Assembly: GCA_017694415.1 (NCBI GenBank)
Contig: JADIMW010000068.1
Location: forward strand, 1 to 61,565
DNA: 61,565 nucleotides
Direction: 5' to 3'
DNA from: Candidatus Caccoplasma merdipullorum
GTDB lineage: Bacteria; Bacteroidota; Bacteroidia; Bacteroidales; G3-4614
In this document: one piece after another, positions 1 to 61,565 of the stretch
Layout of the letters: each line of letters opens with the position of its first letter
Numbering within the stretch: the first letter of the stretch is position 1
Position numbers and translations under genes: made by a program
Notes under the pieces: model-generated
Seen by the model: the letters and a program-made list of their open reading frames with translations, nothing else
Database searches by the model: none
What the model was told of the DNA's origin: nothing

Positions 1-1003
1 GTTCGTCTATCTGTTTGCGGGAATATGCCGCACACCCTTCGGCAACTATTCCGCCTACATATTCGGCCGAATCGAATACCGCAAAGTTCTTCCCTTCGGT
101 AAGGGGCTTTATCTCTACAAAACGCATCCCGAATCGGATGTCGGGCTTGTCGCTCCCGTAATATTTCATCGCATCGTGCCATGTCATGCGCGGGAATTCT
201 CCGTCGAACTCTATCCCTTTTATCTCTTTGAATACATGTTTTACCATGCCTTCGAATATGGAGAGTACGTCCTCCTGCTCGACAAACGACATTTCGCAAT
301 CTATTTGAGTAAATTCGGGCTGACGGTCGGCACGCAGATCTTCGTCGCGGAAACACTTGGCTATTTGGAAGTAACGGTCGAAACCGGATACCATAAGCAA
401 CTGTTTGAATGTTTGGGGCGACTGCGGAAGGGCGTAAAATTCGCCGGGGTTCATTCGCGACGGTACGACAAAGTCGCGGGCTCCTTCGGGCGTGGATTTT
501 ATCAGTATGGGGGTCTCGATCTCCAAGAAATTCTGCGAGTCGAGGTATCGCCTTACTTCAAATGCGAGTTTGTGCCGCAATTCAAGATTTTTGCGTACGC
601 AGTCGCGACGCAGGTCGAGGTACCGATACTGCATGCGGAGGTCGTCTCCTCCGTCGCTTTCGTCTTCGATTGTAAAAGGCGGGGTATCGGATGTGCTTAG
701 TATATTCAGACTGTTTACTTCTATCTCTATATCGCCGGTAGGGATATTGCGGTTTTTATTATATCGTTCTTTTACCGTTCCCGTTACCTGTATTACATAT
801 TCGCGTCCCAATTTATTGGCGGCATCGCAAAGGGCTGCATCCACATCGTTGTTGAACACCAACTGCGTTATTCCGTAACGGTCGCGTAAATCGACAAACG
901 TCATCCCCCCCATTTTGCGGATACGCTGTACCCATCCTGCCAATATTGCACTGCTGTTTACATCGGCCATACGCAACTGGCCGCAAGTTACACTTCTATA
1001 CAT
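1..1003 (-). CDS. aspS: Aspartyl-tRNA synthetase, C-terminus cut by window edge
   Basis: Reverse translation begins [50 protein letters not shown] and contains [23 protein letters not shown], typical of class II AspRS. Confidence 0.95.
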
Positions 1004-1121
1004 AATATAAATATTTCTTGCCGTATTGCTTACTGCATATTTAAGGCATACAAAAGTACTATAAAAACAGGTTATTTCAAACTTACCGGACAATTAATAT
1101 TGTAATAAAAATAAATATGAT

Positions 1122-1129
1122 TATCTTTG
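1122..1129 (+). promoter_or_regulatory. Bacteroidetes -7-like element TATCTTTG upstream of tRNA-Pro
   Basis: Exact TAnnTTTG match ~25 bp upstream of the tRNA. Confidence 0.55.
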
Positions 1130-1153
1130 CAGGCGTTTTTAAATATGACGGAA

Positions 1154-1227
1154 CGGGGCGTAGCGCAGTCCGGTAGCGCGCCTGCTTTGGGAGCAGGTGG
1201 TCGCAGGTTCGAATCCTGTCGCCCCGA
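1154..1227 (+). tRNA. tRNA-Pro (anticodon TGG)
   Basis: CGGGGCG acceptor paired with CGCCCCG; CCTGC-TTTGGGA-GCAGG anticodon arm; GGTTCGAATCC T-arm. Confidence 0.95.
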
Positions 1228-1240
1228 CAAAAGCAATAAA

Positions 1241-1281
1241 CACCGATTATCAAATATATGGGTTTGATAATCGGTGCTTAT
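1241..1281 (+). terminator. Hairpin downstream of tRNA-Pro
   Basis: Perfect 14-bp inverted repeat CACCGATTATCAAA / TTTGATAATCGGTG followed by CTTATTTT. Confidence 0.75.
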
Positions 1282-1448
1282 TTTATGCAATTTTCAGCCG
1301 TTCCAAAAAAGGGAAAAAGGGCGCACGTCATACTGCAAATTGCGCAGTTTTGGCACGTTCCAGTTAAATTTGTTTGCGGATTGTTTGTTGCATGATTCTA
1401 ATGCCTCAAAGATTATATCGGATTACTTTTTTACACGGCTTCTTCTTA

Positions 1449-1646
1449 CTAAAGCTGCGCTCTCCAGAAACGTAGTATTTCGCTGCCGAGATAAAATCTT
1501 CGTGCTGATTCTCTGCGGAAGCCACATTTTATATAGCCCGCGTTCGTATATCGCCGTAATGTACTTCGGTTAATACCTAAGATCGCCGATGCCTCGCCTA
1601 TGGAATATCGTCCCGTCAGGCTTACTTGTGGTTCTATTGCCGTCAT
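1449..1646 (-). CDS. Small helix-turn-helix (MerR/excisionase-like) DNA-binding protein
   Basis: MTAIEPQVSLTGRYSIGEASAILGINRSTLRRYTNAGYIKCGFRRESARRFYLGSEILRFWRAQL; HTH_17-like. Confidence 0.7.
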   Translation of the reverse strand: MTAIEPQVSLTGRYSIGEASAILGINRSTLRRYTNAGYIKCGFRRESARRFYLGSEILRFWRAQL

Positions 1647-2032
1647 TATGCTATGCGTTTAATTGTTATCTCGTTGTAGGTGGATGATACAGCGTATCGT
1701 TTGCCGGTATCGCCTGTTATGCAAAATGTCATGAAATATGGCAGACGTTGGGGGAAGCCATAGTGTCTGTCGAACTTGCAAATTGTTTATTTCAACTCGC
1801 ACATTTATTTTGCTCATATTTTTCAATTATATCTGTAGAATATAGGGTGCAACACGATATAGTTTAAACTTAATGACTAACATCAGCATATAGGTTACGG
1901 TTCAGTTTTCATAGTTAAAAATTTTATTTCGTCTGTATATTCTATCCCCTTTCACATATATGTGTAGTGTGTATCGAACTTTGCATTCGGCAAAATGGAC
2001 TTGAAAAAGTTTATTTTTTCTTTCAACTTTCA

Positions 2033-2142
2033 CTATATTTGCAATGGAATCCAAATCCAAATAGGCCACCTCAGCGAGATTCGTTCGCTGTTGGTCTATG
2101 TCGGTTTGGATTTTTTCTTTGTCAGCATATTACTGCGTTTTT
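2033..2142 (-). repeat. Orphan MuF-C tail repeat, copy R1a
   Basis: Reverse translation YADKEKIQTDIDQQRTNLAEVAYLDLDSIANI; near-identical to 2260-2370. Confidence 0.85.
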
Positions 2143-2150
2143 CCTGTTTC

Positions 2151-2270
2151 AGAATTTGGATTCTCAAAGTTTTTGCTTATATTTGTAGAATATAGGATGC
2201 GGCTCGGCATAATCAAATTTGAAAACTCTGTTTTCATTTGTTTCTGCTCTCGCCTTTCGCTATATTTGCA
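2151..2270 (-). repeat. Module-boundary repeat, copy R2a
   Basis: TTTGGATTCTCAAAGTTTTTGCTTATATTTGTAGAATATAGGATGCGGCTCGGCATAATCAAATTTGAAAACTCTGTTTTCATTTG... also at 4776-4897. Confidence 0.85.
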
Positions 2271-2370
2271 ACGGAATCCAAATCCAAATAGGCCACCTCA
2301 GCGAGATTGGTTCGCTGTTGGTCTATGTCGGTTTGGATTTTTTCTTTGTCAGCATATTACTGCGTTTTTT
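2260..2370 (-). repeat. Orphan MuF-C tail repeat, copy R1b
   Basis: Same ~110 bp as R1a with about two substitutions. Confidence 0.85.
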
Positions 2371-2398
2371 CAGCTTCGGGATTCTCAAAGTTTTTTAT

Positions 2399-2500
2399 TA
2401 TATTTGCGACATACTCCAAGTCGAGATATTCAACCTCAGCGAGAGTCTTTTGCTGTTTGTTTATCAAACCTTGGAGTTTTTCTTTGTCGGCATAGAGTAG
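2399..2500 (-). repeat. Orphan MuF-C tail repeat, copy R1c
   Basis: Reverse translation YADKEKLQGLINKQQKTLAEVEYLDLEYVANIIKNFENPEAEKTQ*. Confidence 0.8.
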
Positions 2501-2529
2501 TTCATATTTGAGCACCACTCCTTTGGAGA

Positions 2530-4738
2530 TTATTTACTATCTTTGATGTTGAAAGTTCTGTTCAAATCCGAAATATGCGTCGTTTTTGTATGATTTGCGT
2601 CGGTGAGAATAGGACTTTTTATTTTCCAGATTGTTAATGCGGCCATTCTTTCTGCCGTCCGCTTTTTGACTGTCTCGAATACGTTCGGGAAAAAACTTTT
2701 GCCAAATATTTCTTCCAATTCGGCCCGGTCTTTCGCAAGTGTTTCGGGAGATACCGGCTTTATTCCTGTCAAATGAGAGAAAGGACTCATTTGTTCCATG
2801 GTAAACCACCCTCGGCTCGCCGTTCTCGTCCACCACTTTCGACGCATCAGCTTGCAGGATTGAAACTAAACGCCTATCTTTGTACTCGGCAGAAGACGGT
2901 ACAGGTGCGCCCCCCGTTGATGTAAAGCCATTGGCAATCTCATAGAGATTGCCTTTTTCTATTTCAGTAAGGCTATGGTCATAATACCTCTTGCCTTGCT
3001 TTACCCCAATTGTTACTTTGACTGTGTAATCGACACCACCTATTTTCAGTCCACACACATAGTATCGGTAGCTGTCATACTTGCCGTTACCTTTCTCATT
3101 AGGGAGTTCATCTATAAATATGGCGTTCTCTATGAGCTGTGGCGTAACCGCAAGCGATTTCAGGTGTGCTTCGTTATCCATGCGGGAACGGATGTCTTCT
3201 GTGTTTTTTTCGGTTTCCGGGTTTGGATTCTCAAAGTTTTTTATTATATTTGATGCAGTTTTAAGTTCTTGAGAGGTTATTTCCTGCTGAACATTGGGTG
3301 ATGCTGAGGAGAACCACTCAAGAGCTTTCTTTTTATCAACCCACTGTAAACTATTGTTCTCATTTATGGGGCGAATTATGTTCTCTATACGCCGACCATG
3401 AACGGTAGTTACATCGTTGACCTCAATATAACGTCCTCCATCTTGTATTTCCGATGATAAATCAAACGCAACAAACACATTTCTTCCAATCTTGTCTTTC
3501 ATTTCTGACAGGATCGACAGCGATTTGTCATCCTTTTTAAACACGAATATAGGCTCTGAAATTTTTTGCGGCATATTGATTATTGAAGAAACTTCTACAT
3601 TGTGTTTTTTGTTTGCGCCCTTATTTACAACTCTTTGTCGCATCACTATCGGCAAATTTGGCAAGAATATGCTCATAACTCCATTTGGTAGGCCAAGGTG
3701 AAACATCTCGTTTTTACTCATTTTTCCTTGCTGATAACGTTCCAACTCCTCGTTAAATCGCCTATTGACCTCTTCGAGGTCGTTATCCATGCGGAAGCGT
3801 ATGTCTGCATTCTCCGACGAAAACGAGCCTGTGTTGTCCGTAGCAGACTTGATTATATTACCTAAATTTTCTACTAACCCCAATTTCGTAGCTGGAGTTA
3901 AAAGTATTTCTCCGTCAGCACCTCTATTTCCAGAATATACACCAACAACAATATTATAAGGCTGTTCTCCATAGAACAATTCGTAGTATTTGTCAATATT
4001 TGTATTTAGTTCAGATACTCTACCTACTACAGAAATACCCTGTTCAAATATCTGGTCTCTATAATTATAAGACCTTCCCCTTTCGTTTATGTCGCCATAT
4101 CTATATGCAACAACAATAGAAGGTATTATTCCTTTTCTAATTGAATTTATAAGTATTTCAATATAATCTTTTTGAGAAACTATACTTTCAAGTAAGTTGT
4201 ATGCTTTTTCTTCTTGATAGAATATAGATTCATTATCCCATTCCATCCCAGTTTCATTCTCAATTTCTGAAATCTTATTTACATAATTATTAGCCTTATT
4301 TATTGAAATATCAAGTCTTGTTATGGGATTTCTTTCTTTTATGTTTAAGTATAATCCATCTATCACCCTCGGCTCGCCGTTCTCATCCACAACTTTTGAT
4401 GAATTTGTTTGCAGAAGAGAAAGCAAACGCTTATCTTTGACAGCAGAAACAGCATCTTCCTTGTTGGCAAACCCCGTATTTATGGGGTCAATACTTTCAA
4501 GGAGGCTGTTTTTTTCTATCTCGGTCAGTGCATGGTCGTAATATGCTTCACCGTCTTTCACGCCAACAACCAGCTTGGCGGTATAGTCCACACTGCCCAT
4601 GCGCAATCCCAACACGTAGTAGCGGTAGCTGTCGAAGCCCGTCTTTTCCTTGGTGTTGGCCTCTTCGGTGATGAACACGGCATTTCCTATCATTTGCGGG
4701 ATGTAGGCCGCAGATTTGAGGTGCGCTTCGCTATCCAT
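2530..4738 (-). pseudogene. Polyvalent-protein fragment: LPD3-like, unknown domain, MuF-C-like, LPD3-like, truncated ART-like stub
   Basis: ORF 2537..4738 contains two LPD3-like units (MD[SN]EAHLKS...YYDH[AS]LTEIEK), MuF-C-like (GLPNGVMSIFLPNLPIVMRQRVV), and ends with VVDENGEPRVVYHGTNESFLSFD, then loses frame to ORF 2530..2847. Confidence 0.65.
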
Positions 4739-4775
4739 GCGGAAACGGATGTCTTCTGTGTTTTTTTCGGTTTCA

Positions 4776-4897
4776 AAATTTGGATTCTCAAAAGTTTTTG
4801 CTTATATATTGTAGAATATAGGATGCGGCTCGGCATAATCAAATTTGAAAACTCTGTTTTCATTTGTTTCTGCTCTCGCCTTTCGCTATATTTGCAA
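4776..4897 (-). repeat. Module-boundary repeat, copy R2b
   Basis: Same ~120 bp as R2a with small indels. Confidence 0.85.
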
Positions 4898-7800
4898 TGG
4901 AATCCAAGTCAAGATATTCAACCTCAGCGAGAGTCTTTCGCTGTTTGTTTATCAACTCTTGGATTTTTTCTTTGTCGGCATACAATAATTTATCTTGGTT
5001 AATCCAGTTCAACCATTCTGCATTATTCTTTGGAAATATACCTCGTATATCGGAAACTATTAACTCTTTACGTTTTTGATTAAAATGTACTCCAACAAGA
5101 TAATTTTTTCCGTTTTGTTCTATTCCCAATATTAGATTTTGAGATTTTTGAGGATTTCCATACTTAAATATGGCAATAGGTTTTTGTATTGTATAAATAA
5201 GGTTTCTTAAATCCGAAATATTAAACGGGTGTTTTGCTGCTTCCGAATGTTCTTTTAGCATCTTTGAGGACATTTCTATCGGCAGGTCGGGAATGCCTGT
5301 ACTGCGCAATATTTTTCCCGGCCGTCCCAACTTGTATATGTGCCCTTGTGGCAGGGTTCCGCTTATCTGCTGCTCCAACTCCTCGTTGAATCTTCTATTG
5401 ACCTCTTCGAGGTCGTTATCCATGCGGAAACGGATGTCGATCTCGCGTGAGGCATCGAGTACTTTTTTCCATTTTTCGTAGGATTTTGTTTCTTTTTCTA
5501 TTACCTTTGCAAGCGGAAGGGCATCCTCTCTTGAAGATGTGAGGCCTCCCAGATCATTAGAACGGCTTAATGCGTCAGCATTGAGCCGTTCTACGTTTGT
5601 AACCTCGTAGGAGTATTGTTTATTACCCTCTACTGCAGACCTGCTTTCTTTCATTGTGGTTTTAACTCTATACACAATGCCGTCTATTTTAATAGCACCA
5701 TAAAAACGATGAATTAATGTATTGGCATTATAACCGTTCTCTGGTCTGCGTTCTTCATCTGTTCCTTTCTTGTAATCAGGATGTTCTTCTACTTCTATGC
5801 TATTGGCGATAACCTCGTCTAATCGGTTAAGAACTGCAATATGTATGCCTATATTGGTGCTTTTATCTGTTGCTTTTTTGCTAACAGACTTTTCTATACT
5901 TTCTCCACTAATAGTATAGTCAAACGCTGTTCCATAGTTGTCATAATACAAAGTCTTGCCTTGATATTTCTTTCTTGCATCTTCTTCGGCTTGTTTTATG
6001 GCCTCTACGACAGAACCTTTATACTTGTGTTTTGGTATGTTTATCACTTTTAGATTTTCTTCGGCAAGGTTAGGCATTACTGTGCCTTTGTTTTCTACGG
6101 CCCTGTTTACTCTTTCCGAAAATGTTTTGTTGTTGTCGCCGAGCCGGTACAACGATTCGGCCTCGGATTTTATGTGTGTTTCCTCGGCGGCTTTGCGTAA
6201 CCTGGCCAGCAGTGCGCTATTGTCTAACACCTTAACGGCATCGGCTTCCTGCATGTTTTTGTAAGATTGAGCCAGCAGGTGGCGTATGTCGGCATCGTTT
6301 ATGTCGAGGTCTATGCCGATACTGCGCAGAAACTCCCTTATTGCCGATATTATCCGCTGCGGGATGCTCTGCCGTACTCCTCCCTCGGCAAGGCGGGCCA
6401 TATATTCGTCCGCTATTATGCGACGCAGTTCTGCCTCTGCGGTATTCGGATATATCTTTTTGTATGTATCTTCATATGCTTTCTGCCGTTTTTTCGGCAT
6501 GGACCGGTAAACGGCATCGCAGAGTGCCCCGAAAGATTCCTCCCCGAGCAGGGCCCGCAACCCTTTGTGTGCAACTGCCTCGTGCAGGATTGTGGCTTTT
6601 ACGTCCTCCGCCGTTGAATGCATGGAGAGGTTTATGTATACTTTTCCGTTGCCGGGTGTATACCAGCCTTTTGCCCGCATGCGCCGAATGGCTTCCTGCG
6701 GGGTCTTGCCTTGCAGGTCCTCTTCGGGTATGTCTTTCAGGTCGGAGACAAGCACAATGTCCGGAGAGGCGGCAAGTTCTGACCGCAGCTCTCTTGCTGC
6801 CTTGCTTACCACGGCCTTTCTCTCTGCCTTTCGCTTTTCTACTGCCTTGGCTACGTTGTCGAGATACTCCTTGCCGAATATCCTGTCTATCTTCTCCCGC
6901 TCCTTTGCCCGGATTTCGGCAAGTTCTTCTTCCGTCATGTCGATAATATCCCTGCTCCCTGCTTCCTCTCCTGTACGATGCACGGGCGGCTCTTGTACGT
7001 TTGAGGATTCTTTGCTATATTTGACTGTTAAATTAGGAGCAGGGCTGTTTGGGGAACTCACCTCATAGGAATTCCGCTTTGACGGTAGATACAGTTCTGC
7101 TCCGTTTCTTATCTTATTTAAAAGATTATTATTCGTTTTTATGTGGACAGAACTGATATAGTTTTCTAATTCTCCGTCTTTATTTACCACTGTTACATTA
7201 TAAGTCTCTGTTCCATCGTACTTTTTGTACAGTTTTACGTACAAGCGAGAAGCATCGGTGTCTTTTATAACAAAGTCGGGATTTTCCAATGTAGCCCGTA
7301 TTGTTCCCGATACATTTTTTCTACTGTTCTTTATTATCTTGTTGTACGTCTCGCGTCTTATCTGAACAAATTCCCCTAATATGGTTCTGACAGGTGAACG
7401 ATATTCTACAATGAATTCCGATATATTTTCTATTTTTGGGGGCAAAGTTTCTTCTGTGCCTTTATTTAATATTTTCCGAAGCACTTTTTCAGCTTCTTTG
7501 CCCGACAACCATTGTCTGTCTTTTTCCGGTATATGTTCTTTTAATTGTTTGTCCGAATACTCCAAAAAAGCATCTCTGTACAATGCAATGTTGCCTGTCT
7601 CTTCATCGACACGTTCCTGTATAACATCAAAAAGATTATCCAAATCTTTTCCGAAAGTTTCCAATTCTTCCTTTGTCGGATATACAAAACCTCTCAATGC
7701 TTGAGGTGTTTTTTTAAACTCCTCGTATGTCATAAGTCCTTTCTGTTCTTTTCCTTTGTGCAGGTTAAATTCGGAGTCAAAAAGTTGATATATTTCGTAT

Positions 7801-10800
7801 TGCATACGTGCATATCTTTCCTGCGCATCTCCTGTTCCTTCGGTCAAAAAGTGGTTATATGCGTTATGCTGCGATAATTGTTTTGCAACCCATTCCTCAA
7901 ATACCCGGGCTGTTTCTTCTTCTATCGCTCCCCAATAAGTACCTCTTTTTCGTGAGCGGGAATGATAGTCTGATTTTTTGATATTGTCAACAATCTGGTT
8001 AAAAGCATCGCGCATCGCCGAGCGTAACTTAATTTTCTTGTTTGCCGTGGCAAATCCTGCCGGCACATCAAACTGCCTGGCAAAATAATTGTCCAGTGCA
8101 TGCCACCACTCGTGCGCAAGCGCCCCAACTCCTCTTGTCTTTGTAAGATTAATAACGACTTCTTTTGTTTCGTAATGCGCATTTGCCTTTCCGCTACCGC
8201 GCGAACCGAAAGCTATACCCAACTCTCCATTAAGGCTTAACGCTCGCGGGGATACATTTAATATGCGAGATAGGTCCATGAAGGAATCGTAAGCATTATT
8301 AAGCGCAGCTTGTCTATCTTCTTGATTGGTCCAGTTGCCAAACTGTACTCCTCTAAAACCAAATTTTGTTGCAAACTCTTCGGCAGACACATTTTTACCT
8401 TGTCTGTAATCTTCTCCTATTCTTGTATTTATATTTCCGGCAAAATAAACAAACCTTTGTCTCCTCTCTTTAACCTCTTTGGCTTTCTTTTCCCAATCGT
8501 CTTTGTTCTTTTCCAATAAAGACAATGCTTCTTCCTTTGTTTCGATACCTTCTGCAAAATATAACGGCATGGTATCAAAAGGATTATTTTTGGATGCGCT
8601 ATCAGATATTATAATACCGTATTTAAATTTCTTATTTTCATAATCATAATATTTTATTATTTCGAGCAACCCTTTTTTATTGTCTTTTGTTTCTGCGTTT
8701 TTCTGTGCAATAGCTTCGTTTGCAGCTTCATTCAGTTTTTGATAGTCATCTTTAAAAGACGCTTCTGCTGATTCTTTACTATCGTATTCTATTCCCAGTT
8801 CTAAATGTTCTCCTGTTATAGGATTGGTAAAAACAGCTTCATACCTTTTATAATAACCATTATGTGTTTTGTCCTCAACAGGCTCTGATACATCTGCTTT
8901 ATTATTTTCTTTAGTTATCTTCTCCCTGTACGCTTCTGCCTCTTCTTTGGTATCAAATTTTAATATTTTTAGTGGCGATTTCCGAGCATCTGGACTTTCA
9001 AACACAAGCCAACCGTCTGATATAAATATAGGTTCTCTCCCTATGTAATCAAAAGTTTCGCGAGGATGTTCTGAAACTTCTATATCATTGTATAGTTTTG
9101 TAAGATATGTTATCTGGCTAACAACGTTATCAAAAGTCTTTGCCTTCTGTAAATAATATAGTTTTTCTCCGTTTGGTGTTATTAAATAATAATAATCATT
9201 AGATGTATTTGGAATAGCGGCAACAACAGGGAATGATATATCATACCTGTCTCCTAAGTTTATTTGCCTCAATACTTCGTAAAATAAAGCTATCTGATTT
9301 ATAGGATAAGCGGTGCCGTTAAATGTTTTCCCGGGATTCCATTGTTCCAACTTTTGCTGGTATGCTTTTACTTGCTCCTCTCCATAAGTCCTTACAGATA
9401 AGGCACGTTTAATTATCGCATCACGTTCTGTTTCTTCTGCGTTAAAGAGTTCTTGAAGTATTTGTATCCCTGAAAATGCCTCTTCTGCCCAACTCTCAAC
9501 TCCGGTTTTTCCTGTCTCAAGTTTTGCTATCCGGTCTTTTCTTGTCCCTGCTTTTGGCTTCTTACGCGACAAAGTTGCAGCCATAACTGCTTCTGCAAAA
9601 TATACGTCTTTTTCTCGTAATGCGCCCGATTCAAGGGCTTTTTTCAAGTCGGGACGCTTAAATGCTTTAGAAAACGGGAGTGATATAAGGCTCTGCAAGG
9701 TGGTATTTTCCACGGTTCTTGCAATATCCCTCAATATGTCTTTACGCGCTCCAGCTATTTGTTCTCCGTAATCTTCTATACGTCCGCCAGGCGTTTCCGT
9801 TGTCTGCTCTGCCGCTGCCGGCTGTGCTGTGTCGGCTTCCGGTGTATTTGCTGCATTGACTTTTGAAAGTTCCGATGCAAGTAGCGCATCTCGCTCCTGC
9901 ATTGCAGCATCGTAGTCCTCTATTGTGGGTACTGCGTCTAAATCTGCTTTTGCATCAGCATTATAATTTGTTATTGTTTCCTGCGGTTCACCCACGTAGT
10001 ACATTGTGGCGACATAGAGAGGAACTTTATTTGGGTGTTCTTCCGCCCATGCTGCAAATTCTTCGGGTGCATATTGTGGATTGAAAGGTATTTTGTTTGC
10101 AGGTTTAAAGCCGAACATGGAATACATGTTGGCTAAATTCTTATCTCCATCTACTACATAACAGTCAAGTTTGTTACCACCTAATGCAACAGCCATAGGT
10201 ATTAATTTCTGCATACGGTAATCGCCTTTTACCGCACTGAACAGAGAGACAATATCGCCCGTAGGGGTTATGGCTACACCTGAAAGCCCGTCGTCTGTTA
10301 TCAATAATGTACAGTCTGCGTACTCATCTACGCTGTGCACATCTACCATCCACCCGTTGGGATTGCTTTTCTTTGCCTCGCTTATTGCTGCATGGAATTC
10401 TTGAGGTGTAGATAAGCGAACCTTTTGTGAGGTGTGCTTTATCCCTTTATTCGTTAGGAGTTCGCTTATCTGTTGGTCTGTTTTCTCTATCTTTACATCA
10501 TGGCCAATTCTGCTGCTTCTGCCGGTGTTTGAATATTTGGATTCCAGTCCGGGCGTTCCCAATACTTCCGGTTTACTAATACTGACCTCACCTCTATTTC
10601 CGTCCACCTTTCGTCGCAGCATTTCGCTATCTCCTTGCGAAACTCTGCTATCCACTGCTGCTGCTCCGGCGTCAGTTTGGACATCATCTCTTTGTTCTCC
10701 TTCACCAACTCCTCTATTGTCATCTCCAACGAGTTCTTTCCTTTCATAACTTGTTTCTTTTTCTGTAAAGTTATTATTATCTGAAGTATCCTGCAAGTTT

Positions 10801-13586
10801 TTAGCGGTGTTTTTCACGCCTCTTTCTCTTGGTCTTCTGCGTCCTCCTTTTCTTTCTCCTCTTTCTCTTTCTTGTCCTCCTGTGTCTGCTGCTCCTCTAT
10901 TTCCTGCATCATCTCCACGAACGCTTTGTATACCAGATTTAACTTTTGAGTTTCCCAGTCTACTTTGGGTGTCTGCTGCTGCTTGTCCGGTGTTTCCATA
11001 TTCTTCTATTAATTCGTTTAATATTTCTTTTTTTGTTTTTATTCTACCCGCAAATATATCAATTTGTCCGGATGCTGCATGCTCTGCTGCCGTATTATAT
11101 TTATTAACAAACGATTTAAAGTTGTTCTGACCTTTAGTCAATGCAACTGCAATTATTTGTGTTGCAGTGTTGTATATGTCTGCCGGGTTTGCATCAAACA
11201 AATTAGTCTGCGATATGTAGTCTGTAATCGGCATATTTGCTCTATCGGCTGCATAAATAAATTCAATAGCCTTGTTAATTTCATCAGACAGTGAGTAATT
11301 CTCTCCATTTTGTCCTTTTTTCAGCCTACTGTTATTCAAAAGCGGCATTATTGATTTTATTATCGCTGCTCTTATATTCTTCATCTGGGAGATAAGACGT
11401 ACACTCTGTTCGTTTAATATCTTGCCCACAAGCAATGTTTCGAAAAATTCTTTTCCTTGCGCTGACAGATTGTTCCCATCCATTAATTCGGCCATTTCGT
11501 TGCTGTTTATTACACCGTCTGCCTGCAATATTCGCATTATCTGTGCTATTGTTGCTTTGTCGGAGTATATTTCCGATAACGTATCTTTTTCATCTATCAG
11601 AGCAGCTATTTTTTCTATTGTGGTATCCTTTACTGTTTTACCGGCTTTTACTGCTTTTTCTGTCGGCGATATTGTCTTTTTATCTTCGGCATTGAATTTT
11701 GCAAATGTCTCGGCGTTTAACGGTACGTTTTCTGATACTTCCAATACCAGCCGGGGATGCTGATACCCGGATATTTGCTCTGCCGTAAAACCGTACCTCC
11801 CGGCATGGTATTTCAGATAAGACAAATATTCCGTATCGGTCCCTTGGCTTGCGGCAATCTGTCCGGACATGGTACGTCCATTTCCGGATAATACTATTCC
11901 TTGATTTGTTACTATGACAGGTGTCTGTATTGCGCGTGCATCATAATTTGCTGCGTTCTGCTCTACAATAGTCTGTGCGGACTTATCTGCCTGATAGTCT
12001 CTGTCGTTTATTGTATTGCCGTTCTCGTCGGTCGGGAATCCTTCTGATTTTTGATAACCATTGTTTACGTCGTGGCTTGGCGTTATGGCGTCTGCTTCTA
12101 CAATGACGTAACGACCGTATATTCTTTCTCCGTTGGGCAATATGTATGTATCGGTATTGCCGTATGTACGATTGGATGTTTGATACTTGCCCGTTATATT
12201 TTCTCCGACTTGTTGTGTAACTTGTGGAGTCTTTTTTTGAGATGCACCAATCCGTCTTGCCTGCTGCGCCGTCCAGTAATCATAAGCCTTTTGTGCGGCA
12301 GCTTTCTCGGCAGATATAGCCTGTTGCTCGGCTTTGCGCTTTGCAAACTCTGTTGACTTGGGTTTTGCCTTTTCTGCTTTTTCTGTGGCTTTCTTCGCCT
12401 CTTTTATCTTGTCGGCAATGAAAGCGTCGGCGGTGTCGCCCAGCTCAGCTATGGCCGCGTCAAACTGCTCTTCGGTCATTTCGTACCATAGAGGCTCTCC
12501 GGCTTCATCGACAGGATACTGCTGTTGCTCTTCCTGCTCATTTTTTTCTCTTCTCGCTCTTGTGATTGGATTTTTTTCGCTACCTTTGGTGTAAGAAGAA
12601 TCGGTTTGTGGTACATCCGTACTCCCGATAACAGGGACAGATACATTCTCTTGCGATTTACGAGTATTATTGTCCGACGTAGGAACAAGGTCCGGTCGCC
12701 CGTCATTTTGGGTCTCGATTAAGTACCTTTCAGAATCGAGGGACAATTTATTGTTGAGATGCAGGATTATTCCATTCTGCATCTCTTTTCTCGCAACCTT
12801 TCTGTCAACTTCATGACTACTTATTGACACTTCCATACCGTCTTTCCTAACAGTAACTGTCTCAAAGTGTACATAACGACTTCCGTCAGATTTGATAAAA
12901 GTCTTTAGAAACAGATATTTAGTATTTCTTTCCGCGTTGGGAGACTGAGCATCCTTTTCTATAATAACATCGGGATTAGATAGGGTTGGTGCAACCATGC
13001 CAAAAGATTTCTCTCGTCCTTTAGCAAAGAATTTCGTAATTTGATTGTCTCCCATTTTAACTTGTCCGACAGGAGTTGTTATTGAATTGTTTTCGCCAAA
13101 TATCTCTGCCCAATTTTCAGGAGTAAGCGACAATTCTGGCGCGACTTCGGCTGTTTCTTCCATTTGTGAGAGTAAATCTGCAACTCCTTCGTTGGTTAGA
13201 CGGATACCATTTTTACGTATTCCTCTACCCTGTTCGGCTGTCTGCTCTGTTGTATTTACGTCTTGCCGGTTGAGCAATGTCTTGACGTTATTCCAATAGT
13301 CGTATTCTTGTTGTGCCGCCGTTTGTTCTGCCCTTATTGCTTCTCTCTCGGCCTTTATATCCGACAGAATTGCTATTTTTATTATCCGCTTCTTGTATAT
13401 CTGGGGATTCTTTGCTATCTTTGGCATGTACCATTTGGGATACAGTTCTGTTTGGGGCAATATTGGTATCGGGATTCCCTTGTGCCCGCAAAGTATCATC
13501 AGCAACCGATTGCTGATTCTGCACTTCGGAAGCAGACCAAACGGTTTTTTTTTCTTGTGAATATCTTTTACGAAATACACCTGCAC
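4860..13586 (-). CDS. Giant polyvalent protein: PBECR-like nuclease, DdrB/ParB-like, GNAT-like, LPD1/5-like + zincin (HEWWH), PBECR-like, zincin (HEAVAH), LPD3-like, MuF-C-like
   Basis: 2908-aa ORF with GNGRTMSGQ (DdrB/ParB-like), FGFRGVQFGNWTNQEDRQ...LAHEWWHALDN, ILHEAVAHKGLRALLGEE, IHRFYGAIKIDGIVYRVKTTMKES (LPD3-like), LGRPGKILRSTGIPDLPIEMS (MuF-C-like). The first ~75 aa overlap the upstream ORF and are probably not native. Confidence 0.8.
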   Translation of the reverse strand: MQVYFVKDIHKKKKPFGLLPKCRISNRLLMILCGHKGIPIPILPQTELYPKWYMPKIAKNPQIYKKRIIKIAILSDIKAEREAIRAEQTAAQQEYDYWNNVKTLLNRQDVNTTEQTAEQGRGIRKNGIRLTNEGVADLLSQMEETAEVAPELSLTPENWAEIFGENNSITTPVGQVKMGDNQITKFFAKGREKSFGMVAPTLSNPDVIIEKDAQSPNAERNTKYLFLKTFIKSDGSRYVHFETVTVRKDGMEVSISSHEVDRKVARKEMQNGIILHLNNKLSLDSERYLIETQNDGRPDLVPTSDNNTRKSQENVSVPVIGSTDVPQTDSSYTKGSEKNPITRARREKNEQEEQQQYPVDEAGEPLWYEMTEEQFDAAIAELGDTADAFIADKIKEAKKATEKAEKAKPKSTEFAKRKAEQQAISAEKAAAQKAYDYWTAQQARRIGASQKKTPQVTQQVGENITGKYQTSNRTYGNTDTYILPNGERIYGRYVIVEADAITPSHDVNNGYQKSEGFPTDENGNTINDRDYQADKSAQTIVEQNAANYDARAIQTPVIVTNQGIVLSGNGRTMSGQIAASQGTDTEYLSYLKYHAGRYGFTAEQISGYQHPRLVLEVSENVPLNAETFAKFNAEDKKTISPTEKAVKAGKTVKDTTIEKIAALIDEKDTLSEIYSDKATIAQIMRILQADGVINSNEMAELMDGNNLSAQGKEFFETLLVGKILNEQSVRLISQMKNIRAAIIKSIMPLLNNSRLKKGQNGENYSLSDEINKAIEFIYAADRANMPITDYISQTNLFDANPADIYNTATQIIAVALTKGQNNFKSFVNKYNTAAEHAASGQIDIFAGRIKTKKEILNELIEEYGNTGQAAADTQSRLGNSKVKSGIQSVRGDDAGNRGAADTGGQERERGERKGGRRRPRERGVKNTAKNLQDTSDNNNFTEKETSYERKELVGDDNRGVGEGEQRDDVQTDAGAAAVDSRVSQGDSEMLRRKVDGNRGEVSISKPEVLGTPGLESKYSNTGRSSRIGHDVKIEKTDQQISELLTNKGIKHTSQKVRLSTPQEFHAAISEAKKSNPNGWMVDVHSVDEYADCTLLITDDGLSGVAITPTGDIVSLFSAVKGDYRMQKLIPMAVALGGNKLDCYVVDGDKNLANMYSMFGFKPANKIPFNPQYAPEEFAAWAEEHPNKVPLYVATMYYVGEPQETITNYNADAKADLDAVPTIEDYDAAMQERDALLASELSKVNAANTPEADTAQPAAAEQTTETPGGRIEDYGEQIAGARKDILRDIARTVENTTLQSLISLPFSKAFKRPDLKKALESGALREKDVYFAEAVMAATLSRKKPKAGTRKDRIAKLETGKTGVESWAEEAFSGIQILQELFNAEETERDAIIKRALSVRTYGEEQVKAYQQKLEQWNPGKTFNGTAYPINQIALFYEVLRQINLGDRYDISFPVVAAIPNTSNDYYYLITPNGEKLYYLQKAKTFDNVVSQITYLTKLYNDIEVSEHPRETFDYIGREPIFISDGWLVFESPDARKSPLKILKFDTKEEAEAYREKITKENNKADVSEPVEDKTHNGYYKRYEAVFTNPITGEHLELGIEYDSKESAEASFKDDYQKLNEAANEAIAQKNAETKDNKKGLLEIIKYYDYENKKFKYGIIISDSASKNNPFDTMPLYFAEGIETKEEALSLLEKNKDDWEKKAKEVKERRQRFVYFAGNINTRIGEDYRQGKNVSAEEFATKFGFRGVQFGNWTNQEDRQAALNNAYDSFMDLSRILNVSPRALSLNGELGIAFGSRGSGKANAHYETKEVVINLTKTRGVGALAHEWWHALDNYFARQFDVPAGFATANKKIKLRSAMRDAFNQIVDNIKKSDYHSRSRKRGTYWGAIEEETARVFEEWVAKQLSQHNAYNHFLTEGTGDAQERYARMQYEIYQLFDSEFNLHKGKEQKGLMTYEEFKKTPQALRGFVYPTKEELETFGKDLDNLFDVIQERVDEETGNIALYRDAFLEYSDKQLKEHIPEKDRQWLSGKEAEKVLRKILNKGTEETLPPKIENISEFIVEYRSPVRTILGEFVQIRRETYNKIIKNSRKNVSGTIRATLENPDFVIKDTDASRLYVKLYKKYDGTETYNVTVVNKDGELENYISSVHIKTNNNLLNKIRNGAELYLPSKRNSYEVSSPNSPAPNLTVKYSKESSNVQEPPVHRTGEEAGSRDIIDMTEEELAEIRAKEREKIDRIFGKEYLDNVAKAVEKRKAERKAVVSKAARELRSELAASPDIVLVSDLKDIPEEDLQGKTPQEAIRRMRAKGWYTPGNGKVYINLSMHSTAEDVKATILHEAVAHKGLRALLGEESFGALCDAVYRSMPKKRQKAYEDTYKKIYPNTAEAELRRIIADEYMARLAEGGVRQSIPQRIISAIREFLRSIGIDLDINDADIRHLLAQSYKNMQEADAVKVLDNSALLARLRKAAEETHIKSEAESLYRLGDNNKTFSERVNRAVENKGTVMPNLAEENLKVINIPKHKYKGSVVEAIKQAEEDARKKYQGKTLYYDNYGTAFDYTISGESIEKSVSKKATDKSTNIGIHIAVLNRLDEVIANSIEVEEHPDYKKGTDEERRPENGYNANTLIHRFYGAIKIDGIVYRVKTTMKESRSAVEGNKQYSYEVTNVERLNADALSRSNDLGGLTSSREDALPLAKVIEKETKSYEKWKKVLDASREIDIRFRMDNDLEEVNRRFNEELEQQISGTLPQGHIYKLGRPGKILRSTGIPDLPIEMSSKMLKEHSEAAKHPFNISDLRNLIYTIQKPIAIFKYGNPQKSQNLILGIEQNGKNYLVGVHFNQKRKELIVSDIRGIFPKNNAEWLNWINQDKLLYADKEKIQELINKQRKTLAEVEYLDLDSIANIAKGESRNK
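4885..4985 (-). repeat. MuF-C tail repeat R1d, in its native position at the C-terminus of the giant ORF
   Basis: YADKEKIQELINKQRKTLAEVEYLDLDSIANIAKGE. Confidence 0.85.
10493..10747 (-). CDS. Alternate-frame ORF inside the giant ORF, coiled-coil-like
   Basis: MKGKNSLEMTIEELVKENKEMMSKLTPEQQQWIAEFRKEIAKCCDERW...; same frame as the 10814-10999 ORF, different from the 2908-aa ORF. Confidence 0.5.
   Translation of the reverse strand: MKGKNSLEMTIEELVKENKEMMSKLTPEQQQWIAEFRKEIAKCCDERWTEIEVRSVLVNRKYWERPDWNPNIQTPAEAAELAMM
10814..10999 (-). CDS. Alternate-frame small acidic protein (METPDKQQ family, copy 1)
   Basis: METPDKQQQTPKVDWETQKLNLVYKAFVEMMQEIEEQQTQEDKKEKEEKEKEDAEDQEKEA, conserved with copy 2 at 14643-14792. 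Confidence 0.6.
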   Translation of the reverse strand: METPDKQQQTPKVDWETQKLNLVYKAFVEMMQEIEEQQTQEDKKEKEEKEKEDAEDQEKEA

Positions 13587-14886
13587 TGTTTACGTTCCAA
13601 TAACTGCCGTCTTGAGATAACTCAACAAATAATGTGTTGTTATATTTGTCTGATACTTCTATTATATATGTTTTATTACTATTTCTAACTTTTCCTTCTT
13701 TTATGTCAGTATAATTTTGGGCTACATTTTCCACAAATTCTATAATACTCTTAAATCCAGATTGTTTTATTTGTTGTCCATGTCTTGATTCAATATGTAA
13801 TAATCCATAATCTTTTGTTCCTTCGCTTAACTTTATTGGTGCAGGTATAAGTCCTGTTTCTTCATTTATCTCTCCGAATATGGTTGTTCCGTCAGAAGCT
13901 AAAACAAACGGACACCCGTTTTCATCTAATTCGTTAGATAGTCGATAGGGTATTCCCGTTTGCTTTTGTTGGGATTCGTGAATTGACAAATTGCTATTTT
14001 TATTATCCGCTTCTTGTATATCTGGGGATTCTTTACTATCTTTGGAGTTGAAAGACATGACGAACGGAAGAGCAGAAAGGGCTGCTGCCGCATCTTTTGA
14101 TGTCAGTATGAGGAATTGCCCGCCCTCGCGTTCGGCTTGTCTTTTTAGTTTTTCAATTCCTTTAGCATCTATTCTTCTCCAACCTACAATTTCTACATTA
14201 TCTTTACCCTTGTTTACTTCTAATACAGTAATTGAATTCTTATCAGCAGTTTGTACTGCTATCCAATAATTAGGTCGTTTTATAGGTTGTGTTCGCCCGA
14301 TAAAAGTTGTTATATATAAAGATTTCTTCAATATATCCCTACTTTGCTCAGGCGTTAATTCCGGATGTGCTATTCTGTTCTTTTCAAATATATTCTTCTT
14401 TATAATTATAGGTTTACTATCAGCACCTATAGCATTGGAAATATTCTGCTGTAATTGTGGTAATTCAACGTTGCGAGTAGGAGTAATAAAGTCCTCATTT
14501 GTCAGCTCGTTTAAGTCTTCCAACCTGTCTATTACTAATTTTCCATTAGAATCCACAGGATTGCCTTGACTATCATAACTTCCCGTATTTAATCTTTTAC
14601 TTTCTTTAACTGTACTTCTGTATAGATCTACTCTTTCTTGTTCTATACTTCGTCCTCCTTGTCCTCCTTGTCCTCCGGTGTCTGTTCCTCTATTTCCTGC
14701 ATCATCTGGCGAAAGGCCATTGCCAACATCTGGGCTTTCTGGGTTTTCTCGTCCGGTTTGGGTGTCAGCTGCTGTTTGTCCGGTGTTTCCATAGGTTCCT
14801 GTTATTTCTTTTAATATTTCTTCTTTTATCTTTCCGTATATGGTTGTTCCGTCAGAAGCTAAAAACAAACGGACGCCCGTTTTCAT
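13288..14886 (-). CDS. Polyvalent-protein N-terminal part with two PBECR-like nuclease modules
   Basis: KPIIIKKNIFEKNRIAHPELTPEQSRDILKKSLY...YWIAVQT and LLHIESRHGQQIKQSGFKSIIEFVENVAQNYTDIKEG...YIIEVSD. Confidence 0.65.
   Translation of the reverse strand: MKTGVRLFLASDGTTIYGKIKEEILKEITGTYGNTGQTAADTQTGRENPESPDVGNGLSPDDAGNRGTDTGGQGGQGGRSIEQERVDLYRSTVKESKRLNTGSYDSQGNPVDSNGKLVIDRLEDLNELTNEDFITPTRNVELPQLQQNISNAIGADSKPIIIKKNIFEKNRIAHPELTPEQSRDILKKSLYITTFIGRTQPIKRPNYWIAVQTADKNSITVLEVNKGKDNVEIVGWRRIDAKGIEKLKRQAEREGGQFLILTSKDAAAALSALPFVMSFNSKDSKESPDIQEADNKNSNLSIHESQQKQTGIPYRLSNELDENGCPFVLASDGTTIFGEINEETGLIPAPIKLSEGTKDYGLLHIESRHGQQIKQSGFKSIIEFVENVAQNYTDIKEGKVRNSNKTYIIEVSDKYNNTLFVELSQDGSYWNVNSAGVFRKRYSQEKKTVWSASEVQNQQSVADDTLRAQGNPDTNIAPNRTVSQMVHAKDSKESPDIQEADNKNSNSVGYKGRERSNKGRTNGGTTRIRLLE
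13372..13430 (-). repeat. Linker repeat encoding KDSKESPDIQEADNKNSN, copy 1
   Basis: ATTGCTATTTTTATTATCCGCTTCTTGTATATCTGGGGATTCTTT[GA]CTATCTTTGG, also near 13990-14046. Confidence 0.9.
13872..13990 (-). repeat. ~118-bp direct repeat encoding LSIHESQQKQTGIPYRLSNELDENGCPFVLASDGTTIFG, copy 1
   Basis: Near-identical to 14828-14951. Confidence 0.9.
13990..14046 (-). repeat. Linker repeat encoding KDSKESPDIQEADNKNSN, copy 2
   Basis: See 13372-13430. Confidence 0.9.
14643..14792 (-). CDS. Alternate-frame small acidic protein (METPDKQQ family, copy 2)
   Basis: Reverse translation METPDKQQLTPKPDEKTQKAQMLAMAFRQMMQEIEEQTPEDKEDKEDEV*; below the ORF-track length cutoff. Confidence 0.55.
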   Translation of the reverse strand: METPDKQQLTPKPDEKTQKAQMLAMAFRQMMQEIEEQTPEDKEDKEDEV

Positions 14887-14951
14887 CTAATTCGTTAGAT
14901 TGTCGATAGGGTATTCCCGTTTGCTTTTGTTTGGATTCGTGAATTGACAAA
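14828..14951 (-). repeat. ~118-bp direct repeat, copy 2, with one extra A
   Basis: gctaaaaacaaacgg here versus gctaaaacaaacgg in copy 1. Confidence 0.9.
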
Positions 14952-15094
14952 TTTTGCTTTCGGAATAGTTGGTTTGGGTGCATCCGTGCAAACCTCGGGA
15001 TCGACCCTGCTGTCGGGGATTATAAGGATTGGCCGCCAATTACGCGCATGCACTGTGGCTTGAACAATGGCGATTGCGGAATCTGAACAGGATG

Positions 15095-15277
15095 TTAGTC
15101 GCGATGTTCAGTGGTTGTAAAAACGGATGATCTTTTGTCCTTTCTGAAAAGGGACAGGAAACCTTTTACTACACCATGGTAAACGAAGTAAAGCAACATG
15201 ATCGGTAATCCCACGACGAGGGCGAACCATGTTATAACCGTGAAGGCGGATGCCAAGAATGTAAGAAATGTTTCCAT
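15095..15277 (-). CDS. Small membrane protein
   Basis: METFLTFLASAFTVITWFALVVGLPIMLLYFVYHGVVKGF; hydrophobic segment then basic tail. Confidence 0.5.
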   Translation of the reverse strand: METFLTFLASAFTVITWFALVVGLPIMLLYFVYHGVVKGFLSLFRKDKRSSVFTTTEHRD

Positions 15278-15397
15278 ACTGTTATTTATAACCTGTTACA
15301 AATGTAGCGATTTTTTTTAAGATTGGCATGTATATTTGATTATTAATATTTTGTTCCGATCTATATCGTCATATCTGCTTTATCGTGTTTTTTGCCG

Positions 15398-15946
15398 CTA
15401 CACAAAGTCGCACAGGTACAGGTGCGTATCGTCGTCTATCATTTCGGGTGTTATTTTCGGGTATCGCCGGTTGTGGCGTTTCGGCCACGGCAGTAACCCG
15501 TCTTTGGGATATACGGGATAATTTTCTACTACGGTGTACTTCGACATGTCTGCCGTACCCCGGCGATATATGTTCCATGTTTTCTTGTTATCGACCGTAT
15601 AATGGATATGTTCTGCTACTGTAGGCAACGACAGCAGGGTATCGATATATTCGCGGAAAGTATCGACATCGCCTTTTTCCAATATTATGCGCCCTACTGC
15701 TCCGGGTTTCAACAGTACTTCCTGCAACAACTGGCAATCGCCTTTTTCATATTTTATTTTCCCGTGTCCGTAATATGACGGCAATATGGCGTTTTTTTCC
15801 ATACAGACTCGTATGTCGAAGTACCTTACTCCTGCGGCATATTGTTCTTCGGGGGTTTTATCTTGACACTTGCTTGTAAAGTTTATCAGTTTCATCCACC
15901 ATTTATGCGGTTTCAGATACGTCATCGTGTTATGGCTTCCTGTCAT
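15398..15946 (-). CDS. PI-PLC-like phosphodiesterase domain protein
   Basis: MTGSHNTMTYLKP...QYAAGVRYFDIRV; PLC X-like motif; no signal peptide and an in-frame stop just upstream. Confidence 0.65.
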   Translation of the reverse strand: MTGSHNTMTYLKPHKWWMKLINFTSKCQDKTPEEQYAAGVRYFDIRVCMEKNAILPSYYGHGKIKYEKGDCQLLQEVLLKPGAVGRIILEKGDVDTFREYIDTLLSLPTVAEHIHYTVDNKKTWNIYRRGTADMSKYTVVENYPVYPKDGLLPWPKRHNRRYPKITPEMIDDDTHLYLCDFV

Positions 15947-16122
15947 AATCCTGTTTTTGGTTCGTGGTTATCTTATGTTGTTATGCGTCTGCGAATTTAC
16001 ATGTGGACGATATGGATGTTTTGTTATTTTTATAAAAACAGAAAGGGGTAACGCCGATTTATTCTCGACATCACCCCTTTGGGTTTTTATTTATGAGATA
16101 CTGCTTATTCCTGCCTGCGCTG

Positions 16123-16779
16123 TTATTCGATATATTTTATCTTGTCGGCTTTACGGGGTTTTGCAGCGGGTGCTTCGTCGGGATACCCGAACCCTATGCA
16201 ATAGAGCAACTGATACCCTTCGGAGAAAGAGAGTTTTTTAAGGTATTCGGCTGCGGCATCGGACTTCATAAAGGCTGCCGGCCCGCCGAGGCAACATGAG
16301 CCTATTCCCATCGACCATGCTGATAGTATCATGTTTTCGCCGAGCAGACCGCAATCTATCTGCGACATGCCGTACGAGGGATCGTTGGCTATGAATACTA
16401 CCGTCGGGGCATTGCGGAACATGTTTACGAAAGTCGTGTCTTCTGCAACTTTCGGGTTCTGCTTTTTGTACAGTTCGGTTACTCCGTTTATAAATTCGGC
16501 GTTATCTACCACTCGTATTTCCCACGACTGCTTGTTTTGTCCGTTAGGTGCGTTTATGCCGCACGTCAGAATCAAATCCATCGTATCGCGGTTTACCGGT
16601 ACGGGTTTATACTTTCTTACGCTGCGACGGGACATTATGGTTTCTATGACTTCGTTTTTGTCGGCTGCCGCCTTATCGGCATCGGTTCCGCACCCTTCTG
16701 TTCCCGAACATCCTGTTATTATACTTGCAATAAGGACTGCAGCAATCATGGAAATTTTGCATGATACTCTTTTTTTCAT
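16123..16779 (-). CDS. Nitroreductase-family lipoprotein
   Basis: MKKRVSCKISMIAAVLIASIITGCS lipobox; SRRSVRKYKPVPV...INAPNGQNKQSWEIRVV. Confidence 0.85.
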   Translation of the reverse strand: MKKRVSCKISMIAAVLIASIITGCSGTEGCGTDADKAAADKNEVIETIMSRRSVRKYKPVPVNRDTMDLILTCGINAPNGQNKQSWEIRVVDNAEFINGVTELYKKQNPKVAEDTTFVNMFRNAPTVVFIANDPSYGMSQIDCGLLGENMILSAWSMGIGSCCLGGPAAFMKSDAAAEYLKKLSFSEGYQLLYCIGFGYPDEAPAAKPRKADKIKYIE

Positions 16780-17042
16780 ATTCAATGTGTTTTCTGTTTT
16801 TATATATTTCGGTTGCGAATATAGCAATTTATTCAGTACGTATAAATAAAGCGGCTATTGTATAATCGTTTCATATATGTTTGTCTTTTTTTATAAAGGC
16901 ATCATGTTGTTTAGGTTTTTATACTCCGGTGCTTGTCGGTATGTGCGATTTAATTTGTAAATTGACGTCGATTTGATGGCTATGGTGTAATATTGGTAGG
17001 CTTTTCTGTAATTTGGATAATGGGTGCGGATATTTTACCGAA

Positions 17043-17050
17043 TATATTTG
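17043..17050 (+). promoter_or_regulatory. -7-like element TATATTTG upstream of Fe-S operon
   Basis: TAnnTTTG match ~80 bp upstream of the 17129 start. Confidence 0.5.
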
Positions 17051-17128
17051 CATTGTGGGAGGATATTGGAATAATGGCTTGCCGTTTTTACTTCCTTTTA
17101 TTTTTTAATTTTAAACCTCAAAGCAACC

Positions 17129-18619
17129 GTGTTACGGAAATTTAGATTAGTTGTTGCCGGCGTGTTTTTTATTGCTATCACGCTGCTGTTTCTTGATTTT
17201 ACCGGATGTATTCACAAGTGGCTGGGCTGGATGGCGAGGATACAGTTTGTTCCGGCGGTTCTCGGTGTCAATGTGGCGATAATAGTTGGTCTTGTCATTT
17301 TGACATTGGTCTTCGGGCGCATATACTGTTCGGTTATATGCCCGCTGGGGGTAATGCAGGATATTATAGCATGGATAGGGAAAAAGGGACGCCGCCTGCC
17401 TTATTCGTATTCAAAGGCATTGTCCTGGTTGCGGTACTCTTTTCTGGCACTGTTTATTGTTGTGTTGGTTGCAGGGACTTGCTCTCTTGTAACGTTGCTG
17501 GAACCTTACTCTACATACGGAAACATAGCCTCCAACCTGTTGCAACCGATATGGAAACTCGGCAACAATCTGCTTGCTTTTTTCGCGGAGAGGATAAACA
17601 GTTATGCTTTTTACGAGACAACGGTATGGATAAAGAGCGGCGTTGCGTTTGGCGTTTCGCTCGGGCTGCTGGTAATAATAGGGATTATGGCTTGGCGCAA
17701 CGGGCGGACTTATTGTAATACGGTATGTCCTGTGGGAACACTTCTCGGCCTGTTGTCGCGTTATTCTTTGCTGCGCCCGGTTATCGATACGGATAAATGT
17801 AACGGTTGTTCTCTCTGCTCGCGCAACTGCAAGGCTGCATGTATCGACTATAAGGAACACAAAATAGATTATTCGCGATGTGTTGTCTGTATGGACTGCA
17901 TGGAGAACTGCAAGCAGCATGCCATAAGTTACAGGCTGAGGACGGCTAAAAAAGGGACGGAAGTGCCTCCTGTTAAAGGGAATGATAATATCGACGGGAC
18001 TCGTCGCGGGGTTATTTCCGGACTTGGATTGTTGGCTTCGACGGCTACATTTGCCGCCGGCATGAAGAAGGTGGATGGCGGGCTGGCCGTCATTCTCGAC
18101 AAGAAAGCTCCCGACCGCCATACGCGAATCGTTCCGCCTGGTGCGTTGTCGCTGCGCAATCTGGACAAGCATTGCGTAGGTTGCCAGTTGTGCATATCGG
18201 TATGTCCTAACGATGTGCTGCGTCCGTCCGACAAACTCGATAATTTCATGCATCCTGTCATGAGTTATGAACGGGGGTATTGCCGTCCGGAGTGTACTAA
18301 ATGTTCGGAGGTCTGCCCCACCCTGTCGATAAGGAAAATTGATGTTGCCGGAAAATCGTCTGTTCAGATTGGCCATGCGGTATGGATAAAGGGGAATTGT
18401 CTGGCGGCCTCGGAAGGGGTTGAATGCGACAACTGCCATGTTCACTGTCCTGTCGGTGCAATATCGATGGTTGAAAATGTGGACAATAGCTCAGGGCCCA
18501 AAATACCGGTAGTCAATACTGCTCGGTGTATCGGGTGCGGAGCTTGCGAATATTTGTGTCCTGCAAGGCCGTTCAGTGCATTGTATGTTGAGGGACACGA
18601 GAATCACAGAACTATTTAA
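17129..18619 (+). CDS. NapH-NapG-like fusion: membrane 4Fe-4S protein with internal RR segment and C-terminal polyferredoxin
   Basis: YCSVICPLGVMQD, YCNTVCPVGTL, CNGCSLCSRNC, CVVCMDCMENC, RRGVISGLGLLASTATFAAG, IVPPGALSLRNLDKHCVGCQLCISVCP, CIGCGACEYLCP. Confidence 0.85.
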   Translation: MLRKFRLVVAGVFFIAITLLFLDFTGCIHKWLGWMARIQFVPAVLGVNVAIIVGLVILTLVFGRIYCSVICPLGVMQDIIAWIGKKGRRLPYSYSKALSWLRYSFLALFIVVLVAGTCSLVTLLEPYSTYGNIASNLLQPIWKLGNNLLAFFAERINSYAFYETTVWIKSGVAFGVSLGLLVIIGIMAWRNGRTYCNTVCPVGTLLGLLSRYSLLRPVIDTDKCNGCSLCSRNCKAACIDYKEHKIDYSRCVVCMDCMENCKQHAISYRLRTAKKGTEVPPVKGNDNIDGTRRGVISGLGLLASTATFAAGMKKVDGGLAVILDKKAPDRHTRIVPPGALSLRNLDKHCVGCQLCISVCPNDVLRPSDKLDNFMHPVMSYERGYCRPECTKCSEVCPTLSIRKIDVAGKSSVQIGHAVWIKGNCLAASEGVECDNCHVHCPVGAISMVENVDNSSGPKIPVVNTARCIGCGACEYLCPARPFSALYVEGHENHRTI

Positions 18620-18632
18620 TTTATTTCCGACT

Positions 18633-20051
18633 ATGGAGAGGGATAATAAAGATAACGGTAAAAGGATAGACCGCCGCGAGTTCCTGAAACGTTTCGGAGG
18701 GGGTGCGGCATTGACGGCTGCGGCTCTTGCCGGATGTAAAACCGATGATGGTACGTCGGATTCGGAGGGTAACGGGGAGATTGTCCCGGGCAAGATGACT
18801 TACCGTACAAATCCGAAAACCGGAGAAAAAGTTTCTATTCTGGGTTACGGGTGCATGCGTTGGCCGACTGTGGATAATGACAGCGCCAGAGATTCGGACG
18901 GTGAGATAGATCAGGAAATGGTGAACCGTCTGGTGGATTATGCCATTGAGCATGGCGTCAATTATTTCGATACGTCGCCTGTTTATTGCAAAGGGAAATC
19001 GGAACATGCCACGGGTATTGCACTAAGCCGACACCCGCGCGATAAATATTTCATAGCGACTAAACTTTCAAATTCTTCGCCTGCGGTATGGAGCCGCGAG
19101 GCATCGATGGTGATGTACAATAATTCGTTCAAGGAGTTGCAGGTGGAGTATATCGACTATATGCTGTTGCACTCCGTAGGTATGGGGAATGGGATGGACA
19201 CCCTTTTTGCCCGGTACTTCGATAACGGTATGCTCGATTTCCTTATCTCGGAAAGGGAAAAGGGGAAAATACGCAACCTCGGTTTTTCGTATCACGGGGA
19301 TATAAGGGTTTTTGATTATCTGTTGTCGCGGCATGATGAAATTAAATGGGATTTTGTACAGATTCAGTTGAACTATGTGGACTGGAAACATGCCAAAGAG
19401 GTTAATGAACGGAATACCGACGCTGAATATCTTTACGGGGAGTTGCAGAAGCGAGGGATACCTGCGATAATTATGGAACCTCTTTTGGGGGGACGGCTGT
19501 CGTCGGTCCACGACCATATCGCGGCAAAGCTGAAACAGAAAAAGCCTGATGAGAGCGTTGCTTCCTGGGCATTCCGCTTTGCCGGAACGTTTCCGGGCGT
19601 CCTTACGGTATTGAGCGGCATGACTTATATGGAACATCTTCAGGACAACATAAAGACTTATTCGCCTCTGAAACCGCTTACCGACGACGATATGGCGTTT
19701 CTCGAAGAGATTGCCCGCCAAATGCTGCGCTACCCTACCATACCGTGCAACGACTGCCAGTACTGTATGCCGTGCCCTTACGGATTGGATATTCCGGGTG
19801 TTCTGCTGCATTTCAACAAGTGCATTAATGAGGGAAACATGCCGTCTTCTTCGCAGGATGCCAATTACCGAAAGGCACGCAGGGCTTTTCTCGTAGGGTA
19901 TGACCGTTCTGTCCCGCGATTGCGGCAGGCCGACCACTGTACCGGCTGCCGCGAATGTGTCGCTCACTGTCCGCAAGGAATTGATATTCCTGCCGAGATG
20001 CGACGTATAGATAAATTCGTGGAGGACATGAAACAGGGACGTCCGTTTTAA
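18633..20051 (+). CDS. Tat-signal lipoprotein aldo/keto reductase with C-terminal ferredoxin domain
   Basis: RIDRREFLKRFGGGAALTAAALAGCK; AKR barrel VNYFDTSPVYCKGKSE; CNDCQYCMPCPYGLDIP and CTGCRECVAHCPQGIDIP. Confidence 0.9.
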   Translation: MERDNKDNGKRIDRREFLKRFGGGAALTAAALAGCKTDDGTSDSEGNGEIVPGKMTYRTNPKTGEKVSILGYGCMRWPTVDNDSARDSDGEIDQEMVNRLVDYAIEHGVNYFDTSPVYCKGKSEHATGIALSRHPRDKYFIATKLSNSSPAVWSREASMVMYNNSFKELQVEYIDYMLLHSVGMGNGMDTLFARYFDNGMLDFLISEREKGKIRNLGFSYHGDIRVFDYLLSRHDEIKWDFVQIQLNYVDWKHAKEVNERNTDAEYLYGELQKRGIPAIIMEPLLGGRLSSVHDHIAAKLKQKKPDESVASWAFRFAGTFPGVLTVLSGMTYMEHLQDNIKTYSPLKPLTDDDMAFLEEIARQMLRYPTIPCNDCQYCMPCPYGLDIPGVLLHFNKCINEGNMPSSSQDANYRKARRAFLVGYDRSVPRLRQADHCTGCRECVAHCPQGIDIPAEMRRIDKFVEDMKQGRPF

Positions 20052-20184
20052 TTCCAAATGATATACCGGATTGCCGGGGTCGGATAAGTGTCCCGCCCAA
20101 AAAACTGCTAAATACTGCAATTTGTATTGTACGGCAGGAGAAACTGCAAATTTTATAAAACAAAAACAAACGGAGATTGTTAAT

Positions 20185-20619
20185 ATGCCACCGAAAGGGA
20201 ACAGGGAGGATGCAATTGAGTATCTCAAAACTGAAAGTTGTTCGTGTGTAATATGCAATAACGGTAATTTATACCCATATTTTGGAAGGGGTGTTGCCGA
20301 CCTGCTGTACGTATTGGAGAAGGAACCGGAAATAATGGCCGGGGCTTTTATCGCCGACAAGGTTGTTGGCAAGGCGGCGGCTGCATTGATGATTACAGGC
20401 AAGGCAAAGGAAATCTATGCTGTTACTGTAAGCGAACCTGCTTTGGATTTGTTGAACAGATTTAATGTAAAGATTGTGTATGAGGTTTTGACCGGACATA
20501 TCATAAACAGGACGGGGACTGATTGGTGTCCTTTGGAAAGGTTATGTTCCGGCGCAAGCGATGTTGCCGATTGCGTATCGCTTATTAAGGGTTTTGTAAA
20601 CAGCAACAAAAGGGCATGA
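20185..20619 (+). CDS. DUF1893 family protein
   Basis: CVICNNGNLYPYFGRGVADLLYVLEKEPEIMAGAFIADKVVGKAAAALMI. Confidence 0.8.
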   Translation: MPPKGNREDAIEYLKTESCSCVICNNGNLYPYFGRGVADLLYVLEKEPEIMAGAFIADKVVGKAAAALMITGKAKEIYAVTVSEPALDLLNRFNVKIVYEVLTGHIINRTGTDWCPLERLCSGASDVADCVSLIKGFVNSNKRA

Positions 20620-22520
20620 TGAAAAGAGGGGGTCTGTTATTATTGTTTTTAGAGGTGTTTTTTTCATTGCGTACCTATGCGGAAGGAACGCTTACCGTCG
20701 ATTCCGACAGTGTATCGGTACAACATTCGCTGAACGAGGTTGTGGTTACCGGCACTCGCAACAGAACTGATATAAGGCATCTGCCTATGACTATCTCCAT
20801 AATTAACAGTGATGTGGTGGAGGAACGGCACGCCCCGTATTTGCTGCCTGTTATTACAAGCGAAGTCCCCGGCTTTTTCAGCACTTCGAGGGGTATTATG
20901 GGTTATGGCGTGTCGGGCGGCTCTGCCGGCAGCATGAGCATACGCGGTATCAGCAGCAGTTCGGGAGGATTGATGGTTCTTATTGACGGTCATCCGCAAT
21001 ATATGGGGATTATGGGACATCCTGTTGCCGATGCCTATCAAAGTCCTATGGCCGAAAGGGTTGAAGTGCTGCGCGGACCGGCTTCTGCTCTTTACGGCTC
21101 TAACGCAATGGGCGGCGTGGTCAATATCGTTACGAAACAGTTGAAAGATGACGGTGTAGAGACGGACATTGATGCCGGATACGGATCGTTCAATACGTTC
21201 CAGAGCGGAATTTCCAACAGCGTCCGCAAAGGGAGGTTTTCAAGTACTGTAAACGGCACATACAACAGGACGGACGGCCACCGTCGGGATATGGGTTTTG
21301 AGCAGTACGGCGGCTATGTGAAGCTGGGCTGCGACATTTCGGATAAATGGGGGTTGGGCGGCGATACCAATGTTACGCATTTCAACGCTTCGAACCCGGG
21401 TGAGATTGACGACCCGCTTATTGATGCGAAACAGCATATAACCCGCGGCATGGCATCGCTGTTTTTAAAAAACGAATATAAACGGAGTTCGGGCAACATC
21501 AGCGTTTTCTACAATTGGGGGCATCACAAGATAAACGACGGCTATACGACCGACCCGAATGATGATGATGAAGCGAAGGATTATCTGTATTATTCGAACG
21601 ATAACATGTTTGGTGTGTCGGCGTTTCAGAACTTGCGTTTTTTCGAGGGGAACAACATTACTTTGGGAGTGGATTATTTCAGATTCGGAGGCAAGGCGTG
21701 GAATGCTTATTTTAACGGAACGGAAAGAAGCCTTACCGACAAGACGGAGAATGAGATTGCCGGATATGTAGGGGTTCGCCAGACGTTGCTGCGTTTTATG
21801 ACTATTGATGCGGCTGTCCGTATCGACCACCACTCTTCGGCCGGGACGGAATGGATTCCTCAGGCCGGCGTGTCTTTTAACATGAGAAGGGATATGCTGC
21901 TTAAATTTATGGCGAGCCGCGGTTTCAGGTTTCCCACCATAAAGGAAATGTACATGTTCGCATCGGCTAATCCCGACTTGAAGGCCGAGAGTTTGTGGAA
22001 TTACGAGATTTCTTTTTCGCAGGCACTGCCCGAAACGGGCATTTCATACGGAGTGAACCTGTTTTATATCGACGGCCGTAACATGATTTATACCAATATG
22101 ATTAACGGCAGGCCGAAGAATGTAAATTCGGGTGCGATTGATAATGCGGGGGTTGAATCGCAGATTAAATATTTAATAAACCGCAACTGGAGCGTAAACG
22201 CCAATTACAGCTTCCTGCACATGGAGAATCCGGTTCTTGCCGCACCGCAGCACAAACTTCATGTGGGAGCATCTTTTAACATGGGTCGCTGGTCGGCGAG
22301 CTCAACAATAGACTACATAAACGGGTTATATACTCAAACGGGAACTAACGCGATGACCGAGAGTTTCGTTTTGTGGAATATATACGGCAGCTTCAAAGCG
22401 GCCAAATGGATAGACATCTGGGTTAAAGGGGAAAATCTGCTGGCTCAACGGTATGAAATCATCGCCGGTTTTCCGATGCCTAAGGCTACATTTATGGGTG
22501 GATTTAATATAAACATATAA
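20616..22520 (+). CDS. TonB-dependent outer-membrane receptor
   Basis: Signal peptide; NEVVVTGTRNRTDIRHLP; VEVLRGPASALYGSNAMGGVVNIVTK plug motif; C-terminal beta-barrel. Confidence 0.92.
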   Translation: MMKRGGLLLLFLEVFFSLRTYAEGTLTVDSDSVSVQHSLNEVVVTGTRNRTDIRHLPMTISIINSDVVEERHAPYLLPVITSEVPGFFSTSRGIMGYGVSGGSAGSMSIRGISSSSGGLMVLIDGHPQYMGIMGHPVADAYQSPMAERVEVLRGPASALYGSNAMGGVVNIVTKQLKDDGVETDIDAGYGSFNTFQSGISNSVRKGRFSSTVNGTYNRTDGHRRDMGFEQYGGYVKLGCDISDKWGLGGDTNVTHFNASNPGEIDDPLIDAKQHITRGMASLFLKNEYKRSSGNISVFYNWGHHKINDGYTTDPNDDDEAKDYLYYSNDNMFGVSAFQNLRFFEGNNITLGVDYFRFGGKAWNAYFNGTERSLTDKTENEIAGYVGVRQTLLRFMTIDAAVRIDHHSSAGTEWIPQAGVSFNMRRDMLLKFMASRGFRFPTIKEMYMFASANPDLKAESLWNYEISFSQALPETGISYGVNLFYIDGRNMIYTNMINGRPKNVNSGAIDNAGVESQIKYLINRNWSVNANYSFLHMENPVLAAPQHKLHVGASFNMGRWSASSTIDYINGLYTQTGTNAMTESFVLWNIYGSFKAAKWIDIWVKGENLLAQRYEIIAGFPMPKATFMGGFNINI

Positions 22521-22537
22521 TAAAAACAAGAGCTATT

Positions 22538-23536
22538 ATGGAAAAGAGAGGTGCCATATCGATATTGCCGATGCTTATGCTCCTGCCGCTGCTGTGTGGA
22601 TGCGGCAAATTGAGCGCATCGAGGAGTGTAGCCGATATTAAACGTCAAGATGAAATGAATATTCCCAAGGTCTATTTTATAAGGGAGATTACTCCGGAGA
22701 ATCTGCAAAAGGTTTATGATGCGCTCGGCCGTAAGGCGTCGGGCAAAGTTGCTGTAAAACTATCGACTGGTGAACCGGGAAACGACAATCACTTGTCGCC
22801 TGCTCTTATTTCGGATTTTGTAAAGGGATTGAACGGTACGATTATTGAGTGCAATACTGCATACGGCGGAGGCAGGGCTGATACGGAGAATCATCTGAAG
22901 GCTGCAAAGGAGCATGGTTTTACCGATATTGCCACCGTGGACATAATGGACGCCGAGGGTGAAGCGACATTGCCTGTTACGGGCGGAAAACACCTTAAGG
23001 AGAATTTCATCGGCAAGAACTTTTTAAATTATGATTTTACTGTCGTACTGTCGCATTTTAAAGGACACCCCATGGCCGGTTTCGGCGGCGCGATAAAGAA
23101 TATATCTATCGGAATTGCTTCTTCGTCGGGTAAGGCGTGGATTCATTCGGCCGGTGCGACAAGGGACTGTGTGGCGGTATGGGGCGAATTGCCGGAACAG
23201 GATGCTTTTCTTGAAGCGATGGCTGAAGCGGCTAAAGCTGTCATCGATCATTGCGGTAATAATATTTTGTATATAAGTGTCGCCAACAACTTGTCGGTGG
23301 ACTGCGACTGCGTGGCTACGCCTGAGGCTCCCGAAATGGGTGATATAGGTATTCTGGCTTCGCTCGACCCTGTTGCTCTTGACAAGGCTTGCATTGACCT
23401 CGTCCGTTCGTCGTCCGATGAAGGGAAAGAGGCTCTTATCGAACGTATCGACTCGCGGAACGGAATGCATACGCTGGAGTATGCCGAGAGTCTCGGACTC
23501 GGCAACTTGCAGTATGAACTTGTAAATCTCGATTAA
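22538..23536 (+). CDS. DUF362-domain lipoprotein
   Basis: LLPLLCGCGK lipobox; KGHPMAGFGGAIKNISIGIASSSGK. Confidence 0.8.
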   Translation: MEKRGAISILPMLMLLPLLCGCGKLSASRSVADIKRQDEMNIPKVYFIREITPENLQKVYDALGRKASGKVAVKLSTGEPGNDNHLSPALISDFVKGLNGTIIECNTAYGGGRADTENHLKAAKEHGFTDIATVDIMDAEGEATLPVTGGKHLKENFIGKNFLNYDFTVVLSHFKGHPMAGFGGAIKNISIGIASSSGKAWIHSAGATRDCVAVWGELPEQDAFLEAMAEAAKAVIDHCGNNILYISVANNLSVDCDCVATPEAPEMGDIGILASLDPVALDKACIDLVRSSSDEGKEALIERIDSRNGMHTLEYAESLGLGNLQYELVNLD

Positions 23537-23548
23537 ATTATTTATATC

Positions 23549-24067
23549 ATGCAAACTAAATCTGTAAACTTTTATTCGTTGAGATATTCCGATGTGCGGA
23601 CTTATCTGTTTGCTGCTGCTTTTATTGCCGGGAACATGGTGCTTCCCCAACTGTTTCATCTCGTCCCGAACGGGGGTATAATATGGCTCCCTATCTACTT
23701 CTTTACTCTGGTCGGGGCGTATAAATACGGTTGGCGTGTGGGATTGCTTACGGCTGTATTGTCGCCGCTGGCAAATTCGCTTTTGTTCGGTATGCCGGCA
23801 ATGGGTTCTCTGCCTGCGATATTGATAAAATCGGTATTGCTTGCAACGGCTGCCTGGATTGCCGCCGGCAGATTCCGTAAGGCTTCTCTACCGTTGCTCG
23901 CCGCAGTAATCTTGTTTTATCAGTGTTTCGGGACTCTGGCGGAGTGGGCATTATGCGGTTCGCTGTATGATGCTCTTCAGGATTTCAGAATGGGTATTCC
24001 GGGCATGTTGCTGCAGCTTGTCGGAGGGTACTTTTTTATCAACTTGTTAATCCGGAAACAGTTATGA
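23549..24067 (+). CDS. ECF-type transporter S component-like membrane protein
   Basis: ~170-aa multi-TM protein with [39 protein letters not shown]. Confidence 0.7.
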
Positions 24068-24276
24068 TTACTCTTTTTATCGGCGGTATCGGTATGCAGG
24101 AGATTCTGGTTATAGGTCTTATTGTTTTGCTCCTTTTCGGCGGGAAAAAGATTCCCGAACTTATGAAAGGGCTCGGTAAGGGGGTACGCAGTTTTAAAGA
24201 CGGGATGAGCAGCATAGAGAAGGAGTGCGACGTTACGGATAACAAGACCGATAGGGAGAACTCGCAACAGCAATAA
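24064..24276 (+). CDS. tatA: TatA/TatE-type twin-arginine translocase subunit
   Basis: [41 protein letters not shown] overlap with previous gene. Confidence 0.9.
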
Positions 24277-24321
24277 ACGCTCCCTTACTCTTTGTATTGT
24301 TGCCGTACAGTTTACGGCAGG

Positions 24322-24367
24322 AAAAAGCCATATCGACTTTTGTATAAATGTATCGATATGGCTTTTT
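24322..24367. terminator. Bidirectional terminator-like hairpin
   Basis: AAAAAGCCATATCGA / TCGATATGGCTTTTT. Confidence 0.85.
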
Positions 24368-24394
24368 TACTTGCAACTGTTATTGTACCGACGG

Positions 24395-25567
24395 CTACAA
24401 TGCGGCTTTTAGTATTGCCAATATGTCCTGTTCGTTCAACGGGACGTATGCATCGGTATCGAGTCCTTCGTTTATGGCTATGTGGTGCGCCATTTCTTCG
24501 AGACGTTCGTCGTTTATGCCTACTTCGCGCAGAGTCATGGGCATACCGAGGCTCTTGTAAAAATCGTACATTCCTTTTATTGCTTTTTCTGCTATCTCGT
24601 ACGGTTCTTCATCGGGGGATATTCCCAATATGTTTACTCCGAATTTTACGAACCGTTCTACTGTACGGTCGCTCAGTATATAGCGCATCCAGTGCGGTGT
24701 TATTATTGCCAGGCCTTCGCCGTGTGTTATGTCGTAATATGCCGACAGGGCATGTTCTATCCCGTGCATCTGCCATACGGTGTTGCCTGTCCCGAGTGCG
24801 AGCAATCCGTTGCAACCGAATGTGCAGGCATACATTATTTCGGCGCGGGCTTCGTAGTCGTCGGGAACGGCTATTGCTTTCGGTGCATATTTCATCAGCG
24901 TTTTTACAATAGTCTCGCAAAAACCGTCCGCTACGGAATTGGTGGGAGCGGTAAAGTATTGCTCCATTACATGGTTTATCGCATCGGCTACTCCTGCCGC
25001 GGTGTGTTTGGCGTTTACGGTAAATGTGTATGTCGGGTCGAGGAACGAACATACGGGGAACAGATGCCTGTCGATATATGCGACTTTGTCGTTTGTTTCG
25101 GTACGGGAGATTACTCCGCCGCAATCGTACTCGCTGCCTGTTGCGGCCAGCGTTATTATATCGACTATGGGAAGTGCGCCGCGCGTGGGGACTTTCCCGC
25201 TTATCAAATCCCACGGCTCGCCGTCATATACGGCGCCTGCGGCTATCGCCTTCGAGCAGTCGAGAACCGAGCCTCCTCCTACCGAAAGGATTACTTCTAT
25301 GTTCTGCTCCTTGCATATCCGCACTCCGTCGAGTACGCTCGTTGTATATTTAGGGTTCGGTTCTATTCCTGAAAGTTCGAATATTTCGAACTCTTTCATC
25401 AGTTCTTTTACCTTGTCGTAAAGCCCTATCCGTTTTATACTTCCGCCGCCATAGGTCAGCAATACTCTATGTCCAATAGGCTTCATTACTTTCGGAAGTT
25501 TGTTTACTGAATCGCGACCGAATATCAGGCGCGTCGGCGTTTGATAATCGAAATTATTCATACTCAT
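24395..25567 (-). CDS. Iron-containing alcohol dehydrogenase (YqhD/BdhA-like)
   Basis: FDYQTPTRLIFGRDSVNKLP...GGGSVLDCSKAIAAGA...HEG-type metal-binding region DITHGEGLAIITPHWM. Confidence 0.9.
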   Translation of the reverse strand: MSMNNFDYQTPTRLIFGRDSVNKLPKVMKPIGHRVLLTYGGGSIKRIGLYDKVKELMKEFEIFELSGIEPNPKYTTSVLDGVRICKEQNIEVILSVGGGSVLDCSKAIAAGAVYDGEPWDLISGKVPTRGALPIVDIITLAATGSEYDCGGVISRTETNDKVAYIDRHLFPVCSFLDPTYTFTVNAKHTAAGVADAINHVMEQYFTAPTNSVADGFCETIVKTLMKYAPKAIAVPDDYEARAEIMYACTFGCNGLLALGTGNTVWQMHGIEHALSAYYDITHGEGLAIITPHWMRYILSDRTVERFVKFGVNILGISPDEEPYEIAEKAIKGMYDFYKSLGMPMTLREVGINDERLEEMAHHIAINEGLDTDAYVPLNEQDILAILKAAL

Positions 25568-25785
25568 ATATCTCTTTTTTTAGTGGTTGCTTTATCTGTT
25601 AAATACAAAACTACAAATTATATTGCAGATATGTCGTCTGACGCAAAATTATACTGTTTCCTCTCGGCCGGGGATATATATTTTACCTTTATTCATACCG
25701 CTTTTACTGTATTTTGTTGATTGTCGGATTTCGGGTTTGTACCTTTTTCGGTTATCTGCTTTGTGCCCGCCACAGCTTGCAACGG

Positions 25786-27189
25786 TTATAATATTTTATT
25801 CAGTGTGTCTGTAAGATAATTCATGTCGTCTAATGTAAGTGAGGCATATCCTATCCGCGCTCCTATGCCGCAAGAGGTCGTATAGAGGGGCATTTTTATT
25901 CGGGCTTCTTTTAGTTTGTTTTCGAGTTTCCGGGTATCGGTCTGACCGGTAAATACGACCCATATCGCCAACCCTCCTTGCGGTATGTCGAAGGTTATTT
26001 TACCGGAGAGCTTTTTAGCAAGATTTTCCACAAAGTATTTTTGTTTTTCCTTGTAATGTCTTGTTGCTCTTTTTATATGTCTTTTTATATCTCCCGTATT
26101 AATCAACTCGAGTATCGCATGTTCCATTATATTGTCGCCCTGTATGTCTATCATGCTGCGGAGAGACCCTATTTTTGCGGCATTTTCGGATGATGATGCT
26201 ATATAGCCTACTCTTACCGACGGGGCTATCACTTTACTGAATGTTCCTATGTAAAATGTCCTTTCTTTTGGGGTGAATGCCGATACGGGAAATGCGGGCT
26301 TGTGCTGTAAACTGAAATCGTAATCGTAGTCGTCTTCGATAAGGTATATCTGATGCGCCGAGATGAGCGACACGAGTTTCCGTTTTCTTTCGGGAGACAA
26401 CGGGACCATGGTGGGATAATGGTGTCGGGGCGTTATGTATATTGCTTTTATCTGTTTTTCTGTACCGGAGAGTTCTTTTTCTATCTGCTCGACCTTTATC
26501 CCGAATTTATCTACTGCGACAGGGATGATATTCAGACCTAAGCGGGTGAATGTTTCGGCGGCTTTTGGATAACAGGGCTCTTCTACCACAACTGCATCTC
26601 CTTTTTTAAGTATTGCTCCGGCTATAAGGTATAATGCCATCTGGCTGCCGCGCGTTATGCATATATCGTCGGGTTGTGTTTCGAGTCCGCGGCTTTGGTT
26701 CAGCATGGAGGAGACTGCCGTACGGAATTTCATGTCGCCGACAGGTGTGCTGTATCCTAACAGGCGATGTCGGGCGGCTTGATTGAACAACTGCCGATAG
26801 GCTCTGGACAATTCTTTTACGGGTGCTATCTTGGTATCGGGAATGCCGTCGTCGATAGCTAATATATATGGGGAAACGGATTCTGTACGGGGGGCGCTGT
26901 CGCTCTTATTCTTAGCGTGCGCGGGTACGGTATATTCGGCAACGAATACCCCGACTCTCTCCCGATTTATCAACAGTCCCGAATGTTCGAGTTGCTCTAT
27001 TGCATTTACTACGCTTTTTCTGCTGATATTCATCTGAAGTGCCATACTGCGGCTGCCGGGTAATGCCTCGCCGGGTTTTAATGCTCCTGTCTGTATCAGC
27101 TTTTTTATTTTATCGGCCACCTGCCGATATATGGGGACTTTGTTGTCGGTTCTGTCTATTTCGATATTGAACTGCCACGGCCTTATCAT
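25786..27189 (-). CDS. MocR/PdxR-type regulator (GntR HTH + aminotransferase-like domain)
   Basis: VPIYRQVADKIKKLIQTGALKPGEALPGSRSMALQMNISRKSVVNAIEQLEHSGLL plus fold-type I aminotransferase. Confidence 0.92.
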   Translation of the reverse strand: MIRPWQFNIEIDRTDNKVPIYRQVADKIKKLIQTGALKPGEALPGSRSMALQMNISRKSVVNAIEQLEHSGLLINRERVGVFVAEYTVPAHAKNKSDSAPRTESVSPYILAIDDGIPDTKIAPVKELSRAYRQLFNQAARHRLLGYSTPVGDMKFRTAVSSMLNQSRGLETQPDDICITRGSQMALYLIAGAILKKGDAVVVEEPCYPKAAETFTRLGLNIIPVAVDKFGIKVEQIEKELSGTEKQIKAIYITPRHHYPTMVPLSPERKRKLVSLISAHQIYLIEDDYDYDFSLQHKPAFPVSAFTPKERTFYIGTFSKVIAPSVRVGYIASSSENAAKIGSLRSMIDIQGDNIMEHAILELINTGDIKRHIKRATRHYKEKQKYFVENLAKKLSGKITFDIPQGGLAIWVVFTGQTDTRKLENKLKEARIKMPLYTTSCGIGARIGYASLTLDDMNYLTDTLNKIL

Positions 27190-27297
27190 CTGGTATCCTT
27201 GTTTATTTGATTTCTGGATATATTACAGAGTCCAAATATATAATAATTTTGCCGATGTGTTAAATGAACGGATTTATATTTTAATGTTGTACGGGTC

Positions 27298-28422
27298 ATG
27301 AAGTTGTTCGATGTTTATTCGCTGTTCGATGTCAATATCGTAAGGGGTAAGGGGTGTTTCGTTTATGACAGGAATAACATGGAGTATCTCGATTTATATG
27401 GAGGTCATGCCGTTATCTCCATAGGTCATGCTCATCCTTATTATATCGAAAAGGTTGCCGAACAGCTGAACAGACTGGTTTTTTATTCAAACAGCGTAAT
27501 TAACGACCGCCAAAGGGAGTTGGCGGTCAAACTCGGGAAATTATCGGGATACGATAATTATTCGCTGTTTTTGAGTAATTCGGGTGCTGAGGCCAATGAA
27601 AATGCCATAAAACTTGCTTCGTTTTTCACCGGGCGTAAAAGGGTGCTGAGTTTCAACGGGGCTTTTCACGGACGTACGGAGGCTGCGGTTATGGCATCGG
27701 ATAATGGCAGGATTGTTTCGCCTGCGAATTTCAATCCTAATTATATAAAGGTTCCGCTTAACGATATGGAGAGTGTCGCTGCGGAGTTGCGGACGAATGA
27801 TTATTGTGCGGTTATAATTGAAGGGATTCAGGGTGTCGGCGGAATAAGGATTCCCGACGGAGGGTTCATGAAGGCTCTGCGTAAGGAGTGTTCTTCGACC
27901 GGCACGATTCTGATTTTGGATGAGATTCAATCGGGATGTGGACGTACGGGGAAGTTCTTTGCTCATCAGAATTGGGATATTTCGGCCGATATTGTTACCT
28001 TGGCCAAAGGTATCGGCAACGGGTTTCCTGCTGCTGCTACGGTAATAAGCGACATGTTCGTCCCTGTTGTTGGACAACTTGGCACTACGTTCGGAGGGAA
28101 TCATCTTGCATGTGCGGCCGCTTGCGCCGTCATGGATGTTATCGAGCGGGAAAACTTGATGTCGAATGCTGAAAATACCGGAAAATATCTTATTGAAAGA
28201 CTTGGGGAGATTCCGCAGATTTGCGCGATTAGGGGAATGGGGTTGATGATTGGCATCGATTTTGACTGTAATGTAAAAAGGATAAGGGAGAGACTCTTGT
28301 ATGACGAACACGTTTTTACTGGTGTTGCGGGAGACAGGACTTTGCGCCTGCTGCCGCCTCTTTGCCTCTCCGTGGGGGAAGCGGATTTGTTTATGGAAAA
28401 ACTTGTAAAATGTATTAACTGA
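27298..28422 (+). CDS. Class III PLP aminotransferase, ArgD-like
   Basis: YLDLYGGHAVISIGHAHP...LFLSNSGAEANENAIKLA...ILDEIQSGCGRTGKFFAHQ. Confidence 0.85.
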   Translation: MKLFDVYSLFDVNIVRGKGCFVYDRNNMEYLDLYGGHAVISIGHAHPYYIEKVAEQLNRLVFYSNSVINDRQRELAVKLGKLSGYDNYSLFLSNSGAEANENAIKLASFFTGRKRVLSFNGAFHGRTEAAVMASDNGRIVSPANFNPNYIKVPLNDMESVAAELRTNDYCAVIIEGIQGVGGIRIPDGGFMKALRKECSSTGTILILDEIQSGCGRTGKFFAHQNWDISADIVTLAKGIGNGFPAAATVISDMFVPVVGQLGTTFGGNHLACAAACAVMDVIERENLMSNAENTGKYLIERLGEIPQICAIRGMGLMIGIDFDCNVKRIRERLLYDEHVFTGVAGDRTLRLLPPLCLSVGEADLFMEKLVKCIN

Positions 28423-28440
28423 AATAATATTCTGGTTTTT

Positions 28441-28926
28441 ATGATTTATAATAATGATAATGTGAGGCGTCAGGACAGACTGCTTGGCGAGAAGGAGGCT
28501 TTTGAGTTGTTGAGAAACGGGGAATTCGGCATTTTATCGCTGGCTGCGCCGGACGGCTCTCCTTATGGTATTCCGGTAAGTTATGTGTGGGACGGCGTTG
28601 AAAGTATTTATTTTCACTGCGCTAAAGAGGGTAAGAAATTGTCGTGTATCGATTTCTCATCGAAAGCGTCTTTCTGCATTGTAGGCAAAACAAACGTGGT
28701 GCCGAACAAATTTACCACGGGATATGAAAGTATTGTGCTGCAATGCGAAATTAAGAGGGGAATTGGCGAGGATGAAAGGATGCACGCATTGAGACTTCTG
28801 TTGGAGAAATATTCTCCTGATGATATGGTTGTGGGGATGAAGTATGCGGAAAAGTCGTTCGGGCGTACGGAGATAGTCCGCATGACTGTTGTGGAGTTCA
28901 GCGGCAAGTGCAAGAGGGTTAATTGA
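28441..28926 (+). CDS. Pyridoxamine 5'-phosphate oxidase-like split-barrel protein (Nim-related family)
   Basis: GEFGILSLAAPDGSPYGIPVSYVWDGVESIYFHCAKEGKKLSCI. Confidence 0.8.
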   Translation: MIYNNDNVRRQDRLLGEKEAFELLRNGEFGILSLAAPDGSPYGIPVSYVWDGVESIYFHCAKEGKKLSCIDFSSKASFCIVGKTNVVPNKFTTGYESIVLQCEIKRGIGEDERMHALRLLLEKYSPDDMVVGMKYAEKSFGRTEIVRMTVVEFSGKCKRVN

Positions 28927-28944
28927 TTTTATTGTTCTGGTATT

Positions 28945-29451
28945 ATGACTGATTTGGTTCTTGGCAGGCTCGTTTGCGCAATGACCGACTATTATGCGGG
29001 GGATGCGAAACGGATTCAACATTTTATTAAGGTTCGCGGATTTGCTGCTACTATCGGCAGACTGGAGGGTTTGGACAAAGAGGAGTTGTTTGTTTTGGAG
29101 ACCGCAGCTTTAGTGCATGATATAGGGATTAAGGTTTGTGAGAGGAAGTACGGTTCGTGCAACGGAAAATTACAGGAGTTGGAGGGGCCGGCCGAAGCTG
29201 AAAAGCTGCTTGTTTCTCTGGGGGATTTTTCTACGGAAACGATAGAGCGTGTCTGCTGGCTGGTTGCTCATCATCATACGTATAATGATATTGCGGATAT
29301 TGATTATCAGATTCTTGTTGAAGCGGATTTTTTGGTAAACGTATTTGAAGACGGGATTTTGCCGGATGCTATATCGCAATTCAAAAAGAATGTTTTCAAG
29401 ACGAAAACCGGGATATATCTTTTGGAGAGAATGTATGCGAACTCCGATTAG
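28945..29451 (+). CDS. HD-domain protein
   Basis: AALVHDIGIKVCERKYG...WLVAHHHTYNDI...LVEADFLVN. Confidence 0.8.
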   Translation: MTDLVLGRLVCAMTDYYAGDAKRIQHFIKVRGFAATIGRLEGLDKEELFVLETAALVHDIGIKVCERKYGSCNGKLQELEGPAEAEKLLVSLGDFSTETIERVCWLVAHHHTYNDIADIDYQILVEADFLVNVFEDGILPDAISQFKKNVFKTKTGIYLLERMYANSD

Positions 29452-29577
29452 CTGTTTACGCTGCTAAGGCAGGAATAAGGGTTTTGCGGCGTGTTCATAT
29501 ATTTTTACGTGCCGTTATGTGCTGCAGTCGCTCCGGGATGTTATATTTGCGTATTATTGACCTTTTAATTTTCATTT

Positions 29578-30084
29578 ATGGATTGCAGCGATTCTATCCG
29601 ATTGAGAAGGAGTGTCAGGAAATTCAAGACTGATACTCTTGTTCCCGACAGAGATATTAAATTAATCCTCGAAGCGGCAATGATGGCTCCGAGTGCTGTA
29701 AACAGCAGGCCGTGGGAATTTATCGTAGTTACGGACAGAGAGACTAAAGAGGGGATTATGAAGGTGCATGAATACAGTAAAATGTTGAAAAGTGCTCCTC
29801 TGGCTATTGTCGTCTGCGGGAAACCGGAGTGCCAGGCTGAACTCGGCGAACCGTTCTGGCCTCAAGACTGCGCCGCCGCAACCGAGAATATCTTGCTTCA
29901 GGCGACGGCTTTGGGTTACGGGTCGTGCTGGTGCGGCTGCTACCCTGTAGAGAGCAGGGTGAAAGGCTTGCAGGAATTGTTCGGCATAAAGAGTATTCCG
30001 GTGGCTGTGGTGGCTATCGGCGTTGCCGATGAATCGCCGAAAGCTAAAGGTTTCTTCGATGAGGGGGCTGTAAAGTATTTCTGA
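29578..30084 (+). CDS. Nitroreductase family protein
   Basis: IRLRRSVRKFKTD...APSAVNSRPWEFIVVTD...ATENILLQATALGYGSCWCG. Confidence 0.9.
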   Translation: MDCSDSIRLRRSVRKFKTDTLVPDRDIKLILEAAMMAPSAVNSRPWEFIVVTDRETKEGIMKVHEYSKMLKSAPLAIVVCGKPECQAELGEPFWPQDCAAATENILLQATALGYGSCWCGCYPVESRVKGLQELFGIKSIPVAVVAIGVADESPKAKGFFDEGAVKYF

Positions 30085-30110
30085 TTGGCAGCGTGCTTTG
30101 CTTTTACAAG

Positions 30111-30147
30111 AATCCCCGGCGAGAGTTTATGTTTCTCGTCGGGGATT
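30111..30147. terminator. Terminator-like hairpin between convergent genes
   Basis: AATCCCCGGCGAGA / TCTCGTCGGGGATT. Confidence 0.7.
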
Positions 30148-30172
30148 GTCATATTTGCATTGTCTGTCCGTT

Positions 30173-32392
30173 TTATTTCTTCACGACAAGATTCCACTTT
30201 CTGAGGAATACTTCAAGATCACGGCCTGATATGTTGGTCAGACGTGCGCCTTTTATCTCCCGGTCGATTTTGGCTGTCATTTCGCCGTTCTCGGTCGTCA
30301 AAGGTAGCGACATCCATTCGCCGTTTCCTGCAAGTACTTCGAATTTCCATATTTCGGGGGTGGTCTTTTCGAGATTTATCTGGACATTTACTGCCTCCAG
30401 CGGTTCTGCAAGGTCGATTTGTACATAACAGCCTGCACCCCACCGTATTACTTCCAGTTGCGGGGGTATTTGTATGTTCTCGCCTTTTACGCGTACGGGT
30501 GCTCCTTTAAGCTGCTCTATGGTGGTGTCGAATTTATGCGGCGAGTATTCGGACATTATTTCCAATGTTGTTCCGTATTTTGCATTGTAGGATTTTGTTA
30601 TCCCGGAGAAGACTTCGTTTATGAACGGTTGTAGTACTCGCGTCCCTACAAGTATTCCGGGATGGTATTCGTTCTGGTTGTTGGTCTGATCGAGGACGAA
30701 ACTCTGTTGCTGCAACGCGCGCACATGTTTGTACTTGGCCATGAACATTGCGGAATCGGCTTTGTTGTATGCTTTTACCATGGCCAAAACTTCACGTCCG
30801 GTTTCTCCTTGGAGTTTGAACTGCCGTACCCATGTGCCTATCTCTTTTACTAATGCTTCGTTTTCGTCGTTTGCCAACAGACGGTCGGATGAGGAGACTA
30901 TTTTTTCGAATTCGCATTTCATTCGTGCATAGTCTTCGTCCGAGGGTTTTTCTCCTTTTTTAACTGCTTCGGCAAAGCGCGCGGCATACGGGGCTATCTC
31001 TTTTGATTCTTCTCTGCGCCAGTTGAACCAGCCGTCGCCGGGATCGGAATTGTTCCGGGCAAAACATTCGAGGGCGTCTGCATCTTTCGGCATCAGCATT
31101 GCTATGGCGTCTTTCCACGATTTTTCGCCGTTGAATGTGGCCGGATTCCATGAATAGTCGGCTATCGAATATATGGCTATCTTGGAGGCTTCGGCATGTT
31201 CCATGGGGTTGGACAGGAATCCTGTTATGTCGGCGGATGTGAATGTCGTGTCGTTTCCATATACGGGCCCCATAAGTAATCGGTTGCGTACATAATCGGT
31301 AACAGGGAAGTTCCACCAGATATATACGGGGCGTTTTATCTGCGAGTTTACCCAATCGACGCTTTCGCGCGTTATGGATACTATTACTTCTTCGCCGGTG
31401 TACATTATGTTTATGTCGGGATTCAGCATGTCGCCCATGGTCTTGAGGTAATCGTTCTGTTTTCCCCATGACCCGGTATAGACGGTCGGACACATCAGCA
31501 ACGGTTTTAGGTCGGGTTTGCTTTTGTTGAAGTTGTCGTCGATATAGTTCAACAGATTGGCCTGCCGTACGGGATCTGTTCCTTCGCCTGTTATGTCATC
31601 GAAGAATACGGCAAATGACCGTACGCCCAAATCGTACAGTTGTTCGAATTTGTGTATCAGGAAATCTCTGTCTTCGTCGTTCCACCTTATGTCTTGTCCC
31701 GGATGTATTGCCCATACGAAATCGACACCGTTGGCATTTGCCGTTTCTACAAGTGCTTTCAACTCGGCTGCTTTTTCTGCCGGATACGGGTCGCGCCAGT
31801 TGGGCGAACGGTGATACGGGTCGTCCTTGGGTGCGTATATATAGGTGTTCATCTTATAATCGCCGTAGAAACTCATTTGCTCCGCTCTGGCTTTCATGCT
31901 CCACGGTGTACCGTAAAAGCCTTCTACTACTCCGCGGTATGCGGCTACGGGATAGTCGGTTATCTCTACCTCGGGGAGCTGCCCGTTTTCTATAAGTTGG
32001 CCGAGGGTTTTTACTCCGTAGTATGTTCCCCGTTCGTCGTTTCCTGCTATTATTACCGTATTGTCCGATATTTTAAGATAGTATCCGTCGGCTTTTTGCG
32101 GGATATTGCGGGTATATTTTTTTACCGATTTATCGCCGCGCTCGCCTATTATGATACTGAATCGGGAAGTGCCAGCTGTTGCTTCCGGTTTGTCTTTAAA
32201 AAGTGCCTCGATACTTGCCAATGCTATCGGGGAGGCTTCTTCTTGTCCGATTATCCGGGGTTGGCTTGTTATCGATACTGTTCCCTGCGAAATTTGCATG
32301 CTGCGCGGTTGGGGATATACGGAAATCTCGCCTGCCGTTATGCTTCCGGAGAAGAGCATCGCTCCGAATAGCAGATAATTGAAATACTTCAT
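30173..32392 (-). CDS. GH84 beta-N-acetylglucosaminidase (O-GlcNAcase-like), secreted
   Basis: YRGVVEGFYGTPWSMKARAEQMSFYGDYKMNTYIYAPKDDPYHRSPNWRDPYP...FFDDITGEGTDPVRQANLLNYID. Confidence 0.93.
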   Translation of the reverse strand: MKYFNYLLFGAMLFSGSITAGEISVYPQPRSMQISQGTVSITSQPRIIGQEEASPIALASIEALFKDKPEATAGTSRFSIIIGERGDKSVKKYTRNIPQKADGYYLKISDNTVIIAGNDERGTYYGVKTLGQLIENGQLPEVEITDYPVAAYRGVVEGFYGTPWSMKARAEQMSFYGDYKMNTYIYAPKDDPYHRSPNWRDPYPAEKAAELKALVETANANGVDFVWAIHPGQDIRWNDEDRDFLIHKFEQLYDLGVRSFAVFFDDITGEGTDPVRQANLLNYIDDNFNKSKPDLKPLLMCPTVYTGSWGKQNDYLKTMGDMLNPDINIMYTGEEVIVSITRESVDWVNSQIKRPVYIWWNFPVTDYVRNRLLMGPVYGNDTTFTSADITGFLSNPMEHAEASKIAIYSIADYSWNPATFNGEKSWKDAIAMLMPKDADALECFARNNSDPGDGWFNWRREESKEIAPYAARFAEAVKKGEKPSDEDYARMKCEFEKIVSSSDRLLANDENEALVKEIGTWVRQFKLQGETGREVLAMVKAYNKADSAMFMAKYKHVRALQQQSFVLDQTNNQNEYHPGILVGTRVLQPFINEVFSGITKSYNAKYGTTLEIMSEYSPHKFDTTIEQLKGAPVRVKGENIQIPPQLEVIRWGAGCYVQIDLAEPLEAVNVQINLEKTTPEIWKFEVLAGNGEWMSLPLTTENGEMTAKIDREIKGARLTNISGRDLEVFLRKWNLVVKK

Positions 32393-32495
32393 AGCCTTTT
32401 TGTGTTATTGTTTGGTTTTTTATTCTGTTTCTTGTTTTGTGTAATGTTACGCGCTGTTTTTATTGCAAACGACACTGCTTGCCGTCGTTCGCCGA

Positions 32496-33011
32496 CTACA
32501 GTTCCAACAACCCTTCTGGAAGTTTCATCTCTATCGTTTTTGCTTCGTCGTCTATTCCTGTAACGAAATCCTCGGTTGCCGGAATCAAATATTCTTTTGT
32601 TTCGCCTTCGACTACGAACAGGGGATTTTCGGGTGTTCCGTCTATTGCCACGATTGTTCCTATTTTATCGCCGGATATTGTTATGCTGTATCCGCTCAAC
32701 GTATCGGATATGACGGCGGATTCGGATGTCCCGGCACTCTTTTCTTTCGGGATATAGAGCTTGCGGTTTATCATTGTTGCTGTTTCCGCTATATTGTCTA
32801 TATCATCGAATTTAAGTATCACGGAATTGACTCCTTTGTACCGGTACGACGCCAAAAAGAATGGGACGTATATTCCGTCTATATCGCATACAAGATATTC
32901 GGATGCGTCGAAATCGGTATCTTCGCGGGAGATGACTGCAACGAGCTCGCCTCCTACTCCATGTGTCTTGACTATTTTCCCTATTTCTGTCAGTTCGGCT
33001 CTGTCAATCAT
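32496..33011 (-). CDS. rimM: 16S rRNA processing protein RimM
   Basis: GKIVKTHGVGGELVAV...GYSITISGDKIGTIVAIDG...LIPATEDFVTGID. Confidence 0.88.
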   Translation of the reverse strand: MIDRAELTEIGKIVKTHGVGGELVAVISREDTDFDASEYLVCDIDGIYVPFFLASYRYKGVNSVILKFDDIDNIAETATMINRKLYIPKEKSAGTSESAVISDTLSGYSITISGDKIGTIVAIDGTPENPLFVVEGETKEYLIPATEDFVTGIDDEAKTIEMKLPEGLLEL

Positions 33012-34320
33012 TGTTTCCTACTCGTTTTATCGATGCTCCTATGGCATTCAGGCGGACATCTATTTCTTCGTACCCGCGGTCTATCTGGTCTATGTTGTGT
33101 ATCGTGCTTGTCCCTTTTGCCGACATTGCGGCTATGAGTAATGCTATTCCTGCACGTATGTCGGGCGAGACCATTGTGGTTGCTCTGAGGGGTATTTCTT
33201 TTGCCTGCCCTATTACCACGGCTCTGTGCGGATCGCATAATATTATTTGAGCACCCATGTCTATCAGCTTATCGACAAAGAAGAGTCGGCTTTCGAACAT
33301 TTTCTGATGTATCAGCACGCTTCCTTTCGCCTGTGTGGCGACTACGAGTATTACACTCAGCAGGTCGGGTGTCAGACCGGGCCACGGTGCATCGGCAAAG
33401 GTCATTATGGAGCCGTCGATAAAGGTTTCTATTTCGTAACGGTCGTGCTGGGGTATATATATGTTGTCTTCTTCTTTCAACAGTTTTATACCCATGCGGC
33501 GAAATACTTCGGGTATTATTCCCAAATCCTTGAACGAGACATCTTTTATTCTTATGTCGGAACCTGTCATGGCTGCCATTCCTATAAAACTGCCTACTTC
33601 TATCATGTCGGGCAACAGGCGATGTGTACATCCGCCGAGTGAACGTACTCCTTGTATGGTGAGGAGATTGGATCCTATGCCTTCTATTTTTGCGCCCATA
33701 GAGTTCAGCATCTTGGATAACTGCTGCAGGTATGGTTCGCATGCTGCATTGTATATTGTCGTGGTGCCTTCGGCCAATACCGCAGCCATAAGGATATTGG
33801 CTGTACCGGTTACGGAGGCTTCGTCGAGAAGCATGTAGCACCCTTTCAGTTTGTCGGCGTATATTTCGTATATGTGTTTTTCGGGGTTGTATGTGAATCT
33901 TGCTCCTAATTTCTGTATTCCGAGGAAATGGGTGTCTAATCTGCGACGTCCGATTTTATCGCCTCCGGGTTGGGGGACGAGGGCGCGTCCGAATCGGGCT
34001 ACGAGTGGGCCGACTATCATGACGGAGCCTCTGAGCGAGGAGCATTTGTCGATAAATTCTGGGCTGTTCAGGTAATCCATGTCTATACTGTCGGCCTTGA
34101 AACTGTATGAGCCTTTTCCCGTACGGGTTACTTTTACCCCCATATCGGACAGTAACTGTATAAGGTTGTTCACGTCTCGGATATTGGGGATATTGCTTAT
34201 CTGTACTTCTTCGTCGGTAAGCAATACTGCGCACAACACTTCCAATGCTTCATTTTTCGCTCCTTTGGGAACGAGGTCGCCGTTTAGCTTGCGTCCTCCC
34301 TCTATTATAAATGATGACAT
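33004..34320 (-). CDS. murA: UDP-N-acetylglucosamine 1-carboxyvinyltransferase
   Basis: FIIEGGRKLNGDLVPKGAKNEALEVLCAVLLTDEEV...GYEEIDVRLNAIGA. Confidence 0.95.
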   Translation of the reverse strand: MSSFIIEGGRKLNGDLVPKGAKNEALEVLCAVLLTDEEVQISNIPNIRDVNNLIQLLSDMGVKVTRTGKGSYSFKADSIDMDYLNSPEFIDKCSSLRGSVMIVGPLVARFGRALVPQPGGDKIGRRRLDTHFLGIQKLGARFTYNPEKHIYEIYADKLKGCYMLLDEASVTGTANILMAAVLAEGTTTIYNAACEPYLQQLSKMLNSMGAKIEGIGSNLLTIQGVRSLGGCTHRLLPDMIEVGSFIGMAAMTGSDIRIKDVSFKDLGIIPEVFRRMGIKLLKEEDNIYIPQHDRYEIETFIDGSIMTFADAPWPGLTPDLLSVILVVATQAKGSVLIHQKMFESRLFFVDKLIDMGAQIILCDPHRAVVIGQAKEIPLRATTMVSPDIRAGIALLIAAMSAKGTSTIHNIDQIDRGYEEIDVRLNAIGASIKRVGNND

Positions 34321-34367
34321 GGGGTTCGATTTTGTGATTATTGGGGGTTGTTTATCGTTTTCGTTTA

Positions 34368-34961
34368 TTATTGGTTGCGTTTGCGCATTCCGCCTTTTTT
34401 ATTGGGCATATAGTCTCTGGCTGAACGGAGTTTCAAGTCGGCAACCGATATGTCTATTTTTCCTTCGGTGTATTCCATAAGGTCTTTTAATATCTTGTCG
34501 TCTTCTATTACATCCTTGTTCCATGTGTATAGGGACTTTTTCATGTGATTGGCCAGTAGCGAAATGAGCGCATCGCGTTCGGGACCTTCGGGATACTCGC
34601 AACATTTCTTCAGCATCTCTTCTACGATTTTTCCGTAATGCCGGTATTTTATGGGCTCGAGTTTGTACGGTACCGGTTCGGGACGTGTTCGCAGATTTTC
34701 TCTTTTTACAATTTCGCACGGATAGTCTATGTCGAGTTTAAAATCGGACATTATTGCGAGGTGATCCCACAACTTGTGTTTGAACTCGTCTATGTCGCGC
34801 AGATGCGGAAACAGATTTCCCATGGTGGCTACTATGGCGTATGCGCATCGGGTTCTTTCGTCGCGGTCTTTTATGGTAAGGCAATAATCCACCATGCGCT
34901 GTACGTTGCGGCCGTACTCGGGAAGTACCATTTTTTTCATCTGTGTATTGTATTCGAACAT
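34368..34961 (-). CDS. DUF4290 family protein
   Basis: MFEYNTQMKKMVLPEYGRNVQRMVDYCLTIKDRDERTRCAYAIVATMGNLFPHLRD. Confidence 0.9.
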   Translation of the reverse strand: MFEYNTQMKKMVLPEYGRNVQRMVDYCLTIKDRDERTRCAYAIVATMGNLFPHLRDIDEFKHKLWDHLAIMSDFKLDIDYPCEIVKRENLRTRPEPVPYKLEPIKYRHYGKIVEEMLKKCCEYPEGPERDALISLLANHMKKSLYTWNKDVIEDDKILKDLMEYTEGKIDISVADLKLRSARDYMPNKKGGMRKRNQ

Positions 34962-35006
34962 TTTGCTTTGGTATTTATGTGTTTGTCCTTCTTTGCCCGA
35001 ACTTTT

Positions 35007-35711
35007 TTAGAGACCGGGGTTTATAACTTTGTTTTTGGGTATTGTTGCCTGAAATTCTTTTATGTATTCGGGTTGAAAGTATGCTACGTCCTGGAATGTT
35101 CCGCTCCTGAATGCGCGTTCGGACAGGGGCAGCATATTCGATGCCAGCGGTACTATATCGGGCAGGAACATGGCGTTGGGATGCTTTATCACGTTTTTGC
35201 ACTTTTCCGAACCGTCGCCGAAAAATACCACCTTGTGCTTTTCGAGAATTTCTTTGAAACTTTCTTCGCCGATTATATATGCGCCCAATGGGAGTATTTC
35301 GTTTAACGCCCTGTCATATATTGAGGTATATACTTCCATGCGTCGGGCATCTATCATGGGACACAGCAACGCTTCTTCGGGTACGGTATCGTCGAACATT
35401 ACGCCGACGGTCATCAGTTCGGTTGTGGTTACGGATATTAACGGTATCTCCATCCCGAAACAGAGCCCTTTTGCCATCGATACGCCGATTCGCAAGCCCG
35501 TGTATGACCCCGGGCCTGAACTTACGGCTACAGCTTCGGGGGTTATATGGTTGTCTTTAAGGAACTGCATCAAGTCCTTAACGTATCCGCCCAACAGCGA
35601 TGCATGGGACGGCCCTTCGTAACTGACTTTTTGCAGGGCTACCGTTCCGTCTATCGTTACGGCTGCCGAACAGACCTTTGTCGAGGTTTCTATATTTATT
35701 ATGCAAGGCAT
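35007..35711 (-). CDS. tsaB: tRNA threonylcarbamoyladenosine biosynthesis protein TsaB
   Basis: MPCIINIETSTKVCSAAV...AVSSGPGSYTGLRIGVSMAKGLCFG. Confidence 0.93.
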   Translation of the reverse strand: MPCIINIETSTKVCSAAVTIDGTVALQKVSYEGPSHASLLGGYVKDLMQFLKDNHITPEAVAVSSGPGSYTGLRIGVSMAKGLCFGMEIPLISVTTTELMTVGVMFDDTVPEEALLCPMIDARRMEVYTSIYDRALNEILPLGAYIIGEESFKEILEKHKVVFFGDGSEKCKNVIKHPNAMFLPDIVPLASNMLPLSERAFRSGTFQDVAYFQPEYIKEFQATIPKNKVINPGL

Positions 35712-36008
35712 CTTCTTTTTCTGTTTTTTTATTCTGCGGAAAACCTGTTTTACTCTTATTCGGCTATCGCGACACGGTATAGGTGGGTTTCCGCATAGTA
35801 TGTTACAACCTTTTACAAAGATAGTGCATGAATGATGTATAAACAAATTTTTTATTGTTTTACGCGGTCTTGTGCGATGTGTTGTTAAACAGTTTTCCGA
35901 TTATTGCAGGTGTTGTAGGTGCAAGTCTTGTAATTGGCGGATTTTTATGGCGGAATAAAAAGGATAAAATATATTATCTTTGCTTTTGGAATTTTTCAAC
36001 GGATTATT

Positions 36009-36881
36009 ATGATATATTCAATGACAGGTTACGGGAAGGCTTCGGTAAAACTCCCGTCGCGTGATATTACAATTGAGATTAAATCGCTAAACAGTAAACA
36101 GCTCGATTTGTACACAAGGATTCCTTCGGCTTACTCCGGCATGGAGGGGCGCATCAGAAACGAAATTTCCAAATCGCTCGAACGGGGAAAAATCGACCTG
36201 ACTATATCGATAGAGAATCAGAAAGGAGATAAAACTCCGACTATAAACCGTACCGTAATAAAGGGGTACAAGACACAGATTGAGAATGCGGCTGCGGAAC
36301 TGGGCATAAATACGCCTGCCGACTGGTTTCCTCTGCTTCTGAAACTTCCTGATGCGATAATTTCGGAGACTCCTGTTGTAGATGAAGATGAGGAGAGCGC
36401 CATAATGAAAGGTTTGCAGGAGGCTCTTGAACATATTAACGCTTTCAGGAAACAGGAGGGCGAAATGTTGCAGAGGTTGTTTGCTCAAAAGATTGACAAT
36501 ATTGCAGCTTTACTTAAAGAGGTGGAGCCGTATGAAAAGGAGAGGATTGAAAAGACCCGGACTCGTATTATGGAGGGGCTGGAAAAGTTGCGTGGTGCTG
36601 AATACGACAAGAACCGGTTGGAGCAGGAAATAATCTATTATATAGAGAAACTGGATATAAATGAAGAGAAACACCGTCTGGACAATCATTTGAAATATTT
36701 CATGGAGACGATGGACGGTAAACAGGGTCAGGGCAAGAAACTTGGCTTTATTGCGCAGGAAATGGGGCGCGAGATAAATACGCTCGGTTCTAAAGCCAAC
36801 CATGCCGAAATGCAACGTATAGTGGTAAGGATGAAGGATGAGCTGGAACAGATTAAGGAGCAAATACTAAATGCGCTTTGA
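36009..36881 (+). CDS. YicC family protein
   Basis: MIYSMTGYGKASVKLPSRDITIEIKSLNSKQLDLYTRIPS...LGFIAQEMGREINTLGSKA. Confidence 0.94.
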   Translation: MIYSMTGYGKASVKLPSRDITIEIKSLNSKQLDLYTRIPSAYSGMEGRIRNEISKSLERGKIDLTISIENQKGDKTPTINRTVIKGYKTQIENAAAELGINTPADWFPLLLKLPDAIISETPVVDEDEESAIMKGLQEALEHINAFRKQEGEMLQRLFAQKIDNIAALLKEVEPYEKERIEKTRTRIMEGLEKLRGAEYDKNRLEQEIIYYIEKLDINEEKHRLDNHLKYFMETMDGKQGQGKKLGFIAQEMGREINTLGSKANHAEMQRIVVRMKDELEQIKEQILNAL

Positions 36882-36883
36882 CA

Positions 36884-37453
36884 ATGGGAAAGGGTAAGTT
36901 AATAATATTTTCCGCCCCATCGGGTTCGGGGAAATCGACTATCGTAAATTATTTGCTGGGGTGCGGCCTTAATCTTGCTTTTTCCGTTTCGGCCACTTCG
37001 AGAGCTCCGAGGGGCAGCGAGGTAAACGGCAGGGAGTATTATTTTCTGTCGCCTGACGAATTCAGGAAGAGAATCGCAAATGATGAATTTCTTGAATACG
37101 AGGAGGTATATAAGGATAATTTTTACGGCACTTTGAAAAGTGAAGTGGAACGTTTGAGAAACGACGGGAAGAATGTGGTTTTCGATATTGATGTGGCCGG
37201 TGGTGTTAATTTGAAAAACGTGTTCGGCAATGATGCATTGTCGGTTTTCATAATGCCTCCGAGCATAGAGGCTCTGAGAACGCGTCTTATCGGCAGGAAT
37301 ACCGATTCGGCTGAAACTATTGAGAAACGTCTTGCAAAGGCTGAATTTGAGATTTCGTATGCTCCTAAATTCGACAAGGTGATTTTGAATGATAATCTGG
37401 AGATTGCAAAGGCCGAAACGCTGAATGCCATAACTGAGTTTTTGGATAAATAA
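36884..37453 (+). CDS. gmk: Guanylate kinase
   Basis: KLIIFSAPSGSGKSTIVNYLL...SATSRAPRGSEVNGREYYFLS. Confidence 0.96.
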   Translation: MGKGKLIIFSAPSGSGKSTIVNYLLGCGLNLAFSVSATSRAPRGSEVNGREYYFLSPDEFRKRIANDEFLEYEEVYKDNFYGTLKSEVERLRNDGKNVVFDIDVAGGVNLKNVFGNDALSVFIMPPSIEALRTRLIGRNTDSAETIEKRLAKAEFEISYAPKFDKVILNDNLEIAKAETLNAITEFLDK

Positions 37454-38025
37454 TGAATATAGGGATTTTTTCCGGTTCTTTCGACCCGATTCATGTCGGG
37501 CACATGATAATTGCCGAGCATATATGCGAATTTGCCGGAATGGACGAGATATGGTTTTCGGTATCTCCTCGGAATCCTCTTAAATCGGCTGAAGGGTTAT
37601 CGGATATAAAGCATCGCGTGGCAATGCTTAAAATGGCCATAGGGAACGATACCCGCATGAAATATTGCGACGTTGAGACAAAACTTCCGGTTCCGTCATA
37701 TACAGCCGATATGCTGGATGTTTTGAAAGCGGAATATCCGCAACATTCTTTTTCGCTGATTATCGGCGGAGACAACTGGAACATATTCGACAAATGGTAC
37801 AGGCACGAGTATATTGCAGAGAACTTCGGGCTTCTTGTTTTCCCGCGTCCGGGATGTAAAACAAACACTATTCCGGAAAACGGAAAGGTTACTTTTTGCG
37901 ATGCTCCCGAAATGGAAATATCTTCGACTTATATCAGGAAATACGCTGGAATGGGCAGGAGATTGAACTATTGTGTTCCGCCGGGTGTAATGGACTATAT
38001 TATTGATAACGGATTATACAGATAG
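37453..38025 (+). CDS. nadD: Nicotinate-nucleotide adenylyltransferase
   Basis: IGIFSGSFDPIHVGHMIIAEHI...SLIIGGDNWNIFDKWYRHEYI...ISSTYIRKYAGMGR. Confidence 0.95.
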   Translation: MNIGIFSGSFDPIHVGHMIIAEHICEFAGMDEIWFSVSPRNPLKSAEGLSDIKHRVAMLKMAIGNDTRMKYCDVETKLPVPSYTADMLDVLKAEYPQHSFSLIIGGDNWNIFDKWYRHEYIAENFGLLVFPRPGCKTNTIPENGKVTFCDAPEMEISSTYIRKYAGMGRRLNYCVPPGVMDYIIDNGLYR

Positions 38026-38028
38026 GAT

Positions 38029-38664
38029 ATGGACGGTTATGTTTATGGTAAGAATAGCGTGGAATTTGTAACGGTCGGTGCGGAATTTTGCGCTTTTGTC
38101 GAAAGGGCGCGGAGCATGTCGAGGGATGAGTTTACCGACAAATTGACGAAACTGCTCCCGCTGCTGTATCTTAAGGCTTCGCTTATAACCCCGGAGGAGT
38201 ATTATGTCGATTATCCGGAAAGATTCGTAACTGAAGAGATTTATAATGATATAAGGTGTGCTATCGAGAATCTGCTCGGCATCCATGATGCATATCTGGA
38301 GGTCTTCGTTGAGGATATGCAGTACAGCGACACTCCGATAACGGCATTCATATCGGAAGATATTGCCGATATTTATCAGGATATAAAGGACTTCTTGTCG
38401 ATTTATCGCCTTGGGGACGATGATTTGTCGAGAGCGGCTCTTACCGAGTGCATTGAGAGTTTTAAAGAGTATTGGGGGCAAAAAATCGCTAACGTAATGC
38501 GGCCGCTGCATTCTCTTTGCTATTCGGAGAGTGATGATGATGAAAACTATGATGAAAGAAACGATACTGAAACTCTTTACCAGGAAGATGATGATGAAGA
38601 ATGTGATTGCGGAGACGGAAAACACGGACACGAATGTCATTGCCGACACGAACACGAGCGATAA
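38029..38664 (+). CDS. DUF5063 family protein with acidic Cys/His-rich tail
   Basis: VGAEFCAFVERARSMSRDEFTDKLTKLLPLLYLKASLI; tail EDDDEECDCGDGKHGHECHCRHEHER. Confidence 0.85.
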   Translation: MDGYVYGKNSVEFVTVGAEFCAFVERARSMSRDEFTDKLTKLLPLLYLKASLITPEEYYVDYPERFVTEEIYNDIRCAIENLLGIHDAYLEVFVEDMQYSDTPITAFISEDIADIYQDIKDFLSIYRLGDDDLSRAALTECIESFKEYWGQKIANVMRPLHSLCYSESDDDENYDERNDTETLYQEDDDEECDCGDGKHGHECHCRHEHER

Positions 38665-39313
38665 AAAAACAACAAACGCTGAAGGAAAACCGGCAAACGA
38701 TAAAATAAAAATATCGAAAGAGGAGGTCGCAGCCTTGGAAACAGAGTGTTTTCCGGGACGGATAATCGTTGCACAGACTCCTGCGGATGTAAAAAAGGGT
38801 ATCGAATATCTTTCAATGTTCGATATGGTGGGTATTGATACCGAAAGCAAGCCGTCCTTTAAAAAAGGGAAAAGCAATAAAATATCGCTCTTGCAAATAG
38901 CGACCGACGAGTGCTGCATCCTTTTCAGGATAAATCTTACCGGCATTACTGACGAAATAAAGAACTTTTTCGAGAATAGAAGCATAATCAAGATAGGGGT
39001 TTCTCTGAAAGACGATTTTTTAATGCTGCATAAGGCGGCAACATTCTCGCCTTACGGATTCGTCGAGATTCAGGAACTGGTCGAAAAGTTCAATATCGGA
39101 GAGAAAAGCCTTCAAAAAATATATGCCATATTGTTCGACAAGAAAATATCCAAATCGCAACGATTATCCAATTGGGACGCGGAAATATTGAGCGATGCTC
39201 AAAAGCGCTATGCGGCTACCGATGCATGGGCATCGCTTAAAATATACAGGGCATTGTGCAACAAAGATATTACTGAGTGCTATCGAAGACGCGCCGAACT
39301 GACAAAAGAATAA
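38588..39313 (+). CDS. DEDD 3'-5' exonuclease (RNase D-like)
   Basis: VGIDTESKPSFKKGKSNKISLLQIATDECCILFRI...RYAATDAWASLKIY; start uncertain, ORF open from 38531. Confidence 0.85.
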   Translation: MMMKNVIAETENTDTNVIADTNTSDKKTTNAEGKPANDKIKISKEEVAALETECFPGRIIVAQTPADVKKGIEYLSMFDMVGIDTESKPSFKKGKSNKISLLQIATDECCILFRINLTGITDEIKNFFENRSIIKIGVSLKDDFLMLHKAATFSPYGFVEIQELVEKFNIGEKSLQKIYAILFDKKISKSQRLSNWDAEILSDAQKRYAATDAWASLKIYRALCNKDITECYRRRAELTKE

Positions 39314-39430
39314 AGTTTGTTTAACCGGTTACAGCATTATTGTGTCTCTTGTCGTCCAATTATTGTTTTCCGACAGGATTCTATTTATTATAAAGACTAC
39401 AGTCATATATTCAATAAAACCAAAAAATAG

Positions 39431-39438
39431 TATATTTG
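39431..39438 (+). promoter_or_regulatory. -7-like element TATATTTG upstream of rfb operon
   Basis: TAnnTTTG match ~80 bp upstream of rfbA. Confidence 0.5.
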
Positions 39439-39520
39439 CATTATCATACGGACAGGTATTCGGATAAATCCGACGGGGACTGACTTGTAACAAATTAATA
39501 ACTATTATTTTTGTACTATC

Positions 39521-40426
39521 ATGAAAGGTATCGTATTGGCCGGTGGAAGCGGCACAAGATTGTATCCTATTACAAAAGGCGTCAGCAAACAGTTGTTGCC
39601 AATCTACGACAAGCCGATGATATACTATCCGATATCGGTGCTGATGTTGGCCGGTATTCGTGAAATTCTGATTATCTCTACACCTGACGATTTGCCGGCT
39701 TTTAGAAGGTTACTGGGAGACGGTTCTAATTTTGGCGTCCGCTTCGAATATGCCGAACAGCCTTCGCCCGACGGTCTGGCTCAGGCGTTCATTATAGGCG
39801 ACAAGTTTATCGGCAATGATTCTGTCTGTCTTGTCCTCGGAGACAATATATTCCACGGGAACGGTCTGTCAAAGTTGCTTAAGGAGGCTGTAAGGAATGC
39901 CGAAGTGGACAAAAAAGCCACTGTGTTCGGCTATTGGGTGGATGACCCCGAAAGATATGGTGTGGCGGAATTCGATTCGAACGGAAACTGTCTTTCCATA
40001 GAGGAGAAACCTGAAAAGCCGAAATCGAATTATGCCGTAGTGGGGCTCTATTTTTACCCGAACAAGGTTGTGGATATTGCAAAAACCATAAAACCGTCTC
40101 CGAGAGGGGAACTGGAAATAACCACGGTAAACCAGACTTTCTTGTCGGAAGGGGAATTAAAGGTTCAGACTCTGGGTCGAGGATTTGCTTGGTTGGATAC
40201 GGGGACGCACGACTCTTTATCGGAAGCGTCGATATTCATTGAAGTAATAGAGAAACGTCAGGGATTGAAGATTGCATGTCTGGAGGGTATAGCATTCCGT
40301 AAAGGGTGGATTTCTGCCGATAAGATGCGCGAACTTGCAGCCCCGATGCTGAAAAACCAATACGGCAAGTATTTGCTTAAAGTAATAACCGAGGTAGAGA
40401 AAACCGGGGAAAGCAACTTGGAGTAA
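39521..40426 (+). CDS. rfbA: Glucose-1-phosphate thymidylyltransferase
   Basis: [46 protein letters not shown]. Confidence 0.97.
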
Positions 40427-40427
40427 T

Positions 40428-41003
40428 ATGGAAATTATCGAAACCGAGATAAAGGGAGTTCTTGTTGTTAAACCGCGGATATTCCACGACAAGCGCGGAT
40501 ACTTTTTTGAATCGTTCTCGGAAAGGGAATTTTGCGAAAAAGTGATGCCGATAAAATTTGTTCAGGACAACGAGAGCATGTCGTCATACGGGGTAATACG
40601 CGGACTGCATTTCCAAAGGCCGCCGTTTACTCAAAGTAAATTAGTCAGATGTGTAAAAGGGGCAGTATTGGACGTTGTAGTGGATATACGCAAGGGGTCT
40701 CCTACGTTCGGCAAATATGTTGCAGTGGAACTTAACGAAGAGAATCATCTGCAATTTTTTATCCCGAGAGGTTTTGCGCACGGTTTTGCCGTATTGAGCG
40801 ATACTGCCATATTCCAATATAAATGCGACAACTATTATGCGCCTCAATCGGAGGGTGGTATTCTGTTGCAGGACAAAAGCCTCGGTATAGACTGGAGAAT
40901 ACCGCAGGAAAAAGCCATACTCAGCGACAAGGATATAACGAATCCTTTATTGGCGGATCTCGACAACCCGTTCGATATTAACGTGAATCTGTACTCGGAA
41001 TGA
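40428..41003 (+). CDS. rfbC: dTDP-4-dehydrorhamnose 3,5-epimerase
   Basis: GVIRGLHFQRPPFTQSKLVRCVKGAVLDVVVDIRKGSPTFGK. Confidence 0.97.
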   Translation: MEIIETEIKGVLVVKPRIFHDKRGYFFESFSEREFCEKVMPIKFVQDNESMSSYGVIRGLHFQRPPFTQSKLVRCVKGAVLDVVVDIRKGSPTFGKYVAVELNEENHLQFFIPRGFAHGFAVLSDTAIFQYKCDNYYAPQSEGGILLQDKSLGIDWRIPQEKAILSDKDITNPLLADLDNPFDINVNLYSE

Positions 41004-41875
41004 ATGTATTGGTAACAGGGGCAAACGGACAATTGGGCAACGAAATGCGCATTGTCTCAGAAATGAGTAAGGATAATTACATCTTTACGGATGTAGCCGA
41101 ACTCGACATAACCGATACTGCCGCCGTAAGGAACTTCATTTGCGATAATGATATAAAAATAGTGGTAAATTGTGCGGCATATACAAATGTTGATAAAGCT
41201 GAAGACGACCGCGAATTTGCAGAATTGCTAAACGCTACGGCAGTGGGGAATATTGCGGCTGTCATGGCTGATAATGGAGGATGGCTGTTCCATGTTTCTA
41301 CCGATTATGTTTTTGGCGGGACAAGAAACAATACCCCGTGCAGGGAGAATGAACCGGCCAATCCTACGGGCGTTTACGGCGTTACGAAACTTCACGGGGA
41401 AGAGGCGGTCATCTCTTCGGGATGCAAATATGTAATAATCCGTACGGCATGGCTTTATAGCGAGTTCGGGAAGAATTTCCTGAAAACGATGCTTGCTTTT
41501 ACCGCTACCAAACCGCAACTGAAAGTCGTATTCGACCAAGTGGGAACGCCTACTTATGCATACGATTTGGCTTCCGCGATTTTCGATATTATCGAAAATC
41601 GCAAGTTTGAGGGGAAGGCGGGTATATACCACTATTCAAATGAAGGGGTCTGCTCGTGGTTCGATTTTACGAAAATGATTGCCGAATATGCGGGTAACGC
41701 CGGATGCGACATTCAGCCGTGCCACAGCAGTGAATTCCCGTCGAAAGTAGTGCGTCCGAGTTATTCTGTTCTCGACAAGACGAAAATAAAAGAAACCTTC
41801 GGCATAGCAATCCCTTATTGGGTCGATTCTTTAAAAAGATGCATGGCAAATATTAAAAACGGGGCTTCTCTGTAA
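41000..41875 (+). CDS. rfbD: dTDP-4-dehydrorhamnose reductase
   Basis: MNVLVTGANGQLGNEMR...VSTDYVFGG...GVYGVTKLHGEEAV. Confidence 0.96.
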   Translation: MNVLVTGANGQLGNEMRIVSEMSKDNYIFTDVAELDITDTAAVRNFICDNDIKIVVNCAAYTNVDKAEDDREFAELLNATAVGNIAAVMADNGGWLFHVSTDYVFGGTRNNTPCRENEPANPTGVYGVTKLHGEEAVISSGCKYVIIRTAWLYSEFGKNFLKTMLAFTATKPQLKVVFDQVGTPTYAYDLASAIFDIIENRKFEGKAGIYHYSNEGVCSWFDFTKMIAEYAGNAGCDIQPCHSSEFPSKVVRPSYSVLDKTKIKETFGIAIPYWVDSLKRCMANIKNGASL

Positions 41876-41916
41876 CATTATATTTTTAATCACAGCAAAA
41901 ATTTCAATTCAATAAT

Positions 41917-43059
41917 ATGGAGTTTAAAAGGAATATAGTCATTACCGGTGGCGCCGGATTTATAGGCTCGCATGTAGTACGCCTTTTCGTAAATAAATAT
42001 CCCGATTACCGTATCATAAATCTGGACAAACTGACTTATGCAGGTAATCTTGCAAACCTGAAGGATATTGAAAAGAAGGACAACTATACATTCGTAAAAG
42101 CCGATATCTGCGACTTCGACTCTATAATGTCGCTTATGAAACAGTATAGTGTGGACGGCATAATTCATCTTGCGGCAGAGAGCCATGTGGACCGCTCGAT
42201 AAAAGACCCTTTTACTTTTGCCCGCACAAACGTAATGGGAACGCTGAGTTTGCTGCAAGCGGCCAAACTATATTGGGAATCTCTTCCTGAAAAATATGAA
42301 GGGAAACGCTTTTATCATATCTCAACCGACGAGGTTTACGGAGCTCTGGAACTAACCAACCCGGAAGGTGTAAAACCGCCGTTCTCGACAACGGCATCAT
42401 CGGCGGAACATCACCTTGCTTACGGTACTGAATTTTTCCGCGAAGATACGAAATACAATCCGCACAGTCCTTATTCGGCGTCGAAAGCAAGCAGCGACCA
42501 TTTTGTCCGCGCCTTTCACGATACGTACGGTATGCCGACAATAGTTACGAACTGCTCGAACAACTACGGGCCTTACCAGTTCCCCGAGAAACTGATTCCT
42601 CTGTTCATAAACAATATCAGGCATAAAAAACCTCTTCCGGTATATGGTAAGGGCGAAAATGTCCGCGACTGGCTCTTTGTGGAGGACCATGCCCGCGCCA
42701 TAGATTTGATATTCCACGAAGGCAAAGTTGCCGAGACTTACAATATCGGGGGATTTAACGAATGGAAAAACATAGATATTATAAAGGTGGTTATCAATAC
42801 CGTGGATAGGTTATTGGGGCGCAAAGAGGACGAAGACATGAACCTCATCACTTTCGTAACCGACCGCGCCGGCCACGATATGCGCTATGCCATAGATTCT
42901 TCCAAACTGCAAAAGGAATTGGGCTGGGAACCGAGTCTGCAGTTTGAGGAAGGAATCGAAAAGACCGTCCGCTGGTATCTCGATAATCAGGAGTGGATGG
43001 ACAACATCACTTCGGGCGAGTATGAAAAATACTACGACGACATGTATAAGAACAGATAA
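41917..43059 (+). CDS. rfbB: dTDP-glucose 4,6-dehydratase
   Basis: IVITGGAGFIGSHVVRLFVNKYPDYRIINLDKLTYAGNL...SPYSASKASSDHFVRAFHDTYG. Confidence 0.97.
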   Translation: MEFKRNIVITGGAGFIGSHVVRLFVNKYPDYRIINLDKLTYAGNLANLKDIEKKDNYTFVKADICDFDSIMSLMKQYSVDGIIHLAAESHVDRSIKDPFTFARTNVMGTLSLLQAAKLYWESLPEKYEGKRFYHISTDEVYGALELTNPEGVKPPFSTTASSAEHHLAYGTEFFREDTKYNPHSPYSASKASSDHFVRAFHDTYGMPTIVTNCSNNYGPYQFPEKLIPLFINNIRHKKPLPVYGKGENVRDWLFVEDHARAIDLIFHEGKVAETYNIGGFNEWKNIDIIKVVINTVDRLLGRKEDEDMNLITFVTDRAGHDMRYAIDSSKLQKELGWEPSLQFEEGIEKTVRWYLDNQEWMDNITSGEYEKYYDDMYKNR

Positions 43060-43078
43060 CTGATATCTTTTCCATAAT

Positions 43079-43125
43079 AAGCGAGGAGGCGGGATTGTTG
43101 TACTTAGAATCCCGCCTCCTCGCTT
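43079..43125. terminator. Strong bidirectional terminator hairpin
   Basis: AAGCGAGGAGGCGGGATT / AATCCCGCCTCCTCGCTT, perfect 18-bp arms. Confidence 0.9.
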
Positions 43126-43144
43126 GTTCGGGGAAAGGTGCTTG

Positions 43145-44311
43145 TCAGTTATTCAACAACTGATTCAGTTTTATATCTACCTCTTCAAGAGTTCCGTCGA
43201 AAACTATTATGGTACCGTCGGGGTTTATCAGGGTATAACTCGGTATAGAGTTTATTTGATACCGCAATGTTACATTACTGTCCCACCCTTTCAAATCGGC
43301 AAGATTGGTCCAATACATTCTGTTCTTTTTTATCGCTTTGACCCACTCGTCGGATATGGTATCTATTGATATGGAGAGCAGCTCTACTCCTCTACTGCCG
43401 TATTTTTTCGCCACAGACTTTAAGTCGTAAATTTCCACAACCGACGGAACTGACCACGATGCCCATACGTTTATAATCGAGAAGTTTCCTTTTCCGATAT
43501 ATTCGGACAAGTTGTGCATTTCACCGTCATTATTGTCAAGTAATTTTACATCTGGAATTTTTTGTCCTGCACTGATATTGTTGCGGCGTTTTAACGACTC
43601 GTCGATAGATGCTATCCCGTCCAACAAGAAAAATTCGTCCTTGGCATCGGACAATACCGTTTTCTTCTGCTCGTTCGACAATATATATCTGTTTTCAAGC
43701 AGTATATATCCGCCCAATACGTTATCGTTGTTTTTATCGACTACATCGACTATATATTCTGATTCGGCTTTTTCTATCGACTTGTACTGTTCAAGAAAAG
43801 AGTTCTCCTTCTCTTTTGTCATTTTTTGTAACGAATCTCTATATGTGGCGTGTAGTGCTGCTTTTTTTGAATCGAATTCGATTTTTTTCTGCCGATATTT
43901 ATTGAGTTCGTCATTCAGCGGAGTACCTGATACATACATTCCGCTGTCGCTAATTGTCGCTCCTATGCGTCCGTTCTCGAGTATGAACGGCCGGGGCACA
44001 TACGTCGGATGTACACCGCGCAACGGTATCAGGAATTTTATCTGCGGTTTGTCCTGTATGCCGGTAAATACGAACGTACTGTCGGATATAACCGTACTGT
44101 CGGCATATACCAACGTGTTGCCTTCCAGTCCTGCGAGGTATATCAGACTCCCTTCCATATCTGCTCCTGTTACCTTTCCGTATATCTCGAATTCCTGCTT
44201 GTCGCCGCGATTGCAGGCGACTGTCATGAATATCACGAGCATACAGGAAATTGTTTTCGCCATACCGGACATGATGTTCTTTTGCAATATCGTTTTTTTT
44301 TCTTTTGCCAT
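43145..44311 (-). CDS. TlpA/thioredoxin-like protein with DUF4369-like N-terminus
   Basis: EFEIYGKVTGADMEGSLIYLAGLEGNT... and NFSIINVWASWSVPSVVEIYDLK; active-site CxxC is degenerate (WSVPS). Confidence 0.8.
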   Translation of the reverse strand: MAKEKKTILQKNIMSGMAKTISCMLVIFMTVACNRGDKQEFEIYGKVTGADMEGSLIYLAGLEGNTLVYADSTVISDSTFVFTGIQDKPQIKFLIPLRGVHPTYVPRPFILENGRIGATISDSGMYVSGTPLNDELNKYRQKKIEFDSKKAALHATYRDSLQKMTKEKENSFLEQYKSIEKAESEYIVDVVDKNNDNVLGGYILLENRYILSNEQKKTVLSDAKDEFFLLDGIASIDESLKRRNNISAGQKIPDVKLLDNNDGEMHNLSEYIGKGNFSIINVWASWSVPSVVEIYDLKSVAKKYGSRGVELLSISIDTISDEWVKAIKKNRMYWTNLADLKGWDSNVTLRYQINSIPSYTLINPDGTIIVFDGTLEEVDIKLNQLLNN

Positions 44312-44330
44312 ACTCCGATATATCTTTTTC

Positions 44331-44825
44331 TCACTTCCTGTTCAATTCTATTACTTCCATATCTTTGAATGATTCTCCGTCGATTGTGAAACAGAGTATC
44401 GTCCTTACGCACTGGGCTCCGTAGATGCCGGCCGCCCCGGGGTTTATATGCAGCAAGTCCAGCGATTCGTCGTACATCACTTTCAGGATATGCGAGTGGC
44501 CCGAAACGAAAAGACGCGGGGGATTCCTGAATATCTCCGGTTTTACTTCCGGAGCATACCGTCCGGGATAGCCACCAATATGCGTCATCCATACCGATAC
44601 GTTCTCTATCTCGAAACGCTGATGTTTGGGGCATATACCTCTTATATCTTGTCCGTCTATATTTCCATATACCGCACGCAACGGTTTTATCTCCTGCAAC
44701 CGCCGTATTATCTCCATAGACCCTATATCGCCGCTATGCCATATCTCATCGCATTGAGAAAAGTATTTTGCATAGCGGTCGTCCCAATATCCGTGGGTAT
44801 CGGATAGAACTCCTATTCTGACCAT
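44331..44825 (-). CDS. YfcE/MJ0936-type metallophosphoesterase
   Basis: MVRIGVLSDTHGYWDDR...IWHSGDIGSMEII...VYGNIDGQDIR...FVSGHSHI. Confidence 0.92.
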   Translation of the reverse strand: MVRIGVLSDTHGYWDDRYAKYFSQCDEIWHSGDIGSMEIIRRLQEIKPLRAVYGNIDGQDIRGICPKHQRFEIENVSVWMTHIGGYPGRYAPEVKPEIFRNPPRLFVSGHSHILKVMYDESLDLLHINPGAAGIYGAQCVRTILCFTIDGESFKDMEVIELNRK

Positions 44826-44836
44826 ATTCAGGGTTG

Positions 44837-45394
44837 TTAGAATGACAATTGTTTTATTGCGCGTGCCGGATTTCCGACAGCGACACAATTGTCGGGTATA
44901 TCTTTTACTACGACACTGCCCGCTCCTATCGTTACATTGTTGCCTATGGTTACACCGGGGCATATCGTTACACTGCCGCCTATCCATACGTTGTCGCCTA
45001 TGGTTACTCCCCTGCTCCATTCTATTGCGCGGTTACGTTCTACGGGATTGAGGGGATGGCACGCGGTATATATGCTTACGTTCGGACCGATAAAGGCATT
45101 TTTTCCTATCTTTACGACACCTTCGTCGAGAACGGTAAATCCGAAGTTTGCAAAGAAATCTTCTCCTACAATTATATTTTTTCCGTAATCGCAATAAAAC
45201 GGCTGCAATATGGTAAAGCGTTCGCCATGCGCCCCCAACAGTTCGTCCAACATCCGACGCATCGTTTCTTTGTCGGACGGGAGCAGCATGTTGTATTTGT
45301 GCAGGAGCATCTTTACGTTTGTCAGTTCTTCTACCAGTTCGGGTGAAGAAGCTGTATATGGGAGTCCTGCCAGCATTTTTTCTCGTTCTGTCAT
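44837..45394 (-). CDS. Maltose/sugar O-acetyltransferase family (left-handed beta helix)
   Basis: MTEREKMLAGLPYTASSPELVEEL...PFYCDYGKNIIVGEDFFANFGFTVLDE...GVTIGDNVWIGGSVTICPGVTIGNN. Confidence 0.93.
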   Translation of the reverse strand: MTEREKMLAGLPYTASSPELVEELTNVKMLLHKYNMLLPSDKETMRRMLDELLGAHGERFTILQPFYCDYGKNIIVGEDFFANFGFTVLDEGVVKIGKNAFIGPNVSIYTACHPLNPVERNRAIEWSRGVTIGDNVWIGGSVTICPGVTIGNNVTIGAGSVVVKDIPDNCVAVGNPARAIKQLSF

Positions 45395-45444
45395 ATATGG
45401 ATGATTTGTGCCGCTAATTTACAAAACCGACGGTAGAGAGACAA

Positions 45445-45492
45445 AAAAATAGCCCGACCTCTTTTACCTGTCCGGTATAAAAAAGTCGGGTA
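45445..45492 (-). terminator. groEL terminator
   Basis: CCCGAC / GTCGGG stem with T-run on the minus strand. Confidence 0.65.
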
Positions 45493-45537
45493 TTTTTCAG
45501 GCTCTGCCTTATAGAGCCGTCTGGTGTGGAACCGGTA

Positions 45538-47187
<1,650 letters not shown>

Positions 47188-47209
47188 TTATTTTATTATT
47201 CCAAATTTA

Positions 47210-47482
47210 TTATTTCAATACAGCCAATATGTCAGACTGACGCATGATAAGATATTTTACTCCGTCGAATTCGACTTCCGTTCCGGAATATTTGCCGTAA
47301 AGTACGGTATCTCCCTCCTTTACAACCATTTCTTCGTCTTTAGTTCCGTTTCCGGTTGCGATAACTTCGCCCTGCAACGGTTTCTCTTTAGCCGAGTCGG
47401 GGATTATAATGCCACCTACTGTCTTCTCTTCTGCAGGTGCGGGTTTTACCAGCACTCTGTCTGCTGACGGTTTGATATTCAT
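47210..47482 (-). CDS. groES: 10-kDa chaperonin GroES
   Basis: [44 protein letters not shown]. Confidence 0.98.
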
Positions 47483-47555
47483 TTTGTTTCTATTTTAAAG
47501 TTAGTAATTTTAATTTCCTTTTGCCGTACTTCTTTTGTACGGCTGCTTTTTGTAT

Positions 47556-47572
47556 TGCCAATTTTGTGCCAA
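47556..47572 (-). promoter_or_regulatory. Sigma-54-like -24/-12 element upstream of groES
   Basis: Minus-strand TTGGCACAAAATTGGCA, about 15/17 match to YTGGCACGRNNNTTGCW with GG-N10-GC spacing. Confidence 0.35.
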
Positions 47573-47719
47573 ACATTAAAGGGGGCTCAAATATGACAAA
47601 ACGACAGACTTATTTGATACGGAGACTGACAAGTTTGCAAGTCCGATATCGGAAGTCGGTTGTGTTTTATCTCATTATTTAGACTTCATGTCGAGGATTG
47701 TGCTAAATTTGCATTCGTT

Positions 47720-49627
47720 ATGCTTGAATCAGATATTTATTCCATATTGAAGCGTTACTGGGGGTATGATTCTTTCAGACCTTTGCAGGAGGATATTATC
47801 AAATCTGTCCTTTCGGGAAAGGATACTTTGGCTCTGATGCCCACAGGCGGCGGAAAGTCCATTACCTTTCAGGTTCCGGCTCTTGCTCTGGAGGGGACAT
47901 GTATCGTCATTACTCCGCTTATTGCTCTTATGGAGGACCAAGTAGCCAATCTCAGAAGGATAGATGTAAAGGCGGCGCACATACACTCGGGCATGACGCG
48001 CAATGAAATTGCAACGACTCTCGAAAACTGCATATACGGAAACTACAAATTGCTTTATGTCTCACCGGAGAGACTTGCAAGCGAAATTTTCATCGAGAAA
48101 CTTAAATTGATGCGGGTATCGATGATTGTTGTGGATGAGGCTCACTGTATATCGCAATGGGGGTATGATTTTCGCCCGGCATATCTTAATATAGGAGAAC
48201 TCCGCAAGTTGCTTCCCGACAAGCCTGTTCTGGCTCTTACTGCCACTGCGACGCCTGAAGTGGCTACAGATATTCAAAAAAATCTGTTTTTCAGAGAAGA
48301 GCTCCTTTTTAAAACAAGTTTTGCTCGTCCCAACATAGCTTATGTGGTTAGAAAGACTGATGACAAAATTGCCGAACTGGTCGGAATTTTAAAGAAAGTT
48401 CCGGGAAGCGCCATTGTTTATGTCCGCAACAGGCGGAGATGCAAAGAGATTGCCTCCGAACTGCAAGAACGCGATATTAGTGCAGATTTTTTCCATGCGG
48501 GACTCGATTCGCGTATTAAAAGGAAAAAACAACAACTGTGGAAAGACGGGGCATGTCGGGTAATTGTTGCAACCAACGCTTTCGGCATGGGGATAGACAA
48601 ACCCGATGTAAGGGTGGTGGTTCATATAGATTTGCCTAATTCGCCTGAAGAGTATTTTCAGGAAGCCGGCAGATGCGGTCGCGACGGAAAAAAATCGTAC
48701 GCCGTTGCCTTGTACTCCGATAAGGATAAACAGGTACTTAAAAAGAGAATTATCGATACTTTTCCCGAAAAGGAGTTTATCCTGCAAGTATATGAATCAT
48801 TGTGCAATTATCTGCAGGTTGCCGTCGGCTTTGGAGAAGGGGGAATGCACGATTTTGAAATAAACAGTTTCAGGGAGCGGTACGGCTACCCTCTCCTGCC
48901 GTTATATAATGCCTTGAAGATATTGGAACTGTGCGGATATATTGAATATGTGGAGAATGTCGATACGTCGGCAAGACTGATGATTATCGTGGACAGAGAG
49001 GAGCTTTACAGGTGGTCGCCGGTAAACCCGACAGATGAAACTGTTCTGGAATGTGTAATGCGTTCGTACAGCGGTCTTTTTACCGAATATTCACCTGTTC
49101 AGGCCGATGTTATTGCAAGACGCACCGGCTTGTCGGCTGATGAAGTTTATAAGTCGTTAGTATCCATATCGAAACAGAAAATAATACATTACATCCCCCG
49201 CAAACAAACACCATATATCTATTTTTCTGCTCCGCGCGAGGAGCAGAAATATGTATCTATTCCCAAAGCCGTTTATGAAGAGAGGAAAGAACGGTTTGTC
49301 AAAAGGATAGAAATGATGATTAAGTATGTTACGCACGATAAAAAATGCCGGCAACTGATGTTGTTGGAATATTTCGGAGAGAAAGGCGGCAGACCTTGCG
49401 GAATGTGCGATAATTGTCTGAAACGTGAAAGTGATGAAATATCCGAAAAGGAATTTGCCGAGATAATGCATGCAATAAAAATATTGCTTGCAAAAAAGAA
49501 TATGTCTGCAAGAGAGATTGCCGAGGAACTGCCGTACAGGAAGGAAAACGTAATAGAGGTTTTGCGCTTTCTGTCGGACGAAGGATATATCGGCAACGAT
49601 GATGGTTTATATTTTCAGTGGAACTAA
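47720..49627 (+). CDS. recQ: RecQ-family ATP-dependent DNA helicase
   Basis: YDSFRPLQEDIIKSVLSGKDTLALMPTGGGKSITFQVPAL...VVDEAHCISQWGYDFRPAY...QEAGRCGRDG. Confidence 0.95.
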   Translation: MLESDIYSILKRYWGYDSFRPLQEDIIKSVLSGKDTLALMPTGGGKSITFQVPALALEGTCIVITPLIALMEDQVANLRRIDVKAAHIHSGMTRNEIATTLENCIYGNYKLLYVSPERLASEIFIEKLKLMRVSMIVVDEAHCISQWGYDFRPAYLNIGELRKLLPDKPVLALTATATPEVATDIQKNLFFREELLFKTSFARPNIAYVVRKTDDKIAELVGILKKVPGSAIVYVRNRRRCKEIASELQERDISADFFHAGLDSRIKRKKQQLWKDGACRVIVATNAFGMGIDKPDVRVVVHIDLPNSPEEYFQEAGRCGRDGKKSYAVALYSDKDKQVLKKRIIDTFPEKEFILQVYESLCNYLQVAVGFGEGGMHDFEINSFRERYGYPLLPLYNALKILELCGYIEYVENVDTSARLMIIVDREELYRWSPVNPTDETVLECVMRSYSGLFTEYSPVQADVIARRTGLSADEVYKSLVSISKQKIIHYIPRKQTPYIYFSAPREEQKYVSIPKAVYEERKERFVKRIEMMIKYVTHDKKCRQLMLLEYFGEKGGRPCGMCDNCLKRESDEISEKEFAEIMHAIKILLAKKNMSAREIAEELPYRKENVIEVLRFLSDEGYIGNDDGLYFQWN

Positions 49628-49813
49628 CTCGGATATAACTTCAATATGTCGGGATTAGAAACTGCTTGCGGATTGCCCTGTGGCCATTTTTATAATCGGA
49701 CGCATAAATACCTAAAGCAATGTTTTCGGATTTTCAGTCAATCATAGAAATTTATTATAATTGAAACAGATAAACCTCTTGTAAATAAACTTACACTATC
49801 GTCCCGTAATAAA

Positions 49814-49845
49814 AACGGAGAGGAACCGACAGGTCTCTCTCCGTT
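49814..49845. terminator. Terminator-like hairpin
   Basis: AACGGAGAG / CTCTCCGTT followed by CTTCTGTTT. Confidence 0.75.
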
Positions 49846-49866
49846 CTTCTGTTTCATGAACGATTG

Positions 49867-50274
49867 TTATTTACCGACATCCATAAGCCATTCGTCGCCG
49901 ACCTTAACCATCTTCTGGTCGTCTTCAGTTTCACTGCCGTCGCCGAATACTTGTTTGAATTTAACTACTGCCGTGTTACCGTCTTCTGATATTTCTTCGG
50001 AAAGAACTACAATTTCTTTCAATCCTCCTTTTTTATCAAGAGACGATTTTCCTTTGCTTTCAATCATCTCTTTGTAACTCTCGCGTATGGCATCGGCTTT
50101 TTCCTTGTTTTCGTCGGAAATATATATTCCGCTTGTAAGTTTGTCATAATCTCCGCTTACCATACCTGAGGAATAGTTTTCAAATGCTGCCGACGGGGTT
50201 GAATTTGATCCGGAACACGATACCATAAGCAACATGGCGGCAAATACTGCGCTTAAATAAATAAATCTTTTCAT
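49867..50274 (-). CDS. DUF4878-like lipoprotein
   Basis: MKRFIYLSAVFAAMLLMVSCSGSNSTPSAAFENYSSGMVSGDYDKL...WLMDVGK. Confidence 0.75.
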   Translation of the reverse strand: MKRFIYLSAVFAAMLLMVSCSGSNSTPSAAFENYSSGMVSGDYDKLTSGIYISDENKEKADAIRESYKEMIESKGKSSLDKKGGLKEIVVLSEEISEDGNTAVVKFKQVFGDGSETEDDQKMVKVGDEWLMDVGK

Positions 50275-50321
50275 CGTACTAAATAATTTAATTAATGAAT
50301 AATATTGGGGTCTTGTATATG

Positions 50322-50942
50322 CTATCTTATAAACTGGTATATCAATTCAAGTTTTTTATTCCCGGATATATCTCCGGGCATTATGTATATTCCTCCCAAT
50401 GCGGGAATGTGCGCTACCGTCCTTCTCCCTTCGGAAAGATCAATTCCGCTTTCGGCATACACGAAATTTACCATTTCCGTACAATACATCTTCGTCGTAT
50501 CGTCCAGATTGTAGTCATGGTCGAAGAGCGTTCCCCGTTTTGCTATCTCCACGGCATGTTCTGCGGCACGATGCACTGAGGCTGTATCGCCGTCATATCT
50601 CATTATTGCCCCGCGTGATGCCTTGTCGAATGCGTAAAACTTCGATAGAGGTTCTATTTTTACCCTGTCAACGTCTCCTTCAAACTCCAATTCATCCGGA
50701 ACGGCGTGGACGACATACCACTTTCCGTCTATCTGTTTTAAAATACCAACATGTGAGAAAACACCTTTTTCATCTGCCGCAAGTACCACCCTGCTCAATA
50801 TTCCCATTCCGCGTCTGAATGCCAAATCGCCATCGGAAAATTCATCTTCCGGAAAAACCGCTTCATCTTTTGTGTCTTTTCGGGAACATGAGATTACAGT
50901 TCCAGATATCATCAGAAATATTATAATGATATATTTTTTCAT
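50322..50942 (-). CDS. YiiX/YebB-like permuted papain-fold hydrolase, lipoprotein
   Basis: MKKYIIIIFLMISGTVISCSR; GDLAFRRGMG...FSHVGILKQIDGKWYVVHAVP...MYCTEMVNFVYAESGIDL. Confidence 0.85.
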   Translation of the reverse strand: MKKYIIIIFLMISGTVISCSRKDTKDEAVFPEDEFSDGDLAFRRGMGILSRVVLAADEKGVFSHVGILKQIDGKWYVVHAVPDELEFEGDVDRVKIEPLSKFYAFDKASRGAIMRYDGDTASVHRAAEHAVEIAKRGTLFDHDYNLDDTTKMYCTEMVNFVYAESGIDLSEGRRTVAHIPALGGIYIMPGDISGNKKLELIYQFIR

Positions 50943-51390
50943 TTTCCATAGTATGGCAAAAGTCTTAATCAAATATTTCGTATCCGACCAATGTCAAAAA
51001 CAGGATGTAACCGGCATTTTCCAACTTGAAAATTTCCTTTTTCAGTCCTCCCCTGCTCTCATCTTTCGCTGTCTTCAACCAAACGAACTTTGTCAAACAT
51101 CATTCTATATTTTACAAATATATATATTTATATTCTTTTAGACAAGGGATGTGTTTTTTTACTATATAAATATATGCTTTTTTATATTAAACAAATTTAT
51201 ACAATATAATCGCGAATGGAAGTTTAACTGGTATGAGACATTTTAATTATAAAATTCTTTTGTCCGAATACTGTTTGATGAATAGCATATGTTGGGCTTG
51301 CATAATGGATTCAGGAACATTTAAGGAGATTAACAGCTTTCCTGCTCACGACCGCCGTATGTTGTTTTATTTTCGTTTTTGTTAAACTAA

Positions 51391-51427
51391 ACGGGCTGTG
51401 CCGATGTATCTGGCACAGCCCGTTTCC
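51391..51427. terminator. Terminator hairpin downstream of GEVED gene
   Basis: AAACGGGCTGTGCC / GGCACAGCCCGTTT, perfect 14-bp arms. Confidence 0.9.
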
Positions 51428-51457
51428 CGGATTTGTTAATGTTATTTTTTAAATGAT

Positions 51458-54400
51458 TTATCTTACTATCACCTTCTTTACTTCCGATGAATCGCTTGTT
51501 TCAACTTTTACGAGATAGACTCCGGCAGGGAGTTGTATTTCGGCATTTCCTATAACATTATACCCTTTCTTGTAGATAAGTCCCGATTTTGCATCTATTA
51601 CATCGACTGTTGCATTTGTTGATGATGCCAGATATATTTTACCGCTTCCTCCTATTACCGAGAACGGCATATCGGTTATCTCTTCTACTCCCGATGTCGG
51701 ATTGTCTACATCGAGTATGAAATCGACTATTCCTCCTGCGTTATTCAATATAGAGTTCCCGCTATCGAAACGTCCGCACGGATCTGTGCTGTCCCAGTCG
51801 AGTTTGAAACGTATTCTGTATTCTCCCGACGCGTCCTCCGGAACGACAAATGTACCCATTCCTGCCGACCCGTCTTGTGCAGCAGTTGCTCCTGCCGAGT
51901 TTACTCCGTCGATATAGTTAAACGATACCAGCTCTTTCCAATCGGCCGAAGTACCTACATCGAAAGTATAGTTGCGATCCCAATCGACATATACATATTT
52001 ATGCATCCATGCTCCGTTAAAGGTCAATGTCGGGGTAAGCACATCGCCCGGCGAGCATTTAAGCACCTGATCGGTGTGGTCTTCATACACGCACCTGTGG
52101 GCATCTTGCGACAAACCGTTTATACTGATGGTTTGTGCCTCTCCGTTATAGGTAGCTCCTGTTATCTTCACTGCTGTCAGATACCTGTTGTCATTCCCTT
52201 CGGATGCCGGACGATCGGTTCTCGTAATTGTTGCAGTGGAGGTACAATATGCTTTTTCTCTTGTTGTTACTACCACGTTGGCGCCTGATGATGACGCGCT
52301 GACTGTTGCCGTATATACATTATCGCCCGATTCGGTATATGCTACGGGAACTCCATTTACACGTATCTTGTCGAGGAGATAATTTTCATCCGTTATGGAA
52401 ACCTCGATATTCAACGACTCGCCTGCTTCTACTTCATCACCGCTCGACATGGGGTTTCCTTCGGAATCTGTTATTGCAACAGTACAACCTTCGCCTTGGG
52501 ACAATGTCAATTTCGGTACTGATGTCGGCGGAACGGATGAGTTTATTCGGAATGTAAACAGTGTCCCGCGACGGCGTGCCTGACACGGACCGCCTCCGAG
52601 AGTATTATATGCAGGTGCTTCACCGGAGCATAATCTCATTCCGAAACACCCTATTGCAACATCGTCGGGAACGGTTATTTCCGTAAGTTTGTTTTTAACT
52701 ACTGCTCCGGGGTTGTTAAACAACTCGTATGCTTCTGTTGTAGTATTCCATTCTCCGTCCATGTTCCAATCGACATATGCGATTCCTTGCGCCCATGAAG
52801 AGTGAGGATCGCCTCCCGATACATATAGTTGAATGACATCTCCCGGACAAACTTCTGCTATACATGAGCCGGAAAGGTCGGTTATGGCACTGCTTCCTTT
52901 GGAGAATGTAAATGCTTGTACTCCGTTTACGCTCAATGATCCGCCTGAAATTCCATAGTGGTCGCCATCACCGTTATTGGGGGTTGTTCCTGCACAATAT
53001 TCGGGGAATTTGGCTTCAACTTTCATGGTAAGATTAAGATCTTCGTCAAGTCCGGTTAATGGAAGAGGATTGTTCGAGGTCATGGTTGCACCATAAGGCA
53101 TACCGTCCTTGAGCCACTGTACGAACTGGAATCCTTCTCCGGGAACGCAGGTTATTTCGACATTTGTTCCTGCGGCATATTTTCCGTCTGTTCCGGGTTC
53201 AGGCGACAGTGTAAATGTTGCGGCTCCGCTTATGCTCGGAACTGCATTGATGGAGAATCGTTCGTCATCGCCCGGGGTTACCGTTACCATAAAGTCATAT
53301 ACGGCACCTGTTCCTACGGCATCACAAGATGATGTTTCGGTAAGTTCGTTGTCTGTCATTATCAGACGCAGATATACGTCTCCTTTTACAGCATCGTCCG
53401 GCACTGTTACGTTGAACGTATTGGAGCTTGATGTTATGTTGTATGACCCGATATATTCGTCTGAATCGAACGAATGGCTCTTATCCCAGTCGGCCCATAA
53501 AGCTACATTGGCAGATGAAAGTGCGGCTGACGAATTTGCTTTTTCTATATAAAGCGAGAATGTTGTTCCACGTTTTACGTTTACGCCGCCCAATATCGAC
53601 AATCTCTGGATATTGGAGGATATTCCGTCTTCTGATGACGTGCTGCTTCCTACATAGTACAAAGCGGATTGCGATGCCGGGGTTATTGAGGCCTTACCCA
53701 GATAATATTTCGCCGGTGTCTGATATTCCGGCATGCAGAACGGTATTTCTTCGAACCTTGCTACCAGAATGATATTGTAGTCGGGACTGAACCGATATTC
53801 TGTATCGACGCTAACCAGACCTCCGGTTTCCTGATTGTACCAGCCTTTAAACCTGTATCCGGCATTAGGGGTGGCCGTAACTGTTATTGCGGTTTCTTTT
53901 TCAATCATAAGTTCCGTTACACCGCTTTCATATCCTTTGAATTTTACAGCACCCCAATCGCTTTGGTCGCTCTGACCGGTTATCTTTATTATCGGTCTTT
54001 CGGCATATTCCGATATTTCCATAGGAATATTTATTGCGTATCCATCTACTACGGAACTGCAACTTGAATATGCACCTCCTGCGACAGCATCATCGGAAGA
54101 GTCGGTCAATTTTATTCTTATCATGCAAGATGATACTGCCGTAGTTTCGGGAACGGTAATATCGGCAGTATATACTACCTCATCTCCTGAGGCAACGCCT
54201 GATATGCGTCCTATATATTCGCCTTCGGATACAAATTCCTTATCCGCATTGAAGTCGGCATATACATCGGCCACCCATGCTTCGTTTGTTCCGGAATTGC
54301 TCTTTTGTACGAATTCGACGGTGAACTCCCCGCCGGGAATAGCAACTATCGAACCTGATGCGTATTTTTCATATACGGCAGTTCTGGCATCGGATGTTAT

Positions 54401-55084
54401 CGATATATCGGTTGATGCACCTGTGGTTGTTATGCTTGATATGTAACGGTCGGACGTGATTGTTCCTCCAACATTGCAGTAATCGCTAACCGAGCGGGAT
54501 TCGCTCGACGAATTTATTACTATTTCATCGATGTATATATCTATATCGGACGACAGTCGGTTTACCGACGACTCGAGGTCGGGATAAAGCACCAGTCGAT
54601 CTATCGTATAGTTGCTGCCTTTTACTGCAAATACGGCATCGCTCCATGCTCCTGCCCGGGATTCGGATGAGGATAATGCTTGGAACTGGAACGTATTGTT
54701 CTCGGTATCCAAACCTCTCAACAGTATCCGGCTCGATACGGGTTTGTATATAAATATATGTACGTATTGTGTTTCGGTTGTGAGATTGAACGGGGTCTCG
54801 AGTTTTATTTCAACGCCGTTTCTGTCTCCTGCGTAATACGGACGAATATAATGCAACACTTTTGATGTCGGGTTCATATTGTCGGCATACGGGTTGTCTA
54901 TAACTTCGGGAGCATTGCTGCATTGTCCGGTATTGAATGGAGATGCCTCCCATGTATCCACGAACTTGGTTCCGGATGTCATTCCGTTCTCAAATGTTGC
55001 AAGAACGGTCTCTTGTGCTACTGCTTGAGATGTCAAAACAGATATGGCCAGCAGTAATACACTTATATTAAATATTTTTCTCAT
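51458..55084 (-). CDS. Large secreted multi-GEVED protein with T9SS type A-like C-terminal tail
   Basis: Signal peptide; repeated GEVED units (VYADFNADKEFVSEGEYIG, LWADWDKSHSFDSDEYIG, YVDWNMDGEWNTTTEAYELF, YVDWDRNYTFDVG); InlB_B-like YRFKGWYNQETG; end LPAGVYLVKVETSDSSEVKKVIVR. Confidence 0.82.
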   Translation of the reverse strand: MRKIFNISVLLLAISVLTSQAVAQETVLATFENGMTSGTKFVDTWEASPFNTGQCSNAPEVIDNPYADNMNPTSKVLHYIRPYYAGDRNGVEIKLETPFNLTTETQYVHIFIYKPVSSRILLRGLDTENNTFQFQALSSSESRAGAWSDAVFAVKGSNYTIDRLVLYPDLESSVNRLSSDIDIYIDEIVINSSSESRSVSDYCNVGGTITSDRYISSITTTGASTDISITSDARTAVYEKYASGSIVAIPGGEFTVEFVQKSNSGTNEAWVADVYADFNADKEFVSEGEYIGRISGVASGDEVVYTADITVPETTAVSSCMIRIKLTDSSDDAVAGGAYSSCSSVVDGYAINIPMEISEYAERPIIKITGQSDQSDWGAVKFKGYESGVTELMIEKETAITVTATPNAGYRFKGWYNQETGGLVSVDTEYRFSPDYNIILVARFEEIPFCMPEYQTPAKYYLGKASITPASQSALYYVGSSTSSEDGISSNIQRLSILGGVNVKRGTTFSLYIEKANSSAALSSANVALWADWDKSHSFDSDEYIGSYNITSSSNTFNVTVPDDAVKGDVYLRLIMTDNELTETSSCDAVGTGAVYDFMVTVTPGDDERFSINAVPSISGAATFTLSPEPGTDGKYAAGTNVEITCVPGEGFQFVQWLKDGMPYGATMTSNNPLPLTGLDEDLNLTMKVEAKFPEYCAGTTPNNGDGDHYGISGGSLSVNGVQAFTFSKGSSAITDLSGSCIAEVCPGDVIQLYVSGGDPHSSWAQGIAYVDWNMDGEWNTTTEAYELFNNPGAVVKNKLTEITVPDDVAIGCFGMRLCSGEAPAYNTLGGGPCQARRRGTLFTFRINSSVPPTSVPKLTLSQGEGCTVAITDSEGNPMSSGDEVEAGESLNIEVSITDENYLLDKIRVNGVPVAYTESGDNVYTATVSASSSGANVVVTTREKAYCTSTATITRTDRPASEGNDNRYLTAVKITGATYNGEAQTISINGLSQDAHRCVYEDHTDQVLKCSPGDVLTPTLTFNGAWMHKYVYVDWDRNYTFDVGTSADWKELVSFNYIDGVNSAGATAAQDGSAGMGTFVVPEDASGEYRIRFKLDWDSTDPCGRFDSGNSILNNAGGIVDFILDVDNPTSGVEEITDMPFSVIGGSGKIYLASSTNATVDVIDAKSGLIYKKGYNVIGNAEIQLPAGVYLVKVETSDSSEVKKVIVR

Positions 55085-55105
55085 ATTAGTCTTGTATTTT
55101 CAAAA

Positions 55106-56575
55106 TTAATAAACCGATATTCTGCTTATAAGCGGGCAAACTTTGCTGTCTGTTATTGATACTCGCACTTTCGATGTAGATACGGGAGAGGAGAGTTTTA
55201 TTATACGTTTGTGGCCTATCGTTGTTGTCTCCTCCGTGGTGGATGCTTTTTGCCATGCGCTTCCAGACCATGTATATATTTCGAAACTTTTTACTCGTTG
55301 TCCCAAACGGATATATTCTCCCAAACGTATATAGTTTACGGTTTGTGTGGAACCTAAGTCTATATCGACCGTTCCGGATGTCTGCCCGTCTTCAAGAGCC
55401 CAGTATGTATCGTCATTGCCGTCAGTAACATTGGAGGCTGCGAATTTCCCTGAAACGGAACTCGAACGTTCGGCAGATGCTGTTGCCGATTTTCCGGATG
55501 CGAGATCTGTGCCAAATGCCCGATCCAACAGAGTCTTGAATTCTCTCATCCTCGTTACAGTTGCATCGGACAACCTGCCGTCTCTTCCCGGAGGGAAATT
55601 CAGTATCAGGTTGGAATTTCGTCCTACTGAAGTCATATATATATTGAACAACTGTTGTGCTGTTTTCAAGTTGGAATCGGATGTCGTGCTTGCAAACCAT
55701 CCGGGACCGTTTTTGGCATCGCATTCCGAGGGGAGCCAGCGCCATCCGTCTTCGTCGCCGTATTCGTTTCCGTTAGCTCCGTTGTTATATATGCTCCACG
55801 AGGTCTCTCCGGCCCATCCTTCTTCGTTGCCGACCCACTGACAATCTTGTTGCCAACCCCATATTGCACAATCGGGCTGCAACTCCTTTATCATTTTGAA
55901 AGTAGTATTGAAATCGTAGTATGTATTGGCATCTATACTGCGGGTTTCACGGGCACCGCCGTAATATCCGTCACCACCGTTGGCTCCGTCGAACCACATT
56001 TCGAAAATATCACCGTAATTGGTACACAATTCGCGTATCTGATTGCGGAATGTCTGAACATATCCTGCACGTCCGTATTCGGCATGGTTTCTGTCCCACG
56101 GTGATATGTAAGCACCGAATTTCAGCCCCTGCCTGCGGCATTCAGCAGAAAGAAGTGCAGGTATATCCACATGACCATAGGTTGTCGTGTTGTTCTTTGT
56201 GGAATGTTCGGTAGTTTCGGTAAACCATGTACAAAATCCGTCGTGATGTTTACAGGTGATAATTATTCCTTTGCATCCGATGTTTTTTATTTCTGTTACC
56301 CATTGCTCTACATCCAGTTCGGCTGTAGGATTGAACGTGTTTATACTCTCGTCTCCATATCCCCACTCCTTGTTGGTATATGTATTTATCCCGTAATGGA
56401 TAAATGCATAAAATTCCATGTTGTGCCAAGCTATCTGCACCTCGCTTGGGACAGGGAATACCGGCTGCGGTATATTCTCTGACGATGATACATCGCATAA
56501 TTGCGAACTTTGTGCTTTTCCTCCCATGGCAAATATCATGAAAGCAGCACAGGCTAAAAAGACTCTTCGTTTCAT
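55106..56575 (-). CDS. GH29 alpha-L-fucosidase with F5/8 type C (discoidin-like) C-terminus
   Basis: WHNMEFYAFIHYGINTYTNKEWGYGDESINTFNPT...GIIITCKHHDGFCTW...DIFEMWFDGANGG...NVTDGNDDTYWALEDGQTSGTVDIDLG. Confidence 0.92.
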   Translation of the reverse strand: MKRRVFLACAAFMIFAMGGKAQSSQLCDVSSSENIPQPVFPVPSEVQIAWHNMEFYAFIHYGINTYTNKEWGYGDESINTFNPTAELDVEQWVTEIKNIGCKGIIITCKHHDGFCTWFTETTEHSTKNNTTTYGHVDIPALLSAECRRQGLKFGAYISPWDRNHAEYGRAGYVQTFRNQIRELCTNYGDIFEMWFDGANGGDGYYGGARETRSIDANTYYDFNTTFKMIKELQPDCAIWGWQQDCQWVGNEEGWAGETSWSIYNNGANGNEYGDEDGWRWLPSECDAKNGPGWFASTTSDSNLKTAQQLFNIYMTSVGRNSNLILNFPPGRDGRLSDATVTRMREFKTLLDRAFGTDLASGKSATASAERSSSVSGKFAASNVTDGNDDTYWALEDGQTSGTVDIDLGSTQTVNYIRLGEYIRLGQRVKSFEIYTWSGSAWQKASTTEETTTIGHKRIIKLSSPVSTSKVRVSITDSKVCPLISRISVY

Positions 56576-56689
56576 GCTCATTATAAAATTTTAATGGTAA
56601 TTATTTTATTGTTTGCATTATGCTTTTTTAATCACTACTGTATTACACCAACAGGCACATTTTGCATTCTACGCTTTAAACGTTGCAAA

Positions 56690-56845
56690 TATTTTATCCT
56701 AATAAAGTGCGTCCGACGGGTACTGCCCGGGACTTTATTTAAGGATAACCGTTTCGCAATTTTGCGATGCGACTTCTCTGCTATTGCGGCAATATATTAT
56801 AATTGCCGCGATTTTATCTGCAGTATTATCGCAAAATTGCACATA
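56690..56845. promoter_or_regulatory. Nested inverted-repeat region, possible operator array or structured RNA
   Basis: AATAAAGT/ACTTTATT (56701-56739), GCAATTTTGCGAT/ATCGCAAAATTGC (56756-56840), GCGGCAAT/ATTGCCGC (56786-56809). Confidence 0.45.
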
Positions 56846-57407
56846 TACCCAGTTACAAAGATATATTATTTTGCGTTTTTTTCAAAAAATTATTCTTTGC
56901 TGTTTTTTGTTTTACTTAATATGCAAAAATAAGGAATATTCATTTATCTTCAGCATCATATACTGTTTTTTAATGGTATTTTGTATGATTGTATTCCGGC
57001 ATCTCTTTGCGAGCAACCCGATACTATAGGGAATTGCCGAAAGAATATGTCCGTAGTTTGCCGGCAGATATAATACGTCGGACTCAATTAACCATCGGAT
57101 ACTGGACGTGTTTTTTATATGGGCAGGATTAATCGTTAACGGCAACCCTCAGGCAAAGGGGTTATAAAGTTCTTAGATAGAACAATACACTTAATTATTG
57201 TAATACTCGCAACATTTACGATTTTACAGGAAAAGAAAAAACTCCTTTTTTTTGCGGCTGCTTCCTTTCTCTGTTTTAAGGCTTAACATGTGCCCGCAAT
57301 AATTTAATTGCGTTATTATTCTGTTTTTATTCGTAAATCACTGCGTTTTTACTAATTTTGTAACGGTCTTGCGCAACGGGAATTGTAACTGCACGTTATT
57401 TTGAGAT

Positions 57408-57938
57408 ATGCACGAAGATAAATCTAAAGAGGGTTTCCGACTGAAACTGACGCAATATTTGGAAAGTAATAAATGCAGGAAAACTCCCGAGCGTTATGCC
57501 ATAGCTGACATTGTATATGATACCGTCAAAAATTTCGATGCGGAATACATATTGGGGGAGGTGCGTAAAAAGGGGGTATTCATAAGCCTTGCCACGGTTT
57601 ATAATACGCTTTCTCTCATGGCATCGGCCGGTATGGTGAGACGTATCAACGTGAACGGCAAATATTGCTATGGGAAAGGAACCGATGCTCCTTCGTACAT
57701 ACATCTTTATTGTACGGAATGCGGCAAGATAAAAGATGTAAAGGATACTCAATTGCCGGAAATAACGATGACGAAGCGTTTTGGGAAATTTTCCGCTTCA
57801 TATGCCGTCGTTACGATATACGGATTGTGCAGTTCTTGTTCGAGGGCAAAGAGAAAAGCTGAATTGAAAGCCAATATTCTGGCGCGTGAAAGGAAGATTC
57901 AGGAGAACAAAAAGAAAAAGAACAATATTGGAAAATAA
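57408..57938 (+). CDS. Fur-family transcriptional regulator
   Basis: KCRKTPERYAIADIVYDTVKNFDAEYILGEVRKKGVFISLATVYNTLSLMASAGMV...HLYCTECGKIKD. Confidence 0.9.
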   Translation: MHEDKSKEGFRLKLTQYLESNKCRKTPERYAIADIVYDTVKNFDAEYILGEVRKKGVFISLATVYNTLSLMASAGMVRRINVNGKYCYGKGTDAPSYIHLYCTECGKIKDVKDTQLPEITMTKRFGKFSASYAVVTIYGLCSSCSRAKRKAELKANILARERKIQENKKKKNNIGK

Positions 57939-57958
57939 TATTTTAAACTGATAAAAAC

Positions 57959-59227
57959 ATGAAAGCAGATGTCTTGTTAGGACTGCAATGGGGCGACGAA
58001 GGAAAGGGGAAGGTAGTGGATGTTCTTACCCCCAACTACAACGTAATAACCAGATTTCAGGGCGGGCCTAATGCCGGTCATACCTTAGTGTTCAACGGCC
58101 AGAAATATGTATTGAGATCGATTCCTTCCGGAATATTCCAAGGGGGGAAAATCAACATCATCGGCAACGGTGTTGTTCTTGACCCTGTCCTTTTCAAACA
58201 GGAGGCCGAAGCTCTTGCCGCAAGCGGACACGATTTGAGAGAGAGATTGTACATATCGAAAAAAGCACATATCATACTTCCCACTCACAGGCTTTTGGAT
58301 GCAGCTTACGAAGCAGCCAAAGGGGATGCGAAGATAGGGACTACCGGTAAGGGTATAGGTCCTACATATACCGACAAGATTAGCCGCAACGGACTTAGAA
58401 TCGGAGATATTCTTTGTGATTTTGACAAAAAGTATGCTGCCGCGAAGGCAAAACATGAAAGGATTCTCAAATCGCTCGACTTCAAATATAATATAGAAGA
58501 GGCCGAAAAGGAATTTTTCGAAGCTCTCGATTACATAAAAGAGTTCCGGCTTATCGACAGCGAGCATGTTATAAACCGTCTGCTGAACGAAGGTCAGAGC
58601 ATACTGGCCGAGGGGGCACAGGGGACGATGCTGGATGTCGATTTCGGGTCGTATCCTTTTGTAACCTCTTCCAATACAATCTGCGCGGGAGCATGCACGG
58701 GTCTTGGCATTGCTCCGACCAAAATAGGTAAAGTATATGGAATTTTCAAAGCATATTGTACTCGCGTGGGTAGCGGGCCGTTCCCTACCGAACTGTTCGA
58801 TGAAACGGGAGAGACAATCTGCAAAAGGGGATTCGAGTTCGGTGCTGTAACAGGACGCAAGCGTCGTTGCGGATGGATTGACCTCGTAGCTCTCAAATAT
58901 GCAATAATGATAAACGGCGTAACCGACCTTATAATGATGAAGAGCGACGTTCTCGACGGATTCGAGACCGTAAAGGCATGTGTGGCATATAAGACCAAAG
59001 ACGGCATAACGGAGGAATTCCCGTTCGACATCAAAGAGGAAGTTGAACCTGTATATACCGAAATGCCGGGATGGAACTGCGATATGACGAAAGTCAAAAG
59101 CGAGAATGAATTTCCGGAAGAGTTCAACGCATATATTGCATTCCTTGAATCGGAGCTTAAAGTGCCTATAAAAATTGTATCCGTCGGGCCGGACAGGGAA
59201 CAGACAATAATAAGGCACAACGACTAA
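57959..59227 (+). CDS. purA: Adenylosuccinate synthetase
   Basis: MKADVLLGLQWGDEGKGKVVDVLTPNYNVITRFQGGPNAGHTLVFNGQKYVLRSIPSG. Confidence 0.98.
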   Translation: MKADVLLGLQWGDEGKGKVVDVLTPNYNVITRFQGGPNAGHTLVFNGQKYVLRSIPSGIFQGGKINIIGNGVVLDPVLFKQEAEALAASGHDLRERLYISKKAHIILPTHRLLDAAYEAAKGDAKIGTTGKGIGPTYTDKISRNGLRIGDILCDFDKKYAAAKAKHERILKSLDFKYNIEEAEKEFFEALDYIKEFRLIDSEHVINRLLNEGQSILAEGAQGTMLDVDFGSYPFVTSSNTICAGACTGLGIAPTKIGKVYGIFKAYCTRVGSGPFPTELFDETGETICKRGFEFGAVTGRKRRCGWIDLVALKYAIMINGVTDLIMMKSDVLDGFETVKACVAYKTKDGITEEFPFDIKEEVEPVYTEMPGWNCDMTKVKSENEFPEEFNAYIAFLESELKVPIKIVSVGPDREQTIIRHND

Positions 59228-59270
59228 GGTAAATGATTGCTTTACTGAAAGTTTCTAAATAACAAAATAC

Positions 59271-59315
59271 AAAGAGACGTGTTGGGATTTTTCTCCGCGT
59301 CTCTTTGCTTTTTAT
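59271..59315 (+). terminator. purA terminator
   Basis: AAAGAGACG / CGTCTCTTT followed by GCTTTTTATTT. Confidence 0.85.
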
Positions 59316-59496
59316 TTGATGATCGGCGGTGTGGTACGTTTTTTCGAATGCGGCTATTTTAAAAAAAAGGCGCTCCTGCCTTTATGCAAAGACTGGAGCG
59401 TCGGGATGTATTGTTTAAAACTTGCGGTCATCGTCTGCCGAACTCGTGTTTATGGTGAGAACGGGGAGATTTCGGGTCGGTTATGAGGGGCATCAA

Positions 59497-59514
59497 CCTC
59501 TTATTAATAAGGGG
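59497..59514. promoter_or_regulatory. Palindrome upstream of hydroxyisourate hydrolase gene
   Basis: CCTCTTATTAATAAGGGG; perfect CTTATTAATAAG core. Confidence 0.4.
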
Positions 59515-59572
59515 TAAATGGGTTATTCTTTCTTGTAATGTTTCAAAAGCGAGGAATTCTTCTATCTTTGTA

Positions 59573-59580
59573 ATCTATAC
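59573..59580 (+). promoter_or_regulatory. -7-like element TATCTTTG
   Basis: TAnnTTTG just upstream of the 59599 start. Confidence 0.5.
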
Positions 59581-59598
59581 GATTTAAAGATAGTTGTT

Positions 59599-60009
59599 AT
59601 GAAGAAGGATTTTATTTTCCTGCTGCTTTTCATATTCTTTTCTTTGACAGGAATAGCGCAAAACCGAAATTATCAGTTGTCCAGCCATATACTGGACATT
59701 CACACCGGGAAACCGGCTTCGGGTGTAAACATTATCTTGAGCAAACAAGATACTTCCGGACAGTGGAGCATAGTAGAGGAACGTATGACCGATGTGAACG
59801 GACGTGTAAAAGATTTTTTGGAGGAGACGCCCGACGGACACCGAGGAATCTATAAGCTGACGTATATGGTTGGACCTTACTTTGAATTGCAGGGACAGGA
59901 CTCTTTTTATCCGTTCATCGAGGTTGTTTTTCAAATAAAGGACAATGCTCATTATCATGTTCCCATCACGCTTTCGCCCTACGGTTATTCCACTTATCGG
60001 GGGAATTGA
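59599..60009 (+). CDS. Secreted 5-hydroxyisourate hydrolase/transthyretin-like protein
   Basis: Signal peptide; YQLSSHILDIHTGKPASGVNIILSKQD...FYPFIEVVFQIKDNAHYHVPITLSPYGYSTYRGN. Confidence 0.9.
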   Translation: MKKDFIFLLLFIFFSLTGIAQNRNYQLSSHILDIHTGKPASGVNIILSKQDTSGQWSIVEERMTDVNGRVKDFLEETPDGHRGIYKLTYMVGPYFELQGQDSFYPFIEVVFQIKDNAHYHVPITLSPYGYSTYRGN

Positions 60010-60164
60010 CGGGATTTTTCTACGACATGTATGTTTGAGGGAACTTTGATTTTATTTATTATGAAATTATACTTCGGTTATTTTCCGGTTGTTCTGTAAT
60101 AAAACCGGAACACCCCTGTCTCCATAAAAACAGGTGCGTTCCGGTATCATATTGCATATCAGAC

Positions 60165-60845
60165 TTATCGTCTGCCGTATCCGTGATGATGGTGCGGACG
60201 TGGTCTGTCGCAATCTGCCGGCGGCATGGGGCAATGTCCGGGACGCTGTCCGGGACGTGAAATCAAAAGATACTTCTCTGTTTGTTCGGCATTTAACACC
60301 CCTATCAGCTTGGCGTTATATTCGCTCTTTATGCTGTCCATTCCCATACGGAATTCTCTCATCCGGGGATTGTCGCATGCAGGGCTGCCTTTTACTCCGG
60401 CTCCTTTACCGTGTTTCTTATGGGGATGTTCGGGAGCATTCCCCCTATTCCACGGGCAACATGGCCTTCCGTAATAATCGCAATCGGGTCCGTATGCATA
60501 GGGACACCGTGTCGGCGGCAGCGGTTTTTCTTTATCGGCAACGGCATCACGGGAATCGGGTACATTCTTCGGTTCTGCTACAGGTTTAGCCGGTGTTGTT
60601 TGTGGTTGTGCCGCCCGTTTGTTTTCAATATAATCCTTGCGGGCATTTTCTTCGGCAAGTATTATATCATATACCTTTTTATACTGTTTATCGGAAAGTG
60701 CCAATGCATCTTTCAGGTGATTACTGCGCCTTTCTGCAATTTTTTCTACTGATGGTAATGTTTCTTGAGAAAAGGACTTCTGTGCAGGCACTAATAAAAG
60801 TGCTCCTGCAAACATCATTGCGATTTTAATTTTACTGTGTTTCAT
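60165..60845 (-). CDS. Secreted DUF4890-like protein with Pro/Cys/His-rich segments
   Basis: SFSQETLPSVEKIAERRSNHLKDALALSDKQYKKVYDIILAEENARKD; CPYAYGPDCDYYGRPCCPWN; C-terminal PHHHHGYGRR. Confidence 0.7.
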   Translation of the reverse strand: MKHSKIKIAMMFAGALLLVPAQKSFSQETLPSVEKIAERRSNHLKDALALSDKQYKKVYDIILAEENARKDYIENKRAAQPQTTPAKPVAEPKNVPDSRDAVADKEKPLPPTRCPYAYGPDCDYYGRPCCPWNRGNAPEHPHKKHGKGAGVKGSPACDNPRMREFRMGMDSIKSEYNAKLIGVLNAEQTEKYLLISRPGQRPGHCPMPPADCDRPRPHHHHGYGRR

Positions 60846-60932
60846 ATGACTAATTTTTTGTTCTGTACTTTTTTGACCGTACTGTATGGGAAAAGTTTAA
60901 TCGGTTATGAAAAACAGTATTTTTTAACATTT

Positions 60933-61430
60933 CTATTGCGCAGTTCCTCGATATTGTCCTGCTCTGGATTCCTTTAATTTTGCAGCAAGACGTTCTGCTA
61001 TTTCGGGATATTCGTCTATTATGTTGTTTCTTTCGGATGGGTCGTTACCGATATTGAACAACGCTCCCGTTTTATAACTTCCCAACTCTATACCTGTATT
61101 TTTCTGTATCTCTGGAGCATCGCTCGGCTCGATATATTTCCACTCTCCTTCTATGATTGCCAATGTTCCACGGAGAGACTGTTGTATTATATATTCGCAA
61201 CCGGGAACGTCTTTTCCCATTAAAACATCGACATAGGAACGTCCGTCGGGTACGGCTTCTGCAGGTAATTCCGAATTTATTACGGATGCCATTGTCGGGA
61301 AGAAATCGACTTGCGAGAACATGTTCTGCTGCCGTATGCCGCCTTTTATCTTGTCAGGCCAACGAACGATGAACGGGATTCGCGTCCCTGCTTCGTATAT
61401 GCCCTCAAATCCGCAACTACGCGCCTATAT
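60933..61430 (-). pseudogene. Sulfatase C-terminal fragment, upstream part absent or interrupted
   Basis: GFEGIYEAGTRIPFIVRWPDKIKGGIRQQNMFSQVDFFPTMASVI...ALFNIGNDPSERNNI; in-frame TAG three codons before SCGFEG and no sulfatase similarity beyond. Confidence 0.65.
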
Positions 61431-61565
61431 GATACAGAAGCGAAAATAATCTGCATCGTTAGTAAAAAGGGGGCACAGTGCATCGAATGTCACCATAAAG
61501 ACATATAAACGCCCCTTACCCCACCATGCGACTTGAGGCAATACGCAAAGTCACGACCATAAGTT

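Follow-up and report, generated by a model that had tools for sequence, protein, structure and literature searches.

Probable small protein genes in the +1 frame of polyvalent-protein linkers in Candidatus Caccoplasma merdipullorum

Two ORFs beginning METPDKQQ in a 61,565-nucleotide stretch of Candidatus Caccoplasma merdipullorum DNA (contig JADIMW010000068.1; hereafter the window) are very probably genuine small protein genes that occupy the +1 frame of disordered linkers between the domains of polyvalent proteins (PVPs) and are most likely translated from their own ATG, while the long frame is kept open across them. Their location, a third copy, purifying selection on the small frame, the open long frame and the recurrence of nested genes at related linkers were each established computationally. 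Keeping the long frame open would leave the flanking modules joined, with the linker residues nearly free to vary and therefore with room for a second gene.

Table 1. Nested genes, host ORFs, domains and start-region features in the window
Feature	Positions	Strand	Remarks
Giant PVP ORF	4860..13586	-	2908 aa; PBECR2, ddrB-ParB, LPD5, LPD1, LPD3, MuF_C
Candidate nested gene P0003, MKGKNSLEMTIEELVKENKEMMSK...	10493..10747	-	84 aa; same +1 frame, downstream of copy A
Nested small gene, copy A, METPDKQQQTPKVDWETQKLNLVYKAFVEMMQEIEEQQTQEDKKEKEEKEKEDAEDQEKEA	10814..10999	-	61 aa, pI 4.4; +1 frame of long ORF
A-rich stretch upstream of copy A start	11000..11019	-	12/20 bases A; A at -3, -6
ddrB-ParB domain	11745..12134	-	copy A in linker downstream of ddrB-ParB module
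532-aa ORF with LPD13, host of copy B	13288..14886	-	
LPD13 domain	14134..14547	-	residues 114-251 of 532-aa ORF, downstream of copy B
Nested small gene, copy B, METPDKQQLTPKPDEKTQKAQMLAMAFRQMMQEIEEQTPEDKEDKEDEV	14643..14792	-	49 aa, pI 4.3; +1 frame of 532-aa ORF
A-rich stretch upstream of copy B start	14793..14812	-	12/20 bases A; no A at -3 or -6

Both small ORFs lie entirely within a longer open ORF on the same strand and in another frame, exactly where an earlier note on this DNA had placed them; its observation that the long PVP frame is open on the same strand at both sites also holds, and the peptides it quoted for the two frames are correct. A search for METPDKQ homologues, which that note had called for, was run against 394 genomes of the order, the genome_contigs collection, viral contigs and phages, and returned one further copy (copy C), with an identical core, in the same-genus genome G007 only, which brings the family to three known copies, all within two genomes of a single genus. 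Weak matches in two other genomes (G348 and G254; E ~0.01 per genome) fell within long open reading frames and were judged to be chance, and a DNA search of the METPDKQ segment against phages and plasmids gave short chance matches only.

The host of copy A carries six Pfam polyvalent-type domains above cut-offs and is therefore a multi-domain PVP. The 532-aa host of copy B resembles a polyvalent module that has been displaced and fused to a truncated upstream fragment, and we treat the long frame at this site as displaced because a frame-broken remnant of another module precedes its ATG. The PVP locus, possibly part of a phage or conjugative element, adjoins a tRNA-Pro and a gene for a MerR/excisionase-like helix-turn-helix protein, and its relatives sit on IMG/VR viral contigs. 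As in described polyvalent proteins (Iyer et al. 2017, PMC5512222), the host ORFs bear the hallmark domains ddrB-ParB, PBECR2, MuF_C and LPD1/3/5/13, and those of the relatives bear Kinase-PolyVal, InPase, N6_Mtase and LPD38; the nested genes, however, are an extra coding layer here, and a term search of that paper returned neither 'overlap' nor 'linker' and no passage on overlapping genes.

Substitutions between copies A and B point to selection on the small frame. Across their 37 gapless codons, the rate was 0.633 at sites synonymous in the small frame alone, 0.225 at those synonymous in the long frame alone and 0.206 at doubly nonsynonymous sites, the last being about threefold below the small-frame-synonymous sites (Fisher P = 0.0008). 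In the middle segment, where the earlier note had contrasted a conserved alternate frame with a diverged long frame, 28 of 49 bp differ and the residue is kept in 6 of 16 alternate-frame compared with 1 of 15 long-frame codons; alternate-frame similarity in this divergent middle exceeds expectation (P = 0.0018), whereas the long frame does no better than chance. This test amounts to one informative pair, since there are three copies in two genomes and the cores of A and C are identical. Frame-specific dN/dS between the long ORFs of the window and of G007 was uninformative because these cores do not differ and recombination has made a patchwork of the alignment.

Other +1-frame small genes, among them the families MDNSEAM, MDY, KYTY, LDAYR and MEQKYYV, occur at homologous PVP linkers of phage contigs from IMG/VR and of the congeneric genomes G001 and G007. 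For 14 pairs from these other families, dN/dS was 0.38 in the alternate frame (95% 0.31-0.44), falling to 0.07-0.35 in the closest pairs, and 1.14 (1.00-1.39) in the long-frame linker; an adjacent methylase domain, used as a control, gave the opposite pattern (0.17 in its long frame, 0.92 in a mock alternate frame). Differences at the three small-frame codon positions numbered 125/100/226 (P = 2e-12), and conserved motifs of the APKxCQPT type are kept in the small frame while the long frame diverges. This generality, with several unrelated small-gene families in PVP linkers of Bacteroidales-type phages, had not been noticed in the earlier note. It backs the METPDKQ genes by analogy of position and pattern, because METPDKQ has no detectable homology to the other families (hhalign gave no match to MDNSEAM or MDY, and common ancestry is not supported). 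Homologues carry no stops in the alternate frame, and residue-level purifying selection acts in the small frame rather than in the long frame alone. The earlier note had offered dual coding and, alternatively, a genuine small gene alongside a by-product long frame; the answer thus lies between these, both frames being kept and residue-level constraint being confined to the small one. Selection on the small frame, together with recurrence at related phage linkers, argues that such connectors encode two proteins.

An alternative interpretation is that the small genes are real but that the long frame through the linker is a mechanical by-product, the flanking modules being separate proteins. The near-neutral long-frame linker and the truncated long ORF at site B are consistent with this, but we consider it improbable because the long frame was open across the nested gene in all 20 loci recovered by small-protein searches (in giant ORFs of up to 3800 codons), because recognisable modules lie in frame on both flanks, and because an open long frame, given the small protein, is rarely expected by chance (0.011 for A, 0.002 for B and 0/5000 for P0003).

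The small frame might instead be a compositional by-product, in that a Gly/Gln/Asp/Asn-rich linker read in +1 would automatically yield an open Glu/Lys/Gln-rich peptide and no small gene would exist. After synonymous-codon shuffling of the long ORFs, an ATG ORF of the same length stays open in 14% of trials for A, 28% for B and 16% for C; the openness of the three copies is by itself what chance would give, and the limitation of METPDKQ to one genus fits such a by-product as well. The chance explanation raised by this first openness test was dropped once the substitution and codon tests were in. Alternate-frame codon scores (0.37, 0.50 and 0.33, against a gene mean of 0.24) exceed a shuffle null that already holds this composition (P = 0.003, 0.043 and < 0.004 for A, B and C), and the remaining chance alternate ORFs of 44 aa or more in these three long ORFs all score negatively, P0003 excepted. 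The sparing of the small but not the long frame in A/B and in the 14 other pairs is strong contrary evidence, and the control domain and the persistence of motifs through long-frame divergence also count against a by-product, which we regard as very unlikely.

P0003 has a gene-like codon score (P = 0.013), and its site stays open in 0.3% of shuffles of synonymous codons, even though 20% of them contain an ORF of such length somewhere. No homologues were found for it and it is therefore a weaker case than A and B; a PDB fold search with its model gave no match.

Start signals bear on how the small proteins would be made. Among 31 nested starts, A occupies positions -3, -6, -12 and -13 in 84, 61, 87 and 94% of cases, compared with 39, 33, 38 and 29% for other +1 ATGs; these upstream positions are reported to be positive determinants in Flavobacterium johnsoniae (PMC6847099). 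The nested starts thus carry the A-rich initiation signature of Bacteroidota as a group enrichment, in which the context of copy B is weak. In each of the four families examined, alternate-frame identity climbs sharply at the Met (for example, from 0.16 upstream to 0.54 downstream). Start context and conservation beginning at the Met suggest internal initiation: each small protein would most likely be made from its own ATG within the PVP mRNA and would then be co-expressed with the PVP. In programmed frameshifting, ribosomes would quit the long frame at the linker to give PVP forms ending in small-frame sequence. Phages often use frameshifting, and 42 of the 43 gene-like alternate ORFs share the same frame relation (+1). 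That constancy is uninformative, however, because +1 dominates chance ORFs too (299 of 316). Initiation-type A enrichment at the start region also argues against frameshifting, as does the fact that small-frame conservation begins at the ATG; none extends upstream towards a shift site in the four families, and the ddrB-linker family has small-frame stops directly upstream of its ATG. We accordingly give frameshifting little credence.

That the small genes are fossils, formerly lying between separate module genes that fused by read-through and now decaying, would account for nested genes at module boundaries but is very unlikely, because recently diverged pairs retain small-frame purifying selection and no stand-alone version was found among the 20 loci; fusion is a possible origin of the nested arrangement, whereas decay does not fit.

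What the small proteins do can be approached from their form and neighbours. Copy A is predicted to be a single 46-residue helix (pLDDT 83). Pfam, PHROGs and NCBIfam gave nothing at or near curated cut-offs for the nested proteins, family libraries and fold searches gave no match pointing to a function, tblastn of two nested proteins against a phage collection and of two against a plasmid collection gave no annotated record, and we found nothing relevant in the literature on nested genes in polyvalent proteins. Our best guess is that the small genes encode accessory proteins or inhibitors of the PVP that are co-expressed with it; more conjecturally, the product may be a short acidic helical chaperone, inhibitor or early-acting partner of the PVP or of adjoining modules. 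Like immunity proteins and antitoxins, it is small, acidic and encoded beside modules that include nuclease-type domains. We caution against pairing METPDKQ with one toxin, because the neighbouring modules differ (ddrB-ParB in A and C, LPD13 in B) and because PBECR2 falls mostly in a gap of the G007 alignment although METPDKQ is kept there; no constant partnership with one toxin module was found across the three copies.

Lambda Rz1 within Rz is a nested phage gene on the same strand and in another frame, the same geometry as here, but the nested sequences described here have no visible lysis or lipoprotein features and their hosts are multidomain proteins of injected type. The C proteins of paramyxoviruses, described as overprinted inside the N-terminal part of P (PMC3934983, PMC8227390), likewise place a second frame over a tolerant stretch of a larger protein; the design here, by comparison, is repeated, in Bacteroidales DNA phage-type elements where one linker may hold different small-gene families and a giant gene has several such linkers.

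Taken across families, the PVP linkers of Bacteroidales mobile elements probably constitute a systematic second coding layer, in which +1 families with their own starts are swapped at module boundaries and encode accessory proteins of injected effectors. Standard annotation usually discards ORFs nested in larger ones, and such small proteins may have escaped notice for that reason. Linkers usually written off as filler in the giant proteins of phages and mobile elements would thus encode second, selected proteins, and PVP linkers are a clear example of overlapping genes under asymmetric constraint. METPDKQ, MDNSEAM, MDY, KYTY, LDAYR and MEQKYYV are concrete families open to tagging or deletion, and it becomes testable whether PVPs have partners encoded alongside them that protect or help the cell in which they are made.

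The earlier note had placed two METPDKQ small ORFs (copies A and B) in an alternate frame of larger polyvalent ORFs, and both were confirmed with the coordinates and sequences claimed, in the +1 frame relative to the long polyvalent-protein (PVP) frame and on the same strand. Copy A occupies the linker on the downstream side of the ddrB-ParB module, and a third copy (C), in the same-genus genome G007, likewise follows ddrB-ParB inside an open giant ORF. The core is identical in A and C and B is divergent in the middle; on the 5′ side of the ATG, C is similar to B, and 3′ of the segment each copy joins different sequence, a pattern of flank matches that places the segment at a recombining module boundary. 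The proteins are acidic (pI 4.2–4.4) and predicted to form one long helix. No relatives outside the genus were found in 394 genomes of the order or in the genome, viral and phage collections searched.

Nested ORFs, host ORFs and neighbouring features in the window
Feature	Position	Strand	Description
tRNA-Pro	1154-1228	+	
Excisionase-like gene	1449-1646	-	MerR/HTH_17, 65 aa; adjoins tRNA-Pro, beside polyvalent locus
733-aa ORF	2537-4738	-	MuF_C, LPD3, weak ART-PolyVal match
2908-aa ORF	4860-13586	-	Host of copy A; PBECR2, ddrB-ParB, LPD5, LPD1, LPD3, MuF_C
P0003	10493-10747	-	84-aa +1-frame ORF MKGKNSLEM..., 3′ of copy A; gene-like codon score
Copy A	10814-10999	-	METPDKQ small ORF
532-aa ORF	13288-14886	-	Host of copy B; LPD13
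Copy B	14643-14792	-	METPDKQ small ORF

Openness of the small frame is no evidence for a gene; synonymous-codon shuffling of the long ORFs still left an ATG-initiated ORF as long as the one observed in 14% (A), 28% (B) and 16% (C) of cases, and about 1.9 ATG ORFs of at least 49 aa are expected in the 2908-aa ORF. Two measures lie beyond their nulls. Small-frame codon scores, trained on 25 other genes of the window, were 0.37 (A; P = 0.003 against shuffling), 0.50 (B; P = 0.043) and 0.33 (C; P < 0.004), and all other chance alternate ORFs of at least 44 aa in the same ORFs scored negative, except the candidate nested ORF P0003 (0.17). In the 49 bp where A and B diverge, similarity exceeds expectation in the small frame (P = 0.0018) but not in the long frame. 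Over the first 37 codons of this single pair, aligned without gaps, sites where a change is silent in the small frame alone differed at a rate of 0.633, those where it is silent in the long frame alone at 0.225, and those nonsynonymous in both at 0.206 (Fisher P = 0.0008); dN/dS over the whole ORF, again for one pair, was 0.30 in the small frame and 0.99 in the long frame.

Nested ORFs recur in other polyvalent loci. In the congeneric genome G001, a different polyvalent ORF carries different gene-like +1 ORFs, one (MDNSEAMYWLAI...) at the linker following ddrB-ParB and one (MDYKEMMQFAPK...) ahead of an N6-methylase. A methylase search returned 21 IMG/VR loci, and in all 20 with upstream sequence the pre-methylase linker held a +1 ATG ORF of 65–71 codons, with the long frame open, from one of three families (MDY, KYTY and LDAYR). 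When the small proteins themselves served as queries, so that the state of the long frame played no part in the search, 20 loci came up (some on already-found contigs); in 20/20 the small gene lay within an open giant ORF, in its +1 frame, and in 0/20 did it stand alone. Across 79,126 surveyed codons of the long frame there were 316 alternate ORFs of at least 40 aa, only 43 of them with a positive codon score; 42 of the 43 were in +1 and most were members of recurrent linker families.

Across linker families, small-frame third positions differed most often between compared pairs, and small-frame second positions (long-frame third) least often in nearly all pairs (125/100/226 differences by small-frame codon position in 10 disjoint pairs; third versus second, P = 2e-12). 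A four-class count over 14 pairs, not all phylogenetically independent, gave dN/dS of 0.38 (0.31–0.44) for the small frame and 1.14 (1.00–1.39) for the long-frame linker. In these loci the methylase domain gave 0.17 in the long frame and 0.92 in a mock +1 frame; this control lacks the small-frame signal, which is therefore not made by the method, and small-protein-guided alignment is unbiased for the closest pairs because their lengths are equal.

Further nested ORFs were seen in these loci. The MDNSEAM ORF in the ddrB-ParB linker (L053–L056 and L059–L062) reaches 129 codons, unusually long for a nested gene, with the long frame open throughout, and a family of ~104–108 aa, M(E/A)QKYY(V/A)AEKGS(W/L)HLSIT..., occupies a linker further along such giant ORFs (L053 6735, L054 11224, L066 10449). 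Nested proteins of G001, L030, L037 and L039 share a DP(L/M)DAYR C-terminus and differ in their N-terminal halves, which suggests exchange within nested genes. At ~201520 on G007 C13 (L020), in a polyvalent locus close to a contig end, the methylase match has an open frame of just 284 aa with one TAA, yet the MDY-type nested ORF upstream is intact.

Upstream A content was 54% at 31 distinct nested starts versus 31.5% at other +1 ATGs, with A at −3, −6, −12 and −13 in 84, 61, 87 and 94% versus 39, 33, 38 and 29%, each enrichment significant with one representative per lineage; these positions are reported to promote initiation in Flavobacterium johnsoniae (PMC6847099). Copy B has a weak start context of its own. 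Small-frame identity rises at the Met, and together with the A-rich starts this favours internal initiation over frameshifting.

The tRNA-Pro and excisionase-like gene look like what is left of an element that had inserted close to a tRNA, and the 733-aa ORF, taken with repeated fragments, has the look of displaced polyvalent modules arranged in an array. P0003, predicted to be helical (pLDDT 63) and without a homologue found, may be another nested gene.

Polyvalent proteins have been described (PMC5512222), and overprinting is known in other viruses (PMC3934983, PMC8227390); in the literature searched, mostly outside subscription papers, genes nested in the linkers of polyvalent proteins were not described. 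That METPDKQ copies adjoin different modules speaks against their encoding an immunity protein dedicated to a single toxin. The computations show, at module junctions, a small frame under selection within a long frame that is open but unconstrained at the residue level; the small-frame protein would be translated from an internal ATG on the PVP mRNA and, we conjecture, serve as a PVP accessory.
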